From: Mesotoga prima MesG1.Ag.4.2
Lineage (GTDB): Bacteria > Thermotogota > Thermotogae > Petrotogales > Kosmotogaceae
Reading direction: 5' to 3'
Assembly: GCF_000147715.2 (NCBI RefSeq)
Contig: NC_017934.1
Coordinates: forward strand, 1,922,001-1,986,000
Length of the DNA stretch: 64,000 nt
In this document: positions 1-64,000 of the stretch, piece after piece
How positions within the stretch are numbered: position 1 is the first letter of the stretch
How the letters are laid out: every line of letters begins with the position of its first letter
Position numbers and translations under genes: made by a program
The notes under the pieces: generated by a model
What the model saw: only the letters and a program-made list of their open reading frames with translations
Databases searched by the model: none
What the model was told of the DNA's origin: nothing

Positions 1-574
1 GAATTAAATCGCACTCGGCATATCTGATATCGATATTATAGTGTTTACCCAGTCCCTCAAAGACAGAATTGTGAATTCTGTCGGGATCTATATCTTTCAC
101 TATGGACTTCGGAATGTAATCAATGCAAACGGCAACGGGCATTTCCGAAGCGTATTTGGTAGTCTCAAGAACATGAACCAGACAGCCGACTTCCAGGTCG
201 AGGAACTCACAGATTTTTTCTTCGCAAACACACTGATCGAATCGGCTTATCTCGCTTCTGGCAGAATGACCCTGGGATTCGATAAAGCTCCCTATGCTTG
301 AGAGCCTCTCGATTCCTCCCCTAATGATCGGATATCTATCTGTAACGAAAGTCCCAATTCCATGCTTCTTAAGTAGCAAACCCTCTCTTTGAAGGAGGCC
401 GATAGCTTCTCTCAGGGAATTCCTGCTAACCCCAAGCTCATGAGCAAGGTCCGGTTCCGAGGGCAATCACTCTCCTGCTTTGAGTTCACCATTCAAGATC
501 AGTTTTCTCAGTTCGCTATGAATCTTCCCAGAAAGTGAGACATGGGAATTGTGGTCGATACCTATCTCCCTCAT
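1..574 (-). pseudogene. GntR/HutC-family transcriptional regulator, interrupted by an in-frame stop and cut by the window edge
   Basis: Reading the minus strand from an ATG at 574 gives an N-terminal winged-helix GntR domain followed by the start of a UTRA effector domain, so the family is clear. The helix-turn-helix region has the expected order: a G-E-L-K-A-G-E stretch, then L-P-S-E-P-D-L-A, then the recognition helix with V-S-R-N-S-L-R-E-A. Between GE and LPSE, where the family usually has Arg, the codon is TGA (467-469), one transition from CGA. The frame is otherwise open to the window start. A GAGGCGGTG ribosome site precedes the ATG and a promoter/operator lies just upstream, so the gene was intact recently. 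GntR proteins normally repress sugar or amino-acid uptake genes; the target is not visible here. A read error at one base would restore the gene. Confidence 0.8.
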
Positions 575-594
575 TCGCACCGCCTCTTGAATGT

Positions 595-642
595 TGTAGG
601 ATGTCCTACAGCTTAATATACACTATTCATCTTCAGAAACAA
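595..642 (-). promoter_or_regulatory. Promoter and palindromic operator of the GntR gene
   Basis: On the minus strand a TTGTTT -35 (637-642) and TATATT -10 (615-620) are separated by 16 bases. Immediately downstream, over the expected transcription start, is the perfect palindrome TGTAGGA-TG-TCCTACA (595-610). Its position next to the GntR start codon suggests autorepression. The palindrome is seen directly; its use as the GntR operator is inferred. Confidence 0.6.
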
Positions 643-984
643 AGACTGTGGAACCCTTTTAGTTTGCGATTTGCCATCATCAGTCCACTGTACTAGGAAT
701 CGGAATTCCGGCGAAGATCGTGCTGGAGCGCAAGGCAGGGCAGGGACATCCCAGGTCGCAATGCCGGCTAAGAACATGCCGGGACGCGAGGCCGACTGCT
801 TCGGGAAGTGATGCCCTTATAGAACATTGGACGCAATACACTGAGGAGCATCAGTGGACGCAAGGCTGGGCAAGAACTGCCCAGGTCGCAATGCTCGCTT
901 CGCGGGGAAAGAGCGGATGAACACTGATGAAAGCCACGTTGCCGGTCAACGGTTCTCCCTGCCGAGCGGGAGTATGTAAAGAAG
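643..984. repeat. Intergenic repeat island left of the IS element
   Basis: No credible gene. Two 35-base direct copies, identical at 30 positions, lie at 730-764 and 860-894. The stretch at about 922-957 (core CCACGTT, GTCAACGGTT) recurs with few changes at 31922-31957. The sequence therefore belongs to the same dispersed intergenic repeat families that fill 4252-4800, 6699-7150, 31762-32947 and 33662-34310. Confidence 0.6.
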
Positions 985-2285
985 ATTGTGTAAACCCTCT
1001 AGAATGGAAGAGAAGATTGGAGGGAAAAGAAGATGAAATTTGACAGAGAAAAGATCAAGTCGTTAATCGAGAAGAATGGATTTGAAAACGTTGGAGATGT
1101 TCAAGAGGCAATGAAGGAATTGTTTGGTGACGTAATCAAAGAAATGCTTGAAGGAGAACTGGAAGATGAGCTTGGATATTCGAAGCATGACTACAAGAAC
1201 AAAGAGACTGACAATTCCAGGAATGGACATAGCAAGAAGACAGTTAGGAGCGATTACGGAGAAATAGAACTTGAGATACCAAGAGACAGGAAAGGTGAAT
1301 TTGAACCGGTTGTTGTGAAGAAACACCAGAGGGACATTTCTGGTATAGAGGATCAGATAATCTCCATGTATGCAAGGGGAATGACAGTAAGAGATATTCA
1401 GAGTCATATAGAGGATATCTACGGTTCCAGATTGTCTGCAGAGAGCGTAAGCAGGATAACGGACAAGATACTGCCACTGGTCTCCGAATGGAGAAACAGA
1501 CCATTAGAATCTGCGTATGCGATAGTCTACATGGATGCCGTATTCTTCAGGGTCGTTGAAAGCAACCAGGTAAGGAAGAAAGCACTCTATATAGCCTTAG
1601 GAGTATCCCTAAATGGCCACAAAGACATTCTAGGCATGTGGATAAGTGAAACAGAAGGAGCAAGCTACTGGCTAAGCATTCTCAACGAATTGAAGAATCG
1701 CGGGGTTGAAGACGTGGCAATCTTCTCAATAGATGCATTAAGCCGGAATGGAAGAAGCCATAGAGGCTGTATATCCATTCTCAGAGGTTCAGAAGTGCAT
1801 AGTTCACCAGATAAGAAACACCATGAGATATGTTACCTGGAGGGATCGTAGACCTCTAGCACGCGATCTCAAGACAATTTATCAGGCACCTACAAGAGAG
1901 GCAGGATGGAATGCATTGCTTGCACTAGAAGAGAAGTGGGGCGACAAATACCACTTGTCAATAAAAAGCTGGAAAGATAACTGGGAAACTCTCTCAACCT
2001 TCTTTCAATATCCAGAGGAACTGAGAAGATTGGTTTATACAACTAATCCCATTGAATCAGTTAATAGACAACTCAGGAAGGTGACGAAGAACAAAGGAGT
2101 CTTTCCAACAGACAATTCTCTCTTAAAGATGGCTTATCTAGCAATAATGAACATAACAAAGAAATGGACAGTAAGAACTCTTGATTGGTCCAGGATCCTT
2201 ACTCAACTTGTGATAAAGTATGAAAGATTAGCTAAGTACATAAGCTGATTCTTAAACCCATTACAAAAAAGGGGTTTACACAAAA
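985..2285 (+). mobile_element. IS256-family insertion sequence, decayed
   Basis: Inverted ends TTGTGTAAACCCT (986-998) and its complement AGGGGTTTACACAA (2270-2283) flank a mutator-type transposase, as in the IS256 family. The ends are approximate by a few bases. I could not find a clean 8-9 base target duplication, which suggests an old insertion or later rearrangement. The element lies in an intergenic repeat island next to a group II intron. Confidence 0.8.
1033..2248 (+). pseudogene. IS256/mutator-type transposase, frameshifted
   Basis: The first part (1033 to about 1745) carries the N-terminal region and the start of the DDE core, including the segment with YMDAVFF (first catalytic Asp) and FSIDAL (second Asp). 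The family continues with an EAIEAVYP...CIVHQIRN segment, which is found in the +1 frame from about 1748 and runs to 2248 with the TTNPIES(V)N region that contains the last catalytic Glu. The reading frame shifts near 1741-1747. IS256 transposases are normally made from a single frame of about 400 codons, without programmed frameshifting, so this copy is probably dead. A one-base sequencing error would give the same picture. Confidence 0.85.
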
Positions 2286-2354
2286 AAAGAGACAGAACCC
2301 CGAGCGGTTCAAAACATCGAGTAGGAGAGGGGCGGAGCCCCTCGCCCTCTCACA

Positions 2355-2385
2355 GAACCGTGCGTACGGGCCACGTACACGGCTC
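2355..2385 (-). ncRNA. Group II intron 1 domain V
   Basis: The minus strand shows the catalytic hairpin GAGCCGTG ... CACGGTTC with the conserved AGC triad at its base. Domain VI follows (GGGCGAGGGG/CCCCTCTCC) with the terminal CTACTCGAT. The maturase stop codon (2384-2386) overlaps the first bases of domain V. Confidence 0.85.
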
Positions 2386-3679
2386 ATGGATCAAGTATCG
2401 GAAATTTCGACAGGGGATGATGGTATTTTGTCATATCGACTAGGTTCATCTCTTCAAAGAACCTGTTGGGGATGGCGTAATTGGCTGCTTTTGAGTGAGA
2501 AGATCGCCATTTGTTCATTCTCATGTTGACTTTCTCTTTCCATCCGGTCCTTCTGAGAACTCTGTTCAGTTTCTTGGTGGTCTTCCACTGGTGTAGTATG
2601 ATGGCTCTTAGCCTTCTCCTTATCCAGCTCAGAAGTCCCCTCAAAATGGATTGGAAATCCACTATCCTGAAATAGCTGGCGAATCCCCTCAACAGTGGAT
2701 TGAGCTGTTTCACTATCTCCTTTACCGGCCTGCTCTGATTCCTTCTTGTAAGTTTCCTGACCTTTTCCTTGAATCTCTTCAATCTGGATTTCTCTATCCC
2801 CACTCTCTCGCCTTTTATTTCGAAGCCAAGAAAGTGAAATCCATCTTCAAGTGTTGTGATTCTCGTCTTGTTTCTGTTGACCTTGAGCTTCATGTCAATC
2901 TCCAGTATGTTTATCGCGATTGCCAGAAACTCTCGGGCTTCTTCCTGGGTTTTCGAGAAGATCAGTATGTCGTCTGCGTATCTGACTATCCTTATTCCTC
3001 TGGCTTTCATCTTCTGATCGAATTCGTTCAGATAGATGTTAGCCAGCAGCGGGCTTATTACTCCTCCCTGTGGACTGCCAGTCTCTGTTGCCTTCCAGAC
3101 TCCATCTTCCATTACTCCGCTCTTCAGTATTGCCCGTATGAGTTTGAGTATCTTTCCATCACTCACTCTCTCGGCTACGGAGTCTATTATCTTCTCATGA
3201 TCCAGAGTGTCGAAACATTCACTGAGGTCAAGTTCCACTACATTACACAGTCCGTATTTGGATGCGAAGGCTTTCGCCTTCTCCACTGCCTGCCAGGCAT
3301 TTCTTCCCTTTCTGTAACCGTAACTGGAGGGATGGAATCCTTCCTCGAATATCGGTTCGAGTACCTCCTTGAGAGATTGCTGTACAACCCTGTCTCTCAC
3401 TGCAGGTATTCCCAATTGCCTCGTTTTACCGTCGGCTTTCGGGATCTCTACCCTCCTGAGTGACATGGGTTTGTATTCGCCTCTCTTGATTTCTCCGGAT
3501 AGTCTCTCGATTTCTTCGGGAAGTTTCTCTGCGAATATCTCTACGGTTACTCCGTCTATACCGGGGGCTCCTCTGTTGGATTCTACCCTGCCATAGGCTT
3601 TTAAAAGGTTCTTCTCCGAATAGACTTTGTCGATTAGACTGTAATACTTCATCTCTTTCTCCTGTATGCTCTCTTCCAA
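2384..3679 (-). CDS. ltrA: Group II intron reverse transcriptase/maturase (431 aa), no endonuclease domain
   Basis: Intron-encoded protein that helps the intron RNA fold and splice and copies it into DNA. Visible motifs in order: RT0/RT1 region with NRGAPGIDG (about 35-43), GIPAVRDRVVQQ (90-101), the DLSECFD metal-binding segment (151-157), GSPQGGVISPLLANIYL (201-217), and the active site YADD (234-237). The maturase X domain follows with a GFASYFR-type segment near residue 330. It ends at 431 residues with no HNH endonuclease, as usual for IIC-like introns. The frame is intact, so the protein may be functional. ORFs antisense to it are shadows. Confidence 0.92.
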   Translation of the reverse strand: MEESIQEKEMKYYSLIDKVYSEKNLLKAYGRVESNRGAPGIDGVTVEIFAEKLPEEIERLSGEIKRGEYKPMSLRRVEIPKADGKTRQLGIPAVRDRVVQQSLKEVLEPIFEEGFHPSSYGYRKGRNAWQAVEKAKAFASKYGLCNVVELDLSECFDTLDHEKIIDSVAERVSDGKILKLIRAILKSGVMEDGVWKATETGSPQGGVISPLLANIYLNEFDQKMKARGIRIVRYADDILIFSKTQEEAREFLAIAINILEIDMKLKVNRNKTRITTLEDGFHFLGFEIKGERVGIEKSRLKRFKEKVRKLTRRNQSRPVKEIVKQLNPLLRGFASYFRIVDFQSILRGLLSWIRRRLRAIILHQWKTTKKLNRVLRRTGWKEKVNMRMNKWRSSHSKAANYAIPNRFFEEMNLVDMTKYHHPLSKFPILDP

Positions 3680-4251
3680 CAGTTGTAGTTTCAGATTTTG
3701 TTTCGACAGTTTATTACTGGCTTCTCTACCCTTTCGGGAATCTGTACCTTGTCTTTAACTGTCTAAGCTGAATCTCTTATCTGTCTTCCGATCACATTTC
3801 TTCGATCCTTCCCCCCTTCGCAAGTGATGGAGCCTTTCGACTTCCCCATCACCCCCTTGGCTTTTAGCCAAGGTCCCTTCCCCTTTCGGAGAGGTTCTTC
3901 ACTACTACGGGTTCGTCTGCCATCCTCCTGAGCTTTCCGTTAACTTGGATCACCTCCTTGCTAACGGTTACCCCTTTCGGACTCATGAGGACTTCCCCGG
4001 GTAAGATACACCACTTTCATCCGAATCCTGCCATCCAAACCTTTACAGCTGGAGTCAGGGCTTTCCCTTATCTGGCAGGGTTACCCTACTGTAACGGCCA
4101 TCCCTGGTTCACTTTCGTTCAGTTCCGGACTTTGCCTCGGGCTTCCTTCAGATTCACCGTTACCAGTGACACCCTTGCCTCTGGCTAATGCTTCTTTGAC
4201 TCCCCGCATTCGGGTCTTTCACCCTATAGTTGTGTATCATGCCGGGCGCAC

Positions 4252-4800
4252 CAGATCCCGAAACAAGTTCGGGATGACAGCGTATGGTTACTCCGAAAAC
4301 GCCCAATTCCGTCATTCCGACAAAGCTCCTGGTCGGAATCTCGATGTTATTGCTTCATGGCTTTCCCCGGCGAACGGAAAACCATTCAACGGCCAACCAG
4401 TTCCTTTGCTCTTTCCACCCTCCGACCTCCGACACCCCGACAACGGTCTTCAAAAGTGCAGATCCCGAAACAAGTTCGGGATGACCCTGAACAGAGACCC
4501 CAAACAGAAGCCCTGAACAAGAGCATTTCAGGGCAGGCTCATTGGGGCAGGCTTCAGGACAGGCTCAGTGGGATAACAAGTAACGGTTACTGCGAAAAGG
4601 CTAGATGCCGTCATTCCGACAAAGCTCCTGTTCGGAATCTTGGTACTCTTGCTTCACGGTTTTGACCAATAACGAAGAACAGATTCTTTCTCTGGAACGA
4701 AGAACAGGTTTTTTGTTTGGAGAACGGAGAACCATTCAGCAGTGAACCTCTTTTGCTCTTACGAACCTCCAACCACCAACCTCCGACCCCGGCCTTTTTG
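4252..4800. repeat. Composite hairpin repeats between the two introns
   Basis: No gene. Two copies of hairpin A (CCCGAA-ACAAG-TTCGGG at 4257-4273 and 4464-4480) and two of hairpin B (ATTCCGAC-N10-GTCGGAAT at 4314-4339; a variant at 4613-4638) alternate. A related hairpin, CCCTGAA/TTCAGGG, lies near 4511-4533. The two A copies are 207 bases apart, the same module length as in the islands at 32142-32603 and 33876-34101. Translations of this stretch are repeat artefacts. Confidence 0.8.
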
Positions 4801-4839
4801 GTGAGTAGCCCAGGGGGATTTCACCCCCAGGCTCTCTCA

Positions 4840-4873
4840 GAACCGGACTTGAACCTCTCGATTCATCCGGCTC
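4840..4873 (-). ncRNA. Group II intron 2 domain V
   Basis: 34-nucleotide hairpin on the minus strand, GAGCCGGATGAA ... TTCAAGTCCGGTTC, with a GAGA-type loop and the AGC triad. The domain VI hairpin follows directly. Confidence 0.85.
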
Positions 4874-4876
4874 CCA

Positions 4877-6112
4877 TTATCCAGCCGTATAGAATATCCC
4901 CATTGTCCAGTGTACAAATAGACGAGGCTCTCTGCGAGCAAGAGTTTCTAGCCATTTACCCGCTTTTGTACGACCTCTCCTTTTCTTGTACTTGTTTCTT
5001 ACCCACTGAACTAAGGCTTTGTTTAGCTGACTCAGTACTGTATACATCTCAAATCTGCGAAAGTGTCCATAGTAGTTTATCCAACCTCTTATTACCGGGT
5101 TGATTCTTTCTGAGAGTTCTTCAATACTCAGGTATGACTTGGTTTGAAGTCTCATTCTCCGGATCTTCTGTCTCATCGCCTTCTTTGCCTGTTCACTCAC
5201 TGCAGGGGTGAAGCTGTAGAAGATCCTCCCGTTTCTGGCTTTGCAGCTACGGACTCTGAAGGTGTATCCTAGAAAGTCAAAGCTTGTATTTGGATACTCG
5301 CCCTTCCTTTTATCGTCTTTGCAGTAGACAATACGGGTCTTCTCTGGATGAAGCTTTAGTTTGCATTCTTCCATTCTTTCTTTGAGACTTTCAAGAAGAA
5401 GCCGGGCTTCCTCCAGAGTTCTACAGTGTATCACTCCATCATCTGCGTATCTGGCAAAGGGCTTATCCGGATGAGTTCTCTCCATCCACTTGTCGAAGGC
5501 GTAATGCATGAAGAGGTTAGCCAGTACAGGGCTTATTACCCCTCCCTGTGGCGTTCCCTTGCTCCTCTCTTCGACTCTTCCATTCGCTTGCATAAAGGGT
5601 GCTTTCAGCCATCTCTCTATGTAGAGTATTAGCCATGGAATCTTCACATGTTTCTTGACTGCCCTCATTAGTAGTTCATGGTCTATGTTGTCGAACAGTC
5701 CTTTAATGTCGAATTCCAGTACCCAGTCATACCGCCAGCATCTCTGCCTCGTTACTTCAAGGGCATCTATCGCTGACTTTCCCTCCCTGTATCCGTAGGA
5801 GTCCTTATGGAAGTATGGATCTACCAGGGGATTGAGATAGATTTTGGCTACCATCTGGGCTACTCTGTCCCCCACTGTGGGGATTCCCAGTACTCTCTTT
5901 CCTCCACTCTTCTTTTCTATCTCTATAGCTTTTACTGGAGGTGGAAAGTAACTGCCCGAGGTCATTCGATTCCAAATCTTGTAGAGATTGTTGTCAAGAT
6001 CGGCTTCGAACTCTTCCAGGCTTACCTCGTCTATTCCTTCTGCCCCTCTGTTCTCTTTCACTTTCTTGAATGCTTCCAGTACTACTTTCTTGGGGATTTC
6101 ATACGACCTCAT
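4877..6112 (-). CDS. ltrA: Group II intron reverse transcriptase/maturase (411 aa)
   Basis: Splicing and mobility protein of intron 2. Motifs in order: NRGAEGIDEVS (21-31), GIPTVGDRVAQ (76-86), the FDIKGLFD metal-binding segment (134-141), GTPQGGVISPVLANLFMHY (186-204), and the YADD active site (222-225). The maturase domain continues with INPVIRGWINYYGHF. The sequence type (VLANLFMHYAFDKWM, RYADDGVIHC) resembles the bacterial D-like lineage; I could not test that. There is no C-terminal HNH domain. The frame is intact. A GGAG lies about 12 bases before the ATG. Confidence 0.92.
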   Translation of the reverse strand: MRSYEIPKKVVLEAFKKVKENRGAEGIDEVSLEEFEADLDNNLYKIWNRMTSGSYFPPPVKAIEIEKKSGGKRVLGIPTVGDRVAQMVAKIYLNPLVDPYFHKDSYGYREGKSAIDALEVTRQRCWRYDWVLEFDIKGLFDNIDHELLMRAVKKHVKIPWLILYIERWLKAPFMQANGRVEERSKGTPQGGVISPVLANLFMHYAFDKWMERTHPDKPFARYADDGVIHCRTLEEARLLLESLKERMEECKLKLHPEKTRIVYCKDDKRKGEYPNTSFDFLGYTFRVRSCKARNGRIFYSFTPAVSEQAKKAMRQKIRRMRLQTKSYLSIEELSERINPVIRGWINYYGHFRRFEMYTVLSQLNKALVQWVRNKYKKRRGRTKAGKWLETLARREPRLFVHWTMGIFYTAG

Positions 6113-6698
6113 CTTGTCTGTTGGCTCCTTCCTTGTCTCTGTTCACAGTTCCTCCCTTTCGGTTGTCTGCACAGAGTTGGTTGACTAACCTACAAAACTG
6201 GATAACACAGTCCCTTCGCTCCACTCCCATTACAGGAGCTTCATCACTACTACGGACTGTTCCGCCCCTGAATCTGGCATCGGTACTTTCACCCTCGTGG
6301 GTTCTTCCACTTGCGGCTTTTCCCTTAACATCCAGATCCAGGTTCCCAAGTTCCTAATCAAAGCCTGTACCAGGGTCACGCCACCTATATGCCGGTCACC
6401 ATCTGGACAGTAAGCAGGTTTCCTCCAGACTTATCCCGGGATAGTTGCACCCCCCGGTTTTGATGACACTAGTAGTTCTTACGACACGTTCACGGTGATT
6501 CACTTGTATTCGTCTCCTCTGGTACTCACCTGACGGGATCACTGTCCCGCCTTTTCCCGTAACGTTCACTACCATGGCTCTTTACCACAGCAGCTTACGG
6601 TGGTTTGAAGCCTCCACCTGCATGGCGGCTTCGAGGGGCCCTCCCTCATCTTCAATTAAGCATGGCTAGAAGTTTCCTTCTTCGCCTTCTTGGCACAC

Positions 6699-7150
6699 TG
6701 CATCTTGCAACTAATCCTTTGCTCTTTCCAACCCCCAACTCGCAACCCTCGACCACAGTTTTTCAAAAGCCCAGATCCTGAACAGGAGCACTTCAGGATT
6801 ACAGAATAGGTTTGTTCTAATCAGATTACATTAGTTTGCCCGCTCTTTTTCTTAGGTTTTTGCCTCCTGGTGCGTAAGCGCCAGCATCGCTTCCCCGGAT
6901 GACCTTCCAGGCATCACTTCCTCGCGCCAGCGAGCCTCACTTCCTGCCGGAGGCAGCATCACTTCTGATCTTGATGCCACCAACCTCCGACCACTTGCAA
7001 ATGTTTGACCAAGAACGAAGAACAGATTCTTGCTCTGGAACCAAGAACATGCTCTATTCAGTGAACGGTGAACCATTCAACGAAGAACCATTTTCTCCTG
7101 CTCTTTGTCTTTGCGAATGAAATCGAATTAGGTTTATCTAATATAATAGT
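6699..7150. repeat. Repeat island right of intron 2
   Basis: No gene seen. It contains a hairpin related to hairpin A (CCTGAA-N9-TTCAGG near 6777-6797), the phrase TTGCATCTTGCAACT shared with the island at 33662-34310, and AACGAAGAACAGATTCTT-type phrases shared with the islands at 4252-4800 and 31762-32947. A TATAAT at 7142-7147 is too close to the ribosome site of the next gene to be an obvious promoter for it. Confidence 0.6.
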
Positions 7151-7158
7151 GGAGAGAC

Positions 7159-8808
7159 TTGAAGCTTTGGAGGTACCCTGTGCGGAGATTATTTCTAGTC
7201 GGTATATTGCTAATCTTGTTGACCAGTAGTTTCGCCGAGGTTCTTAAAAGAAGAGGTACGGAAGAAGAATTCTCTTACTCGGAGTTAGCCGGAGGTTCGA
7301 TTACACTGCCGGTCGATACTACGTTCAGATTCATTCCAGGCTTTGAGCTTTCGGAGGGTGATTTCTGGGTTACTTTTGCGATCCAGGATCCGCTTTTCAG
7401 ATGGGCAAGCGGCGACGAATTGAGTCCTTGCCTGGTGGAAAAGTACGAGCTGTTGAATTCGAACAAGTCACTTATCATAAAGCTCAGAGACGATATTTTC
7501 TGGTATGACGGAACGCCTATAACCAGTGCGGATTTAGAGTACTCGATAAAAGCCTGGAAGAGCACCGAAAGCTCTCCGGTCTATGAGGCTCTCAATGATC
7601 CGCGGTTTGGCTGGTTTTCCGTCGTCGACGGCAAGACCGTGGTTTTCAATTTCAATGATTCGTATCCCGAATTCTTGAACTCTTTGAGAACGGGCATACT
7701 CGCCAAACATATTTACTCCGACAGACTTGGAATCGAACCGGAGAGCCTGGAAGAGAACATGGAGATGGATAAACCACCCGTGGAAGCTACATCAGGGTCG
7801 TTCATGCTCGATCCGGCAAGCGTAAAAGGCAACATTATTCTAAAGAGAAACCCGAACTGGCACGGAGGATCTGGAGACGATCTCTTTCCGCTAGTATTCG
7901 AGAGTTGGCCTGGAAAGAGCCTTCTAGATGAAATAAGGCTCGTGGAAGTGGCAGAGCCTCTTGACAGAATTGAGATGTTCGATGCGGGCGAGCTGCATCT
8001 TCTCTTCAGTGAACCGGACCATAACGAGTCTCTTCTTAGTGAAGCGGCTTCCGGAAAGTTCAAATCGGGAAGCTTCCCGGATGGTAGTTATCACGTTATC
8101 CTCATAAATCATAGAAACGCGCTCCTGGCAGAAAGGGGAGTGAGACAGGCACTCAAGATGTCTCTTGACTACGAATCTCTTCTTGAAGCCCTCCCCAACT
8201 CCATTGGGACTTTCATCCCTGTGGATCCCAGGACGTCCATTTTTAAGACTTTGCAAGCTCAGATAGTGGATCTTCCGTACGATCCGGATAAGGCAAAGAC
8301 CTTTCTTTCAAATGCAGGTTATCCGGGTAGCATAACTTTGTCGATCAAGGTCTATCATGGAATTGAGAATATATTGCTGGAGGAGCTCCAGAAGAGCTGG
8401 GACAAGATAGGTGTGAAACTCGAAGTTGAAAGGCTCGATTGGGGAAGCCTTCTTCGTGACATAGACGAAGGTGATTACGAGCTGGTCTATCTTCGAGTCG
8501 AGGCCTTTGATTATCCCGAGATAGCCCCATGGACCAATGAGTATGAGCATGATTTGAAGACAGGCTGGGAAGTGGGTTATGTAAATCCACAGATTTTCAG
8601 GATTATGAGAAGGGCCGCCATTGAAACTGACTGGCGAAAACGTGCTCCCTATTATCTTGGGTCATACAGGATATGGACGAACGATGTACCGGTTCTAGTT
8701 CTTGCCTACAATCTCTCTTACGCTTTCTGGAATAGCCAGCTCAGCGGGCCGGTCCCGGGCAGAGGGGAGCTTTACGAGAATCTTGCTGAATGGTATTTAC
8801 AGAAATGA
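7159..8808 (+). CDS. ABC transporter solute-binding protein, family 5 (peptide/oligosaccharide type), 549 aa
   Basis: Extracytoplasmic receptor that would deliver a peptide or sugar to an ABC permease. The start is TTG (7159) with GGAGAG 2-7 bases upstream. A signal peptide of about 26 residues (VRRLFLVGILLILLTSSFAE) precedes a SBP_bac_5 domain, with LSPCLVEKYELLNSNKSLIIKLRDDIFWYDGTP-type motif (two short pieces visible at about 90-125) and a WDKIGVKLEV segment near 410. In Thermotogota, proteins of this family often bind oligosaccharides, so a sugar is as likely as a peptide. No permease or ATPase genes are beside it. Instead an alpha-toroid protein and a KDPG aldolase follow with gaps of about 25 bases, probably one operon. 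Confidence 0.88.
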   Translation: MKLWRYPVRRLFLVGILLILLTSSFAEVLKRRGTEEEFSYSELAGGSITLPVDTTFRFIPGFELSEGDFWVTFAIQDPLFRWASGDELSPCLVEKYELLNSNKSLIIKLRDDIFWYDGTPITSADLEYSIKAWKSTESSPVYEALNDPRFGWFSVVDGKTVVFNFNDSYPEFLNSLRTGILAKHIYSDRLGIEPESLEENMEMDKPPVEATSGSFMLDPASVKGNIILKRNPNWHGGSGDDLFPLVFESWPGKSLLDEIRLVEVAEPLDRIEMFDAGELHLLFSEPDHNESLLSEAASGKFKSGSFPDGSYHVILINHRNALLAERGVRQALKMSLDYESLLEALPNSIGTFIPVDPRTSIFKTLQAQIVDLPYDPDKAKTFLSNAGYPGSITLSIKVYHGIENILLEELQKSWDKIGVKLEVERLDWGSLLRDIDEGDYELVYLRVEAFDYPEIAPWTNEYEHDLKTGWEVGYVNPQIFRIMRRAAIETDWRKRAPYYLGSYRIWTNDVPVLVLAYNLSYAFWNSQLSGPVPGRGELYENLAEWYLQK

Positions 8809-8835
8809 AAGGACAACATAAAGGGGGTATTAAAA

Positions 8836-9756
8836 ATGCTCTATCTTGAAAAGGAGCCTTTTAGGAGAGCACAATATACGATCCTTGAGAATGGTAGAGA
8901 ACTGGAAAAGAGACTATTCGCCTATTATTTCATGGATGGCCCGGCAAACATTGTTGTTGAGGAGATAGCCAGTTATCAGAATGTCGATGGCGGGTTTGGA
9001 AACGCTATAGAGCCGGACTTCAGATTGCCAGCGTCTTCTCCAATGGCAACGTCCGTAGCGCTTCAACACCTTGTTCACTTCGATGATTTGCCACTTGCAA
9101 AGGGAGTAATCTCGAAAGCGATTGCCTATTTGGACAACACATATGTTTCGGAAAGAAAGGGATGGTTTGCCGTTCCACGAACCGTCAATGACTACCCCCA
9201 CGCTCCTTGGTGGGGATGCGATGAAGAGAAGGAAATTTGCGCAATCGATGCAAACTGGGGGAACCCAACGGCCGAGATCATAGGATATTTAACCAGGTAC
9301 AGGGAGTTCACCAATCTAGATGTAGATGAGCTTATTTCTCAGGCAACCAGGTATCTGGAAAGTATGAACACGTTTACCTCTTTTCACGAGATATTATGCT
9401 TTGTAAGGCTCTACAGATTACTTGACGAAAAGACGGCCGCAAGTTTAAGGCCAAAGCTCTATGAAGCAGTCTGCACATTGATCAGCAAGGATGAGGAGGA
9501 ATGGCGAACGGAGTATGTAGCCAAGCCGCTGGATTTTGTTACCTCTCCCGATGAATTTTTCTGCGTCGATAGAGAGCTGATTGAAAAGAATATCGAATAC
9601 TATATTAACGAGCTTCATACACACGGGAAGATCAAGCCCACTTGGTCCAAGAGCTTCTACGATGGCGAGATGAGCAGGGCCTGGGATGAGTGGGTTGCTA
9701 TAATAACCTTGAGAGTTCTTTTGATTCTCAAATCATTTGGAAGAATATTACTCTAA
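8836..9756 (+). CDS. Alpha/alpha-toroid (terpenoid-cyclase/prenyltransferase-like fold) protein of unknown function
   Basis: 306 residues without signal peptide. A YQNVDGGFGN motif (about 55-64) resembles the QxxDGGW/F repeats of squalene cyclases and prenyltransferase beta subunits. ASSPMATSVALQHL and a helical repeat pattern follow. A C-terminal segment with WDEW is also of this fold family. No catalytic DxDD of squalene cyclases is visible, so the reaction is unknown; related proteins may act on polysaccharides, as the (alpha/alpha)6 toroid is shared with many lyases and hydrolases. It sits between a solute-binding protein and a KDPG aldolase, which points to a role in sugar or uronate breakdown, an inference only. 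The start has a GGGGG site 9-13 bases upstream. Confidence 0.7.
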   Translation: MLYLEKEPFRRAQYTILENGRELEKRLFAYYFMDGPANIVVEEIASYQNVDGGFGNAIEPDFRLPASSPMATSVALQHLVHFDDLPLAKGVISKAIAYLDNTYVSERKGWFAVPRTVNDYPHAPWWGCDEEKEICAIDANWGNPTAEIIGYLTRYREFTNLDVDELISQATRYLESMNTFTSFHEILCFVRLYRLLDEKTAASLRPKLYEAVCTLISKDEEEWRTEYVAKPLDFVTSPDEFFCVDRELIEKNIEYYINELHTHGKIKPTWSKSFYDGEMSRAWDEWVAIITLRVLLILKSFGRILL

Positions 9757-9781
9757 ATAGAATTCGAATGGGGGGATAGAA

Positions 9782-10390
9782 GTGAAGAATATTATCCTGC
9801 AGGAAAGGATAATGGCTGTCATCAGAAGCGACAGCGTGGAGAGATGTGTCGAGATTGGAAGAAGCTGTTTCAGAGGAGGCGTGAAGATCCTGGAAATAAC
9901 CTTCACGGTTCCAGACGCCCCCAAGGCGATTGCAATTCTCTCAAAAGAAATAGAGGGTGCCTACGTTGGAGCTGGAACGGTTATCACTGACGACCAGTTC
10001 AGCAAGGCAGTTAAGAGCGGCGCAAAGTACGTTGTAAGTCCGCATCTTTCCGAAGAGCTTGCGATTCAGTCCAGAGCGCTTGAGACGCTATATCTTCCCG
10101 GAATAATGACGCCGACGGAGTATGTAAAGGCAACTGCGCTGGGCAGCTCGATGGTCAAAGTCTTCCCCGGCGATGTCCTTTCGCCATCCTTTGTGAAGTC
10201 ACTTAGGGGTCCCTTCCCCGAGGCGCTGTGTGTGGTGTCGGGAGGAGTCAATCTTGACAACATAGACACGTGGTTCAAGGCAGGCACCGCCGCCGTCGGT
10301 ATAGGATCCGATCTGACTAAGGGGAGCCCGGAAGAAATAGAGGAGAAGGCAAGACAGTACGTCGCCAAAGTCAAGAATTTCTTTGGATAA
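9782..10390 (+). CDS. eda: 2-dehydro-3-deoxyphosphogluconate (KDPG)/4-hydroxy-2-oxoglutarate aldolase
   Basis: Class I aldolase that splits KDPG (or KDPGal) to pyruvate and glyceraldehyde 3-phosphate. At 202 residues it has the family's full length. Visible active-site residues: Arg15 in AVIRS, Glu38 in ILEITF, the GAGTV phosphate loop (63-67), and Lys126 in MVKVFPGD, which forms the Schiff base. The GTG start follows a GGGGGGAT ribosome site. It is the last gene of the plus-strand group and stops 6 bases before the end of the convergent FGGY kinase. A second, distinct copy lies at 16970-17596. Confidence 0.93.
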   Translation: MKNIILQERIMAVIRSDSVERCVEIGRSCFRGGVKILEITFTVPDAPKAIAILSKEIEGAYVGAGTVITDDQFSKAVKSGAKYVVSPHLSEELAIQSRALETLYLPGIMTPTEYVKATALGSSMVKVFPGDVLSPSFVKSLRGPFPEALCVVSGGVNLDNIDTWFKAGTAAVGIGSDLTKGSPEEIEEKARQYVAKVKNFFG

Positions 10391-10396
10391 ATCTTG

Positions 10397-11806
10397 TTAC
10401 TTTTTCGGAGTGTATTCCTGAAAGTTGAATGAGCGTTGAATAAGATCGTGAGCCTGCGATAGGTCGCTTAGTTCTCCAAGACCAAGCATCTGCACTATGA
10501 TGTTACCCGTGGCAGTTCCTTCCGCCGGTCCTGCGACTACCGGAAGCCCTGTGTAGTCTGACACTAACTGGCAGAGAAGGCTGTTGCGAATGCCACCGCC
10601 CACCATTCTAATGTTCCTTATTGACCGGCCGGTTATTGACTGCAGTTGTTTTCTTGTCTGCTCTGTCTGGTAAGCGATTCCTTCGATAGCGGCTCTCACG
10701 ATCTCTCCCCTATTTTTCAAAGAGATTCCGAGCTTCTCGGCTTCGGAGAGTATAGCCTTCTCCATGCTTCTCGGTTTTCTGAAGGCTTCGGATTCCACAT
10801 CTATTTTTCTCTCATAGCTTCTGACGGTCAGCGCCATCTCGGTCAATGCATAGTGATCGAGATTCGGATCCGATCTCCTCCACTCCTTGAGGAGTTCCTG
10901 AACCAACCATAGACCGGTTAGATTCTTGAGCAGGCGGTACCTTCTTCCGTAGCAGCCCTCGTTGGCAAGGTTGTTTTCGATAACGTCGTCATTTCTGGAA
11001 GGTTTGTCGATCAACACCCCCTCTAGGCACCAGGTTCCGGCGCTGACGAACATCGAATCATCTGAAAGATCCATGGACGAAACGGCCGACGCCGTGTCGT
11101 GGCTCGCTGGGAGAATAACCTTCAAGCCCTTTATGCCAAGCTCTTCCGCGACTGAGGGGAGCAGTTCTCCGGCGATTTCCCCTGGATCTACGATCGGAGT
11201 CATTATGTCCGGTAGATCGAAGAATCTTATAAGCTCTTCGCTCCAGTCGTTTCGATCGGGATCGAAGAGTTGTGTGGTAGTGGCGAAAGTGAACTCTGTC
11301 AGCTTCTCCCCTGTGAGGAAGTAGGTCAGGAGTGAAGGCATCGGGAGAAGGGCGTCTGCCTTTTCAAGGTAACGGCTGTTATTACGCTTGAGAGATATGA
11401 GCTGATAGAGAGTGTTGAATGGCTGAAACTGGGTTGGAGCTCTGTCGAAGATCCAGCGCTTGCCGGCCTTCTTTATTGCGTAATCCATGGAATCATCTTT
11501 GAACATGTCTCTGTAATGCCTGGGATCGCCCTGAATCGAACCGGAACTGTCGATGAGACCGAAATCCACTCCCCATGTGTCGATTCCTACGCTCCGGATC
11601 TCAATTCCCATTGCTGAAGCCGCCTTTATACTTTCCACGACATTCTTGTAAAGCGAAATGAGGTTCCAGTGAGTCAAATCCGCGACATGAATAGGCTCGT
11701 TCGAAAAGCGATGTACTTCTTCCAGAACCAGCCTGTTTCGACCGTACTTTCCAACGAAGGCCTTGCCGCTGGAGGCACCGATGTCTATGGCGAGGAATCC
11801 GATCAA
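10397..11806 (-). CDS. rhaB: FGGY carbohydrate kinase, rhamnulokinase-like
   Basis: Phosphorylates a ketose, probably a deoxy- or L-sugar such as rhamnulose or fuculose. The 469-residue protein starts with the ATP-binding MIGFLAIDIGASSGKAFVG motif. GIDTWGVDFGLID (about 74-86) holds the catalytic Asp region typical of RhaB. The C-terminal half has SHDTASAVSS and MVGGGIRNSLLCQL. It is the last gene of the minus-strand operon and overlaps the upstream PfkB kinase gene by 4 bases, so the two are translationally coupled. The exact sugar is unknown, since no rhamnose isomerase or class II aldolase is present. Confidence 0.85.
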   Translation of the reverse strand: MIGFLAIDIGASSGKAFVGKYGRNRLVLEEVHRFSNEPIHVADLTHWNLISLYKNVVESIKAASAMGIEIRSVGIDTWGVDFGLIDSSGSIQGDPRHYRDMFKDDSMDYAIKKAGKRWIFDRAPTQFQPFNTLYQLISLKRNNSRYLEKADALLPMPSLLTYFLTGEKLTEFTFATTTQLFDPDRNDWSEELIRFFDLPDIMTPIVDPGEIAGELLPSVAEELGIKGLKVILPASHDTASAVSSMDLSDDSMFVSAGTWCLEGVLIDKPSRNDDVIENNLANEGCYGRRYRLLKNLTGLWLVQELLKEWRRSDPNLDHYALTEMALTVRSYERKIDVESEAFRKPRSMEKAILSEAEKLGISLKNRGEIVRAAIEGIAYQTEQTRKQLQSITGRSIRNIRMVGGGIRNSLLCQLVSDYTGLPVVAGPAEGTATGNIIVQMLGLGELSDLSQAHDLIQRSFNFQEYTPKK

Positions 11807-12792
11807 TGGTCCATACCCCGTTCTTTAAGGAACTGGTTCACTTCGCTTTCGGCTGGCATCGAGCTTGCTCCGCCATATCTTGTCGCGACAATCGCCGCCT
11901 CTGCGTTTGCGAAAGTGAGAATGCTTCCCAGATCTTCTTCGGTAAGACTACGCAGTTCTTCATCGCCCATATTGTAGAGCTTAGAGATTACTGCGGCCAT
12001 GAAAGAGTCTCCGCAGCCGGTTGTCTCGGCCACTTTCACCTTGAACCCCTCTCTCTTAACAGAAGTCCTTCCGCGATAAACAGTGGATCCTCTGCTGCCG
12101 AGGGTGAGAAAGACGAGCGTGTCCGGTCTGACTTTGAGCCGAGACAGGGCCTCATCTAAATTGTCGCTGTCACATATGTATAGCAGATCGTCGTCGCTGA
12201 GCTTGAGAATGTCGACTCTTGAGATGATTTCTCTGACTGTGGCCCTGAATGAATCGTGATCTTCTATTGCGCTTCTTCGAATGTTGGGGTCGAATGAAGT
12301 CTTGACTCCTCTTGAGCTGAATCTTTCGAACAGCTCTAGATAAGTGGATGCCGACGGTTCTTCCAGGAGCACTATCGCGCCAAAATGAAAGAGGGAAAAG
12401 TTAAGAGGGTCGATCTCTTCGATTTCTTCTGATTTGAGCGATAGATGGGCTGCATGATCCCAGTAGAATCTAAATTCCGGCTTTCCCTCTCCGTCCAGAG
12501 CGGCAAAGGCTATCGGTGTCTTCGTTCCATGTTCTCTAATCACGTAGCTGGTAGATATTCCAAGAGACTTCAGATACTCAAGGAGTGCGTTTCCAAATTC
12601 GTCCATGCCGATTTTGGCGAGGAATTCCATAGGGACTCCCAGTCTGTGAAGACCGACAGATATGTTGAAAGGTGCACCACCCGGTTTCTTTTCAAACAGG
12701 GTGGTGCCTTCCAGGCCTTTCATAGGTTCTCTAGAGATAAAATCGAAGAGGATCTCTCCAGAGCATAAAACCGGTTTGGACCGATCTCTCAT
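11803..12792 (-). CDS. PfkB-family sugar kinase (fructokinase-like)
   Basis: Ribokinase-fold kinase, 329 residues. The N-terminal signature KPGGAPFNISVGLHRLG (about 33-49) and the C-terminal signature TTGCGDSFMAA (257-267) with the catalytic Asp at 262 are present. GGAPFN is typical of fructokinases. It overlaps its neighbours on both sides by 4 bases (11803-11806 and 12789-12792). With an isomerase and a transaldolase-family protein in the same operon it could phosphorylate the ketose made by the isomerase; the substrate is not proven. Confidence 0.88.
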   Translation of the reverse strand: MRDRSKPVLCSGEILFDFISREPMKGLEGTTLFEKKPGGAPFNISVGLHRLGVPMEFLAKIGMDEFGNALLEYLKSLGISTSYVIREHGTKTPIAFAALDGEGKPEFRFYWDHAAHLSLKSEEIEEIDPLNFSLFHFGAIVLLEEPSASTYLELFERFSSRGVKTSFDPNIRRSAIEDHDSFRATVREIISRVDILKLSDDDLLYICDSDNLDEALSRLKVRPDTLVFLTLGSRGSTVYRGRTSVKREGFKVKVAETTGCGDSFMAAVISKLYNMGDEELRSLTEEDLGSILTFANAEAAIVATRYGGASSMPAESEVNQFLKERGMDH

Positions 12793-13436
12793 AACTTGAA
12801 GTCAGCCTCGAACCTGTTGAGATCATCTGCCGGAAAACTACCCTGAACGTATTCAGCTGCGATCTCGATGGGCAACGTGAGATCATGGACACCCAGTGAG
12901 ATAAGTTTGTTTGCGCTCTCGATATCCTTTATACTTGCCGCAATGATTCTAGGGGCGTTTGAGTGCCAGTCACCAATGTCTAACATCTCCGTAATTCTCA
13001 AGTCAGCATCTATTCCCGCCTTCACCATTCTATCGAAGTACACGGCCACATACTCAACTTCCATGCTGACCGCGGCGTAGTACTGCTGTAAAGTGTAAAC
13101 GGCCGTAGCACATACTCCAACTCCAATATCGTTCAGCTGAGGGACAATATTAGAGGCCTTCTGCGGATCCCAGGGCAGTTTGATAGTAAAGAATTCGGGA
13201 TCGAAATCGCTCTTCTTTATGAATTCCTTTACCTTTTGAATCCATTCGGTCGAAGAGAGGCTGCCCTGAACGAAGTGTCTCTCGCCCGGGACCTTTGAGA
13301 GAAATTTCATTGCATCCATCAGGCCCCATCCCGGCCTGTCTCTTTTCAGTATTGTGGGGTTGGTAGTGATTCCGGCAAAGACCGGCTGTTCAACGAGTTC
13401 AACGCTCTTTTCACAAATACCGTCAATGTATAACAT
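12789..13436 (-). CDS. Transaldolase/fructose-6-phosphate aldolase family protein
   Basis: 215-residue TIM-barrel class I aldolase. FAGITTNPTILKRDRP (20-35) matches the family's N-terminal motif. The Schiff-base lysine is Lys86 in FFTIKLPW, replacing the usual IKIP. The length fits the short TalC/FSA subgroup. Several normally conserved stretches are altered, for example YVAVYFDRM in place of YVSPFVGR, so the substrate may be unusual. The gene lies between an L-fucose-isomerase-type enzyme and a PfkB kinase, suggesting a cleavage step in the same pathway. Confidence 0.85.
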   Translation of the reverse strand: MLYIDGICEKSVELVEQPVFAGITTNPTILKRDRPGWGLMDAMKFLSKVPGERHFVQGSLSSTEWIQKVKEFIKKSDFDPEFFTIKLPWDPQKASNIVPQLNDIGVGVCATAVYTLQQYYAAVSMEVEYVAVYFDRMVKAGIDADLRITEMLDIGDWHSNAPRIIAASIKDIESANKLISLGVHDLTLPIEIAAEYVQGSFPADDLNRFEADFKL

Positions 13437-13479
13437 TATCAGGCTCCTTTCTTAGTAACTATATGTCCCGAAATGCAGT

Positions 13480-14898
13480 TTACTCTCCAAGAATCTGGTA
13501 ATCAATACCCTTTATATCACAGAACTGTACCAATTCCTCTACAAAATCGCCATAAACACCGTGAGTGTGGTTGCACGGGTAGTATCTCAGGAAGGTATCC
13601 ATGTCCGTATCCAGCTTCACGTAGGCATGTGGCCATTCGATCTGAACCTTCTCCGACAGCTTCTTTTCTTCTGCTTCGGAGAGCTTAACGAACTCTCCCG
13701 GTACTATTGTCATGATGTACTCGCCGTTCTGTCTCGCAAGCCTGGCAAGGGTAACTCGCCCAGGTGCCGCAAAATGCTTTACGGCAGCTCCTCCGGCCGG
13801 GAAGTAGAAGTCCTCGGGATACAGTTCTACGTGTTTGAGATTGTCTTCGGGATTCATAGATTTTCCGGCAAAGTAGGTCGCATGAGTGCCCGAGTTACAG
13901 AGGTCGAGAAGGTCCTCTTCCTCGAAGTAGTGTCTCACGTCAGCAAATAGAACTGGAGACTGAGCAATATGCTTGAAGATCTCCATGGTCAGAGCTCCAT
14001 CCATGTCCGTTTCGGTGGCCGCAACGATTGTCTCCTTTGAACCGTGCCAGTCATACGGATCATTGAGGAAGGCCTCTACTATGTCCATCGTTGCGTAGTT
14101 GTTTGTCATCTCGGGCTGACCTTTGAATCCAACAAAATCCAGCTCGTACTCTTTTATGATACTGAGCGCGGCCTCGTAGAGCGCGATCTGCTTCTCCAGT
14201 TTTTCAGGTGTAAGCTGTTTGCCGTCATACTTTACAGTTGCAAGCTTTTCAAGCCACTCTCTAGCTGCTTTTGTGACGTCTTTTGGTACTTTCTCTGCCC
14301 TGACTACCAGTTCATACTGGTCGATCTGTTCCACATCGACACCGAACTCCTTCAGCCACTGATCACCGTTGGCCGAAGCCGTGTACATTCCCATCGGACG
14401 GCCGCCGAACATACCGTATCTTTCACCCTTCAGTCTTGCGGCCGCTGAAGCAGCCCTCACGAAGTGCATTACCCTTTCAATTACATCTGAATCTTCGGGA
14501 TTGCCCCATACCCTTTCAGGCATTATTCCGACCTGTTCGAGGGCACCTGCTGCCGCCAGCTGGCCTACCATACCGGGGTAAGAGGGATTGATCTGTCCAT
14601 AGGTGAGGAAAGGACCTGGTGCATAAAGCGAGGCCATCACGGAAAGATGCGGCCAGCACCAGATAGCATAGTTGAATATCGTGGCCTCAACCTCGGCCTT
14701 CATCAGCTCCTTGCCGGCCTTCTTCGCGAGAGAAGGCTTCCAGACTATATCGGAGGCTGTGACAACTTCCACTTCACCCGTTGCTTCAAGGGCCTTAACC
14801 AGCCTGTCTTGAAACCCCTTGTTCATTTCGATCAGATCGTTGTGAACGAAATCGCGCCCGTCGGAAAAAGTGATCACTCCAACCTTTCTCTTTTTCAT
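13480..14898 (-). CDS. L-fucose/L-arabinose isomerase-family sugar isomerase
   Basis: 472 residues with the architecture of the fucose/arabinose isomerase superfamily, which interconverts aldoses and ketoses using Mn2+. Recognisable parts are the N-terminal Rossmann-like region (KKRKVGVITFSDGRDF), IFNYAIWCWPHL (about 74-85), FVGFKGQPEMTNNYATMD (about 258-275) with a likely metal-binding Glu, and AATETDMDGALTMEIF (about 297-312). The C-terminal part has YYPCNHTHGVYGD. The substrate cannot be read from sequence. It follows the LacI gene by about 40 bases and a good GAGGAGG ribosome site precedes the ATG. Confidence 0.82.
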   Translation of the reverse strand: MKKRKVGVITFSDGRDFVHNDLIEMNKGFQDRLVKALEATGEVEVVTASDIVWKPSLAKKAGKELMKAEVEATIFNYAIWCWPHLSVMASLYAPGPFLTYGQINPSYPGMVGQLAAAGALEQVGIMPERVWGNPEDSDVIERVMHFVRAASAAARLKGERYGMFGGRPMGMYTASANGDQWLKEFGVDVEQIDQYELVVRAEKVPKDVTKAAREWLEKLATVKYDGKQLTPEKLEKQIALYEAALSIIKEYELDFVGFKGQPEMTNNYATMDIVEAFLNDPYDWHGSKETIVAATETDMDGALTMEIFKHIAQSPVLFADVRHYFEEEDLLDLCNSGTHATYFAGKSMNPEDNLKHVELYPEDFYFPAGGAAVKHFAAPGRVTLARLARQNGEYIMTIVPGEFVKLSEAEEKKLSEKVQIEWPHAYVKLDTDMDTFLRYYPCNHTHGVYGDFVEELVQFCDIKGIDYQILGE

Positions 14899-14938
14899 TG
14901 AGCATTCCTCCTCTTTTCAGTGTTTTCTTCGAGCTTAT

Positions 14939-15964
14939 CTACATGAGCTTTGACACAGATTTTCTTTGAAGCAGTTCCGCCTTCAGCACAACTTTCGATT
15001 TATCACCTCGTGTTCCGTCTATTTCGCTCAGCATAATCGTGGCGGCAATCCTGCCGATGTCCTTCACAGGCTGTCTGATCGTCGTCAAGGGTGGCTCGAT
15101 CAGTTCGTTCATAGAATGGTCATCGAAGCCTACAATCGATAGATCACCGGGGATTTTCAGGCCCATCCGCCTTACGGTTGCAACTATGACCTCATTGAGA
15201 AACTGGTTTGTGGATATGATCGCATCCGGTCTCCTGTCCGATTTCAGAACAGACTCCAGTGACAGCGAAGCCCTTTCCGCGTCCACTGCATTCTCGATAA
15301 TCCAGTCTGCGTTTATTTCAATGTCCAGCATCTTGCAAGCCTCCAAAAAGCCCATACGTCTCTCTTCTATTGTATAGATTCCCTTTTTGTGAAGGACTAT
15401 TCCGAGTTTCCTGTGACCGTTCTCCTTTAAGTGCAACACTCCCTGGAGAATCGCCTGTCGGTTGTCGAGGGTTACCGAGCTTATCCTATCAAGTCCTTCG
15501 AGAATCCTATCGTAGAAGACTACGGGGATGTTTCTCCTGACTGCCTCTCTGTAAAGTCGTGAGTTGTTTCTTCCATCCTCACCCCCACAGGGCGAGGAAA
15601 GTATCCCCTCGACGCCGTGTTCGAGGAGCCATTTGATGTAGATTCTCTCTTTCTCGAAATCCTCGCCGATGTCGCAGACGATGAATTTGTAGCCTCTAGG
15701 AAAGAGCACGGTCTCGACTCCGCTCATGAAATCCAGAAAGAATGGATTCCTGATATCCGACACGATGAGACCCACAGTCTGGGTCTTTCTTGTCTTCAGG
15801 GATTTTGCGGAGGAATTGGGAATGTAGTTCAATCTCTCGGCCGCGTCGACTATCTCTTTCCTCAGGGAAGGACTCACTCCCGGCTCATCGGAAAGCGCTC
15901 GCGATACGGACGACGGTGATATGTTCAATTCGTTTGCTATGTCTTTTATCGTTGTCTTCTTCAT
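14939..15964 (-). CDS. LacI-family transcriptional regulator of the sugar operon
   Basis: DNA-binding repressor, 341 residues from the ATG at 15964. The N-terminal helix-turn-helix is MKKTTIKDIANELNISPSSV (1-20), followed by the hinge LNYIPNSSAKSLK and a periplasmic-binding-protein-like effector domain. An upstream ATG at 16009 would extend the frame, but it overlaps the -10 box of the gene's own promoter and the palindromic operator lies between the two ATGs. The shorter start is therefore preferred, although no strong ribosome site precedes it. The regulator most likely senses the sugar, or its phosphate, handled by the downstream isomerase and kinases. Confidence 0.9.
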   Translation of the reverse strand: MKKTTIKDIANELNISPSSVSRALSDEPGVSPSLRKEIVDAAERLNYIPNSSAKSLKTRKTQTVGLIVSDIRNPFFLDFMSGVETVLFPRGYKFIVCDIGEDFEKERIYIKWLLEHGVEGILSSPCGGEDGRNNSRLYREAVRRNIPVVFYDRILEGLDRISSVTLDNRQAILQGVLHLKENGHRKLGIVLHKKGIYTIEERRMGFLEACKMLDIEINADWIIENAVDAERASLSLESVLKSDRRPDAIISTNQFLNEVIVATVRRMGLKIPGDLSIVGFDDHSMNELIEPPLTTIRQPVKDIGRIAATIMLSEIDGTRGDKSKVVLKAELLQRKSVSKLM

Positions 15965-15984
15965 CACTGGGGATCGCAACCTTT

Positions 15985-16013
15985 CGCAAACGTTTGCGTT
16001 CATTTTCATTATA
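15985..16013 (-). promoter_or_regulatory. LacI-type operator overlapping the transcription start, with TATAAT -10
   Basis: CGCAAACGTTTGCG (15985-15998) is a perfect 14-base palindrome with the central CG pair typical of LacI-family operators. A TATAAT on the minus strand (16008-16013) lies 9 bases upstream of it, so the operator covers the transcription start. Strong evidence for autoregulation and for control of the isomerase-transaldolase-kinase genes downstream. Confidence 0.82.
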
Positions 16014-16083
16014 CTATGGGTCGTCCTTGATTGAAAAGCAAAGTGGTAGCAGACAGACGTAGAGAGAGCTCAAGTAGAATAAG

Positions 16084-16983
16084 TCAGTCTTTGTGTGTTT
16101 TCCTTGATAGGGAGAGTATTCCAAGTATGTTTGGATTGGGTTCTATAGAGGAAAGCTCAATCTTTACCTTCTTTCCTGGAACTCTGTAGTAGTTCTCTTC
16201 AATGGTCTTGAGTATTCTGTCGAAATAGTACCGGTTCTTCCCGAGACTTCCTCCGATTACCAGTACCGAAGGATCGAGAGAATCTATGAGGTTGCAGAGA
16301 AAGCGTCCAAGAGTTTCAGAAGCTTCGGTTATCATTTCTTTGAAGACCGGCTCGTTCAACTCTGCGCGATCTGTTATCTCTTTTGTGCCGATCTCGATTC
16401 CAAGTGAATCATGTGCTCTAATTTCAAGGCCCCTGCCGCCTGAAATTGCTTGCAGGCAACCGCGACGACCACAAGTGCAAAGCGGGCCATCCGCTTTCAC
16501 TATTGTGTGGCCGATCTCTCCCGCTGCGTTGCTTGCTCCCCGCAAGATTTTCCCCCGGACGACCATTCCCATTCCTATTCCCGTACTGACGGTAACGTAG
16601 ATGAGCGACTCAATATCCTTCCTGAATTCCCATTCTCCAAAAGCCGCTGCATTACAGTCGTTTTCGATTACACCTTCGGTACCGAGAAAGGAGGAAGCTC
16701 TTTTGAAGAGCTCCACGTCTTTCCACCCGAGGTTCGGCGACCAGATCAACTTGCCCTTTTCGGGACTGACGGCACCTGCCGTGCAAAGCCCCCAGCGGTT
16801 TATATTTCTACTTCCTTTCATGCGAAGACAGATGTTACTAAGTCGCTCGAAGAAACTGTCAATTCCTTCAGCTGGCCTGGTGGGAAATTCTTCCGATGAA
16901 TAAGGCTCCACTTCTTTCTCATCGAAAGCCGATACGAGAGTCTTGGTACCTCCAACGTCGATCGCTATGTCAACTGCTGGCAT
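16084..16983 (-). CDS. ROK-family sugar kinase
   Basis: Probable glucokinase or related hexose/amino-sugar kinase, 299 residues. The N-terminal ATP loop is AIDVGGTKTL (7-16), the catalytic Asp is Asp109 in VIENDCNAAAFGEWEF, and the structural zinc site is His159, Cys169, Cys171 and Cys176 (GHT...CTCGRRGC). There is no N-terminal helix-turn-helix, so it is an enzyme rather than a NagC/XylR-type repressor. It overlaps the upstream KDPG aldolase gene by 14 bases and is followed by the LacI promoter. Confidence 0.9.
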   Translation of the reverse strand: MPAVDIAIDVGGTKTLVSAFDEKEVEPYSSEEFPTRPAEGIDSFFERLSNICLRMKGSRNINRWGLCTAGAVSPEKGKLIWSPNLGWKDVELFKRASSFLGTEGVIENDCNAAAFGEWEFRKDIESLIYVTVSTGIGMGMVVRGKILRGASNAAGEIGHTIVKADGPLCTCGRRGCLQAISGGRGLEIRAHDSLGIEIGTKEITDRAELNEPVFKEMITEASETLGRFLCNLIDSLDPSVLVIGGSLGKNRYYFDRILKTIEENYYRVPGKKVKIELSSIEPNPNILGILSLSRKTHKD

Positions 16984-17596
16984 TTACTGCTCTCCGAATT
17001 TTCAGGATCCTTTCAAGAACCTCCCCTTCTCTTTCCTCATCAAAAAGGTTTCTGTTTGCTATGTAGGAACCGATTCCGAGCGCAACGGCGCCTGCTTTCA
17101 TGTATTCTGTAGCGTTTTCGGCCGTTACTCCGCCGAAAGGCATGAATTTGACTGTGGGAAACGGACCCCTGTACGCTTTTAGCAAATTCAGACCCTCTGC
17201 ATCGCCGGGGAAGAGTTTCAGAAAGCTGAATCCGTTGTTCAGCGCCGTCTGTATATCTGTAGAAGTGTAGACTCCGGGTATATAACTTATTCCATCCCTT
17301 GTCGACAGCTTTGCGATTTCCTCACTAAATCCAGGGCTGAGAACGAAATCGGCATTCGAGCGAAGCGCTCTCGAATAAGCCGTATCATCGTATACTGTAC
17401 CGGCCCCGATTACGAGCTTTCCGTAGAATTCCTTCTTGAGTTCGTGCAGTATCTCAGATGAAGATTCGTCGGAGAAACTGACTTCCAGAATCGTCAAGTC
17501 GTTTTCCAGCAGCATTTCACACAACTTCCTCGATTGATCAAGCGTAAGACCCCTAATTACTGTCAAGACCTTTTCTGTCATTAGTCTTTCAAACAC
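16970..17596 (-). CDS. eda: KDPG/KHG aldolase, second copy
   Basis: 208 residues from a GTG at 17596, which has AAAGGAGGGG nine bases upstream; longer readings of the frame lack such a site. The fold motifs are VIRGL (Arg near 16), LEVSF, VIGAGTVYDD, and FLKLFPGDAEG with the Schiff-base Lys. It is clearly different from the copy at 9782-10390 and begins a two-gene unit with the ROK kinase. One copy may act on KDPG and the other on KDPGal or another 2-keto-3-deoxy sugar acid; this is an inference. Confidence 0.88.
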   Translation of the reverse strand: MFERLMTEKVLTVIRGLTLDQSRKLCEMLLENDLTILEVSFSDESSSEILHELKKEFYGKLVIGAGTVYDDTAYSRALRSNADFVLSPGFSEEIAKLSTRDGISYIPGVYTSTDIQTALNNGFSFLKLFPGDAEGLNLLKAYRGPFPTVKFMPFGGVTAENATEYMKAGAVALGIGSYIANRNLFDEEREGEVLERILKIRRAVNASS

Positions 17597-17782
17597 GGTA
17601 AAATACCCCTCCTTTCGCTTACCGGCAGAAGATAATCTCTGCATTTAGTATATCAGGAGGTATCGCCACATTTCCCCGCTGAAAAGGAAACTGTCCATTT
17701 GAGTATTATGTCTTTTGTGGCATATCGTTGCTCATTTTGATGTAATAATGTGCTTCTGAAAACATTTTCAGATCTCTCATCG

Positions 17783-18553
17783 CTATTCAACAGAGACACC
17801 CGCGTAAAGTGTCGAAACATTTCCATGGTTTTCAACCGTGCTATAGAATTCGAACTCTATTAGAGAGACTCCTATTTTTAGAGCTTTGAAATCGAATAAC
17901 CGCTTTCCGGGTTCGGTGCTTGCTATTGGAAAGTTCGAGATGTCACCGGGAAAGGATTGGCTCTTCGAAGGGTCGATGTACCTGTTATCTATGAGTCTCA
18001 GGATTTCGCTATCGCCCCGCACGCTCCATGAAAATCCAGCCGATAAGTCTTCCTCAGTAGTGGCTGCGAATAGATCACCCGACTTATGAAACCCGGAGAA
18101 CTGTCAAGGACCGTTACATAATCAGGAATACACTCACTTAAAGTTCTGTCATCCATTTCTACATTGAATACCCTTATGTCGACAGCTTTTTCTTCGCCTT
18201 CCCATTCTCTGTAGAGCTTGAAAATAATTGCAAAGCTTCCCAAGGTTTCTGGACTGAATAACCAGGTCACTTTCGAACCGCCACCTTGGACAGCTTTTTC
18301 AGATTGGTCAACGGAGCTTTCCTTCGAAAAAAGTGAAAAGGCGTTAGCTTCTGATGAATAGTAGTGCCATGTATAACCGGTCGAAGCTTTCTCCACAAGT
18401 TGGGCCTTCAAGCGTTGTTCGTAGCTGATTCTGTTTAATTATCGGGATATTTGATTCTTCTGAATCTCCTATGCCGGCAAGAAGAGTTCCATAGAAAGTC
18501 ACAAATACAATCGTCATTATTAAAGAGATTATGTGATAGTCTTTGAAAGCCAT
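17783..18553 (-). pseudogene. Exported tandem chagasin-like (inhibitor I42) protein, broken by two frameshifts
   Basis: From an ATG at 18553 (AGGTGGT upstream) the frame gives an N-terminal membrane/signal segment (IISLIMTIVFVTFYG). After a shift near 18411-18430 a second frame carries STGYTWHYY, a GGGS turn and LYREWEGEEKA. These match the three loops of chagasin, an inhibitor of papain-type peptidases (NPTTGYxW, GGxG, RPWE). After another shift near 18095-18105 a third frame has SAGFSWSV, GKRLFDFKA and FEFYSTVENHG, a degenerate second copy of the same domain, to the stop at 17783. If intact it would be an exported two-domain inhibitor of about 250 residues. Two independent shifts argue for a dead gene, but resequencing would be needed to exclude errors. 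Confidence 0.6.
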
Positions 18554-18864
18554 AAGTACCACCTATTCTGCTTCTGTTAGAAAACCTAACAATGTAGGTA
18601 TTTGACGATCTCCAGAGAGAAAGGATCAAACGGGAAGAAAGGATCCAAAGAAGAAGTCCTGTTTTCAGCTAAACTCTTCTCTTGTATTTCATAGAGGAGG
18701 AATGTCAAAACGACCGAATTCAATCGCGTCTAATCGTGAAAGACAAGCTCCAATGATGTCTTTCGACTTTTCATCTTTTATCTAATAGTGTAGATTTTTA
18801 TGACTCAACAAATCAATCATTTGTGTTAATATTTCTTCATGCTATGAAAAAGGGGGGAAAGTAA
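18554..18864. promoter_or_regulatory. Intergenic region upstream of the heliorhodopsin gene with an inverted repeat
   Basis: AT-rich region without a convincing gene. ACAAAT-N5-ATTTGT (18808-18824) is a perfect 6-5-6 inverted repeat about 40 bases before the heliorhodopsin start, and TTGTGT (18821) with TATGAA (16 bases on) is a weak promoter match. The gene's ribosome site is AAGGGGGG. A possible regulator site; nothing identifies the regulator. Confidence 0.4.
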
Positions 18865-19629
18865 ATGGAATCCGTTTACAAAAAGCTTCGTATATACAAC
18901 TTGATAATGGGTTTTCTCCACCTTGTTCAGGGAATCATAATGCTGATAGTAAGCAACGATTCTTCTTTGACGATTACGAGAAACTACCTGGAGTTTGACC
19001 GGGAGATAATGCGACTGGTTCCAGCAACCGAGAACTTCATGGATCTGAAGATGGGTCCTTTCATCGCGAGTTTCCTCTTCATGTCCGCCATAGCGCATTT
19101 CATAGTCTCAACCTTTGGCTTTGGGTGGTACGCAAGAAATCTTCAGAAAGGAATTAATTACGCCAGATGGTACGAGTATTCCATCAGCTCTTCGGTGATG
19201 ATTGTTGCCATCGCTATGTTCTCGGGTATGCTTGACATAGTTAGCCTCATGCTGCTCTTCACTGTCAATGCCCTAATGAACCTCTTCGGGCTTATGATGG
19301 AACTTCACAATCAGACAACCGAAAGGACAAACTGGACGGCCTTTATCTTCGGCTGTATTGCCGGGGCGGTCACATGGATAGCTGTCTTCGTATACTTTTT
19401 TACATCTCTTGGAAAGGCTAATGTTGAATTCCCGTCTTTTGTTTATGCAATTCTCATTACTTTCCTAGTTTTCTTCAACAGCTTTGCGATAAACATGTTT
19501 CTTCAGTACAAGAAGATCGGTCCCTGGAAGAACTACCTCTTCGGCGAAAGTATGTATGTTCTTCTCAGCCTTGTTGCCAAGAGTGTCCTTGCGTGGCAGG
19601 TTTTTGCCGGAACGCTCAGGCCAGTTTGA
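18865..19629 (+). CDS. Heliorhodopsin (retinal-binding seven-helix membrane protein)
   Basis: 254 residues with seven hydrophobic helices, the size of the founding member 48C12 (about 253). Signature residues fall where the family has them: His19 in helix A, His78, Glu104 in ARWYEYSISSSV (the Schiff-base counterion region), Asn135 and the MELHN turn, and Lys239 in SLVAKSVLAWQVFAG, the retinal-binding lysine, with Ser235 one turn before it. Heliorhodopsins are light-sensing, non-pumping proteins with inverted topology (N-terminus inside); their output is poorly known. The gene stands alone with its own terminator. No carotenoid cleavage oxygenase, carotenoid gene or photolyase is in the window, so the retinal source is unknown. 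GGGGGG precedes the ATG by 8 bases. Confidence 0.95.
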   Translation: MESVYKKLRIYNLIMGFLHLVQGIIMLIVSNDSSLTITRNYLEFDREIMRLVPATENFMDLKMGPFIASFLFMSAIAHFIVSTFGFGWYARNLQKGINYARWYEYSISSSVMIVAIAMFSGMLDIVSLMLLFTVNALMNLFGLMMELHNQTTERTNWTAFIFGCIAGAVTWIAVFVYFFTSLGKANVEFPSFVYAILITFLVFFNSFAINMFLQYKKIGPWKNYLFGESMYVLLSLVAKSVLAWQVFAGTLRPV

Positions 19630-19652
19630 TAAAAGTTTTTAAGGAGTATCGT

Positions 19653-19678
19653 GAGACCCCGAAAGGGGTCTCTTTGTT
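19653..19678 (+). terminator. Intrinsic terminator of the heliorhodopsin gene
   Basis: Perfect 8-base stem GAGACCCC/GGGGTCTC with a GAAA tetraloop, then TTTGTT. It isolates the heliorhodopsin transcript from the methyltransferase gene. Confidence 0.85.
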
Positions 19679-19701
19679 AAGATAATTCCAGGAGGATATA
19701 G

Positions 19702-20439
19702 ATGCCAAATCTCTACTTCTATGCCGGTTCGGCAAATCCGGAGCTGTACGAGCTTCAGAATGAATTGATCGACCCAGAAAGGAAAATAGAGAAGGTTATG
19801 GAAGAGTTCTGCGATTTCGAAGGCAGCGTGATTGTCGATGTTGGAGCAGGCTCAGGCTTTCATTCACATATGTACGCAAGCACTGCCTCCATGGTTTACG
19901 CCGTGGAGCCGGATTCGGGAATGTTAAAACAATTGAAAGCGAGGCAAGCCCGTGACTTCAGATCGAACTTCTGTGTGTTGAAGGGATTTGCTGAGGACCT
20001 TCCACTGAAATCTGATCTGGCAGATATCGTGCACGCCAGGCTTGCGTATTTCTTTGGCCCGCCCATGAAATACACAGAGAGTTGTGAAGAGGGGATTGAG
20101 GAAGTCAAAAGGGTCCTGAAGACCGGCGGGTATTTCTTCAATATTCAGAACAACTACTCTTCAGGCCAGTATGCGGATTTTCTCGAACTATCATATGGTC
20201 GGGACCTTAAAAACCTTCAAAAAGAGATTTCCGATTACTTCGCATCGAGGGGCTTTTTGGAAAGGATCGTGAGAACGAAATGGAGAGCAAAGAACCGTGG
20301 GGAAATCGAAAAGGCCCTTACGCTGGAATTTCCGATCGAGAAGGTGGGGCAAATCATGAAAGCCTTTTCCGGCAACGAGTTCTCACACGACTTTTCAATA
20401 TTCTTCTTCAAGAAAAGAACCAGAGGCGAAAATGGTTAG
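19702..20439 (+). CDS. Class I SAM-dependent methyltransferase
   Basis: 245 residues. SAM-binding motif I is VIVDVGAGSGFH (43-54), followed by VYAVEPDSGML (motif II acid) and a Methyltransf_11-like ADIVHARLAYFFGPP segment. The substrate cannot be told; its closest general class is small-molecule or ubiquinone/menaquinone-type methyltransferases. AGGAGG lies upstream of the ATG. The heliorhodopsin terminator separates it from that gene, so co-function is not implied. Confidence 0.85.
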   Translation: MPNLYFYAGSANPELYELQNELIDPERKIEKVMEEFCDFEGSVIVDVGAGSGFHSHMYASTASMVYAVEPDSGMLKQLKARQARDFRSNFCVLKGFAEDLPLKSDLADIVHARLAYFFGPPMKYTESCEEGIEEVKRVLKTGGYFFNIQNNYSSGQYADFLELSYGRDLKNLQKEISDYFASRGFLERIVRTKWRAKNRGEIEKALTLEFPIEKVGQIMKAFSGNEFSHDFSIFFFKKRTRGENG

Positions 20440-20591
20440 AGTCTATCTTTTAGGTCATTCGAGTTGCTTATTGAATTATCATGAACACATAGTTTTTCCC
20501 CGGATCGATAGGGTTACGAAAGTTCAGTGGTTTTTCGGTTTATTGCAGGGGTAGTGATGTGGAAACATGAAAAGAAGAATTGTAATACCCT

Positions 20592-20608
20592 ATACCAGTT
20601 TATGGTAT
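20592..20608. promoter_or_regulatory. Inverted repeat in the promoter region of the Mrp/Mbx operon
   Basis: ATACCA-GTTTA-TGGTAT, a perfect 6-5-6 palindrome, lies 57 bases before the first gene of the complex. A TTGTAA (20580-20585) and TATGAT (20606-20611) overlap or flank it but are spaced 20 bases apart, longer than ideal. A candidate operator; function inferred only from position. Confidence 0.4.
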
Positions 20609-20664
20609 GATACTTTCATTAGTAAGTGGAATATTTCACAAATTTCACATAAAGGGGTGGTGTA

Positions 20665-21156
20665 ATGGCCCTGCAATTCATCTCTCTACTGGTGATCTCC
20701 TTTATCATCTGGCTGGGCTTAGCCGGGAGTTTTGCCCTTGCCGAGATACTTCTTGGGCTTGTGGTTTCGACTGTTGTAGCCATAATCTTGAGCAAGTACT
20801 CAAGATTCCGGATCGGTCTGGATTTTCCTGTTCGGGTCTTCAGATTCGTATTCTCCTTCCTTCCAATCTTCATTATGGAAATGGTAAAGGCAAATATCGA
20901 TGTAGCCAAAAGAGTCTTGAATCCTTCTCTTCCGATAAACCCTTCGATGGTAGAAGTTGAAACGGATTTGAAAGGGGAGATCTCGAAGCTCACTCTGGCC
21001 AACTCAATAACTCTCACACCTGGGACCTTGACAGTTGACATTGGTGAAGACCGTCTCCTGGTTCACTGGATAGACAAGAAGACCAGTGAACCCGAGAGAA
21101 TAAGAGAAGAGATCTCGGGAAAGTTTGAGAAGAGAATAGGGGGGATCTTCGAATGA
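20665..21156 (+). CDS. mrpE: Mrp-type Na+/H+ antiporter subunit E (MbxA-like)
   Basis: First gene of the complex. 163 residues: two or three N-terminal membrane helices (LQFISLLVISFIIWLGLAGSF...), then the family's cytoplasmic beta-rich C-terminal part with LANSITLTPGTLTVDIGEDRLLVHWID, characteristic of MnhE/MrpE. AAAGGGGTGG precedes the ATG. Its stop overlaps the next start (ATGA). It belongs to the ion-translocating module of the membrane arm. Confidence 0.93.
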   Translation: MALQFISLLVISFIIWLGLAGSFALAEILLGLVVSTVVAIILSKYSRFRIGLDFPVRVFRFVFSFLPIFIMEMVKANIDVAKRVLNPSLPINPSMVEVETDLKGEISKLTLANSITLTPGTLTVDIGEDRLLVHWIDKKTSEPERIREEISGKFEKRIGGIFE

Positions 21157-21407
21157 TAGGCTTCTCCATCTTCTTTTCGCTAATACTCATTGGCGCCGCT
21201 CTGACTCTATACAGATTACTGAGAGGGCCGACGGTTCCCGACAGAGTCGCAGCACTGGATATATTGAACGTGATGATTACTAGTGCAATAGTATTGTTTT
21301 CTCTAATCGATGGCAATCCTCTCTTTCTAGATATAGCGCTTGTTTATGCTGCGCTCTCGTTTCTTGAGACCATAGTGGTTGCCAGGTATCTGGAGGGGAG
21401 AAGATGA
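21153..21407 (+). CDS. mrpF: Mrp-type antiporter subunit F (MbxB-like)
   Basis: 84 residues with three membrane helices and the family motif YRLLRGPTVPDRVAALDILN (20-39), then LFLDIALVYAALSFLETIVVARYLEG. It overlaps both neighbours by 4 bases. Small structural subunit of the Mrp ion-pumping module. Confidence 0.93.
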   Translation: MIGFSIFFSLILIGAALTLYRLLRGPTVPDRVAALDILNVMITSAIVLFSLIDGNPLFLDIALVYAALSFLETIVVARYLEGRR

Positions 21408-21748
21408 TCATACTAGATATTGTGGGATATGGGCTCTTATCTGTCGGCACATTTTTCTTTTTCCTGGGAGGCCTTGGAATGCTGAGGATGCCCGATGTTT
21501 TCAACAGGCTGCAGGCCGGAACGAAGGCAACTACACTGGGTTCGTTCTCCGTGATACTTGGTGTGGGACTGATAAATCCACAGTGGCTGCTGAAGACTAT
21601 AATCATAGTCGCCTTCATTGCTATTACAAATCCTGTCGGGAGTTCAGCGATAGCCAGAACGGCCCTGAAGAAAGGAATAATACCGATAACTTATCAGGAA
21701 TCTCATAAGGAACCGGACGGTCTCCCCAAAGGGGGTGGGGAAGAGTGA
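21404..21748 (+). CDS. mrpG: Mrp-type antiporter subunit G (MbxC-like)
   Basis: 114 residues, three membrane helices. FFFLGGLGMLRMPDVFNRLQAGTKATTLG (about 18-46) is the MnhG signature, followed by NPVGSSAIARTALK. Overlapping start and stop codons on both sides indicate coupled translation. Confidence 0.93.
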   Translation: MIILDIVGYGLLSVGTFFFFLGGLGMLRMPDVFNRLQAGTKATTLGSFSVILGVGLINPQWLLKTIIIVAFIAITNPVGSSAIARTALKKGIIPITYQESHKEPDGLPKGGGEE

Positions 21749-21987
21749 ACGTATTCTCGTTCATAATCGGAGTGGTAATGGTGGGACTGGCTATTTTCGC
21801 GATTGAGGCGAATAAGCTGTTGACTTCCGTGATAATGCTCTCCGCAATGGGGCTTCTGTCTGTCATACTGTTTGTTATCATGAAAGCTCCGGATGTCGCA
21901 ATAACGGAAGCTTCTGTTGGAGCCGGCCTCACTACGGCCATATTCCTCCTCTCCCTTAGGAAGCTGAAACGAGCTGATGTAGAATGA
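21745..21987 (+). CDS. MbhD/MbxD-like membrane subunit (MrpA C-terminal-type, DUF4040)
   Basis: 80 residues, GTG start overlapping the previous stop. Three helices with MKAPDVAITEASVGAGLTTAIFLL, the motif of the small subunit that corresponds to the C-terminal part of MrpA in archaeal Mbh and Mbx complexes. It replaces the large MrpA of true Mrp antiporters, as in Mbh/Mbx operons. Confidence 0.9.
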   Translation: MNVFSFIIGVVMVGLAIFAIEANKLLTSVIMLSAMGLLSVILFVIMKAPDVAITEASVGAGLTTAIFLLSLRKLKRADVE

Positions 21988-22742
21988 AGCGGATGATATC
22001 TGCACTTATAGCACTTCTTTTCTTCTTCATGATCGTAACCGTTCTGAATTCCGACTCTTCCGATTCTATGGGGATTCCAAGATATGGTGAAGTGAAGCTC
22101 TCCGAAAGAGTCTCTGCGAAATACATCGAGAAATCGGTGAATGGGAATGAAGATGAGATTAACTTTGGAGTGACTGCGGACGCCGAGACGGGTTCGGCTA
22201 ACATGGTCACTTCGATTGTCGTCAATTACAGGTCATTCGACACCCTCGGAGAGGTGACGGTACTCTTCATTTCAGCGACCGGAGTCGGACTGCTTCTTGG
22301 AGGGGGAAGAAAGAGGGTCGGTTCGGCAATATCCGTCAGTCCCGTTGTCAAGATCGCCTCGCGCGTAATCTCCCCATTGCTAATGGTGCTGGGGATATAC
22401 GTATTCGTTCATGGCCATCTGACGCCGGGCGGAGGGTTTCCCGGAGGAGCGATAATCGCGGCCGGTTTCTTGCTTCTCGTTGCGGTCGACGATGAAAAGA
22501 GGGCTTCAAAGGGACTGAAGATACTGGAGGGTACAATGGGACTTCTCTACGTTCTCATAGGTATAGCCGGCCTGTTGATCTCGGGTTCCTTCCTTAAGAA
22601 TTTCCTTCCCACCGGTGTGGTAGGAGAGCTTTTCAGCGCAGGCATTATACCGGTTGTTTACTCGGTAATCGGTATCAAGGTTGGAGCAGAGCTTTCCGGA
22701 ATTGTGGATGACTTCATTTCGGAAGGGGGCGATGAGGCATGA
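21984..22742 (+). CDS. Fused MbhE-MrpB-type membrane subunit (MbxE/F-like)
   Basis: 252 residues in two parts. Residues about 60-105 (NMVTSIVVNYRSFDTLGEVT, then LFISATGVGLLLG) match MbhE, a piece of MrpA's C-terminus. Residues about 115-245 (SPVVKIASRVISPLLMVLGI; HGHLTPGGGFPGGAIIAAGF) match MrpB/MnhB. In several Mbh operons these are separate genes; here one protein carries both. Start and stop overlap the neighbours. Confidence 0.9.
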   Translation: MKRMISALIALLFFFMIVTVLNSDSSDSMGIPRYGEVKLSERVSAKYIEKSVNGNEDEINFGVTADAETGSANMVTSIVVNYRSFDTLGEVTVLFISATGVGLLLGGGRKRVGSAISVSPVVKIASRVISPLLMVLGIYVFVHGHLTPGGGFPGGAIIAAGFLLLVAVDDEKRASKGLKILEGTMGLLYVLIGIAGLLISGSFLKNFLPTGVVGELFSAGIIPVVYSVIGIKVGAELSGIVDDFISEGGDEA

Positions 22743-23089
22743 TCCAGTACTTTTCTATGATGCTGGTCGCCGTTGGCTTATACGGCCTTCTTTCGCAGAA
22801 GAATCTCGTTAAGCTAATTATCTCTTTGAATATAGCAGAGATCGGAGTCAACCTCTTCATTGTCTCTATAGGTTACATAGAAGGGGGAGCGGCTCCTATT
22901 CTTTCTTCGGTCAGCGACAACTCGTCCCTTCTCTTTGTCGATCCTCTTCCCCAGGCTCTAGTTCTTACTTCTATAGTTATCGGAGTGGGCGTAACGGCCC
23001 TGGCCCTTTCGCTTATTGTTTCTGTAAGCAAATCAAGGGGCACGATAGATATCTCGGAGCTCTCGAGCGGGGGAGGTGATTCCGAATGA
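22739..23089 (+). CDS. mrpC: Mrp-type antiporter subunit C (NuoK-like, MbxG)
   Basis: 116 residues with three membrane helices. LIISLNIAEIGVNLFIV carries the membrane Glu conserved in NuoK/MrpC, and DPLPQALVLTSIVIGVGVTAL is the family hallmark. It starts within the previous stop (ATGA). Confidence 0.94.
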   Translation: MIQYFSMMLVAVGLYGLLSQKNLVKLIISLNIAEIGVNLFIVSIGYIEGGAAPILSSVSDNSSLLFVDPLPQALVLTSIVIGVGVTALALSLIVSVSKSRGTIDISELSSGGGDSE

Positions 23090-24534
23090 ATCCCGTATGG
23101 TTAATAGCAATACCCCTCGCGCTAGCCTTTGTGAGCGCCTTCTGGAGAAGTGTCTCCGGTTGGGCTCTGCTTGTAGCCGCCTTCTTCAACGCCTTCGCCG
23201 GAGTCTTCGGGGTAATGTTCCTCACCGCTACAAGCTTCTCTATTGGCGGGTGGAAAGCTCCATATGGTATCAACTTGCTCGTTAACGACGCTACGAAGCT
23301 TTTACTTCCCGTCGCAAATATACTCTTTCTCTTTGCAGTGTTGAGTTACCTACGAAAAGGGGAAGAGACTAAGAAGTACTCGGTGGTTTTCTTGGTAGCT
23401 CTTGCCTCATTGAACGGGATCCTTTTGACCAACGATCTCTTCAACCTCTTCGTTTTCCTCGAGATCGCCGGAATCTCCGCCTATCTTCTGGCATCTACTG
23501 GAGAAGGCAGCGGTTCAAAGGTTGCATCTTTCAAGTATCTGATGATAGGATCGGTAGGATCGCTGCTGTATCTTCTTGGGGTCGCTGTTCTTTACGGGGC
23601 GGCTGGCACTCTAAACATTTCCGAACTTGCTGCCAGGATATCTTCCGGTCAGATCAGCGGCGATGTCACGTTAGTTTCTTCACTTCTTATTGTTGCGGGT
23701 CTCGGTGTTGAATCGAAATTGCTTCCCTTTAACGGTTGGGTTCCCGACGTTCTGACGAAATCGTCGCGTATTGCTACGCTGGTTCTTGCGTCGGTCTATC
23801 CGCTCGCAATGGTGAATGCCTTTTCAAAGGTCTTACTCGCCGTAGGAGACGATCGCGCGATGACTCTCGTCATTCTTCTTGGGACGGCAACTGTCCTTGT
23901 AGGCGAGGTCCTTGCTTTCAGTCAGAAGTCGTTGAGAAGAACGCTTGCCTATTCAAGCATCGCTCAGTCGGGCCTGGCGATCTTTCTTGTCGGGATCGGG
24001 AGCGTTGAGGCAATCACGGCATCGATAATGCTTCTCATAAACAACGCTCTTTCGAAATTTATGCTCTTCTCCGTTGACGACAAGGTTATCGATGAAGTTG
24101 GTCGAGACGATAGAGATACTCTTAACGGGTTCGGCCGAAAGTCACCGATAGTCGGAGTAATATTTGTAATCTCAGCGCTTTCAATTGCAGGTATGCCCCT
24201 CTTCTTCGGATTTAGGGGAAAGCTGAACGCGATATCGGCAAGCTTCGAAACCTCAATGGCGGTTCCTATAATAATTCTCATTGCAGCGGCTATTGAAGTT
24301 ACATATTACTTCAGGTGGATCTTCACCTTCTTCAAGCCGGTCGGAACAGCTCAGACGCCTGAGAAGAGAATGGTCCCATCGGTGGAGTTCCTTGCCTTCG
24401 GGCTTGTGTTAAGTACGGTCATAGTCTTCCTCGGGGTAAGCTCGGGGGAGGCCTTCATGATGTTTGAGAGAGCCGCGGATTCTCTTGTAAATGGCATTTT
24501 GGCAATTGGAAAGGCCATTCTGGGAGGGATGTAG
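23086..24534 (+). CDS. mrpD: Mrp-type antiporter subunit D (NuoN/NuoM-like, MbxH)
   Basis: 482 residues with about 14 membrane helices; a proton or sodium channel-like subunit. FNLFVFLEIAGISAYLL has the key Glu126 of helix 5. GVESKLLPFNGWVPDVLTKSSRIATLVLASVYPLAM holds the helix 7 and 8 lysines (about 207 and 223; the two pieces adjoin). LINNALSKFMLFSV has the Lys that is missing in the next protein. It overlaps mrpC by 4 bases and ends directly before the next start. Confidence 0.93.
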   Translation: MNPVWLIAIPLALAFVSAFWRSVSGWALLVAAFFNAFAGVFGVMFLTATSFSIGGWKAPYGINLLVNDATKLLLPVANILFLFAVLSYLRKGEETKKYSVVFLVALASLNGILLTNDLFNLFVFLEIAGISAYLLASTGEGSGSKVASFKYLMIGSVGSLLYLLGVAVLYGAAGTLNISELAARISSGQISGDVTLVSSLLIVAGLGVESKLLPFNGWVPDVLTKSSRIATLVLASVYPLAMVNAFSKVLLAVGDDRAMTLVILLGTATVLVGEVLAFSQKSLRRTLAYSSIAQSGLAIFLVGIGSVEAITASIMLLINNALSKFMLFSVDDKVIDEVGRDDRDTLNGFGRKSPIVGVIFVISALSIAGMPLFFGFRGKLNAISASFETSMAVPIIILIAAAIEVTYYFRWIFTFFKPVGTAQTPEKRMVPSVEFLAFGLVLSTVIVFLGVSSGEAFMMFERAADSLVNGILAIGKAILGGM

Positions 24535-26367
24535 ATGAATATACTCTTTTTGATAGCGGCATCTCTCTTTGCCGCTCCGTTGTTCTTTCTGGTTTCAAAA
24601 CTGAATAAGAACGCGGCCTATGTTGCTTACGCCGCGTTCCAGATATTCATCTTTGTCTATGTGTTTTTCTGGGGAGGAAGTGGAGCTTCATATGAAGTGG
24701 TCGGGATAACGGGCAGACTCAACTTCAACTTCTCTATGCCCCCCGTTAACTGGTTTTTCGCTTCGATAGTGATGCTAATAATATCCACGACTGCGGTCTT
24801 CATGCTTCCTCTAAAGAAGAGCTCCGTCAAGGTCTTTCTGCTTAGTCTTGTAACTGCAGGAGCGATCGGAGCGGTCTTCTCGGCCGATTTCCTTACTTTG
24901 ATGATCTTCTGGGAGATTTCCACATGGGCCTCTCTGATTCTCATAATTCAAGACAAGGAAAAGTCGACTCGAGAGGCGATAAAGTATGCCGCTATCGCGG
25001 CGGTGGGAAGTTATTCAATGTTGTTCGCGATCTTTTATATGGACAGCAGGCTGGGAACCGTCGAATTTTCCAGTGTGGCTTTGAAGATCGAGAGCCAACC
25101 GATCGGTGTTCAGCTCACAATCTTCATAGCCTTGGCGGTAATGGTTCTTGCAAAGATGGGAACTTTCCCTCTCCATACATGGCTTAGGGGCTCACATTCT
25201 TCTGCACCAGACGAATTCAGCCCCATCCTTTCCGGAGGACTCACAAAACTCGGTGGCTTTCTGCTCTTCACCATGACGATTGTTTTCCCCTCCTTTAAGG
25301 TTTTCGGCAAACTTCCCCTATTTAACGGCATTCCGATCGTAAATTATGGATTTGCCCTCCTTGGGGGCATTTCGATAGTCGTGGGAACGGTTATGGCTAT
25401 ACGAATGGAAGACGCCAAAGAACTCATCGCCTTTTCGACTGTAAGCAATTCAGGCTATATAGTGTTGGCCCTCGCCATTGGTGGAACCTACGCGACTGCC
25501 GGAGGAATGATGCACATTCTCAACCACGCAATGGCATCTGCCGCCATGTTTATGGCGATAGCTGCGGTAGCCTACAGGACAAAGACTACGAAAATGCACG
25601 AGATGGGAGGACTCATAATGAAGATGCCCGTCACCTTCGCCGTTTATCTCGTTGCGATTATTTCGGTGGCTGGAATTCCTCCTACAAGCGGATTCGTGTC
25701 GAAGTGGTTGATCTATCAGCAGCTAGTGCAGGATGGTTTGCCGTTTCTAGCCTTTGCCGCTTTCTTTGGAAGCATAGGGTCATTCATGTATGTCTTCAAA
25801 CCTCTAGCGGGGATTTTCCTGGGACAACTGAAGCCCGAACATGAGAAAGTTAGAGAAGCACCGCTGATTATGCTTGCTCCGATGGCCTTTCTGACATTTC
25901 TTACTGTTTTCTGGGGAGTCTTTCCGAGCAACGCTATAAGATCGATCAACAGGATTACGGAATCGGTTGGCGGAGGAACTGTCGACGTGACTTTCTCGAG
26001 AATTGTCGCACTTACTGGGGAATGGGACTCAGTTTTGGTTACGACTGCCTTCGCGATAGGCTTCGTGATATCGTTGTTGATCTTCATGCGCGCAAAGAAG
26101 GCCAGACAGGTAGATCTTCTAGACAATTACACGGGCGGGGATTTTCTGTACACCGCAGAGCTTTATCACTTTTCTTACAGGATGTACAGGCCGTTCGACA
26201 GGTTATTCGAAAAGTGGCCTTCGATGGAAAACTGGCTTTCATCGACTTCTGAGAAAATCAAGGAACTTGGAGCCCTGTTCAAGGCAGTCTTTTTCAACCG
26301 TAATCCTCAGGTATACATTGCTTTGACTGTTATTGTTCTTCTTGGCGCCTTCTGGTGGTTGAGGTGA
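24535..26367 (+). CDS. Second antiporter-like subunit (MrpD/NuoL-like, MbxH'-type)
   Basis: 610 residues, starting at the base after the previous stop. The antiporter core holds Glu127 in LMIFWEISTWASL, Lys207 in VLAKMGTFPLHTWL and Lys238 in LSGGLTKLGGFLL. In the helix 10 motif LNHAxxKxxLF the lysine is absent (LNHAMASAAMF, 329-339), an odd difference from the classical antiporters. A C-terminal extension with a charged segment (VDLLDNYTGGDF to WPSMENWLSS, then a final helix) fits the lateral arm of MbxH'/NuoL. Two MrpD-like subunits in a row distinguish Mbx from Mbh. Confidence 0.9.
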   Translation: MNILFLIAASLFAAPLFFLVSKLNKNAAYVAYAAFQIFIFVYVFFWGGSGASYEVVGITGRLNFNFSMPPVNWFFASIVMLIISTTAVFMLPLKKSSVKVFLLSLVTAGAIGAVFSADFLTLMIFWEISTWASLILIIQDKEKSTREAIKYAAIAAVGSYSMLFAIFYMDSRLGTVEFSSVALKIESQPIGVQLTIFIALAVMVLAKMGTFPLHTWLRGSHSSAPDEFSPILSGGLTKLGGFLLFTMTIVFPSFKVFGKLPLFNGIPIVNYGFALLGGISIVVGTVMAIRMEDAKELIAFSTVSNSGYIVLALAIGGTYATAGGMMHILNHAMASAAMFMAIAAVAYRTKTTKMHEMGGLIMKMPVTFAVYLVAIISVAGIPPTSGFVSKWLIYQQLVQDGLPFLAFAAFFGSIGSFMYVFKPLAGIFLGQLKPEHEKVREAPLIMLAPMAFLTFLTVFWGVFPSNAIRSINRITESVGGGTVDVTFSRIVALTGEWDSVLVTTAFAIGFVISLLIFMRAKKARQVDLLDNYTGGDFLYTAELYHFSYRMYRPFDRLFEKWPSMENWLSSTSEKIKELGALFKAVFFNRNPQVYIALTVIVLLGAFWWLR

Positions 26368-26371
26368 TGAC

Positions 26372-27280
26372 ATGTTTATGAATATCGTAATCACAATACT
26401 TTCGGGGATCGCGCTTTTAATAGTCGCGTTTGTATATACCGTAACCCTTGAAGGAATTGCAAGAAAGATAGATGCAAGAATTCAGAGAAGATACGGCCCG
26501 CCTTTCTGGCAGAACTTCATAGATATTTTCAAGTCTCTGACGAAGCACTCGATTTCCCACGGCTTCATCTTCGACTTTGGTTTACTTATGGCTCTGGGAG
26601 GGACGATTGCGACGGTCTTCTTCGTCCCGGCCGGCAGTCTCGCCGTTTTTCCGGGAATCGACAATGTCTTTGTAGTGATCTATCTTCTGGCAATTGGCCT
26701 TCTTGGAATGGCGATGTCTGCCGTAGGGTCGGGAAATCCAAATGCATCCATAGGAATCGGAAGGGCACTGGCCCAGATGCTTGGATACGAACTTCCCTTC
26801 ATGATAGTGATTCTCGGGGTCTTTTTCCACCATGGGACTTCATCTCTATCCGATCTTGTAAGCATCCAGATAGCGCAGGGCGCTTACAACGCTTGGTTAA
26901 TGCCGATTGGCGGAGTAGTTGCCTTTATTTCTCTGATAGGGATGCTCGGAAAGAAGCCCTTCGACACCTTCATTGCACCGGCCGAGATAGCTTCCGGACC
27001 ACTTGTGGAGTACAGCGGGAAGTATCTTGGTATGCTGATGATCCAGCACGCATTTGCGACATTCATTGAGATCGGATTGTTTGTGAACCTCTTCCTTGGA
27101 GGCGGTAGGACTTTATGGGAATTCCTCTTGAAGTTCCTTATAGTGTACTTCTCCATAGTAATCATCTCCGCCACTATTCCAAGATTCAGGGTCGAGCAGG
27201 CGATCAAATTCTACTGGAAATGGCCGCTCATTCTCTCCTTCGTTCAAGTAATCATAGTGGTCTTTGTGATGGGGAGGTGA
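26372..27280 (+). CDS. mbxM: NuoH-like membrane anchor subunit (MbxM)
   Basis: 302 residues, eight helices; links the soluble electron-transfer arm to the membrane arm. IARKIDARIQRRYGPPFWQN (about 28-47) is the conserved cytoplasmic loop of NuoH/MbhM, and GRALAQMLGYELPFMIVILG plus KKPFDTFIAPAEIASGPLVEYSG (split in two) are further signatures. The ATG is 4 bases after the previous stop. Confidence 0.93.
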   Translation: MFMNIVITILSGIALLIVAFVYTVTLEGIARKIDARIQRRYGPPFWQNFIDIFKSLTKHSISHGFIFDFGLLMALGGTIATVFFVPAGSLAVFPGIDNVFVVIYLLAIGLLGMAMSAVGSGNPNASIGIGRALAQMLGYELPFMIVILGVFFHHGTSSLSDLVSIQIAQGAYNAWLMPIGGVVAFISLIGMLGKKPFDTFIAPAEIASGPLVEYSGKYLGMLMIQHAFATFIEIGLFVNLFLGGGRTLWEFLLKFLIVYFSIVIISATIPRFRVEQAIKFYWKWPLILSFVQVIIVVFVMGR

Positions 27281-27284
27281 TGGC

Positions 27285-27824
27285 ATGAGCGAAGAACGCA
27301 AAGCATGGGAAAAAGTAGCAAATATGCTCAGATCACGCTCGTTGTGGATGCTTTATTACTGTACCGGATGTGGAGCTATAGAGCTGCCTCCAACGATGAC
27401 TTCGCGCTTCGATATGGAGCGTCTCGGGATTGGGCCTATGGCAACTCCTAGGCAGGCCGACATTATGTTAATCACAGGATACCTAAGTACGAAGACTCTC
27501 AGGAGAGTCATTTATTCGTACGAACAGATGCAGTCGCCGAAGTATATAGTCGGCTTTGGTTCTTGCACTTTAAATGGGGGAATATACTATGACTCGTACG
27601 CGACGATAAACAAACTGGATCTTTATGTGCCTGTGGATCTTTATCTGGCCGGTTGTATGCCCCGCCCGGAAGCTATAGTAAGCGGATTCACCGCGCTGAT
27701 GAGCAAGATTGACAAAGGAGAGGCCAACGGTTGGAAAGAGTATAAGGAGAAGAACGATTGGTACAAGAGGAATCAGATAGAGGCTCTCGGGGAGGTGTAT
27801 GTACACGATGAATTCCATGAATGA
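27285..27824 (+). CDS. mbxJ: NuoB-like [4Fe-4S] subunit (MbxJ)
   Basis: 179 residues. The proximal N2-type cluster ligands are Cys26 and Cys29 in YYCTGCGAIELPP, Cys94 in GFGSCTLNGG and Cys124 in AGCMPRPEA. This cluster sits next to the catalytic or quinone-like site formed with the MbxL subunit. The C-terminus overlaps the start of the next gene by about 17-26 bases. Confidence 0.94.
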   Translation: MSEERKAWEKVANMLRSRSLWMLYYCTGCGAIELPPTMTSRFDMERLGIGPMATPRQADIMLITGYLSTKTLRRVIYSYEQMQSPKYIVGFGSCTLNGGIYYDSYATINKLDLYVPVDLYLAGCMPRPEAIVSGFTALMSKIDKGEANGWKEYKEKNDWYKRNQIEALGEVYVHDEFHE

Positions 27825-28323
27825 GATACTGGGAGAAGTGACGACTATTGCCGGAGAATTATCGGTTAAGGAAGTAACTGCCCGTGAGTCAATCGTATCC
27901 GTTGAAGCTTCGAGGTTGAATGCGGTTCTTGAGCTCTTAAAGAGAAGAGGCTTCTCTCATCTCTCACTGATAACCGGCGTCGACAGGATAAAAGACGGTA
28001 TTTTCGAGGTGTTCTACACCCTATTCAGATGGGAGACAGGAGAGACTCTGTTGGTGAAGAGCTCGATTAGTAGAGATGAACCCGTAATTAGTACCGTGAT
28101 GCACCTTTGGCCTACTGCAAGGTTTTATGAAAGGGACGTTCACGAGTTCTTCGGTATAGTGTTCGATGGTAACCCCGACCTTAAACCACTCATACTCGAA
28201 AACTGGAAGGAAATGCCGCCGATGAGAAAGGACTTCGATCCGCAGAAATACTCAAACGAGCACTTTCCGGACAGGCACTACGAAGCCGAGTTTCTGGCAG
28301 AAGGTGGCGATGAAAATGAGTAA
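27799..28323 (+). CDS. mbxK: NuoC-like subunit (MbxK)
   Basis: Up to 174 residues, 30-kDa-subunit type. HLWPTARFYERDVHEFFGIVF (about 101-121) is the family motif, and PMRKDFDPQKYSNEHFP follows. Three in-frame ATGs (27799, 27808, 27817) lie after a GGGGAGG site; the first is only about 3 bases from it, so 27808 is equally likely. It overlaps mbxJ and mbxL. Confidence 0.92.
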   Translation: MYTMNSMNEILGEVTTIAGELSVKEVTARESIVSVEASRLNAVLELLKRRGFSHLSLITGVDRIKDGIFEVFYTLFRWETGETLLVKSSISRDEPVISTVMHLWPTARFYERDVHEFFGIVFDGNPDLKPLILENWKEMPPMRKDFDPQKYSNEHFPDRHYEAEFLAEGGDENE

Positions 28324-29422
28324 GGAAGTCAAGCTCTTCTTGGGCCCTAACCACCCCGGGATGCACGGCAATTCAAGCGTTCACCTTTACGTAGAGGGGG
28401 ACACCGTCGTCAGATCTAGACTTGTTCCTGGGTTCCTTCACAGGGGCTTCGAGAAATTGATGGAGAGAAGAGGCTGGATGCAAAACCTGGCCCTGATCCC
28501 GCGAATCTGCGTGCCCGAACCGGACATTAACGAAATGGTTTATGCGATGGCAGTCGAGGCGCTCACCGGGACGGAAGTGCCAGAAAGAGCTCACTGGATT
28601 AGGATGATAATTCTCGAGCTGGCGAGAATTGCTTCCCATCTTATGGCTTTGGGTGGAGTCGGTGGATCTACCGGTCTCTACACAATTTCACACTGGACGC
28701 TTGCTGACAGGGACAGGATTCTCGATATCTTCGAGAAGATTACCGGCGCAAGGATCTATCACATGTATATCGTTCCTGGAGGCGTAAGAAAGGATCTGCC
28801 CGAAGGCATCGAGTCTGAGATAGTTGAATTCCTGGATTATATAGAAAGCAGGAGCGATGAATTTGAGAACCTGCTCCTGAAAAACAGGATAATCAGAACG
28901 AGGACAGAGGGTCTCGCGCTTCTAACCAGAGAAGAGGCGCTGGAAATAGGTGTAACCGGCGTGGGACTGAGAGCAACAGGTCTGCCCTATGACATAAGAA
29001 AGATAGATCCGTATGCAAAATATGACAGTGTGGCTTTCGACATTCCCACCGCAACTGAAGGGGATGCATTTGCCAGATTCACTTTGAAATACTATGAGAT
29101 GATGCAGAGTATCAGGATACTGAGGCAGGTACTTGAGAAAATGCCGGAGGGACCTGTGAACGCAAAGATCTCATCTGGCAGCGCTCTCAGATGGAGGGTG
29201 CCGGAGGGAACTGTCTACACTCACATAGAGTCATCCAGGGGCGAGTACGGATACTTTGTTGTCTCAGATGGAGGGGAAAGACCCTACAGGATAAACGTCA
29301 GAGGGGCTTCCTTTCCTCAGGGTTTATACGGTGTCGAGAAACTGCTAGCAGGCACAAGAATAGAAGACGTTGCTCTCTGGCTAACCACTATGGACTTCTG
29401 TCCGCCAGAGATCGACAGATAG
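28310..29422 (+). CDS. mbxL: NuoD/[NiFe]-hydrogenase large-subunit-like protein (MbxL) lacking half of the nickel ligands
   Basis: 370 residues from ATG 28310 (AAGGTGG upstream). The fold is that of NuoD and group 4 hydrogenase large subunits: LGPNHPGMHGNSSVHLYVEG at the N-terminus and R-L-V-P-G-F-L-H-R-G-F-E. In hydrogenases two CxxC motifs bind the NiFe centre. Here the first is RICVPEPD (Cys67, then Glu70) and the second is DFCPPEIDR (Cys364, then Glu367), so one cysteine of each pair is replaced. As I recall, Mbx/Mbs proteins also retain only part of the set, and they do not make H2. It should thus serve another acceptor, such as a sulfur compound, or only pass electrons. Confidence 0.9.
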   Translation: MKMSKEVKLFLGPNHPGMHGNSSVHLYVEGDTVVRSRLVPGFLHRGFEKLMERRGWMQNLALIPRICVPEPDINEMVYAMAVEALTGTEVPERAHWIRMIILELARIASHLMALGGVGGSTGLYTISHWTLADRDRILDIFEKITGARIYHMYIVPGGVRKDLPEGIESEIVEFLDYIESRSDEFENLLLKNRIIRTRTEGLALLTREEALEIGVTGVGLRATGLPYDIRKIDPYAKYDSVAFDIPTATEGDAFARFTLKYYEMMQSIRILRQVLEKMPEGPVNAKISSGSALRWRVPEGTVYTHIESSRGEYGYFVVSDGGERPYRINVRGASFPQGLYGVEKLLAGTRIEDVALWLTTMDFCPPEIDR

Positions 29423-29434
29423 GGGGCTGGTAAC

Positions 29435-31264
29435 GTGAGCGTATACGATGATTTCAAAAAGACTTTCTGGGGTCCTACTGTAGCCTGGAAGAGACTGTTC
29501 ACGAAGCCGGTTACAATAAAAGTTCCACAGGTTTATCGCGAAGCAGCCGAAAGATACAGGGGGTTCCACGTTAACGATTGGGACAAATGCTCCGGATGTG
29601 GAACTTGCGCAAAGATATGCCCCACCGACGCCATTAAGATGGTGCCAGTGGATATTACGGTCGATATCGGAAAGAAGGCACAGCGACCGGCTATAGACTA
29701 TGGAAGATGTTCCTTCTGCGGTATGTGTGTCGACATATGTACGACGGGTTCACTGAACATGACCAGGGAGTATATTCATATATCCGACGACCCTGATAGT
29801 TTTTTCTTCCTACCAGATGAAACTGGCATCCATCATGATAGTCAACCTATAGGCTATTCACGCGACGAAAACTCGGAACTGCTCGATCTTGAAAGGGTAG
29901 AAATGGAAGAGCTCTCGGGTGAAGAGAGAGTTCAGTCGTTTATAGAATTTGTCAAGGGATTCTCGAAAGAGCAGGCCATAGCGGAGGCGGCAAGATGTGT
30001 GGACTGCGAACTCTGCATAGATGCCTGCCCGGCAAAAATGGATATTCCTAGATACATAGAGAGCGTCTTCAAGAACGATACAAAAAAGGGCGTCGAATGG
30101 ATATACAGGACCAATCCTTTGCCGTCGGTTTGTGGACGCGTCTGTACCCACAAGTGTGAGACCGTCTGTTCAATAGGTAACAGGGGAGAGCCCGTTGCCA
30201 TAAGATGGCTGAAAAGATATCTCATGGATCAGGAGAAGACGGAAGACGTTATAAGATATGCGAAAGAACAAGAGATAGTCAGAAAGGGAAGTGGCAGAGT
30301 TGCGATAATAGGCAGTGGCCCGGCCGGTCTGTCTGCCGCATATTACCTTTCGCTAATGGGCTACTCTGTTACAGTCTATGAAAGCAAAGAGCATGCGGGC
30401 GGTGTCATGAGGTATGGTATACCACGCTATCGTCTCCCCGATGAAGCATTGGATGCAGACTTAGAAGTAATAGAAGCCTTGGGTGTGAAGATCGAATGCG
30501 GCAAGACAGTTGGAAAGGACGTCACTATAGAACACCTTCATGAGAAGTTCGATGCGGTCTTTCTCGGAACGGGGTTCATGAAGGGAAGAAGCACCGGAGT
30601 CAAAGGAGCTGACAGCGAAGGGGTTTTGATGGCCATGCCTCTTCTCGAGTCTATTCGCGATTATCTCAGAGGGGATTCAAGCAAGAAACCGGAGGTGCCA
30701 GAAAGCCTTGTCGTAATAGGCGGAGGCAACGTTGCAATGGACGTGGCTCGTAGCGTTGCCCGTCTCCAGAAGATGGAAGGAATGCCGATAGATGTCAAAG
30801 TAACATGTCTCGAATCCTCGGATGAGATGCCAGCCGACCTTGAGGAGATAGTAGAGGGAAGGGAAGAGGGAATCAAATTCTTTCCTAGTCGAGGACCGAA
30901 GGAAGTCTGTCTCAAGGGCGGCAAAGTCTTCGGATTATCTACGATTGCTTGCACAGCAGTCTTTGATAAAGACGGAAGATTCAACCCAAGATTCGATGAA
31001 AGCGACGAAAGTATGATCGAAGGAAAAATGATTGTTGAGGCAATAGGTCAGGCGCCGGACTACGATTATCTTCCAGAATCGATCAGAGAGAAGATACAGT
31101 TCGTAAGGGGAAGAATACTCGTTAACGAGAAAGGTCAAACAGATCTTCCCTGGCTTTTCGCGGGAGGAGATATCGTGAATGGTCCGGACATCATTCATGG
31201 CGTTGCCGACGGTCACAAAGCGGCAGTTGGTATCGACGAGTACCTTAGTAAAGGGGTGAAGTGA
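29435..31264 (+). CDS. Fused NuoI-type ferredoxin and NfnB/GltD-like FAD-NAD(P)H oxidoreductase (MbxN fusion)
   Basis: 609 residues, GTG start with AGGGGGCTGG upstream. Residues 52-62 (CSGCGTCAKIC) and 92-102 (CSFCGMCVDIC) ligate two [4Fe-4S] clusters as in NuoI/MbxN. Residues 188-198 and 233-245 supply eight more cysteines in the GltD/NfnB arrangement. An FAD Rossmann motif follows (GSGPAGLSAAYYLSLMGY, 293-310), then an NAD(P)H-binding one (VVIGGGNVAMDVARS, 426-440), and a C-terminal AGGD. In archaeal Mbx the ferredoxin subunit ends before the oxidoreductase; Thermotoga maritima has, as I recall, a similar fusion (TM1217 region). It would let the complex exchange electrons with NAD(P)H. Confidence 0.93.
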   Translation: MSVYDDFKKTFWGPTVAWKRLFTKPVTIKVPQVYREAAERYRGFHVNDWDKCSGCGTCAKICPTDAIKMVPVDITVDIGKKAQRPAIDYGRCSFCGMCVDICTTGSLNMTREYIHISDDPDSFFFLPDETGIHHDSQPIGYSRDENSELLDLERVEMEELSGEERVQSFIEFVKGFSKEQAIAEAARCVDCELCIDACPAKMDIPRYIESVFKNDTKKGVEWIYRTNPLPSVCGRVCTHKCETVCSIGNRGEPVAIRWLKRYLMDQEKTEDVIRYAKEQEIVRKGSGRVAIIGSGPAGLSAAYYLSLMGYSVTVYESKEHAGGVMRYGIPRYRLPDEALDADLEVIEALGVKIECGKTVGKDVTIEHLHEKFDAVFLGTGFMKGRSTGVKGADSEGVLMAMPLLESIRDYLRGDSSKKPEVPESLVVIGGGNVAMDVARSVARLQKMEGMPIDVKVTCLESSDEMPADLEEIVEGREEGIKFFPSRGPKEVCLKGGKVFGLSTIACTAVFDKDGRFNPRFDESDESMIEGKMIVEAIGQAPDYDYLPESIREKIQFVRGRILVNEKGQTDLPWLFAGGDIVNGPDIIHGVADGHKAAVGIDEYLSKGVK

Positions 31265-31761
31265 TGAGCGATTTCAAGAGCATTCTGGAGGTAGCACTCA
31301 GTTTCGAAAAATCAGGCCGGGAGTTCTATAAAAATAATATGCAGAAGGTCAATCAATCCGTTGCCAAAAAGACCTTCGAATATCTTATGGAAATGGAAGA
31401 CTCTCATGTGAAGTTCATTGAGGGTATGATCGAAGCTCTTGAAGATAACAAGGAGGTTGATTTTGCCCTACAGGAAGAAGCGGAGGAGATATTCGTAGAG
31501 AGGCTGGAATCGCAAGCGCTCTCAAACAACTCTTACAGCAGCGATCTTGCCGATCTTTCGATTTTAAGAATGGCCTACCTCATTGAGAGGGATTTTGTTG
31601 ATTACTACGAAAATGCCTCCAAAAACGTGGAAGACACGAGTGCAAAGAAACTCATGGTAAAGCTAATGAACTGGGAAAAAGGGCATGTTACTCTTGTCAA
31701 AGACCTCATGGAAAAGATATACGAAAAGAACGCAATTGATCTTGGCTTCTATCCCTTTTGA
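31264..31761 (+). CDS. Ferritin-like/rubrerythrin-type diiron protein
   Basis: 165 residues, starting at the ATG that shares a base with the preceding TGA. Two ExxH motifs on a four-helix pattern, EDSH (45-48) and EKGH near 138, plus matching glutamates (GREFY, ERDFVDYYE) give a diiron site. There is no C-terminal rubredoxin domain, so it is like the erythrin-type peroxide scavengers. Its coupling to the Mbx genes suggests protection of iron-sulfur proteins from oxidants in an anaerobe. Confidence 0.85.
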   Translation: MSDFKSILEVALSFEKSGREFYKNNMQKVNQSVAKKTFEYLMEMEDSHVKFIEGMIEALEDNKEVDFALQEEAEEIFVERLESQALSNNSYSSDLADLSILRMAYLIERDFVDYYENASKNVEDTSAKKLMVKLMNWEKGHVTLVKDLMEKIYEKNAIDLGFYPF

Positions 31762-32947
31762 TTGGAGAGAACGTTCTCGAGAAGAGAGACGAAGAAGCCG
31801 TTACGCTTTGCGGGAGAAGAGCCGCTGCACGCTTAAAAGCGGAGAACCCGCTGAATGCTATGAAGAACCATCCTTGGTCCTTCGTTGAACATGGACCCGT
31901 CCCTCGTAATTACCGCTGTACGCTGATGAAAACCACGTTATCCGTCAACGGTTTTCCGAGAAGAGCGTGTCCTTCGATAAGATCAAAGAAACTAAAGAGG
32001 TCAGAGGTATGAGGGTAGACGTATGAAGATCAAGATCAAACATCACATACCAACATCATGAACTATTATCAGCATCTTGTGTTCCGTAGCTCTTTTCCAA
32101 CCTGCAACCACCTACCTGCAGCCCCGATCGGTTCGAAAACCAGATCCCGAAACAAGTTCGGGATGACAGCGAATGATTATTCCGATAAGGATAGATTCCG
32201 TCATTCCGACAAAGCTCCTGGTCGGAATCTGGATGCTCTTGCTTCACGATTTGACGAAGAACGAAGAACAGATCCTTGCTCTGGAATAACAGATTCTCCT
32301 CGGAGAACGGTGAACCAGTTTTGTTGCTCTTCCTACCACGAACCCGCAACCCCCAACCACGTTTTCTCCAAAACCCAGATCCCGAAACAAGTTCGGGATG
32401 ACAGCGAGTGATTATTCCGAAAAGGATAGATTCCGTCATTCCGACAAAGCTCCTGGTCGGAATCTTGATGTTATTGCTTCACGGCTCTCCTCGGCGAACA
32501 GAGAACCTCTCAACGGTCAACCAGTTTCTCTTGCTTTTCCTACCACGAACCGCGACCCCCAACCACGGTTTCTCCAAAACCCAGATCCCGAAACAAGTTC
32601 GGGATGACAGCGAGTGATTATTCCGAAAAGGATAGATTCCGTCATTCCGACAAAGCTCCTGGTCGGAATGTGGATGCTCTTGCTTCGCGATTTAACGAAG
32701 AACGAAGAACAAATCCTTGCTCTGGAATAACAGATTCTCCTCGGAGAACGGTGAACCAGTTTTGTTGCTCTTCCTACCACGAACCCGCAACCCCCAACCC
32801 CGGTCTTTCCAGCTTCCCTTCGTCTCTTAGCAATCGGCCAACGGCTCTTCTCGTGAACGGTGAACAGCCCGACGGATAACCCATGCCTTGAACTTGTAAC
32901 CATTCTAAATAGTCATAAGAAGACCGATAATATTTGTCTAGAATTAC
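31762..32947. repeat. Composite repeat island: tandem 206-235 base modules with two hairpins
   Basis: No gene. Three tandem modules begin at 32142, 32377 and 32583 (spacings 235 and 206). Each holds hairpin A (CCCGAA-ACAAG-TTCGGG at 32146-32162, 32381-32397, 32587-32603) and about 40 bases on hairpin B (ATTCCGAC-N10-GTCGGAAT at 32203-32228, 32438-32463, 32644-32669). A stretch at 31922-31957 resembles 922-957. Open frames here are translations of the repeats, and they read in several frames and both strands. 32122-32150 is the uninterrupted relative of the intron 1 insertion site. Confidence 0.85.
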
Positions 32948-32959
32948 ATGGAGGTATTT

Positions 32960-33661
32960 ATGAAAAGGATTGTCACAATAATGTTTTTACTCGTATTGAT
33001 AGGAGTGTTTACTATGGCCAGTACTGAAATACCAGTAGTTGATGCTAATTTGCCAGAGAATCTAGAAACCGCGACCTTCGGATTAGGCTGTTTCTGGGGT
33101 TCTGAAGCGATATTTGGAGGGATAAGCGGAGTATATAGGACCAGCGTTGGATACGCAGGAGGCACGAAGGTTAATCCAAGCTACTATTCTCTTGGAGACC
33201 ACACTGAGGTAGTTCAGATACAGTTTGATTCTTCAGTAATCTCCTATGAAGAACTTTTGGAGCTTTTTTGGCTTTCTCACAACCCTTATGTGAATTACAA
33301 GATTCAGTATATGTCTCTCATTCTCTATCACAATGAACAACAGAAAGAGACCGCTGAAATGTTCATTGATTCGAAGGAGAACGAAGCCGGCAGGAAGGCG
33401 GCCACAGAAGTCTCGCGGATGACCGAGTTCTACAGAGCCGAGGATTACCATCTCAAGTTTTACCTCCAGAGAGATAAGGAGATTCTAAACGATCTTCTAA
33501 GATATTACGAAGACATCTTCGCTTTGAACGATTCAACTGTGGCGGCCAGGTTAAACTCTCTCCTGGCTGGCAAGGGAGACCCCGATCTTATGAAAAACGA
33601 ATATGAAGATTACGGTCTCCAGAATAGAGCTCTCGAAAAGGTGAGGAAGATGCTCTTTTAG
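32960..33661 (+). CDS. msrA: Exported, divergent peptide-methionine (S)-S-oxide reductase
   Basis: 233 residues from ATG 32960; the upstream ATG at 32948 overlaps the GGAGG site. A signal peptide (MKRIVTIMFLLVLIGVFTMA) places it outside the cytoplasm. GLGCFWGSEAIF holds the catalytic Cys44 and Glu49. Cys44 is the only cysteine, so no resolving cysteine exists. The usual NRQGND stretch before QYRS is replaced by NPYVNYKIQYMS, so an aspartate generally important in catalysis is missing. The C-terminal third has no clear similarity. Likely an extracytoplasmic repair enzyme with unusual chemistry, or one that has lost activity. Confidence 0.85.
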   Translation: MKRIVTIMFLLVLIGVFTMASTEIPVVDANLPENLETATFGLGCFWGSEAIFGGISGVYRTSVGYAGGTKVNPSYYSLGDHTEVVQIQFDSSVISYEELLELFWLSHNPYVNYKIQYMSLILYHNEQQKETAEMFIDSKENEAGRKAATEVSRMTEFYRAEDYHLKFYLQRDKEILNDLLRYYEDIFALNDSTVAARLNSLLAGKGDPDLMKNEYEDYGLQNRALEKVRKMLF

Positions 33662-34310
33662 AGTGAAAAGAGATTCTGAAAAACTAATTCTAAATAAAGC
33701 CTGGTCTGAATTAAGGAATAAGAGAGAAAAGTAGATAAAGCTCATTATCGAGAACTAGGCTTCGATATACGAGACATGATGATAGTTGTCCGTCAACGAT
33801 CCACCGTCGCCGCCGAGAAGACCGGTTGTCCGTTCCTACGCTAAGCGTCTGGGTTGTTTGTTCTTGGAATTAGATCCCGAAACAAGTTCGGGATGACAGC
33901 GAATGATTATTCCGAAAAGGATACATTCCGTCATTCCGACAGAGCTCCTGGTCGGAATCCGGATGCTCTTGCTTCAAGGCTCTCCTCGGAGAACTGAGAA
34001 CCATTCAGTGGTGATCCGGTTTTCAGTCGCTCTTTCCAACCCCCGATTTCCGACCCCCAACCCCGATTCTTGAAAAACCCAGATCCCGAAACAAGTTCGG
34101 GATGACAGAGTGAGGAGCTTCCGAAAGTCGATGTTTGGATAACTTCCTAAGTTGCAGCAAAACCTTGAACTGGTGACCCGGTTTTGTTCACGAAACCCCA
34201 GACTCGAGACGAGACCCGTCTTGTTAGGTCTTTTTACTTGCAACTTGGAACTTGCATCTTGCAACTGATTTTTCGCTCTTTCCAACCCCCAACCACGGTT
34301 TCTCCGAAAA
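33662..34310. repeat. Composite repeat island
   Basis: No gene. Hairpin A at 33876-33892 and 34085-34101 (209 bases apart) and hairpin B at 33933-33958 with one changed loop base. Phrases such as CTTGCATCTTGCAACT near 34255 are shared with the flank of group II intron 2 at 6699. The island lies between msrA and the convergent nicotinamidase gene. Confidence 0.8.
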
Positions 34311-34919
34311 TCATCTCTCGATAAGTTTTACTCCCGCGCTTTTGAACTCCTCTATAGTCCTCTGAATATCGCCCTGGTTAGCCTCAACCCCTTTTGTTCC
34401 GTTTATTATTACGTTTATCTTGAAGCCTGCCAGGAGCGCATCGTGAACAGTATATTTTAGGCAGTAGTCAAGAGCGAGCCCGCAAATGTCAAGTTCCTCG
34501 GTTCCAAGTGCCTTGAGAAGTCCGTCGGTTCCAAGCTGTGTTCCATCGTTCTCCTTGAAGATCGAGTAGCTGTCGACGTGGGGGTGAGTCCCCTTTCTTA
34601 CTATATAGTCGAAGCGCCAACTCTCTATGTCTTGATGAAACTCCGCTCCATGACTTCCCTGTTGACAGTGAACAGGCCACAAAACGGGGCCGATCCCTTT
34701 TCCGTTGTCAAACGGTGTAAAAGGGTCTTTCCCATGATTGACCGCAAAGCTCATGTGATTCGACGGATGCCAGTCCTGGCTCGCAACTATCACCTTGTAC
34801 ACGGGGTCTTTCATTGTTCTGTTTACCACTGTGTTGATCTTGCTCGCATCGTTTACGGGCAGTGCGCCGGTTTCATAGAAGTCGTTCTGAACATCTACGA
34901 CTAGCAGTGCTTTACGCAT
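34311..34919 (-). CDS. pncA: Nicotinamidase/isochorismatase-family hydrolase
   Basis: Converts nicotinamide to nicotinate for NAD salvage. 202 residues. The catalytic triad is Asp9 (VVDVQNDF), Lys109 (VRKGT) and Cys153 (ALDYCLKYT). The metal site is Asp49, His51 and probably His55 (SQDWHPSNH), which marks PncA rather than isochorismatases. WPVHCQQGSHGAEF is also typical of PncA. The gene ends at the border of a repeat island. Confidence 0.92.
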   Translation of the reverse strand: MRKALLVVDVQNDFYETGALPVNDASKINTVVNRTMKDPVYKVIVASQDWHPSNHMSFAVNHGKDPFTPFDNGKGIGPVLWPVHCQQGSHGAEFHQDIESWRFDYIVRKGTHPHVDSYSIFKENDGTQLGTDGLLKALGTEELDICGLALDYCLKYTVHDALLAGFKINVIINGTKGVEANQGDIQRTIEEFKSAGVKLIER

Positions 34920-34943
34920 TTCAATCGCCTCACTTTCAAATTT

Positions 34944-35957
34944 CTAAAGCGCCCTTAACTTTTTGCGAAGTTCTTCATCAACTGAGCCAAGGGCGAAAAG
35001 CGTGATCTCGTCCGGTCTTAGCTTCTGAACCCTCTTGATCAGTTCAGCGAACTCGTCCCATCGACCTGTGTAATTGAATGCTCCAAGTCCGATTTTAATA
35101 TCTTTCAGCGATCCATGAAGACTGCGGATCTTCTCTATCCTGGTGATCACTTCATCCGGTTCCTTTCCATATGCCATAACGACGGCCGAATCAATCAACC
35201 CGCTCTTCAACCACTCTATCCAGGGTTGCAGACGCTCACTTACAGCTCTTTCTGAATAATCATCGTAGACCGCACAGGATAACTTTTTCCCTTTGGCTCT
35301 TACGACTTCGGAGATCATCGAGACCTGTCTCGTGATGGAATAGATTCTGAAGCGAACGAAGGTGTCCTTACTTTCGATAAGTTCCTCTCGATTGAGCCAC
35401 TTTCTGTATTCAGCGAGAGCAAGCGGATTGTAGCCGAAGCTCTTGAATGGGTACCTTATGAAGTCAAGATGAACCTCTTCCACATCGTAATTTGAAATTT
35501 CCGAAGCAATTTGGGCAGTGAATTCTCTCACATCTGGGATACCGGGATCTATGTACGGCCCGAATACTTCTTCTAAATTGCTAGATGAACACTCAAGCAT
35601 AGAATTGCCGCTCTCGTCTACGGTGATCCATTCCGGTCTCCTGTTCAATACATGCTTTTCGGAAAGGGGTCTTTGCTTTCCAAAACCCCAAACAAGGTTA
35701 ACGTTCATCCACGCCGAAATCTTGAACTCCCTTCCGCAAGCCTTTTCTATGGTCATCTGAAGTGCATCAAAGTCTTGAACTAATTCTTCGGCGGGAGGGA
35801 GCATATTTGAGGAGTAGTAAGAATCGGCGCGATTAACAACCTGTATGTAAGCCCTGAAGGCATTAATCCCGTCTAGCTTTTCGATCATTCTGCTCAGAGA
35901 TTCCCGAGATACGAGTTCCTTGCTAGGAACCCACACTTCCGGTCTGAATCCGCTCAT
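34944..35957 (-). CDS. Glycoside-hydrolase-like family 10 (GHL10/DUF187) protein
   Basis: 337 residues from the ATG at 35957, which has GGAGGAG 5 bases upstream; that site overlaps an earlier in-frame ATG at 35969. A TIM-barrel is indicated by ISAWMNVNLVWGFGKQ, DPGIPDVREFTAQIASE and the motif EEVHLDFIRYPFKSFG (about 165-180), which is shared with GHL10 proteins of bacterial cell surfaces. No signal peptide is visible, so it acts in the cytoplasm or the start is further away. The substrate is unknown. Confidence 0.8.
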   Translation of the reverse strand: MSGFRPEVWVPSKELVSRESLSRMIEKLDGINAFRAYIQVVNRADSYYSSNMLPPAEELVQDFDALQMTIEKACGREFKISAWMNVNLVWGFGKQRPLSEKHVLNRRPEWITVDESGNSMLECSSSNLEEVFGPYIDPGIPDVREFTAQIASEISNYDVEEVHLDFIRYPFKSFGYNPLALAEYRKWLNREELIESKDTFVRFRIYSITRQVSMISEVVRAKGKKLSCAVYDDYSERAVSERLQPWIEWLKSGLIDSAVVMAYGKEPDEVITRIEKIRSLHGSLKDIKIGLGAFNYTGRWDEFAELIKRVQKLRPDEITLFALGSVDEELRKKLRAL

Positions 35958-35998
35958 CTTCTCCTCCATTCAATATGTCGGCAATTCTGTCCAGACTA

Positions 35999-36850
35999 TC
36001 AGATGAAGTCGATCACGTTAGATTTTTCGCTTATTTCCGGGATTATTATGCCCTTGCCGTCCGCCATTACTACCGTTACGCCGGGGCCGTGACCGGTAAT
36101 TATACAGTCTCCGTGCACAACTACTCCGATTGTAACGGAGCCCTCCATATAACCTCCAAGTCCGAAAGAATCGTTGTGGTTCTCAAGGGCTACAAAATCG
36201 CCTATTCTTAGCCTGTCGAGACCGACTTTCTTTATGAGTGCCCTGTCATTTGTAATGATGTCGTAGTCTCCGCCGGAAGGATCTCCCGATCCTGAGCCGG
36301 AACCCATGAGATAGCCGGGTACTATTGCCCTAACTGGAAAGTGGATCTTTCCATCTCCTTCTCCAACGGGAATTCTATCGAGAAGTTCTGGATCGATATT
36401 GTAAACCCTTATCGAAGGATAGTCCTCAAGCACCAATCCCTGGCCGAATCCGACAACCTGTATCTTGTCTCCAATCGCCATCTTCTTCTTTATGTCTTCT
36501 TTGAAGTGAATCAAGACATGATTTATGCCGCCATGTTTGCCTATTACTATTCCCTTCTCCCCTTTTGCATCTCCGCTGATCAAAGTGGCCGAATTGCCGA
36601 TACAGGAATAGCCGACATATGCCGCGTTTTTGTCGTTGTCCGGGTTCTTCGTAGAAACATCCGGTTCAACATGGTCGCCCACCATCTTGAATGCGCTGTC
36701 CCCAAGAGCGAAGTTATAGGTTATTCCACCAGTGCCGGGAAAGAGTCTGGGAGTCCCATCGACTTCCAGTCTGAAGGGGCTTCTCCTCAAGGGATGGGCA
36801 ACTTCTCCGCTTACGGAGATCTTCACTACAGAAGCTTTGTTTGTACGCAA
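35999..36850 (-). CDS. DUF4438 protein, Thermotogota type
   Basis: About 283 residues. The conserved blocks are SGEVAHPL near the start, GTGGITYNFALGDSAF, GKHGGINHVLIHF, and MGSGSGSGDPSGGDYDI. A homologue of known structure exists in Thermotoga maritima (TM1086, from memory); its function is unknown. The start is uncertain: ATG 36865 has no ribosome site, whereas TTG 36850 has GGAGG 8 bases upstream, so I prefer TTG. It is followed closely by the GHL10 gene and they may form an operon. Confidence 0.85.
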   Translation of the reverse strand: MRTNKASVVKISVSGEVAHPLRRSPFRLEVDGTPRLFPGTGGITYNFALGDSAFKMVGDHVEPDVSTKNPDNDKNAAYVGYSCIGNSATLISGDAKGEKGIVIGKHGGINHVLIHFKEDIKKKMAIGDKIQVVGFGQGLVLEDYPSIRVYNIDPELLDRIPVGEGDGKIHFPVRAIVPGYLMGSGSGSGDPSGGDYDIITNDRALIKKVGLDRLRIGDFVALENHNDSFGLGGYMEGSVTIGVVVHGDCIITGHGPGVTVVMADGKGIIIPEISEKSNVIDFI

Positions 36851-36897
36851 TGTACTTTCCTCCATTCAATCGTTGTGTTGTTTTGAAGTACATATAT

Positions 36898-36939
36898 ATT
36901 ATATCAACCCGATAACGCTTGTCCGAACCGTGATATAAT
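36898..36939. promoter_or_regulatory. Divergent extended -10 promoters
   Basis: TGATATAAT occurs on both strands: plus-strand TATAAT at 36934-36939 in front of the GTPase gene, and minus-strand TATAAT at 36898-36903 in front of the DUF4438 gene. Both have the TGN extension. The plus-strand transcript would have a leader of only about 14 bases, containing GGAGG. Confidence 0.6.
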
Positions 36940-36958
36940 CCACGCTGGAGGTTATAAG

Positions 36959-37795
36959 ATGTTTTATCCGGGACATATACAGAAGGCAAAAAGACAGATT
37001 CAGAATTACATAAAATCGGTTGATGGAATAGTCGAGCTGCTCGATGCGAGAATCCCTCTTTCGAGCAGAGCCTATGAAGCAGAGAAATTGTTTCAAAAGA
37101 AACAGCGCATTGTCGTTCTAAACAAATCCGATCTCGCCGATCCGAAGATCACTTCGATGTGGAGAGACTATTTCAAGTCAGAGGGAAGTGACGTTGTCGA
37201 AGCCTCGCTGAGATCGACCGACGCAAAGCAGTTCATTATAAGAGAAATAGTACCGTTATTGAAAAGCAGATTCTACGAAAAGAGATTCATGGTTGTAGGA
37301 ACGCCAAACGTTGGGAAGTCGACATTTATCAACAGACTCAAAGGCAAGAAATCACTGGCCGTTGGAAATAGGCCGGGAATAACTCGAGGGGTCCAGTGGA
37401 TAAACGTCTCGGAGAGTATAGCAGTTCTCGACACGCCGGGGATACTATATTCAGATCTCCGATCTCCACACATAACTACGAAGCTTCTTGCGGTTGGTTC
37501 CCTACCGTACGAGAAGTTTGACCCTCTTGACGCCTTCGAAAGGGTGCTTGCCCTAATTGTCGAGAGGTATGGGAAAGGTCTCCTCGAGGATTACCTCGGT
37601 GAGGAATTCTCCAATCAAGAAGAGTTTGTCGAGAAGTTCTGCAGAAGAAGAAACTATCTTGCCAAACAGGGGGCGCTCGACACTACCAGAGGAGCCCACA
37701 CTTTTCTCAGGGAGGTCGCTGCCGGGAAGGCAGGCAGACTCTCTTTCGAAGATCCTGAAAGCTTTTACACCAGTGATTCGCCAGAAATGGAGTGA
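36959..37795 (+). CDS. rbgA: Ribosome biogenesis GTPase, YlqF/RbgA family
   Basis: Circularly permuted GTPase that assists late assembly of the 50S subunit. 278 residues. The permuted order is visible: G4 NKSD (about 54-57) comes first, then G1 GTPNVGKST (about 114-122), G2 with RPGITRGVQW and G3 DTPG (about 159-162). MFYPGHIQKAKRQI is the typical start. Its last 31 bases overlap the end of the convergent radical SAM gene. Confidence 0.93.
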   Translation: MFYPGHIQKAKRQIQNYIKSVDGIVELLDARIPLSSRAYEAEKLFQKKQRIVVLNKSDLADPKITSMWRDYFKSEGSDVVEASLRSTDAKQFIIREIVPLLKSRFYEKRFMVVGTPNVGKSTFINRLKGKKSLAVGNRPGITRGVQWINVSESIAVLDTPGILYSDLRSPHITTKLLAVGSLPYEKFDPLDAFERVLALIVERYGKGLLEDYLGEEFSNQEEFVEKFCRRRNYLAKQGALDTTRGAHTFLREVAAGKAGRLSFEDPESFYTSDSPEME

Positions 37796-39000
37796 TTTCT
37801 CGCTTTGTTTCTCAAATCGCTCCATATGCGATCGATGAAGCTATAGGTCAGCCATTCTTCTACTATGTGCAGTTTTCTCGTGCCGATTCTGGTTGGTTTG
37901 ACGATGCCCTCCTCTCTTTGGAAATATCCCCTTGCTATTGCGGAGTGAAGGAGATATCTCATCCTCACCGGAAGCCTTCCGAAGTGTTCTTCAAGACGGC
38001 GGAGATCTAGTTGACCACCGTAAAGTGCCCAGAAAGAGTAATAGAGAATCGCTGAAAACTTCACCATTTTGATTGTCTTACTGACAGGAAGCTTTCCAGA
38101 ATCGAGAAATGAGTAGTATTCATCGAGCGAAAAGGTGTTGGTTCGAAACTCCTTTCCATTAAAGGAAGAAGCGCTCGTGCCAATTCCCAAAAAGAACTCG
38201 CGTGAAACAGAGCTGTATTTTCTTCCTTCGTTTCTCTTCTTGAAGGTCCAGAGTGAGTCCCTAATATAACCTTTTGAGAGAGCGACGTTTTCCAGTTCTT
38301 CCAGAATCTCGAGTTCCTTCTCGGGATCGTTCTTAGTGTTTTTGTACGCCGTATCTGCGAAACGCATCATTGGATAGACTGATACCTGTTCCGGGCCGTA
38401 AGAAATAGCCGTCTCAAGATCCTCTACGATTCTTCTCCGCTCAAGCTGGTAATCGAAGATCAAGTCAACGTCAACAAAGTCAAAGCCCGCCGAAGTAGTC
38501 GCGGCTATCGAATTCAGCGAAACGACGGAATCCTGTCTCCTTCGCCCCATCGAGTTCAAAGTGAAATCGTCGAAGGATTGGATCCCGAGACTAACGAAGT
38601 TAACGCCAGTCTCTCTTATTTCCTCAAGCCTCTTGCTGGAGACATCTGCCGGGTGGATTTCAAGAGCGATTTCGCCATCAGTCATTTCCCTGAAATGGGA
38701 GACGACTCCCTTTAGAAGGTCCAGGTCATAAGAAGGTGTCCCGCCCCCTATGTATATGGAACTGAATTGTCCAACTCTCTGTAGTTCGGATTCGCGCTTC
38801 AAAGCCGTCAAGTATTTGTTTGTCAGTTTAGAGTCGTATTTGATTTTGTTGTAGGGGCAGAAGCTGCAAAACTCCGGGCAAAATGGCACGTGAATATACA
38901 GCCCTGGAGATGAATCGAAGGCCATCGGGCCACTACCATCCACGTTTTGTATTCTGAACAGCTTTTTTCCAAGTTCCATGACTCTTTCGGCCAGACCCAT
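37765..39000 (-). CDS. HemW/HemN-like radical SAM protein
   Basis: 411 residues. The radical SAM cluster motif is Cys41-x3-Cys45-x2-Cys48 in YIHVPFCPEFCSFCPYNK. YIGGGTPSYD and GVNFVSLGIQSFDD follow, as in oxygen-independent coproporphyrinogen oxidase-like proteins. No other haem genes are nearby, so a haem-chaperone (HemW) or other role is more likely than coproporphyrinogen oxidation. GGGAGGG precedes the ATG. The ends of this gene and rbgA overlap tail to tail. Confidence 0.87.
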   Translation of the reverse strand: MGLAERVMELGKKLFRIQNVDGSGPMAFDSSPGLYIHVPFCPEFCSFCPYNKIKYDSKLTNKYLTALKRESELQRVGQFSSIYIGGGTPSYDLDLLKGVVSHFREMTDGEIALEIHPADVSSKRLEEIRETGVNFVSLGIQSFDDFTLNSMGRRRQDSVVSLNSIAATTSAGFDFVDVDLIFDYQLERRRIVEDLETAISYGPEQVSVYPMMRFADTAYKNTKNDPEKELEILEELENVALSKGYIRDSLWTFKKRNEGRKYSSVSREFFLGIGTSASSFNGKEFRTNTFSLDEYYSFLDSGKLPVSKTIKMVKFSAILYYSFWALYGGQLDLRRLEEHFGRLPVRMRYLLHSAIARGYFQREEGIVKPTRIGTRKLHIVEEWLTYSFIDRIWSDLRNKARNHSISGESLV

Positions 39001-39090
39001 TTTTCGCCCTCCCGCTCCATTCTAGTACGTAAAGTGTGTTAATATAATATATGTTCTGAGCATATATCTCATCCTATCTGGAGGTGTTAC

Positions 39091-40437
39091 ATGAAAAAGG
39101 ACGTAGTAATAGTGGGAGGAGGTCCAGCCGGAATCGTCACGGCGATGACGGCAAAGAAGACCTATCCCGACAAGAGCATTGTGGTTATTAGAAGGGAACG
39201 TGAAGGAGTAGTCCCCTGTGGAATTCCCTACATATTCCATACTCTTCCGACTGTAGATGCCAATACCATGCCTATTAAAGGCGCTGAGGATCTGGGAATC
39301 GATTTTATTTTCGATGAAGTTGATGAGATCAGCACTGATTCCAAAATGGTTAAGCTCTCCGGTGGGGAGTCTATCGAATATGAGAAGCTGGTTATCGCCA
39401 CTGGTTCACAACCGATATTTCCTCCAATAAAGGGCAGCAAGCTTCCTGGTGTCTTTACCATAGCCAAGGACAGAGAGTATCTGAAGAGTGTATACGCTGC
39501 CGCCAAATCGGCGAAGAAAGTAGTGGTCGTTGGTGGAGGTTTTATAGGAGTTGAGGTTTCGGACGAGATCCTCTCCGACGGCAAAGAAGTCTATCTGGTC
39601 GAGGCCGTTGACCAGATATTGATGGCGGCCTTTGACAAGGAATTCGGAACCATGGTAAGCGAAAGACTTGAGAAGAAAGGCATGAAACTGCGCACCGGTA
39701 TGAAGCTGTGTGAGATCAAAGGAGAAGACAAGGTCTCCGGAGTCGTACTTGACAATGGTGAAGAGATCGAAGCAGATATGGTGATACTTTCAATAGGGTA
39801 CAGGCCGAACGTGAAGCTTCTGGAGAACATCCCCGTTCACAGGGGTATAACCGGTGGAATCTGGGCCGATGAATACATGAGAACCAGTGTTCAAGACGTC
39901 TTTGCAGCCGGTGACTGCGTCGAACACAAGTGCTTCTTCACGAGAAAGCCCAGTAGACTGATGCTGGCCTCCACAGCTGCTTTTGAGGCAAGAGTGGCTG
40001 GTTCGAATCTTTTCAGCCTAAAGATGGTAAGGGAGAATCACGGAAATCTTGGAGTGTTCTCCACTTCGGTGGCCGGGCTTACGGTCGCTGCTGCAGGTCT
40101 TACTGAGTGTACAGCAAAGATGGAGAATTTTGATTACGTGGTCGGGGTTGCAAAGGGAATAGACAGACATCCCGGTTCGCTTCCCGACAAGTCGGAAATC
40201 TTTGTCAAGATGGTCTTCTCCAAGGAGAGCGGGATTCTTCTTGGAGCCCAGATGGCAGGCGGAAAGAGTGTCGGAGAGATGATCAATATTATCGGGCTAG
40301 GTTTGCAGAAAGGAATAACCGTGAACGATTTCCTCACGATGCAGATCGGTTCCCATCCACTACTCACGGCTGCCCCTACTAGCTATCCGTTAACTTTAGC
40401 GGCTGAAAATGCTCTAATGAATTTGAGAAAGGAATAA
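39091..40437 (+). CDS. FAD-dependent NAD(P)H oxidoreductase, CoA-disulfide reductase/NADH oxidase family
   Basis: 448 residues. FAD motif VVIVGGGPAGIVTAM (5-19), a single redox cysteine Cys43 in VVPCGIPYIFHT, NAD(P)H motif KVVVVGGGFIGVEVSDEIL (about 142-160), and VFAAGDCVE near residue 270. Relatives include NADH oxidases, CoA-disulfide reductases and CoA-dependent NAD(P)H sulfur reductases, so a role in sulfur or peroxide reduction is possible; sequence alone does not choose. A strong terminator follows. Confidence 0.87.
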   Translation: MKKDVVIVGGGPAGIVTAMTAKKTYPDKSIVVIRREREGVVPCGIPYIFHTLPTVDANTMPIKGAEDLGIDFIFDEVDEISTDSKMVKLSGGESIEYEKLVIATGSQPIFPPIKGSKLPGVFTIAKDREYLKSVYAAAKSAKKVVVVGGGFIGVEVSDEILSDGKEVYLVEAVDQILMAAFDKEFGTMVSERLEKKGMKLRTGMKLCEIKGEDKVSGVVLDNGEEIEADMVILSIGYRPNVKLLENIPVHRGITGGIWADEYMRTSVQDVFAAGDCVEHKCFFTRKPSRLMLASTAAFEARVAGSNLFSLKMVRENHGNLGVFSTSVAGLTVAAAGLTECTAKMENFDYVVGVAKGIDRHPGSLPDKSEIFVKMVFSKESGILLGAQMAGGKSVGEMINIIGLGLQKGITVNDFLTMQIGSHPLLTAAPTSYPLTLAAENALMNLRKE

Positions 40438-40453
40438 GAAACACTACAAATAG

Positions 40454-40485
40454 AAGAAGCTACCTTTAGGGTAGCTTCTTTTTAT
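40454..40485. terminator. Bidirectional intrinsic terminator
   Basis: 11-base perfect stem AAGAAGCTACC/GGTAGCTTCTT with a TTTAG loop and a T-run (TTTTT) on the plus strand. It lies between the convergent oxidoreductase and phosphoglycerate mutase genes and can serve both. Confidence 0.88.
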
Positions 40486-40496
40486 GTTGAAGGATA

Positions 40497-41243
40497 TCAC
40501 TTTGCTTTCCCCTGATTAGCGACGGCCTGTTGTGCCTTTGCAATCTCTTCGGGGTCGCCCAGATAATAGTGCTTTATTGGTTTTAGACCGTCATCCAGTT
40601 CATAGACTAGAGGTATTCCGGTCGGAATGTTCAATCCTACGATCTCCTCGTCTGGGATATTGTCCAGATACTTGACAAGTGCCCTAAGGCTATTTCCGTG
40701 GGCTACTATCAGCACTTTCTTTCCAGACTTTATCTGTGTGGATATCTCATTTTTCCAAAGTGGCAGGAATCTTGCCACTGTGTCCTTAAGACATTCGGTT
40801 CTGGGGAGTTCCTCATCTGAAAGAGACCTGTATTTCGGGTCGTGACCTGGAAATCTCTCGTCACTCTCTTCGAGCGCAGGCGGCCGAATATCGTAGCTCC
40901 TCCTCCAGATCTTCACCTGTTCTTCGCCATGTTTTGCGGCGGTCTCAGCTTTGTTAAGGCCCTGGAGGGCTCCATAGTGTCTCTCGTTCAGTCTCCAGTC
41001 CTTGATCACCGGAATCCACATGAGATCCATTTCGTCCATTATGTACCAAAGGGTTCTTATTGCCCTCTTCAGAACTGAAGTGTAGGCAAGATCGAAATCG
41101 TATCCATCGGCCTTCAGCACCTTCCCCGCATTCTCTGCTTCCTCTCTTCCCTTTTCGGAGAGATCAACATCGGTCCAGCCAGTGAAACGGTTCTCTTTGT
41201 TCCATGTGCTTTCTCCGTGTCTTACCAGTACGAGTTTGGTCAT
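40497..41243 (-). CDS. gpmA: 2,3-bisphosphoglycerate-dependent phosphoglycerate mutase
   Basis: Glycolytic enzyme that interconverts 3- and 2-phosphoglycerate. 248 residues. [12 protein letters not shown] (4-15) holds the phosphohistidine His9; [15 protein letters not shown] and [10 protein letters not shown] follow with the other active-site residues. The length and motifs are those of the dimeric GpmA type. AAGGAGG precedes the ATG. Confidence 0.96.
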
Positions 41244-41341
41244 CTTTCTCCTCCTTCCTTATATCTCCTACATTATAAACTATTCTTCAAACTGAGGTAG
41301 ATCGGTCCATCTTTTGAAAGAAAATTCAATAGTTCACGGTC

Positions 41342-42163
41342 TTATTTCCTGTTCTTTGTCATCCATTCGACCGCGAAATCTACCAGTTCTACTTGGGGAA
41401 TTAAGACTGCTTTTCCATATCCAACCACTCCCCTATTGACAGTTGTTGGGAAGGCTTCTTCGAAAGTTTTTCCTATCGTTTCAAAGTCTTCCGTTTCAAG
41501 CTCATAGTCGATGAACTCTCTCCAGACTCTCTTTCCGTTTTCAATTATAGGGGCTCCATCTTTGCAAAGTTTTCTCGATGGAAAATCGGCGCGGTACTCT
41601 GCAAGATGTAAAGAGCTGTTATTCCGATGGCTCACCCCCAGGAGCAATATGTAAGCATTGAGATCATACAATCTGGCCAGAGGCGATCCCTCTCCCATTC
41701 CAAACTCCAGTTCGTGGTTATCTACTATGTAAGAGGCTCTCTTGCCTCTCGCAACGAAAGAAACCTGGGGGTGATCGCTCCTGATAACACCCTTCATCTT
41801 TCTAAAGGTCTCGGGGATTACACCCATTCCTCTGGTGGGGGTTTCGACCCTGTTGAAGGGAGGCATTGTCCTTCTAATTGGGTCGAACCAGCTCTCTGGA
41901 ACAGGGGGATTTGTCCAGTTAGATGGCTCGCTTAGATCTCCGGAATGAGCCGGCATAACAAGAGTTCCATCCTCGTCTAGAATTGTTTCAAGTGCCTTTA
42001 CTACGGCAACAGCACCGCCACATACCCAGCCCAGCCTGCTCAGGGAAGAATGTACTAGCAATACCATTCCCCTTTTGACTCCAAGTTGTTTAAGACTGGA
42101 GATAAGACTCTTCGTAGTTACCGGCCCGTTATTGCTCAGCTTCACTGCTTCTGCTTCACTCAT
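41342..42163 (-). CDS. AAC(3)-family N-acetyltransferase
   Basis: 273 residues of the aminoglycoside 3-N-acetyltransferase/YokD family. Family signatures are VLLVHSSLSRLGWVCGGAVAVVKAL (in two short pieces, about 34-58), GTLVMPAHSGDLSEP, and RSDHPQVSFVARGKRA. Chromosomal members in non-producers often do not give antibiotic resistance and act on unknown amines, so the name is a family label only. GGGAG precedes the start. Confidence 0.88.
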   Translation of the reverse strand: MSEAEAVKLSNNGPVTTKSLISSLKQLGVKRGMVLLVHSSLSRLGWVCGGAVAVVKALETILDEDGTLVMPAHSGDLSEPSNWTNPPVPESWFDPIRRTMPPFNRVETPTRGMGVIPETFRKMKGVIRSDHPQVSFVARGKRASYIVDNHELEFGMGEGSPLARLYDLNAYILLLGVSHRNNSSLHLAEYRADFPSRKLCKDGAPIIENGKRVWREFIDYELETEDFETIGKTFEEAFPTTVNRGVVGYGKAVLIPQVELVDFAVEWMTKNRK

Positions 42164-42198
42164 TTACTACTCCCGAAAATCGATCACAATGAACTTCA

Positions 42199-42594
42199 TC
42201 ATTTCGCGATCAACCATTTTATTTCAATCTCGGCGCTTCTCCTGTCTGCGGAAGAGTCCTCAAAAATGACCTTCAGATTGTATTCACCATCGCCTTCAAA
42301 GATCAATTCATTTTTCGTTTCTTCCCAATCATCGGCGAGACTGGCGACTTCTTTCCCGTCCCTTTCCACTACCAGATATGCGTTGTTGCCGATCATAACT
42401 TTTTTGTCCATTCGCGCTATAAGCTGCTGACCCGGCCTGAGTGAGACGGTGGCAAAGCTGTTTCCCGAATCTCTGGCATAGAGTGTCTTACTCTCGTAGC
42501 CGTCGAATCCAGCCAGGCAGAGTGTCAAGATCACAAGCCCGATTATTCCCAGAATTGTAAAAAAACGACCTACATCGATAAGGGTCAAAGTCAT
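42199..42594 (-). CDS. Small protein with one N-terminal membrane segment, unknown function
   Basis: 131 residues. A single hydrophobic segment (FFTILGIIGLVILTLCLAGF, about 11-30) anchors a beta-rich extracytoplasmic domain with LRPGQQLIARMD and GEYNLKVIFED. No family recognised. A TATAAT on the minus strand (42623-42628) and ACGGAGG support expression. It ends 35 bases before the AAC(3) gene starts, so the two may be co-transcribed. The 277 bases upstream, to 42871, contain only a doubtful 27-codon frame at 42741. Confidence 0.65.
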   Translation of the reverse strand: MTLTLIDVGRFFTILGIIGLVILTLCLAGFDGYESKTLYARDSGNSFATVSLRPGQQLIARMDKKVMIGNNAYLVVERDGKEVASLADDWEETKNELIFEGDGEYNLKVIFEDSSADRRSAEIEIKWLIAK

Positions 42595-42871
42595 TACCTC
42601 CGTAGTAGCCTGTATTAGATAAATTATAACCGAATTAATCCGAGATGTCGTTCTTAGAACCGCTGATAGAGCAGAAATTTGAGACTGTAATCACGTCTAA
42701 TTAGGACGATTTCAGTCGATGTATAATTGAAAGGATAATTATGAGCCTCATGTCTAGAATTAATGGCTTTCCGTTTTCAAATATTAGATTCGCATTCACT
42801 ATATCCATTTGGTTTTGGACATGAGAGACTATATTATTGTTATAGAGATAGTTGAAAGGGGGTAAACTGCC

Positions 42872-43498
42872 TTGAAGATAATTATCTTTGGTGGTACCGG
42901 AAGAGTGGGGAGGGTCATTCTAGATAGGGCCTTAGGCGAAAATCATATAGTCACAGTCTTCGTTGGAGACGTTTCAAAGTTGACCGTAAGAAAAGAGAAT
43001 CTTAGGATCTTCCAGGGGGACGTCTTCAACAGTCAGAGTGTAAGGGACGCAATAAGAGGTCAGGATGCCATAATCAGTGCCCTCGGTCCAGACAATTCAG
43101 GCAGTGTCAACGATACCCTGGCAGTAGCTATGAAAAATATTGTCAGTGGCGCAAGAGAAACCGAGGTAAACAAGATAGTCACGATCGCGAATTCCGGGAT
43201 TCTTCAGCTTTCCCCTAGAGAGCTAAGGCTCGATTCTCCCAACTATCCTCAGTACCTGAAAAAATCTTCAAGAGAATTTCTGGACGCGTTCGAAATCCTC
43301 AAGACTTCTGAACTGGATTGGGTTGTCGTATGTCCTCCATTCATGACTTTTTCGGAGGGCAACCAGAGTTACAGGGTTTCTGCCGATTTCCTTCCAGAAA
43401 ATGGAGTGAAGATTTCGGTTCAGGATGTCGCTGAATTTGCCTTCAAACAGTTGTTCACCTCTGAGTACTCTCAGAAGAGAGTTGGAATAGCCTATTAG
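42872..43498 (+). CDS. Atypical short-chain dehydrogenase (NAD(P)-binding, NmrA-like)
   Basis: 208 residues, TTG start 9 bases after AAAGGGGG. The nucleotide motif is IIIFGGTGRVGRVIL (3-17), followed by DAIISALGPD and a central ANSGILQ. The catalytic Tyr-Lys pair of classical SDRs is missing, as in NmrA and biliverdin reductase B relatives. It probably binds NAD(P)H and reduces a small substrate or senses redox state. It starts a three-gene group with the TMEM175-like and DUF4345-like membrane proteins. Confidence 0.85.
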   Translation: MKIIIFGGTGRVGRVILDRALGENHIVTVFVGDVSKLTVRKENLRIFQGDVFNSQSVRDAIRGQDAIISALGPDNSGSVNDTLAVAMKNIVSGARETEVNKIVTIANSGILQLSPRELRLDSPNYPQYLKKSSREFLDAFEILKTSELDWVVVCPPFMTFSEGNQSYRVSADFLPENGVKISVQDVAEFAFKQLFTSEYSQKRVGIAY

Positions 43499-43510
43499 AA
43501 TGGAGTTATC

Positions 43511-44122
43511 TTGAAAAGAGAAAGCCCCGGTTCGGAAATACGTATTAACAGGCTGGAGGCACTTACCGATGGTGTTTTTGCCATTGCCATGACTATTCTC
43601 GTCCTATCACTCGAAGTACCAAGCAGAAGTCAGGTCACGAGCCAAAGCGAACTTGTTCAGAACATCATGAGCAAGGGTTATCAGTTTTTGAGCTACTTCA
43701 TATCCTTCTTCGTTATTGGATCGATCTGGATCTCGACTATAAGGAGAACACACATTCTCAATAAGACCGATTACAAACACCTTTGGCTCAACATGCTCAA
43801 TCTCTTTTTCGTCACGACGATTCCTTTCACTACATCCCTTTTGGGAGATTACGGCGAGTATGAATTTGCAGAGGTGCTCTTCCACTTAGATATCTTGATA
43901 CTTGAGACAATCGCTCTAGTTCAGTGGCAGTATCTGATGAATAACAAGGATCTGATCCGTGAAGATGCAATAGATGATTCAAATTTAATCTACTATAGAA
44001 AAGTCTACATCTTTCATGTAATTGTTCCTTTGCTCGGTATTGCGGTCTCGGTGTTTACTCCCGTTTGGAGCAACCTTGTCTATCTCGTCATATTTTTCAG
44101 GGTGTTCTTTATCCGCAGGTAA
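43511..44122 (+). CDS. TMEM175-like (DUF1211) potassium-channel family protein
   Basis: 203 residues with six membrane helices. RLEALTDGVFAIAMTILVLSL (about 14-34) is the first-helix motif of bacterial TMEM175 channels; the usual FSDG reads LTDG here. The family forms tetrameric K+ leak channels. TTG start with TGGAG 6 bases upstream; 12 bases after the SDR gene. Confidence 0.87.
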   Translation: MKRESPGSEIRINRLEALTDGVFAIAMTILVLSLEVPSRSQVTSQSELVQNIMSKGYQFLSYFISFFVIGSIWISTIRRTHILNKTDYKHLWLNMLNLFFVTTIPFTTSLLGDYGEYEFAEVLFHLDILILETIALVQWQYLMNNKDLIREDAIDDSNLIYYRKVYIFHVIVPLLGIAVSVFTPVWSNLVYLVIFFRVFFIRR

Positions 44123-44172
44123 TACTACGGAACATAAATAATTGCTAGAATATATCCATAATCTAGGGGGCG

Positions 44173-44529
44173 ATGGAAATAGCTTTCACCATTATTCGTT
44201 TTATAGTTGCGGTTCTAACTGCCGTAACCGGTGTGTATATAGTATTGAGACCTGAATCCTACGCAAAACTTGCCGAGTTTTCGACCGGCAATTCAAGAGG
44301 GAGAACCGAGGTAAAGACTATTATGGGGGGAACCTTTATAGGGCTGGGAGTGGCTCCAATAATTCTCCTTGGCTCAACGATTGCCTTCATTTTTCTGGGA
44401 ATAGTTTATTTGTTCATCGCGGCAACGCGGATTTTATCAATGTTTGTGGACAAGTCATTCACGTTCACCAATTTAATTATCCTTCTTGTTGAAATGGCTT
44501 TTGGTCTAATTATGGTGATTCGTGTATGA
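44173..44529 (+). CDS. Small DUF4345-like membrane protein
   Basis: 118 residues with about four membrane helices and a central GNSRGRTEVKTIMGGTFIGLG, which resembles the DUF4345 family. Function unknown. It lies at the end of the group beginning with the SDR gene and is closed by a terminator. Confidence 0.7.
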   Translation: MEIAFTIIRFIVAVLTAVTGVYIVLRPESYAKLAEFSTGNSRGRTEVKTIMGGTFIGLGVAPIILLGSTIAFIFLGIVYLFIAATRILSMFVDKSFTFTNLIILLVEMAFGLIMVIRV

Positions 44530-44536
44530 ACTTATA

Positions 44537-44561
44537 AAAACCGACTTAGGTCGGTTTTTTT
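44537..44561 (+). terminator. Intrinsic terminator
   Basis: Nine-base perfect stem AAAACCGAC/GTCGGTTTT with a TTAG loop followed by more T residues. It closes the SDR-TMEM175-DUF4345 group. An ATG right in its T-run (44562) is therefore an unlikely start for the next gene. Confidence 0.88.
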
Positions 44562-44615
44562 ATGCAAAGAATCCCTACCCTTGTGAGCTCGACTGAAGAA
44601 ATGGAGGAAAAGAAA

Positions 44616-45332
44616 TTGAGAGAGGAAGATCTGAAAAGGGCAATACTTGAAGCATGGTCAAAACGATTGGGTTTTTCATCCGATAGATTTTTTCTTGGAA
44701 CGTATTTCTTTTTTCCCGATGAGAGCAAGAGAGGAAAGGGCGGGATCGAGCAACTGAGCTTTGAAAGGCAGACAGTCATCTTATACGATCCCTTGCTAGA
44801 AGATGTTTTCAAGTCTATAGAAACCCAGGATGAGAATCCCGGCGATTATTTGGCCGATTTGATTCGAGACTCGTTTCTTCTTTTGAAGAAGACTTCCATC
44901 AAATATCTCAATCCTTCAAATTATGTTCCTTTTTACCCGCCCACCGAGTTCAGTGTAAGAAGGCTCAATCAAGGGGACAGAACGGCATTCTATCGCTTCA
45001 GAAACCAGTGCACCAGGGAGGATCTGGCCGAGGGGTTTGTAGAGCTTGATCATGTTGCCGTTTTCGGAGCCCTGTACGAAGACGAAATCGTTGCGGTTTC
45101 CAGCATAATTGTCTGGGATGAAATTGCAGATATCGGTATAATTACGATGCCTGATTTCAGAGAGCTCGGTCTGGGCAAGGCTCTTGGTTCTAGAGCGAGC
45201 GAGTGGGCTGTCATAAACAAAAAATTGATTCAGTACAGGCATAACGTCTTGAACTATGGATCGCTTAAGGTTTCTCGCGCTCTGGGGTTTAGAGAGTACA
45301 TTGTAGATCAGGAATACTCATACAAAGGTTAG
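44616..45332 (+). CDS. GNAT-family N-acetyltransferase
   Basis: 238 residues from TTG 44616, which has TGGAGG 8 bases upstream. An ATG at 44562 in the same frame lies inside the terminator tail. The C-terminal half is a GNAT fold: FSVRRLNQGDRTAFYRFRN, then VAVSSIIVWDEIADIGIITM and FRELGLGKALGSRASEWAV, the last being the acetyl-CoA-binding loop in a slightly altered form. The N-terminal 110 residues are not recognised. Confidence 0.8.
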   Translation: MREEDLKRAILEAWSKRLGFSSDRFFLGTYFFFPDESKRGKGGIEQLSFERQTVILYDPLLEDVFKSIETQDENPGDYLADLIRDSFLLLKKTSIKYLNPSNYVPFYPPTEFSVRRLNQGDRTAFYRFRNQCTREDLAEGFVELDHVAVFGALYEDEIVAVSSIIVWDEIADIGIITMPDFRELGLGKALGSRASEWAVINKKLIQYRHNVLNYGSLKVSRALGFREYIVDQEYSYKG

Positions 45333-45454
45333 ATTTTCTTGGGTGAAAGATAGAAGTGACAGGGGCTCTTCCGGTGAGTGATCATCTGTCCTTGATATTG
45401 TAACCTGTAAGTCAGAACTTCTTCTAATTAGAGATCGAATTGTAGCTTTAGGAT

Positions 45455-45484
45455 TTGACACGGTAGAAGACAAAAGTGTAGAAT
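45455..45484 (+). promoter_or_regulatory. Promoter of the aromatic amino-acid operon
   Basis: TTGACA (45455-45460) and TAGAAT (45479-45484) with 18 bases between them, a near-consensus sigma-70 promoter. The expected start near 45491 would give a leader RNA of about 200 bases in front of aroF, which holds the leader peptide and attenuator. Confidence 0.85.
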
Positions 45485-45512
45485 CCTTTCATACCAGCGG
45501 GGAGTTGAGTAA

Positions 45513-45584
45513 ATGATAGACTTCAGGTTTTCCTGGATAAATGCATATTCTTATTATTATAACAACAGAAGCATTTGCTTGTGA
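45513..45584 (+). CDS. Aromatic-rich leader peptide of the aro-tyrA operon (23 codons)
   Basis: ATG with GGGGAG 8 bases upstream, 23 sense codons and a TGA at 45582-45584. It has Phe at codons 4 and 6, Trp at 8 and Tyr at 12, 14, 15 and 16, seven aromatic codons in thirteen (Y-S-Y-Y-Y is the densest part). Its place between a strong promoter and an intrinsic terminator in front of eight aromatic-pathway genes is that of the leader peptides of trp, phe and his operons. Its amino-acid sequence is not important; ribosome stalling at the Tyr and Phe codons would be the signal. Codons 19-23 form one arm of an RNA pairing described in the next entry. Confidence 0.88.
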   Translation: MIDFRFSWINAYSYYYNNRSICL

Positions 45585-45670
45585 GTGATTAACTCCGGGT
45601 AAGTGCTTCTTGCATTTACTCCGGATGAAAGATATGAAAGGGTCTCCAATCCGGAGACCCTTTTCTTTTT
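45567..45670 (+). promoter_or_regulatory. Ribosome-mediated transcription attenuator: four mutually exclusive pairings
   Basis: P1 pairs 45567-45580 (end of the leader peptide) with 45597-45610. P2 pairs 45595-45606 with 45612-45624, one bulged base. The antiterminator pairs CTCCGGAT (45619-45626) with ATCCGGAG (45649-45656). The terminator pairs AAAGGGTCTCC (45637-45647) with GGAGACCCTTT (45653-45663), followed by TTTTCTTTTT. P1 and P2 share 45597-45606; P2 and the antiterminator share 45619-45624; antiterminator and terminator share 45653-45656. A ribosome reaching the stop codon covers the P1 arm, P2 forms, the antiterminator cannot, and transcription stops. A ribosome stalled at the Tyr or Phe codons leaves P1 free, which opens P2, allows the antiterminator and gives read-through. 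The pairings are seen; the mechanism is inferred. Confidence 0.82.
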
Positions 45671-45693
45671 CAACGGGAATGCGGGGTGGTGAG

Positions 45694-46710
45694 ATGGTAG
45701 TCGTTCTTAAGAGAGGTACCGGCGAAGAGGAGATTAAGCAAGTGGAGTCTCTTTCTGAGAGTCTGAATCTCAGCTGTCATGTTTCCAGAGGATTGGAAAG
45801 AGTGGTAATAGGTGTGATTGGAGACGACCGATATATGTCCGTGGAACGCTTTGAGGCTCTTGAATGTGTTGAGCAGGTTGTACGTGTTCTTAAGCCTTTC
45901 AAGCTCGTATCGAGAGAGTTTCACAGTGAAGATATCTCAGTGGAGATCGGGGATTTGTCTGTTGGAGAAGGCAAGTTCATAGTCATGGCCGGTCCATGCG
46001 CGATTGAAGATCGACCTATGATGGAAGAGAGCGCAGCCTTTCTTTCGGAAATGGGAGTTAGGGTAATTAGAGGGGGAGCCTTCAAGCCGAGGACTTCCCC
46101 GTACTCTTTTCAAGGTCTCGGAGAGATTGGCTTGAGATACTTGAGAGAGGCCGCAGATCATTATGGCCTCAAGACGGTGACCGAAGTAACTGGCGAAGGG
46201 ACGCTTGAAGCCGTGAGTGAAATGAGCGACATACTGCAAATTGGCGCGAGAAACTCGCAGAACTTTCAGCTTATACAGAAAGTGGCCGAAAAGAGAAAGC
46301 CGATTCTTCTGAAGAAGGGCTTCATGAATACGGTCGAAGAGCTTCTCCTTTCAGCAGAGTACATCGCATCGAGGGGAAACATGTCGATAATCCTTTGTGA
46401 AAGGGGAATCAGAACCTTTGAGACGGCCACGCGGAACACGCTAGACATCTCTGCCGTACCTCTAATAAAGCTGCAATCGCCTCTGCCGGTCATCGTGGAT
46501 CCGAGCCACGCCTCGGGGAGAAGAGACTTGATAATACCACTTTCCAGAGCAGCTCTGGCTGTCGGGGCAAATGGTATCGAAGTAGAGGTTCACCCAAGGC
46601 CGGAGAAGGCTCTTTCGGACAGCAAACAGAGTCTCAGTTTCGGCGAATTTGAAAAGCTTATGAATAGTCTCGAACAGTTGGCCGATGCCACAGAGCTTTC
46701 GCTCACTTGA
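45694..46710 (+). CDS. aroF: 3-deoxy-D-arabino-heptulosonate 7-phosphate (DAHP) synthase, type I-beta with N-terminal regulatory domain
   Basis: First step of aromatic synthesis. 338 residues from ATG 45694 (GGGGTGGTGAG upstream), the same size as the Thermotoga maritima enzyme; an in-frame upstream start would run through the terminator. Residues 1-70 form a small ACT/ferredoxin-like domain that in T. maritima mediates feedback inhibition by Tyr and Phe. The catalytic barrel has MAGPCAIED (98-106, metal ligand Cys102), AFKPRTSPYSFQGLG (129-143), ARNSQNFQL and DPSHASGRRD. Control is therefore double: attenuator and allosteric domain. Confidence 0.96.
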   Translation: MVVVLKRGTGEEEIKQVESLSESLNLSCHVSRGLERVVIGVIGDDRYMSVERFEALECVEQVVRVLKPFKLVSREFHSEDISVEIGDLSVGEGKFIVMAGPCAIEDRPMMEESAAFLSEMGVRVIRGGAFKPRTSPYSFQGLGEIGLRYLREAADHYGLKTVTEVTGEGTLEAVSEMSDILQIGARNSQNFQLIQKVAEKRKPILLKKGFMNTVEELLLSAEYIASRGNMSIILCERGIRTFETATRNTLDISAVPLIKLQSPLPVIVDPSHASGRRDLIIPLSRAALAVGANGIEVEVHPRPEKALSDSKQSLSFGEFEKLMNSLEQLADATELSLT

Positions 46711-46727
46711 TAGGTTGGGAGGAAAAG

Positions 46728-47987
46728 ATGAGGTTACTACCTTCAAAGAAAGTTGTCGGAGAAATTGCTGTACCTCCGGATAAATCGATTTCTCACAGGG
46801 CTCTAATGATGTGCTCTATGAGTAGCGGCGTTAGTGTCGTCCACAACCTGCTTGAAAGCGAAGACACTCTGAGGACGTTTAGAATAATCGGCGAACTTGG
46901 AGGGAACTTCAGAGGCGGCTTCGACAGAATGGAAATATCTTTGGCGTCGTGGAAAGAATCGTTAAGGCCTCTTGACTGTGGGAATTCCGGGACTACCGCT
47001 AGACTGATGGCCGGAGTTCTTTCGGGAAAGGAAGGTTTTCACGTTCTCTTTGGAGATGATTCTCTGTCAGGTAGGCCAATGGAGAGAGTCGTTAGACCCT
47101 TGAAAGAGATGGGGGCAAGCATATCGGCCCGCCAGGATTCACTTCTTCCAATGTGTATAACTGGTGGAAAGCTGAGCGGATCTGAGCATTCTCTCTCAGT
47201 TGCCAGCGCTCAGGTCAAGAGTGCGATTTTGCTGGCGGGGATTCAAGCGGAAGGTACTACGGCCGTTACTGAGCCACACTGCAGCAGGGACCACACAGAG
47301 AGACTACTCCGATCAATGGGTGCCAAAATCAGTGTAAGTAATAAGAGAGTTGAAGTAGAAAAGAGCGAGCTTCTACCGATCCGGTTTTCGATTCCCGGGG
47401 ACGTTTCATCGGCCGCCTTTCCGATAGCTCTGGCGGTTCTTCACGAAAACGGCAAGGTAACTATTAGAGAAGTCGGACTGAATCAAGGTAGGACCGGGTT
47501 CTTAAGGCTTCTTATCAAAATGGGTGCAGACATCGAGATGGAGGTTGAAGAGAGCTTGCCAGAACCGGTGGGCACAATCGTAGCCAGATCTTCCCGTCTT
47601 ATAGGAGTGGAAGTCGGAAGTGATTTGATTCCTTCAATGATTGATGAACTCCCACTGATTGCGCTTGCAGGAGTTTTCGCGGAAGGTACAACGACTGTGA
47701 GAGGCGCCGGGGAGCTGAGAAAGAAAGAGTCGGACAGGATATCCGTTACCGTTCAGAACTTCAGAAGAATTGGCGTAGAAATCCTTGAACATGAAGACGG
47801 CTTTAGTGTGGAAGGTCCTCAAAGAATAACGGGAGGAAAGGTCGACTCTTATGGTGATCACAGGATTGCGATGCTATTCTCATTAGCCGGACCGCTAAGC
47901 AGAGAAGGAGTGGAAGTAACTAACTCGAATGCAGTCAATGTTTCCTTTCCCGGGTTCTTCAAAACACTTGAGGAGGTTTGTCAGTGA
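46728..47987 (+). CDS. aroA: 3-phosphoshikimate 1-carboxyvinyltransferase (EPSP synthase)
   Basis: Makes EPSP from shikimate 3-phosphate and PEP. 419 residues from ATG 46728, which has GGGAGG 6 bases upstream. VPPDKSISHRALMM (17-30) and LDCGNSGTTARLMAG (about 85-99) are the substrate-binding signatures, and DELPLIA and KESDRI complete the two-domain fold. It begins 17 bases after aroF. Confidence 0.96.
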   Translation: MRLLPSKKVVGEIAVPPDKSISHRALMMCSMSSGVSVVHNLLESEDTLRTFRIIGELGGNFRGGFDRMEISLASWKESLRPLDCGNSGTTARLMAGVLSGKEGFHVLFGDDSLSGRPMERVVRPLKEMGASISARQDSLLPMCITGGKLSGSEHSLSVASAQVKSAILLAGIQAEGTTAVTEPHCSRDHTERLLRSMGAKISVSNKRVEVEKSELLPIRFSIPGDVSSAAFPIALAVLHENGKVTIREVGLNQGRTGFLRLLIKMGADIEMEVEESLPEPVGTIVARSSRLIGVEVGSDLIPSMIDELPLIALAGVFAEGTTTVRGAGELRKKESDRISVTVQNFRRIGVEILEHEDGFSVEGPQRITGGKVDSYGDHRIAMLFSLAGPLSREGVEVTNSNAVNVSFPGFFKTLEEVCQ

Positions 47988-48766
47988 AGTTGTGCATAAT
48001 TGGACATCCAGTTTCCCACAGTTTATCGCCGGCCATTTACGGACGGTTTTTCGAAAGAATGGGCATCGATGCAACTTACGAGGCAGTTGACATTCTTCCA
48101 GATGAATTTGCAGAAGAGATAACTTCAGTTGCAGAGCATTTCGACGGGTTCAACGTTACAATTCCATTCAAGGAGAAGATTATCGCTCACGTGGTAAGCC
48201 AGGTTGAACCTCCGCTTTCGGCAATAAACTGTGTCTTCGAGAGAAGGGGATATAACACGGACTGGGTAGGTTTCGGCAAGCCTTTGCTCGAGAGATCAAT
48301 AGAGGAGCCCGTAATGATTATTGGAGCAGGGGGTGCTGCGAGGGCAGTGATTTTCTTCTTGAGGAAAGCGGGCGTTAAGAGGATAGAGCTGCTTAACAGA
48401 ACGCTTTCCAGGGCGGAAAAGATCAAAGAAGAGTTCGAGATACTGGGGCGGTTTGAAATATCTGTCTTTCCATTTGAGTCAATCAGAGAGGTTGCTTCGA
48501 GGAGCATGAGCATAGTCAACGCTTCCTCTCTTGGAATGAACGGAGAGGAAACGGGTATCACCTCAAAAGAACTTGTCGGTAAGAGCCTCGTTTACGATTT
48601 GATCTACTGGAAAACGCCTTTGATTGAGCTTTCACACAACTGCGGAGTAGAAACAGTTCTTGACGGAAGAGATATGCTGCTTCACCAGGCTCTCGAGAAT
48701 CTCAAAATATGGGGTCTGCCTTCAGGCGATGTCTTCGAAAAGACGTTCTGGGAAGTGGTGCGATGA
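47984..48766 (+). CDS. aroE: Shikimate 5-dehydrogenase
   Basis: NADP-dependent reduction of 3-dehydroshikimate. 260 residues from GTG 47984, 7 bases after GAGGAGG; a TTG at 47978 is too close to that site. IGHPVSHSLSPAIYGRFF holds the shikimate-binding serines, GFNVTIPFKEKI the catalytic lysine, and IGAGGAARAVIF the NADP loop. It overlaps the aroA stop by 4 bases. Confidence 0.95.
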   Translation: MKLCIIGHPVSHSLSPAIYGRFFERMGIDATYEAVDILPDEFAEEITSVAEHFDGFNVTIPFKEKIIAHVVSQVEPPLSAINCVFERRGYNTDWVGFGKPLLERSIEEPVMIIGAGGAARAVIFFLRKAGVKRIELLNRTLSRAEKIKEEFEILGRFEISVFPFESIREVASRSMSIVNASSLGMNGEETGITSKELVGKSLVYDLIYWKTPLIELSHNCGVETVLDGRDMLLHQALENLKIWGLPSGDVFEKTFWEVVR

Positions 48767-49890
48767 AGTTTACCGTAGCCGGAGACTCTCATGGCAGCGG
48801 CGTCTTCGGGGTTATCGAGGAGTTGCCGTCTGGTGTCTCTCTTTCGATCGAAAAGATAGATAGACAGCTTCAACGAAGGCAGAAGGGCTATGGCAGGGGA
48901 CAGAGGATGAAGGGCGAAGAGGATAGGGCAATCGTGAAGTCGGGTCTTTGGAAGGATCTTACGACTGGTGCCCCTCTTTTGATTGAGATAGAGAACAAGG
49001 TTTCCAGTGCCGAGAAGAGCGTGAGAAGCATTCCAAGGCCCGGACATTCCGATTATGCTGCGTGGACTAGATACAAACTGAATGATCTGGCGGTTTATGC
49101 AGAGCGAAGCAGTGCAAGATGGACTGCAGCCCTTACTGCGATCGGCTCAGTCGCGTCTCAGATTCTTCAAGAGCTTGGAATTACCTTGTGCAGCTCAGTC
49201 ATAGCGATCGGAAAGGTCAGCTGTGAACGTCCCACAGGGACAGAATGGATTTCGAGGAATTGTGGATCTCCGGTGTTTTGCCACGACGAAATCGCCTACC
49301 GGGAAATGTTGAAGGAGATTGATACGGCAAACGAACTTGGCGAAACACTTGGGGGGAGATTTGTTGTAATCGCCGATGGAATACCGGCGGGGACCGGAGG
49401 ATACGGCAGTCTCTTTGAAAGACTTGATTCGAGAATCGGGAAACACTTCATGGCGATTCCCTCAGTTAAGGGTATATTCATTGGAAATCCCGATGTGAGC
49501 CTTCGAGGAGGCGAATACCACGATAAGCTTTACATCAAAGACGGGATAGTTTTCAGGCAGACGAATAACGCCGGCGGTATCGAGGGTGGGATATCAAACG
49601 GCGAACGAATCGTTGTTGAGGCAAGCGTGAAGCCGATCCCTTCGTTGAGGAGGGGAATCTCTTCCGTTGACTTGAGCGACTTGAATGAGACAAAGACTCC
49701 TTACGTTCGTTCCGACACTACAGCCGTTCCGGCGGCTGCAATCGTAGGAGAGTCTATGCTTGCGCTCTTGTTACTTGAGGCGATTCTCGAAAGATTTGGA
49801 AATGGTGATTTCTGCTCGATAAAAAGGAGGGTGAAGGATGAGAGTATTCCTCATTGGAATGATGGGTTCGGGGAAGAGCACGATAGGTAG
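48763..49890 (+). CDS. aroC: Chorismate synthase
   Basis: FMN-dependent last step to chorismate. 375 residues from ATG 48763 overlapping the aroE stop (ATGA). FTVAGDSHGSGVFGVIEELP (3-22) is the N-terminal signature; RPGHSDYAAW and YAERSSARWTAA match the FMN/EPSP-binding stretches, the second in a somewhat divergent form. Its 3' end overlaps the next gene by 53 bases, more than usual. Confidence 0.95.
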   Translation: MKFTVAGDSHGSGVFGVIEELPSGVSLSIEKIDRQLQRRQKGYGRGQRMKGEEDRAIVKSGLWKDLTTGAPLLIEIENKVSSAEKSVRSIPRPGHSDYAAWTRYKLNDLAVYAERSSARWTAALTAIGSVASQILQELGITLCSSVIAIGKVSCERPTGTEWISRNCGSPVFCHDEIAYREMLKEIDTANELGETLGGRFVVIADGIPAGTGGYGSLFERLDSRIGKHFMAIPSVKGIFIGNPDVSLRGGEYHDKLYIKDGIVFRQTNNAGGIEGGISNGERIVVEASVKPIPSLRRGISSVDLSDLNETKTPYVRSDTTAVPAAAIVGESMLALLLLEAILERFGNGDFCSIKRRVKDESIPHWNDGFGEEHDR

Positions 49891-51325
49891 AATCCTCTCT
49901 TCGGTTCTCGACAAAAAATTCATAGATATGGATTCGGAGATCGAAAGGGCTAAGGGGATGAGCATAAGTGAGATTTTTGAGAAAGAGGGTGAGAAAGAAT
50001 TCAGAAGACTGGAGAAGAACCTTCTGAAAGAGCTAGTCCGGAGCGACGAGATTGTCGTATCGACGGGAGGGGGTGTAATACTGGATAATGAGAACCGTCA
50101 GACATTAAAGGGAGAGAATTCCATCTATCTCAGACTTCCTCCAGCCGATCTATACAGAAGGGTAAGTGTGAAGGGTCGCCCTCTACTGAGGGAAGGGAAG
50201 GAAAGCATTTTCAGGATTTGGGAAGAACGAAGGGAGCTCTATGAGCAGTTTCCTTCCGTTGATACTTCGAGTCAAACACAGTGGGAGACCGTTGCAGCGA
50301 TATCTATGAAAATCGCCGCCGGTGAAAGAAAGACACTTAATAGCAGTTCTCACCCTGTCTCAATATCCCCGGGTGGGTTCAAATCTATAGGTAGGATGCC
50401 GAACACGGTAGTCTCAAAAAGGGTTCAAAGGATCTTTTCCGAATGGATTCCCTCTTCGGCTTTTTCCATAGATGACGGTGAAGAAGCAAAGGGATTTCAT
50501 ACACTTTTTCAAATCTATGAATATCTAATGGATCGAGGAGTTTCTAGAAGTGACATGGTGGTCGGTGCAGGTGGAGGAACCGTAACGGATCTCGTTGGAT
50601 TCGCTTCCTCGACATTTAAGAGAGGTGTTCCAATAACCCTATATCCAACGACTCTTCTTGCTCAAGTAGATGCTTCAATAGGCGGGAAGAATGGGCTGAA
50701 TTTCGAAGGATGCAAGAATGTTGTCGGCAACTTCTATATGCCCTATGAGACAATCATAGATCCAGTAGTAACGCTTTCGATGGACGAAGGACGGTTTGAA
50801 GAAGGCCTGGTAGAGGCCTTCAAGATATTCCTTATCACGGGCCGATGGTATGAGAATTTCAAGAGCCGATGCAGAGACCTGAAGAATAGGAATCTGAGAG
50901 CCCTGAGTGAGATGTTGGAAGAAGCCGTAAGGCAGAAGGATAGAATAGTGGCGATTGATACGCGTGAAACAGGAATGAGAAGGATTCTGAATCTTGGCCA
51001 CACACTGGGGCATCTCTACGAGCCATTAGCCGGAGTTTCGCACGGCATGGCGGTGGCGTGGGGGCTGGAAAGAGAGATGCACTACTTCGCAAATCTAGGC
51101 CTTATAGATGAGGAAATGTACAGAGAAGTCTCGGAAACGCTATCCGAAATCGTCGGTCTTGATTTCCCACAGCTACCTGTCGAAGATGCTCTAAGATTAC
51201 TTAGAAATGATAAGAAGGCAACGACCTCGGAGAGCATGGAGATAGAGATTCCTCTCGTAAGGAAGCCAGGTTCCTTTGAATTTGCAAAGGTGAGACTAGA
51301 TGATCTATTGGCCGTGGTCGTATGA
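49838..51325 (+). CDS. aroKB: Fused shikimate kinase and 3-dehydroquinate synthase
   Basis: 495 residues. Residues 1-165 are a shikimate kinase with the P-loop GMMGSGKST (7-15), the DMDSEIE shikimate contact and VVSTGGGV. Residues about 170-495 are dehydroquinate synthase with VVGAGGGTVTDLVGF, TTLLAQVDASIGGKNGLN and NLGHTLGHLYE, which holds zinc ligands. The same fusion is known in Thermotoga maritima. The two enzymes catalyse non-consecutive steps (2 and 5). AGGAGGG precedes the ATG, which lies inside aroC. Confidence 0.95.
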   Translation: MRVFLIGMMGSGKSTIGRILSSVLDKKFIDMDSEIERAKGMSISEIFEKEGEKEFRRLEKNLLKELVRSDEIVVSTGGGVILDNENRQTLKGENSIYLRLPPADLYRRVSVKGRPLLREGKESIFRIWEERRELYEQFPSVDTSSQTQWETVAAISMKIAAGERKTLNSSSHPVSISPGGFKSIGRMPNTVVSKRVQRIFSEWIPSSAFSIDDGEEAKGFHTLFQIYEYLMDRGVSRSDMVVGAGGGTVTDLVGFASSTFKRGVPITLYPTTLLAQVDASIGGKNGLNFEGCKNVVGNFYMPYETIIDPVVTLSMDEGRFEEGLVEAFKIFLITGRWYENFKSRCRDLKNRNLRALSEMLEEAVRQKDRIVAIDTRETGMRRILNLGHTLGHLYEPLAGVSHGMAVAWGLEREMHYFANLGLIDEEMYREVSETLSEIVGLDFPQLPVEDALRLLRNDKKATTSESMEIEIPLVRKPGSFEFAKVRLDDLLAVVV

Positions 51326-51774
51326 AAATACTTATATTGAACGGGCCAAACCTCAATATGCTTGGGATGAGAGAAAAAAGTCTGTATGGTAGCTTCACAT
51401 ACAGCGAACTTAGTGAAGCCATCGAAAGAAAGTGCCTGGAAAGCGGGGCTTCAAGTGAATTGTTCCAGTCCAATCACGAAGGAGATCTTATAGAGAGGAT
51501 TCATAACATTGACTATGATGCGATCGTTATAAATGCAGGTGCACTAACTCATTACAGCTACTCGCTAAGAGACGCGCTTGAATTGTTTAGAGGGATCAAA
51601 ATCGAAGTCCACATCTCAAACATCTTCGCCAGAGAAGAGTTCAGAAGCAAGTCGGTTATCTCTCCGGTATGCAGCGGAACGATCGCAGGACTTGGACTGA
51701 ATGGATACTTGCTTGCGATAGAATATGCAGTTTCACATCTTAAATCGTTAACAGATCGGGAGGCGACAGAGTGA
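51322..51774 (+). CDS. aroQ: 3-dehydroquinate dehydratase, type II
   Basis: Step 3 of the pathway. 150 residues; ILILNGPNLNMLGMRE (3-18), SLYGSFTYSEL with the active-site tyrosine, FQSNHEGDLIERIH (48-61), INAGALTHYSYSLRDAL and EVHISNIFAREEFR are the type II signatures. Start overlaps the aroKB stop (ATGA). Confidence 0.96.
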   Translation: MKILILNGPNLNMLGMREKSLYGSFTYSELSEAIERKCLESGASSELFQSNHEGDLIERIHNIDYDAIVINAGALTHYSYSLRDALELFRGIKIEVHISNIFAREEFRSKSVISPVCSGTIAGLGLNGYLLAIEYAVSHLKSLTDREATE

Positions 51775-52130
51775 AAGCTATAAGGGGAGCAACATCTATT
51801 GAAGCAGATTGCCCTGAAGAGATAAGAAACTCCGTGATTGAACTCATGGAGGAGATATTCAGCAGGAATAAGATCACCGAACTGCACTCCGTGATATTTA
51901 CCGTAACTAATGACATAACTTCATACAATCCAGCGACTGCTTTCAGAAAAGTGTTCAATCAAAGCGATGTTGCGCTTCTGTGCCTATATGAAGCCTCCTT
52001 TGAAAACTCTCCCGGGGGGATTATCAGAGTGCTTCTCCACTGTGAGTCGGAGACGAAGAATTTCGTTTATCTGCGACGAGCTAAAAATCTCCGGCCCGAC
52101 AAGGTGCAGGCAGGAGATTCGAAGGCATGA
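51771..52130 (+). CDS. aroH: Monofunctional chorismate mutase, AroH type
   Basis: Converts chorismate to prephenate. 119 residues with the trimeric AroH fold; VKAIRGATSIEADCPEEI holds Arg5 and Ala-Thr of the active site, FTVTNDITSYNPATAFR and CLYEASF follow. GTG start overlapping the aroQ stop by 4 bases. Confidence 0.93.
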   Translation: MKAIRGATSIEADCPEEIRNSVIELMEEIFSRNKITELHSVIFTVTNDITSYNPATAFRKVFNQSDVALLCLYEASFENSPGGIIRVLLHCESETKNFVYLRRAKNLRPDKVQAGDSKA

Positions 52131-52894
52131 AGGTCCACATAATAGGAGCCGGTTCGATCGGGGGATCGATTGCATTGAGGCTTTCGAAGCGCGGCCATAG
52201 GGTTTCGATCTTTGACCAGAATGTTGTGACAACAGAGATGCTTAGGAAGAAGGATCCGAGCATTGAAGTATCTTCAGATGCCTTTACGCCAGGGGACCTG
52301 ACCGTTATCGCACTACCAATGAACTCCGAAGAGGAGCTGCTACTGTCGGCCGATTTCACCGGCCCGGCATTTGATGTTGCGAGCGTAATGCAACCCTTCC
52401 AGGAGATAGCTAGACTCAGGAAGATAAGATTGATAAGCGGCCATCCCATGGCCGGCAACGTACACAAGGGTCCGGCCGGCTGGGACGAATCTATGTTCGA
52501 TGGCCGCGTATTCCTGTTTTCTCCGGGAGAGTTCGCAACCGGAGAGGACCTTGGCCTTGTGCTGATGGTGGTATCTGAACTGGGGTCTTCTCCCGAATAC
52601 CTCCCGCCAGAGAGGCACGATTATATAGTCGGTAGAATAAGCCAGACAGCCTATTTTCTTTCGAGAACTCTTCTGAGACTGGGTGGTGATTTTGAGAAGT
52701 ATTCCGGACCCGGTTACGCTTCGACCTCAAGGCTTGGAAGACAGAACATGGATATGGTTCTCGATATGGCGAGATTCAATGGCAGGAATATCGCCTCGTC
52801 GCTTGAGGAAGCGGAGAGTTATCTCCATGACATAAGAACTGCAATCGAGGAGGGGGATCTCAGTAAGCTTGAAGAACTGATATCGGGATATTAG
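52127..52894 (+). CDS. tyrA: Prephenate dehydrogenase
   Basis: Commits the pathway to tyrosine. 255 residues. The NAD(P) motif is VHIIGAGSIGGSIALRL (3-19); LISGHPMAGNVHKGPAGWD (about 104-122) holds the catalytic histidine and substrate site. It is the last gene of the operon; no pheA or trp genes follow. A tyrosine-specific end fits the Tyr-dense leader peptide. No clear terminator was seen in the 107 bases before the convergent gene. Confidence 0.93.
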   Translation: MKVHIIGAGSIGGSIALRLSKRGHRVSIFDQNVVTTEMLRKKDPSIEVSSDAFTPGDLTVIALPMNSEEELLLSADFTGPAFDVASVMQPFQEIARLRKIRLISGHPMAGNVHKGPAGWDESMFDGRVFLFSPGEFATGEDLGLVLMVVSELGSSPEYLPPERHDYIVGRISQTAYFLSRTLLRLGGDFEKYSGPGYASTSRLGRQNMDMVLDMARFNGRNIASSLEEAESYLHDIRTAIEEGDLSKLEELISGY

Positions 52895-53001
52895 GAACGA
52901 AGAGTTTTTCTGAAAAGAGGTGTCTGGAGATATATGATACGGTCTCGTTGGTTTCTTGATGTACTCGAACTCCCGCATAGTTTCTCTGAAACATCGGATA
53001 A

Positions 53002-53770
53002 TCACAGGTTTCTTATCAGGAGATCAATATCGTCTCTTCCGGAGAACATTATTACGGAGCTATCGACAGTTTCCAGGTCTTCGAATCCGTTTTGAAGGAA
53101 AAAGCTTGCCAGCCCGTTCGAAAATGAGCTTTTCTTCCCAGATAGAGCTTCTACACTGCCGAAACCGCGTTTTCTGCACTCTTCAACGGAAAGCTGAATA
53201 AGCTCGGAACGATAATCGTATGTGGAGTCATGTGAATTGTAGATACACGAGATGAGCGCGGTTGAAAGGGATTTCGGGATCGAGTATGGAGAAAGAAGCG
53301 AGGGCATGACTTCAAAGAAAGCTACAGGTATCTCTTCGGCATAAGAAACGAAGCCGAATAGGCTGTCTCTACCGTTAAAACCTTCATACCAGCCGATTTT
53401 TTTCGGAGCCATTTCCCGTTCCATTAGTGCACACAAGGCACGCATCCCTCAACGACTCCCTTGAAAGTGTTTCAATCCGATCACAGTTTTTCGCGGGTCT
53501 TCTCTTTGCATCCCCGAAAGGTCTAACCGTCTTTCGCCCTTCGAGTACGTCAACAATAAAGTCAGAAGAAACTGGACCGGCGATCTTTAGATCACTGTAA
53601 ATCAAAGTAAAGGGGAAAAATAAGGGAAGATCGGAAATAGTTCCCGAGAGATCGAATTTTACAAAATTCAAGCCGAGAGAGTCGGCAGCTTTTCTTGCCT
53701 GTTCAAGAGCCACTGAATTCCAGGGGCACTGGTCTCCAAAACAGTAAGCCCTGATCTCTTTGCAAGACAT
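53002..53770 (-). pseudogene. YoaP-like protein (thioredoxin-like plus GNAT-like parts), frame interrupted at an A7 run
   Basis: From ATG 53770 the first frame encodes a thioredoxin-like segment with YCFGDQCPWNSVALEQARKA and a central FFPFTLIYSDLK. It runs into ...CTNGTGNGSEKN and stops soon after. The rest, KKIGWYEGFNG to the end with a GNAT-like LSVEECRKRGFGSVEAL and FFLQNGFEDLE, is in another frame. The change falls at seven As on the coding strand (53397-53403); removing one A joins the parts smoothly. This may be a mutation, a homopolymer read error, or a site of transcriptional slippage. The family label is tentative. Confidence 0.6.
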
Positions 53771-53782
53771 GGAAGATCTTCT

Positions 53783-54412
53783 CTATTTCTTTATGAGCGA
53801 GTAGACAGTATCCCGGATCATCTCTTCTCTTAAAACGTAGAAGCCTGCGTTTTTAAGCCATTGATCGTACCAACTCTTCAAGGGTCTGAAATTGTAGTTC
53901 CCGTCGTCATCTATATACTCGCCAATGACGACGGGAAGGCCGCTCTTCTTAAGAGTCTCGCATCTCTTTTTTGACTCTTTTTCATTGCCTATACCGGTTA
54001 CCAAGAGTCCTACACCGCTGGTCTTAACGGATCGAGCGATCCTTAGAAGCGTTTTTGACCATAATTCGGGGTGGAGGTTTTGAAGTATTCCTGAGGCGAC
54101 AAACCCCTCAAAGATACCGAGAAAATTAAAGTCTGAAAACCCAATGTTCATGACTCGGATTCCCTGCGTCTGTTTTATAGCCTTACTGCAGGAAACGCCC
54201 ACAACTCTCAGTTTCATTTCTCTCAACAAGGGCCAGAAGTCCTGTGCATGACAGCCAAAATCGGCGATAATGTTCGACTCTTCAAGAAAGCCAGTCATCC
54301 TAAGAATAAAGTCCTGCAGTTGCGACTTGTCTATTTCTAAACCGGTACAGGTTTGCTCAAGTACATCATTTCTATATCTTTCAAGCCATTCTCGTCTTTG
54401 CAATCTACTCAC
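53783..54412 (-). CDS. Methyltransferase-fold protein, probably SAM-dependent
   Basis: 209 residues. IIADFGCHAQDFWPLL (about 48-63) resembles motif I of class I methyltransferases in weak form, and VVGVSCSK, FVASGILQNLHPELW and GVGLLVTGIGNEKE fit the following strands. No substrate can be named. It is upstream of, and 12 bases from, the YoaP-like gene on the same strand. Confidence 0.6.
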   Translation of the reverse strand: MSRLQRREWLERYRNDVLEQTCTGLEIDKSQLQDFILRMTGFLEESNIIADFGCHAQDFWPLLREMKLRVVGVSCSKAIKQTQGIRVMNIGFSDFNFLGIFEGFVASGILQNLHPELWSKTLLRIARSVKTSGVGLLVTGIGNEKESKKRCETLKKSGLPVVIGEYIDDDGNYNFRPLKSWYDQWLKNAGFYVLREEMIRDTVYSLIKK

Positions 54413-54475
54413 CTACTATATTGAGATTGTATCCAAGCAGGGAAGATTATCAAACAAAAGTCTTGACTCTAATTG

Positions 54476-55270
54476 TCAGAAATGGTAATTTATCTTCACC
54501 TCTTCAGTCTTCGACTCTCCAAAGCCATAGGTTATTTCTGCTACAAAAGTTGGTGATGCGTCTCTATCGGCCTCATAATAGACAGTTTTTGCTAATTCCT
54601 GCGAATTGCCTAACGGTAGAAAGAGAGTCTCTCTCGTATCCTGTCCTTCGACAACCTTTATTGCCGCTTCAGAAATTCTAAGCTCTTCATCTTTGCAATA
54701 GTGCGTGTAGAGATCAAATGAGTAGTGGATCTTGTCCGTTTCAAGAAGCCAGGCATGTCCAAGCAGTTGATAGCGCTGAACGTTGTAAAGATCGTGAGGA
54801 ATGGCAAATTCGTTGCTCAATGTCTCTTTGTTTCCATCTATAACTCTAACCTGACCGTGATATGTTTCATCAGGCAAGAGCTCGATCATGGCAGTAAAGA
54901 CACCGTTCTCTGATTTGAGCTCATAAGAACGAACCTCTGCATCTTCATCGATTATATTGAGAAACAACTGACTTCCTTCAGTGAATTCAGAAAGAGTAAC
55001 TGAGGCCTTGAGTGCTACTTTTTCAAGAGTTGTCGAAGATCTGGTGAAGTGAACCGATTTGACAAAATCACCGGATTGCTCGATTCGGTTTCGAATATCG
55101 GTTACAACTGTATCGAGAGAGGCAACTCTCGATTTGAGAGTGAAAAGGTCGGTGCGAACTGTCGAAATCTCTTCCAAGAGTTTGTTTGATGTAATAACTG
55201 TTGTTGCGAGATTAACGATTGCAGCCGCCGAAATCAATACAACCAATAACCATGCGATGCCCTTACTCAT
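54476..55270 (-). CDS. Membrane-anchored protein with coiled coil, unknown function
   Basis: 264 residues. An N-terminal membrane segment (IAWLLVVLISAAAIVNLATTV) is followed by a heptad-like helix (LLEEISTVRTDLFTLKSRVA, to about 66) and a beta-rich extracytoplasmic domain of some 190 residues. No family recognised. The overall design is a type II membrane protein with a stalk. Confidence 0.65.
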   Translation of the reverse strand: MSKGIAWLLVVLISAAAIVNLATTVITSNKLLEEISTVRTDLFTLKSRVASLDTVVTDIRNRIEQSGDFVKSVHFTRSSTTLEKVALKASVTLSEFTEGSQLFLNIIDEDAEVRSYELKSENGVFTAMIELLPDETYHGQVRVIDGNKETLSNEFAIPHDLYNVQRYQLLGHAWLLETDKIHYSFDLYTHYCKDEELRISEAAIKVVEGQDTRETLFLPLGNSQELAKTVYYEADRDASPTFVAEITYGFGESKTEEVKINYHF

Positions 55271-55386
55271 AACACCATCTCCTACTGAGTATTCACCCCG
55301 GCAATTTGAATAATATCACGACTTTCGTCTTAGCTCAAACACAATGGGATTCGATGCAATATAATTTACTAAAAGGGGGTCCGAAG

Positions 55387-56040
55387 ATGATTGCTGAGAA
55401 TGTGAAAAGGCTGAGAAGTGAAATACCTGATTATGTTACAATTGTAGCTGCATCGAAAACGAGAACCGCTTCAGAAATTTTGGAGATTCTGGAAAGTGGC
55501 TTGAAAGATGTCGGTGAGAACTACGTTCAGGAGGCAGAAGGAAAGTTCGAAGCCATAGGCAACAAAGCTAGATGGCATTGTATTGGGCACTTACAGAGAA
55601 ACAAAGTGAAGAGGGCCATAGAGATATTCGATATAATTCAGACCGTAGATTCATTCAAGCTCGCAGAGGAGATAGACAAGAGATGTTCATACCTTAGTAA
55701 GAAGATGCCGGTCATGGTCGAAGTTAACAGCGGCAAGGAGGAGAACAAGGCCGGTGTCTTGCCGGAAAATGTTCTACAGCTGATAACCGAAATCTCACCG
55801 CTCAAGAATATTGCGGTGGTCGGTCTAATGACTATGGGGCCTTTCACAGAGGATCCTGAAGAGATAAGACCTAGTTTGAGGCTTACGAGAAGACTTTTCG
55901 AAGAGATCTCAAAAGAGAAGATCGAAGGAGTCGAGATGAAGTACCTGTCGATGGGAATGTCCAATTCCTACAGGGTAGCGATCGAAGAGGGTTCAAATAT
56001 GGTTAGACTGGGAACGATTATCTTCGGAGAGCGACAATAA
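55387..56040 (+). CDS. yggS: Pyridoxal-phosphate homeostasis protein, YggS family
   Basis: 217 residues from ATG 55387 with AAAGGGGG upstream; the frame is open further back but without a site. TIVAASKTRTASEI holds the PLP lysine (about 24), GENYVQEAEGKF, WHCIGHLQRNKVK and LSMGMSNSYRVAI are the family motifs. It binds PLP but is not known to catalyse; it buffers the cofactor. Confidence 0.93.
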   Translation: MIAENVKRLRSEIPDYVTIVAASKTRTASEILEILESGLKDVGENYVQEAEGKFEAIGNKARWHCIGHLQRNKVKRAIEIFDIIQTVDSFKLAEEIDKRCSYLSKKMPVMVEVNSGKEENKAGVLPENVLQLITEISPLKNIAVVGLMTMGPFTEDPEEIRPSLRLTRRLFEEISKEKIEGVEMKYLSMGMSNSYRVAIEEGSNMVRLGTIIFGERQ

Positions 56041-56183
56041 TGATTCTGGCCAGCTGATCTCGGTTGCGATAGGGAGTCAACGGGGTCAATCTTTCGCGGG
56101 ATTTCTTTCGAGATTCAGAGGTTCAATGCCTAGAAAGATTAGATGCGAACAAAGGGCTTCACAAAGTCTTCAGCCTATGAAGA

Positions 56184-58337
56184 TCAAGTGCTGCTGGCAT
56201 TTGAGAGAAGTTCAAGTCCTATCCTCATTCTCTTCGTGTCGACTTCTAGGACCCTTACCTTCACAATCTGGCCCACGCTCAGTACCTCGAGAGGGTCTCT
56301 AACCCTTCTTCCCATCTTGCTCTTGTGAATAAGCCCATCCTGCTTGACCCCTATGTCAACAAAGGCTCCGAAATCTACGACATTTCGAACAGTCCCCTCC
56401 AGTTCCATCCCCGTGGACAGGTCTTCCATTGAAAGGACATCCGTTCTAAGGATCGGTTTTTCGAGTTCCTCCCTGGGGTCCAAACCCGGCTTTTTCAGCA
56501 TGCCTACAACTTCTCTCACGGTTATCGGATTGAATCCCTTATCCTTAGAAAAAGCGTCGAGATCGATCCCGTCGAGTTTTGCCGAGACTTCTTCTTTCCT
56601 CGTGAACAACTCCTCAGGGTTGAAGCCAGCGCTCTTGAGGATAACCCTGGCAATCTCATAACTTTCGGGATGAACGGAAGTCCCATCGAGAGCCTCTGAT
56701 CCATTGATGATTCTACAGAAACCGGCCGCCTGCTCGAAGGCCTTTGGGCCTAGACCGGAGACCTTCAGCAGTTCCTTTCTGTTCCTGAACCCTCCGTTTT
56801 CCGCCCTGTGTTTTACAATGTTCAAGGCCGCTCTTGAGTTCAATCCAGATATGTATTTGAGTAAATGTTCCGATGCGGTGTTTAGACTGACGCCTACTAG
56901 ATTCACAACGGATTCGACCTCTCTATCGAGCGTCTTCTTCAATTCCGACTGATTTACATCGTGCTGGTACATGCCGACACCAATAGCCTCCGGAGGGATT
57001 TTCACGTATTCGGCCATCGGGTCCTGAACCCTCCGCGCAATCGAGATCGCTCCTCTTGTGGTTACGTCTTCGTTCGGGAACTCCTCAATCGCAACTTTTG
57101 AGGCCGAGTAGACCGAAGCGCCCGACTCCGTTACAATCATATATTTGACCGGAAGTTTGTGCTCCTTTATCAGTCTGCTTACAAAGACCTCTGTTTCCCT
57201 GGAACCTGTACCGTTGCCGATAGATATGAGTTCAACCTCTAAGGTTTTTATGGCCTGAACCACTTTCATCGAAGAGTTTATGTAGTCGTTCTGAGGTGGG
57301 GTCGGATATATCACATCATGATAGAGAAGAGAGCCGTCCTTTCCAATTACCGCCACTTTGCATCCTGTCCTGTAACCCGGGTCGATACCCATTACGACTT
57401 TTTCCCCGAGAGGAGGCTGGAGGAAGAGATGCCTGAGATTTCTGGCGAAAACATGGATCGCCCTTCCCTCAGCCTCCTCTCTTATCATGTTTCTCACTTC
57501 TCGTTCAATAGAAGGCATGAGCAATCTAGAGTAAGAATCCGACGAAGCCTCTACCAGTTCTTCATAGTAGGCAAGATACTCTTTCCACCCTATCGAGTCT
57601 CTCAGAGAAGGCAGAATATCGAAGGGCAACTCCAGCTTCAACGAGAGAATCTCCTCCCGTTCTCCCCTGAAAAGAGCCATAATCTGGTGAGCGGCCAGTC
57701 TAGAGATCGGTTGAGAGAAATCGTAGTAGTCCCTGTAAACCTCGCGTTCGTCCTGCTTATCTGAATGAGAGCTTCTGATTGTCCCTTTTTCCTTAAGTTG
57801 ATTTCTCAGCCTTTCCCTCACGGATATCTCCAGGGAGAACTCTTCGGCGAGAATATCCCTGGCTCCTTCTAGAGCCTCTTCTATCTGAAATATCTCCTGT
57901 TCGGTATTGACAAAAGTAACGATAAAGGTTTCGTCCTTGATCCTTGATGTCTTCAGGAAATCTGCCAGCGGTTGTAGCCCCTTTTCCCTCGCTTTGTCCG
58001 CTCTGGTTTTCTTCTTCGATTTGAAGGGAAGGTATAAATCCTCAACCAGCTGAAGGTTTTTTGCATCATTGATGGCGGCTTTCAGTTCCTCAGTGAGTTT
58101 GCCCTTTTCTTCTATGATTCTGAGAACTTCTTCTTTTCTGGAACGAAGCTTCTTTGCGTATTCAAGTGCATCGGAGATTTCTCTTAACTGTATCTCGTTC
58201 AATTCACCGGTCTTTTCCTTTCTGTATCTGGCAATGAATGGTATAGTCTTTCCTTCTTCCAGCAGTTCAACGGCACTTTCCACTTTCCATCTCGGTAGAG
58301 AGAGCGAGTTAGCAATGTCTGTAACAATTTCATTCAT
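56184..58337 (-). CDS. tex: Tex-type transcription accessory protein with S1 RNA-binding domain
   Basis: 717 residues, the family's usual length. Order: N-terminal helical region (PFIARYRKEKTGELNEIQLR), YqgF/RNase H-like domain (VVMGIDPGYRTGCKVAVIG, about 315-333), helix-hairpin-helix part (KVSGLGPKAFEQAAGF), and C-terminal S1 domain (GMELEGTVRNVVDFGAFVDI, about 640-660). Tex affects transcription and RNA metabolism. Its start overlaps the end of the upstream pyruvate-kinase-like gene by 8 bases. Confidence 0.96.
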   Translation of the reverse strand: MNEIVTDIANSLSLPRWKVESAVELLEEGKTIPFIARYRKEKTGELNEIQLREISDALEYAKKLRSRKEEVLRIIEEKGKLTEELKAAINDAKNLQLVEDLYLPFKSKKKTRADKAREKGLQPLADFLKTSRIKDETFIVTFVNTEQEIFQIEEALEGARDILAEEFSLEISVRERLRNQLKEKGTIRSSHSDKQDEREVYRDYYDFSQPISRLAAHQIMALFRGEREEILSLKLELPFDILPSLRDSIGWKEYLAYYEELVEASSDSYSRLLMPSIEREVRNMIREEAEGRAIHVFARNLRHLFLQPPLGEKVVMGIDPGYRTGCKVAVIGKDGSLLYHDVIYPTPPQNDYINSSMKVVQAIKTLEVELISIGNGTGSRETEVFVSRLIKEHKLPVKYMIVTESGASVYSASKVAIEEFPNEDVTTRGAISIARRVQDPMAEYVKIPPEAIGVGMYQHDVNQSELKKTLDREVESVVNLVGVSLNTASEHLLKYISGLNSRAALNIVKHRAENGGFRNRKELLKVSGLGPKAFEQAAGFCRIINGSEALDGTSVHPESYEIARVILKSAGFNPEELFTRKEEVSAKLDGIDLDAFSKDKGFNPITVREVVGMLKKPGLDPREELEKPILRTDVLSMEDLSTGMELEGTVRNVVDFGAFVDIGVKQDGLIHKSKMGRRVRDPLEVLSVGQIVKVRVLEVDTKRMRIGLELLSNASST

Positions 58338-59274
58338 CCGATGTGACCTCCAGAACCGTCTTTATGGTCTCTATCGGGAAGGAACCGTAAGCCGTTTCGT
58401 TTGAGAGAACCACTCCCGCGAATCCTCGCCTTTGAATGTCCTTTAGATGACAAAGCTCACTCCTGGTAGCGAAGGGTGCATCTACCATGTGTTCAAGAAC
58501 TTCACCAGCCATGAGCACAGGTTTGTAGAGTTTACGGAGATTATCCGAGAAGAATGCATAGAAATCTACGAGGCCTCTCGCCCCTAGTTGGGCTCCGAGG
58601 TCACCTCTACAGAACCAGATCTCGTCACTTGAAGCCGAGATTTCCTCTATTCTGGAAAACGGCAGCTCTCTTTCGATCTTGGAAGCTACTTCTCTTCCGG
58701 AGAGTTCCTTCAGTTCGATTACCTCGCTTGGACTGGAAACAAAGGAGAGCGCATATCTAACGAAGCCGTACTTCCTTGTGGCAAGCACGATGTCAGAATC
58801 TCTCGAGGAGAGTTCTATCTGGTTTATCGGATGGGGAGAGATATTCATACCTTTGGCCGGTCGAATAACGCCGCCTCTCAGAACCATAGCTCTTGCAAAA
58901 TCTGCCTCGAGTTTGAGTACCTGCAGTTCAATCCTACCGTCTTCTATTGAGACCCTCATTCCGGGAGAGAGGTATGAAAGGGTTCTGGGATCAACCGCTA
59001 TGCTTCTTAGTTGAGAGGACCGGCAGCCAAGAACAACCTGTTCACCAGCCTTCACTTCCATTATCGGCTGACTTCTGGACAGCCGAAGCTTGGCACCCTG
59101 TAGATCGATATACAGAGGAAGAGCACAGTTATCCTCATAGTAAGAGATGAATTTTTGAAGCTCTTCAAGAGAAACGTGAGAGGAATTGAAACGTATGGCC
59201 GATGCTCCCGACATTTCAATCGACTTGAGAAGTCTACGTTCATTTATTGTGGCAACGATTGAAAACTCTCCCAT
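58330..59274 (-). CDS. Pyruvate-kinase-like protein lacking the C-terminal domain
   Basis: 314 residues against about 470 for pyruvate kinase. Core motifs persist in altered form: ASAIRFNSSHVSLEEL (for RMNFSHG), REVASKIERELPF with a lysine at the catalytic position, EIWFCRGDLGAQLG, and LSNETAYGSFPIETIKTV. The C-terminal allosteric domain is missing and the gene ends normally inside the start of tex. It is therefore a real short paralogue rather than a broken gene. Whether it still makes ATP from PEP is uncertain; another PEP/pyruvate-type reaction is possible. Confidence 0.8.
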   Translation of the reverse strand: MGEFSIVATINERRLLKSIEMSGASAIRFNSSHVSLEELQKFISYYEDNCALPLYIDLQGAKLRLSRSQPIMEVKAGEQVVLGCRSSQLRSIAVDPRTLSYLSPGMRVSIEDGRIELQVLKLEADFARAMVLRGGVIRPAKGMNISPHPINQIELSSRDSDIVLATRKYGFVRYALSFVSSPSEVIELKELSGREVASKIERELPFSRIEEISASSDEIWFCRGDLGAQLGARGLVDFYAFFSDNLRKLYKPVLMAGEVLEHMVDAPFATRSELCHLKDIQRRGFAGVVLSNETAYGSFPIETIKTVLEVTSDE

Positions 59275-59440
59275 CTAGATCACCTCTAAAGAGATTATAT
59301 CAGCAACGGGATTTGAGAACTCAGCGTTTTCAAAACGATGAAACATCTTGTTTCCAGCCAGTATGTGAACTGATGTTTATTTAGTCGATTACTCTGCGGA
59401 AAGAAGTCGGGAAAGAAAGGATTTTCATGCTCGGTTGCAG

Positions 59441-60343
59441 CTATATTAGGCCCTCGTCTATACATTCCTCAAGAGCCTTGACGGCTTTGGAATCGTACAG
59501 CAAGCCGGCTTTGGACTTAAGCTCTTGAAGGGCTTCATTGCAGCTCATCGCTTCTCTATACGGTCTCCTTGAAGTCATGGCGTCAAATGAATCTGCAACG
59601 GCGACGATTCTAGCCTCCAGAGATAATTCGCTCCCCTTAAGCCCATCTGGATAGCCCGACCCGTCAAGTCGCTCGTGATGATGCCTTATTATGTCCTGGG
59701 TCTCTTCAAGGAAGTTCCCCTTAACCATCTCGCAACCAGTAACTGGATGAAGCTTGATTATCTCGAACTCCTCCCTACTCAATCGAGAGGGTTTCTTCAA
59801 TATCGAATCGTCTATTTCAATCTTTCCAATGTCATGGAACAAAGCTCCCATCGCAATAACTTCCTGTTTCTCTGAAGGAACACCAAGTTTTCTTGCAATC
59901 GCCAGAGAAACATCTCTCACTCTCTTTCCGTGGCCATGAGTGTATGAGTCCTTAATCTCCACTTTGGAAAGAATATCCTTCATTACCCCCATATTATTGC
60001 TTACGTATTTGAACAGCGGCCTTGAAGATACATGAAGCAACCTAACGTCAGTCTGGGGCTTCAGTTCGACAGGAGACTTGAGATTATGGGCATAAAAGTA
60101 ATCTCCGGGACCTAAATTGACTTCTTTTTCGGAGTAATTGCAGGAAATAGTTCCCTCTATGATGTAGAAGAATTCGAGGAGGTCCCCGCCCGAAAATGTA
60201 TCCAGGAACGTGACAACTCCGGAGCGCAATTCATACATCGAAATCTCTACGCCATCGCCGTGAGCCAGCAGAGAGAGCGAAGAATTCTTCTGGGCAACCG
60301 TTTCGATGGTTTCGCTTGACTTGCAAACTTTGAAACCTTCCAT
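59441..60343 (-). CDS. Cupin-sensor HD-GYP protein (putative cyclic-di-GMP phosphodiesterase)
   Basis: 300 residues from ATG 60343 with GGGGGA upstream. Residues about 20-110 form a cupin-like domain (GDLLEFFYIIEGTISCNY and NLGPGDYFYAH). Residues about 125-300 are an HD-GYP domain with HGHGKRVRD, LFHDIGKIEI, HPVTGCEMV, IIRHHHERLDGSGYPDGLKG and VADSFDAMTSRRPYR. All metal-binding residues and the GYP motif are present, so activity on c-di-GMP is likely. The cupin probably senses a ligand. Confidence 0.9.
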   Translation of the reverse strand: MEGFKVCKSSETIETVAQKNSSLSLLAHGDGVEISMYELRSGVVTFLDTFSGGDLLEFFYIIEGTISCNYSEKEVNLGPGDYFYAHNLKSPVELKPQTDVRLLHVSSRPLFKYVSNNMGVMKDILSKVEIKDSYTHGHGKRVRDVSLAIARKLGVPSEKQEVIAMGALFHDIGKIEIDDSILKKPSRLSREEFEIIKLHPVTGCEMVKGNFLEETQDIIRHHHERLDGSGYPDGLKGSELSLEARIVAVADSFDAMTSRRPYREAMSCNEALQELKSKAGLLYDSKAVKALEECIDEGLI

Positions 60344-60427
60344 CTCTTCCCCCAAAAATAAAGCCTATAGAATACGTTAATGCTCAAATACAGTGTATCA
60401 CATATACTCTGAAGGTTTTAGCTAATC

Positions 60428-60457
60428 AGAAATGCCGTAGATGACTACGGCATTTCT
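60428..60457. terminator. Strong hairpin between two minus-strand genes
   Basis: Perfect 13-base stem AGAAATGCCGTAG/CTACGGCATTTCT with a 4-base loop. It lies downstream of the exported helical protein and upstream of the HD-GYP gene. There is no good T-run on either strand, so it could be a weak terminator, an RNA-stability element or a regulator site. Confidence 0.5.
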
Positions 60458-60482
60458 GGCACGATTAGTTTATTTGGCTCTT

Positions 60483-60860
60483 CTAGTCGTCGATTATCAG
60501 AATGGGATCGACCATGAAGATCTTGTAACCGAGTTTTACCGGCACATAGTAACAAATAGCATTGTAACCGATCTCTTCGATTTTCTCAATGGCACTTTGT
60601 GAAATGCGTAGAGCCGTGTTCACGAGATCGTTCCCCAGATCGTCGATCAGATTCTCATAGGCCTCCAGAGAAAGACCGGTTTCTTCAAAACGCTCTGTAA
60701 AGCACTCTGCTTTCTCTATGGCGGTCTCAATTAGCGATTCGATCCGCTCGTTTGCCGATTCCGCTATCTCCTTCGCTACGTCCAATGAAGAACCGATTAG
60801 AGACGATGCAGACGACACAACGAAGAGGAGTACTAATAGATAAGCAAGAATTCTTCTCAT
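60483..60860 (-). CDS. Small exported helical protein, unknown function
   Basis: 125 residues with a signal peptide (RRILAYLLVLLFVVSSASSL) and a long amphipathic helical region rich in Glu and Lys. The end, VPVKLGYKIFMVDPILIIDD, is hydrophobic. Two cysteines remain in the mature part. No family recognised. AGGAGG precedes the ATG. Confidence 0.65.
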   Translation of the reverse strand: MRRILAYLLVLLFVVSSASSLIGSSLDVAKEIAESANERIESLIETAIEKAECFTERFEETGLSLEAYENLIDDLGNDLVNTALRISQSAIEKIEEIGYNAICYYVPVKLGYKIFMVDPILIIDD

Positions 60861-61037
60861 ACAAATCTCCTCCTTTTTCTTTCGAATGTATCAATCATAT
60901 CATATAATCTATTGATTTCAAATAAAGATCTTTGCTTCATTAAAGAAAACTACCTTTGATTTGTTTCGCTCTGTAAGGCCTTTGCTGTGCTATTCTGTAG
61001 TTGTTGTATTTTCGTGTAATAATAGCGAGGTGATGCT

Positions 61038-61673
61038 TTGACTAGATATGTCGATCTTACAAGAGTAATCGAAGACAATCAGCCGGTCTATCCAGGTGAT
61101 GATCAGACAAGGCTCCACAGGTCGAGAGTCTTGAGTAAAGACGGATACAACAACCACAGACTTGAAATAAGTATGCACTCGGGAACCCATATAGACGGTC
61201 CGCTGCATCTCACCCAATCAAATCTCTATGTAGATCAGATCGAGATCGATAGACTTATAGGCAAGGGAATTCTCCTAGATGTGAGGGGCGAAACAGAGAT
61301 AACAATTAAGCCGCAATATGAAGAAGCGATCTCCGAAGACTCGATTGTTCTTTTCTGGACTGGAAGGGATTCCCTGTTTGGTAGCGAGGACTATTTCTTG
61401 AAGAACCCATACCTGACTTCCGATCTGGCCGAATTTCTGGTAGAGCGTAAAACGAGAATGGTTGGTTTCGACTCATCTTCTCCGGATCGATACCCTTACG
61501 ATATCCACAGAATTCTTTTCCATGGAGGCTGCTTCATCGCAGAGAATCTTACCGGACTTGAAAACCTGTCGAATTCGAAAGAACTGGAAATCTTCGCGAT
61601 TCCGTTGAAGATCCATGCTGATTCCTCTATAGCCCGAGTCTTTGCCGCGGTCAAACAGGGAGGAGACCCTTGA
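61038..61673 (+). CDS. Cyclase-family metal hydrolase (kynurenine formamidase-like)
   Basis: 211 residues, TTG start after GCGAGGTGATGC. EISMHSGTHIDGPLHL (about 43-58) is the HxGTHxDxPxH metal motif of the family that includes kynurenine formamidases and isatin hydrolases. VGFDSSSPDRYPYDIH and a C-terminal glutamate-histidine region follow. No tryptophan-degradation genes are nearby, so the substrate is unknown. The next gene starts inside its stop codon. Confidence 0.88.
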   Translation: MTRYVDLTRVIEDNQPVYPGDDQTRLHRSRVLSKDGYNNHRLEISMHSGTHIDGPLHLTQSNLYVDQIEIDRLIGKGILLDVRGETEITIKPQYEEAISEDSIVLFWTGRDSLFGSEDYFLKNPYLTSDLAEFLVERKTRMVGFDSSSPDRYPYDIHRILFHGGCFIAENLTGLENLSNSKELEIFAIPLKIHADSSIARVFAAVKQGGDP

Positions 61674-62596
61674 AGATTCAGACAGTCGGCAGAAGGGGAG
61701 TGTTGTTTACCTTTCAAGACGGAGATTCAGTGATGGGTGGGGAAACATCCGTCTATTTGATAGAAGGCGGAGATCGCTTTTATTTGTGTGACACGTTTCT
61801 AGGAAGTAGTTTTATGAACGTTGTTAAGGATCGAATTAAAGAAAGCCCCAGAAAGGATCTCGTAATCTTTAACTCACATTCTGACTTCGACCATGTCTGG
61901 GGAAACGGAGCGTTCGGCGGGTGCGAAATCGTCGCTCATGAACTTGCAAGAAGAAGAATGGAAGAAAGATGGGAGTACGATTTCGAAAATCTGGAAAGAT
62001 TTCGAGACGGAGATGTTTTGAAGAGACTTCCCAATGTCACCTTCAGCTATAGGTTAGTCTTTGAAGATGACGAAATAGAGTTTCGTTATTTGCCGGGGCA
62101 CACTCTCTGTTCTTCTGTATGCATCGACAGAAGAGATTCGGTGATCTTCGTAGGAGATCTTGTGGAAGATCCTTTACCACTAACTCTCTGGAGCGATCTG
62201 GTAACCTTCACGGAGAGTTTGAAGACTGTACTTAAGATGTCGTGTCAGACCGTAATTTCTGGACACTCTGGAATCGTCGCTGAGAGTCTTATAAGAAGGA
62301 ATCTGGAGTATCTGAAATCTCTTTTCCTTGGTGAAGAAATAGATGTTGAAGAAGGCGAAGAGACACATTCATTCAACACAAAGTATCTCGAGTTTCTGCA
62401 TTATGAAGACAAAGCAAGAGAAATTCTTGGCGAGAGGTTTGACTTCGTGCAGTTCAAGAGAGAGTTTTGGCAGATGCTCGGAGTGGAAAGGGAATCTCTA
62501 AAATTTGAATCGAGATTGATCCGACAGACTCCTTCTGAAAGACTTGAAGAGATCTGGCCGCAATTTGAAGAGCAGTTGAAGAACAGGAAGGATTAG
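61670..62596 (+). CDS. Metallo-beta-lactamase-fold hydrolase
   Basis: 308 residues, TTG start with AGGAG upstream, overlapping the preceding stop (TTGA). The metal motif is NSHSDFDHVWGN (about 64-75), followed by YLPGHTLCSS, VIFVGDLVEDP and ISGHSGI, the other ligand positions. The C-terminal 80 residues are an extra helical part. Probably works with the cyclase-family enzyme, an inference from the overlap. Confidence 0.87.
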   Translation: MKIQTVGRRGVLFTFQDGDSVMGGETSVYLIEGGDRFYLCDTFLGSSFMNVVKDRIKESPRKDLVIFNSHSDFDHVWGNGAFGGCEIVAHELARRRMEERWEYDFENLERFRDGDVLKRLPNVTFSYRLVFEDDEIEFRYLPGHTLCSSVCIDRRDSVIFVGDLVEDPLPLTLWSDLVTFTESLKTVLKMSCQTVISGHSGIVAESLIRRNLEYLKSLFLGEEIDVEEGEETHSFNTKYLEFLHYEDKAREILGERFDFVQFKREFWQMLGVERESLKFESRLIRQTPSERLEEIWPQFEEQLKNRKD

Positions 62597-62650
62597 AAAT
62601 GAAAGAGAGTAGAAAACTGAGTGCCATATGAATTCGATGGAGGTGAGAGG

Positions 62651-62734
62651 ATGTTTTGATTTGCGATTATTCCTTTGATTATAGGCATCACGGTGGTTGT
62701 GGGACTGATTATGTACTTCACGATTGCAAGGTGA
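62651..62734 (+). pseudogene. Tiny single-helix membrane protein gene with TGA as third codon
   Basis: GGAGGTGAGAGG lies directly before ATG TTT TGA, after which the frame continues as a clean 24-residue membrane helix (FAIIPLIIGITVVVGLIMYF...AR) to a TGA at 62732-62734. TGG to TGA would be a single change of a Trp codon. Small membrane proteins of this size exist, so this may be a recently inactivated one. Low certainty. Confidence 0.3.
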
Positions 62735-63463
62735 AACGAGAGACAGAGGTTCATAAGCCAACATAGATCTTATTTTCCTTATCTCGGTCAAGTGAAATTT
62801 CTTTTTGATTAATTGGCATAAAATGTTATTTTCGGGCATCATTGCTCTTCCATCTTAAACTGCTGCCCCTCAAACGTAAGAAACGATTGAAGGGCAGCCG
62901 TCGGCTTCTTCTACGGGTTCATCTCCTTCCCTAGATAAAGCTGCTGAAGATGCAAAATAGTAGAATTGGGGATCTCAGCTTTCCTCTCCTTCTCTGTAGA
63001 ATCCTCTCGCCTCCATGCTTTCTTTTTTCAGTGAATCTCTTTGAATGTTTCTTCAACAGTAGGTTCGTACATCTCGTCTATCGGTTCTTCAGAAAAGACC
63101 GATCCGCCAAAAGTATTAGTGAGACTAAGAGAAAGCTGATAATACCTTCTTTCTTCTCAGTAATCTCCTCCTCGGGCCAATTAGGTCTCTTATCGGTTCG
63201 ATCGCTTTATGCAACGACGATTTGCTAAGAGGTTTTTTTACTATCGCAACGAGAGTATAAACCCCGAAATAGGAACTGAAGGGCTACGTTTGCTTCTAAG
63301 TTAATGAGAATACTTCGGAAAGACCGCGCAAACAAGATTCGTTGGCTTTCCGTTCCTTCCATGCCCGTCAAATGGACTCGATTAGTGTACTATGATAGCA
63401 GGTAGTCTCTGAAATGGCGGTTTTTCTTGAGATTAAGAAGTTCCGAGGAAAGAGCGAGGGTCG
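62735..63463. other. Long intergenic stretch with gene remnants
   Basis: No intact gene seen. A hairpin, GCTGCCCCTCAA/TTGAAGGGCAGC with one mismatch, lies at about 62862-62898. On the minus strand between 63230 and 63028 there are two open pieces without a start codon: one with a membrane helix (IISFLLVSLILLAD) and, in another frame, an acidic tail (EEPIDEMYEPTVEETFKEIH). They may be one decayed small membrane protein. This remains a suggestion. Confidence 0.35.
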
Positions 63464-64000
63464 ATGGGGAAGATGAAGATCCCTTAGCTTTTCATAGATC
63501 TTTCGATTCCTTCAATAATTGCAATGTTGAGAAATTCTTTCTACAATTCTGTCGATACTTTCTTCATTGGGTGGATAGGAACAAGCTCCGTAGGCTCAGT
63601 TTCATTTGCCTTTCCAATATTCAATCTTACAGGTGCCGTTGGCCTGACATACGGTGTAGGAGCCGCTTCAAATGTTTCGCGTCAACTGAACGCCGGAGAT
63701 AAGAAGCAAGCCGATTAGGCGGCATCCACGGCTCTCTTCACAAGTTTTGCAACGGGAACTGCCTTCACCGTACCTGGACTGATATTCCTGGACCCTCTTC
63801 TTACCGCTTTCGGGCCTACCGAGACTATTATGGAGTACACGAGAGAATACACAAAGATGATCATTATGGGGTCGATATTTACCATGATGAACATGACCAT
63901 GAACAATCTCGTAAGAGTGGAGGGCAACGCCCAGAAATTCATGGTTGCTATGGTCTCTGGAGTCCTTCTCAATGTTGCGCTCTTTCCTGTTTTCATCTTC
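63464..64000 (+). pseudogene. MATE-family efflux protein, two in-frame TAG codons, cut by the window end
   Basis: From ATG 63464 the frame gives the N-terminal part of a MATE multidrug/Na+ antiporter: LSIPSIIAMLRNSFYNSVDT, FFIGWIGTSSVGSVSFAFPI, GVGAASNVSRQLNAGDKKQAD, and, after a stop, EYTREYTKMIIMGSIFTMMN and NNLVRVEGN. TAG occurs at 63485-63487, before the first helix, and at 63716-63718, where the family often has Gln or Glu. The rest of the frame stays open to 64000. Both codons are one change from CAG, GAG or TTG, so this looks like a young pseudogene or contains read errors. Confidence 0.75.

Follow-up and report, generated by a model that had tools for sequence, protein, structure and literature searches.

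The closest solved structures to the heliorhodopsin (HeR) of Mesotoga prima are those of TaHeR, from the Thermoplasmatales archaeon SG8-52-1 (6is6; E 1e-78), followed by HeR 48C12 (E 4e-58). A characteristic feature of HeRs is a long A-B loop with two antiparallel strands (PMC9385722). Within the genus Mesotoga, Kim et al. (2021) produced the M. infera HeR in E. coli supplied with all-trans-retinal, and reported a pigment at 539 nm (PMC7807009); the occurrence of HeR in this genus and its binding of retinal are thus already known. HeRs rapidly take up retinal from outside and are found in organisms devoid of a pathway for its synthesis, and it has been hypothesised that their hosts scavenge retinal (PMC9296517). 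The HeR of Trichococcus binds a photolyase of class II, with repair increased about threefold and green-light repair added (PMC9769723). The survey by Bulzu et al. (2021) states that HeRs are restricted to monoderms (PMC8612252). Our literature search found no paper naming HeR together with Thermotogota.

Identity of the gene and its transcription unit

The window, i.e., the whole stretch of 64,000 nucleotides analysed here, sits in a 2,974,229-base contig of a two-contig genome (99.8% complete), in agreement with the chromosome of M. prima MesG1.Ag.4.2, published as 2,974,229 bp together with a plasmid (PMC4603820). HeR orthologues occur in five other Mesotoga genomes (four intact, one frameshifted), and the GC content of the gene is 44% against 47% for the window. 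A chimeric contig, which the earlier note had raised as a concern, is ruled out by these observations.

The ORF at 18865-19629 (+) encodes a full-length product of 254 residues, which is matched by the Pfam model PF18761 (342.9 bits, model positions 1-242 of 242) and by the NCBIfam HeR model NF038020 (363 bits, for a cut-off of 100). The AlphaFold2 model (pLDDT 92.2, pTM 0.87) displays seven long helices (2-29, 63-82, 99-119, 125-152, 158-182, 191-215 and 224-251) and an A-B loop made of two antiparallel strands (34-45 and 50-62), and superposes on 6is6 with a TM score of 0.95 and an rmsd of 1.3. Based on this fold match, the N terminus is predicted to be cytoplasmic (inverted topology). Curated profiles, similarity to solved HeRs and overall fold identify the gene as a genuine heliorhodopsin (type-3 rhodopsin), as first read from the sequence. 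A type-1 microbial rhodopsin was rejected, PF01036 having no match to this protein or anywhere in the genome; a weak PF01036 fragment with two stops, below the cut-off, was seen in a Thermotogota draft genome (L018, G005:C65:3828-4067).

The residues initially listed (His19, His78, Glu104, Asn135, Ser235 and Lys239) are all present. In an alignment of 86 HeRs, the Schiff-base lysine K239, the counterion E104 and S235 show no variation, H19 and H78 are each kept in 84 sequences, and N135 is the most variable of the set (66 N, 18 T). The SxxxK motif (S235-K239) lies inside helix 7, and loss of the retinal lysine is ruled out. H19, H78, E104 and K239 align with H23, H82, E108 and K238 of TaHeR, a numbering that follows PMC9385722 in part.

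A purine-rich sequence, GGGGGG (18852..18857, +), 7 bases before the ATG, forms a strong ribosome-binding site, and a purine-rich site is also present in the Mesotoga orthologues. Downstream, an intrinsic terminator (19653..19672, +) with the structure GAGACCCC-GAAA-GGGGTCTC followed by TTTGTT closes a single-gene transcript; its fold has a z-score of -4.0, none of 200 shuffled sequences being equally stable, and a comparable hairpin follows HeR in two other Mesotoga genomes (G029 and G028). The end coordinate first given for the gene, 19678, merely takes in this terminator. The earlier note described a gene standing alone with its own promoter and terminator: the terminator is borne out, but no sigma-70-like site was found upstream, where an AT-rich intergenic stretch of 453 bases precedes the gene.

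Distribution and conservation in Thermotogota

HeR was detected above the cut-off in 9 of the 103 Thermotogota genomes: six are Mesotoga, two represent genus g5 of the same family, and the ninth (G070), of genus g27, belongs to another family. The more distant Mesotoga orthologues are 84-87% identical to the M. prima protein. The absence of HeR from G024 is uncertain, since its contig stops at the methyltransferase gene. A quick tree placed the Mesotoga sequences beside Chloroflexota and CPR sequences, apart from genus g5 and G070, with long branches; a single Thermotogota clade fits even better and is not rejected (AU p 0.65, with the same long branches).

This patchy occurrence, together with genomic surroundings that differ among Mesotoga species, would fit a gene acquired sideways that is now decaying and has little present function. 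Broken copies point in the same direction: in G028, a +1 frameshift immediately precedes helix 7 and hence the lysine, and in G068, sister of G070, only a 31-residue stretch from the HeR start is left, identical to that of G070. Given its scattered occurrence and its recent breakage or loss in these two genomes, the gene is dispensable. However, the G028 frameshift could be an error, this genome being a draft, and the five intact Mesotoga copies all keep full pockets. Moreover, dN/dS between Mesotoga species is 0.05-0.10 (most of the distant pairs yielding no value because of saturation at silent sites), equal to or below that of four neighbouring genes; in the closest pair, HeR has a value of 0.06 (NG86) versus 0.12-0.15 for these neighbours. 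Such values point to strong purifying selection, and decay is a rather unlikely explanation. The comparison of L105 and L106 documents a very recent loss, G070 still having the HeR that its near relative G068 has lost by deletion.

Retinal supply, light and a possible partner

Profile searches detected Blh in none of the 103 Thermotogota, while three strong matches were obtained among 39 Actinomycetales used as a positive control. Five Thermotogota genomes have phytoene synthase, but none of these bears HeR, and RPE65 is also absent from the HeR-bearing genomes. The search for phytoene genes and Blh that the earlier note had proposed thus shows, with working positive controls, that known retinal-making genes are lacking in this anaerobic, toga-bearing host; a sister Mesotoga strain is described as a strict anaerobe (PMC4603820).

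The surprise that the earlier note attached to this situation is not supported. Among 50 genomes with related HeRs, many of which are incomplete metagenome assemblies, none had Blh over the cut-off, 17 had phytoene synthase and five had RPE65, most close relatives of the M. prima protein being found in genomes without retinal-synthesis genes. Many of these hosts belong to anaerobic lineages (Methanomassiliicoccales, Anaerolineae and Dehalococcoidia). HeR without retinal synthesis is common, as the literature already states together with the scavenging hypothesis (PMC9296517), and the M. infera HeR has already been expressed as a pigment at 539 nm (PMC7807009). In two Cryosericum/Caldiserica HeR genomes (L071, L074), an RPE65-type carotenoid oxygenase occurs without phytoene synthase, as if a carotenoid were taken up and then cleaved.

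Of the 10 Thermotogota that carry HeR or a remnant of it, 9 have photolyase (PF00875), versus 22 of the 93 others (Fisher p 6e-5, uncorrected for kinship). Counted by genus, photolyase occurs in 13 of 38, including each of the three with HeR (p 0.034). The co-occurrence is drawn from these three genera only, and within Mesotoga it is not significant (p 0.19). Exceptions occur both ways, with HeR lacking a photolyase match in G025 and photolyase lacking HeR in G031 and G068. The M. prima photolyase, encoded about 1.39 Mb from HeR, best matches phr2 and is of class II type, with a score of 535 bits that lies slightly below the cut-off of 550. Two further genomes differ in their photolyase content: in the Mesotoga genome G027, which lacks HeR, several stops make a pseudogene of the class II-type photolyase (L128 1234-2579), and G070, alone among the Thermotogota examined, has two photolyase genes, which are of class II and of the class I/cryptochrome type (L127 274-1611 and 11030-12427).

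On balance, we consider it fairly probable that the M. prima gene encodes a functional HeR that uses scavenged retinal and acts as a light-dependent regulator of a partner encoded elsewhere, most plausibly photolyase. The apoprotein would take up all-trans-retinal made by aerobic or phototrophic neighbours. By analogy with M. infera, the only Mesotoga protein for which retinal binding is published (PMC7807009), the M. prima HeR is predicted to bind this retinal, and the holoprotein may absorb green light at about 540 nm and run a slow, non-pumping photocycle. It would then bind a cytoplasmic protein whose gene lies at another locus, and a class II-type DNA photolyase, as in Trichococcus, would be the most plausible partner, albeit a weakly supported one and as yet an unproven candidate. 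Photolyase co-occurrence and the binding reported in Trichococcus make light regulation with scavenged retinal the most likely reading. In its fullest form, the proposal is a doubtful one: in strict anaerobes with BamA and a toga, a green-light HeR with scavenged retinal would aid a class II-type photolyase whose gene lies elsewhere in the genome; if true, HeR and photolyase would be kept or lost together, and the Trichococcus mechanism would reach beyond operons and monoderms.

The earlier note left the choice between scavenged retinal and a role independent of light. Scavenging, already hypothesised for HeR hosts, agrees with the missing synthesis genes. An apo-opsin devoid of retinal, with a structural, lipid-scrambling or signalling function unrelated to light, would suit a strict anaerobe in which known retinal-synthesis genes are lacking and the gene is under purifying selection, but such a function would not require the invariance of Lys239, Glu104 and Ser235, or the nearly invariant histidines, among 86 relatives. 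The M. infera protein forms a pigment, and the presence of photolyase suggests that some light reaches the cells. A strictly light-independent role is quite improbable because the retinal pocket is invariant, and because the gene is under purifying selection and co-occurs with an enzyme that is useless without light.

The genes adjoining HeR offer no convincing partner for the proposed light-dependent regulator. Divergent from it lies a chagasin-type protease inhibitor (I42; 17786..18553, -), a pseudogene with frameshifts and an in-frame stop, and beyond the terminator a SAM-dependent methyltransferase recognised by profile match (19702..20439, +). I42 is also divergent from HeR in G025, despite different other neighbours, and the methyltransferase comes after HeR in G000, G029 and G028. 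Yet I42, intact in G029 (L099:7327-8100), has one stop in G028 and is a pseudogene in M. prima, where HeR is intact; as for the methyltransferase, a strong terminator separates it from HeR in M. prima, and it does not adjoin HeR in G023, G026 and G025. A functional partnership with either gene is very improbable. A conserved operon partner was rejected as well: in a comparison of 85 HeR loci, none of the neighbour families shared across lineages exceeds seven loci or keeps a fixed place. Other arrangements were observed. Two codirectional flavodoxin-like/FMN reductase genes lie directly 3' of HeR in G026 (L101 14267-16308), and the sequence following HeR in G023 begins like that of G026 and is degraded. 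A CrtI-like flavin oxidoreductase (PF01593) occurs two to four genes upstream of HeR, in the same direction, in one Anaerolineae (L047 3080-4612) and on two archaeal contigs.

Synthesis of its own retinal by Mesotoga, through an unrecognised oxygen-independent or micro-oxic route that would explain a chromophore site kept while the known enzymes are missing, is hardly credible, as phytoene synthase, the first carotenoid step, is absent from all HeR-bearing Thermotogota and there is therefore no C40 precursor to cleave.

Cell envelope and comparison with known systems

The outer-membrane insertase BamA/Omp85 is encoded in 9 of the 10 Mesotoga genomes, including M. prima, and bamA has been described in Thermotogae (PMC8871954). 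The survey applied a threshold of at least 10 out of 27 markers, below which Thermotogota may have fallen and been counted as monoderms (PMC8612252). Regarded as diderms whose outer layer is unusual, they provide a counterexample to the monoderm restriction. The tension sensed by the earlier note, which considered HeRs rare in diderms, is thus real and sharper than it supposed, the monoderm-only statement of the survey (PMC8612252) being set against BamA in 9 of 10 Mesotoga genomes. The M. prima HeR contradicts a published statement that serves as a basis for ideas on retinal acquisition and sensing by HeRs.

The remaining interest of the locus is this diderm exception and the link with photolyase, whose co-occurrence with HeR provides a concrete partner candidate. 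M. prima, a cultured strict anaerobe that encodes a retinal protein but has no known retinal pathway in its complete genome, also offers a clean case, and the scavenging idea is thus directly testable.

HeR 48C12 (6su3, 6uh3) has the same fold as the M. prima protein (TM 0.90) and the same SxxxK motif, but is a more distant branch with about 43% identity. Like M. prima, Trichococcus flocculiformis encodes a HeR as well as a CPD photolyase of class II type (PMC9769723); there, the two proteins bind each other and their genes form part of one operon, whereas the genes of the putative M. prima pair lie about 1.39 Mb apart. TaHeR (6is6, 7u55) is archaeal and its loop is five residues shorter than that of M. 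prima near positions 181-186, but the two proteins are 52% identical (TM 0.95) and share the counterion, the histidines, the lysine and the A-B loop beta-hairpin. Although it is the protein of another species, the M. infera HeR belongs to the same genus and family as that of M. prima, and its pigment, obtained by expression in E. coli with retinal, absorbs at 539 nm.
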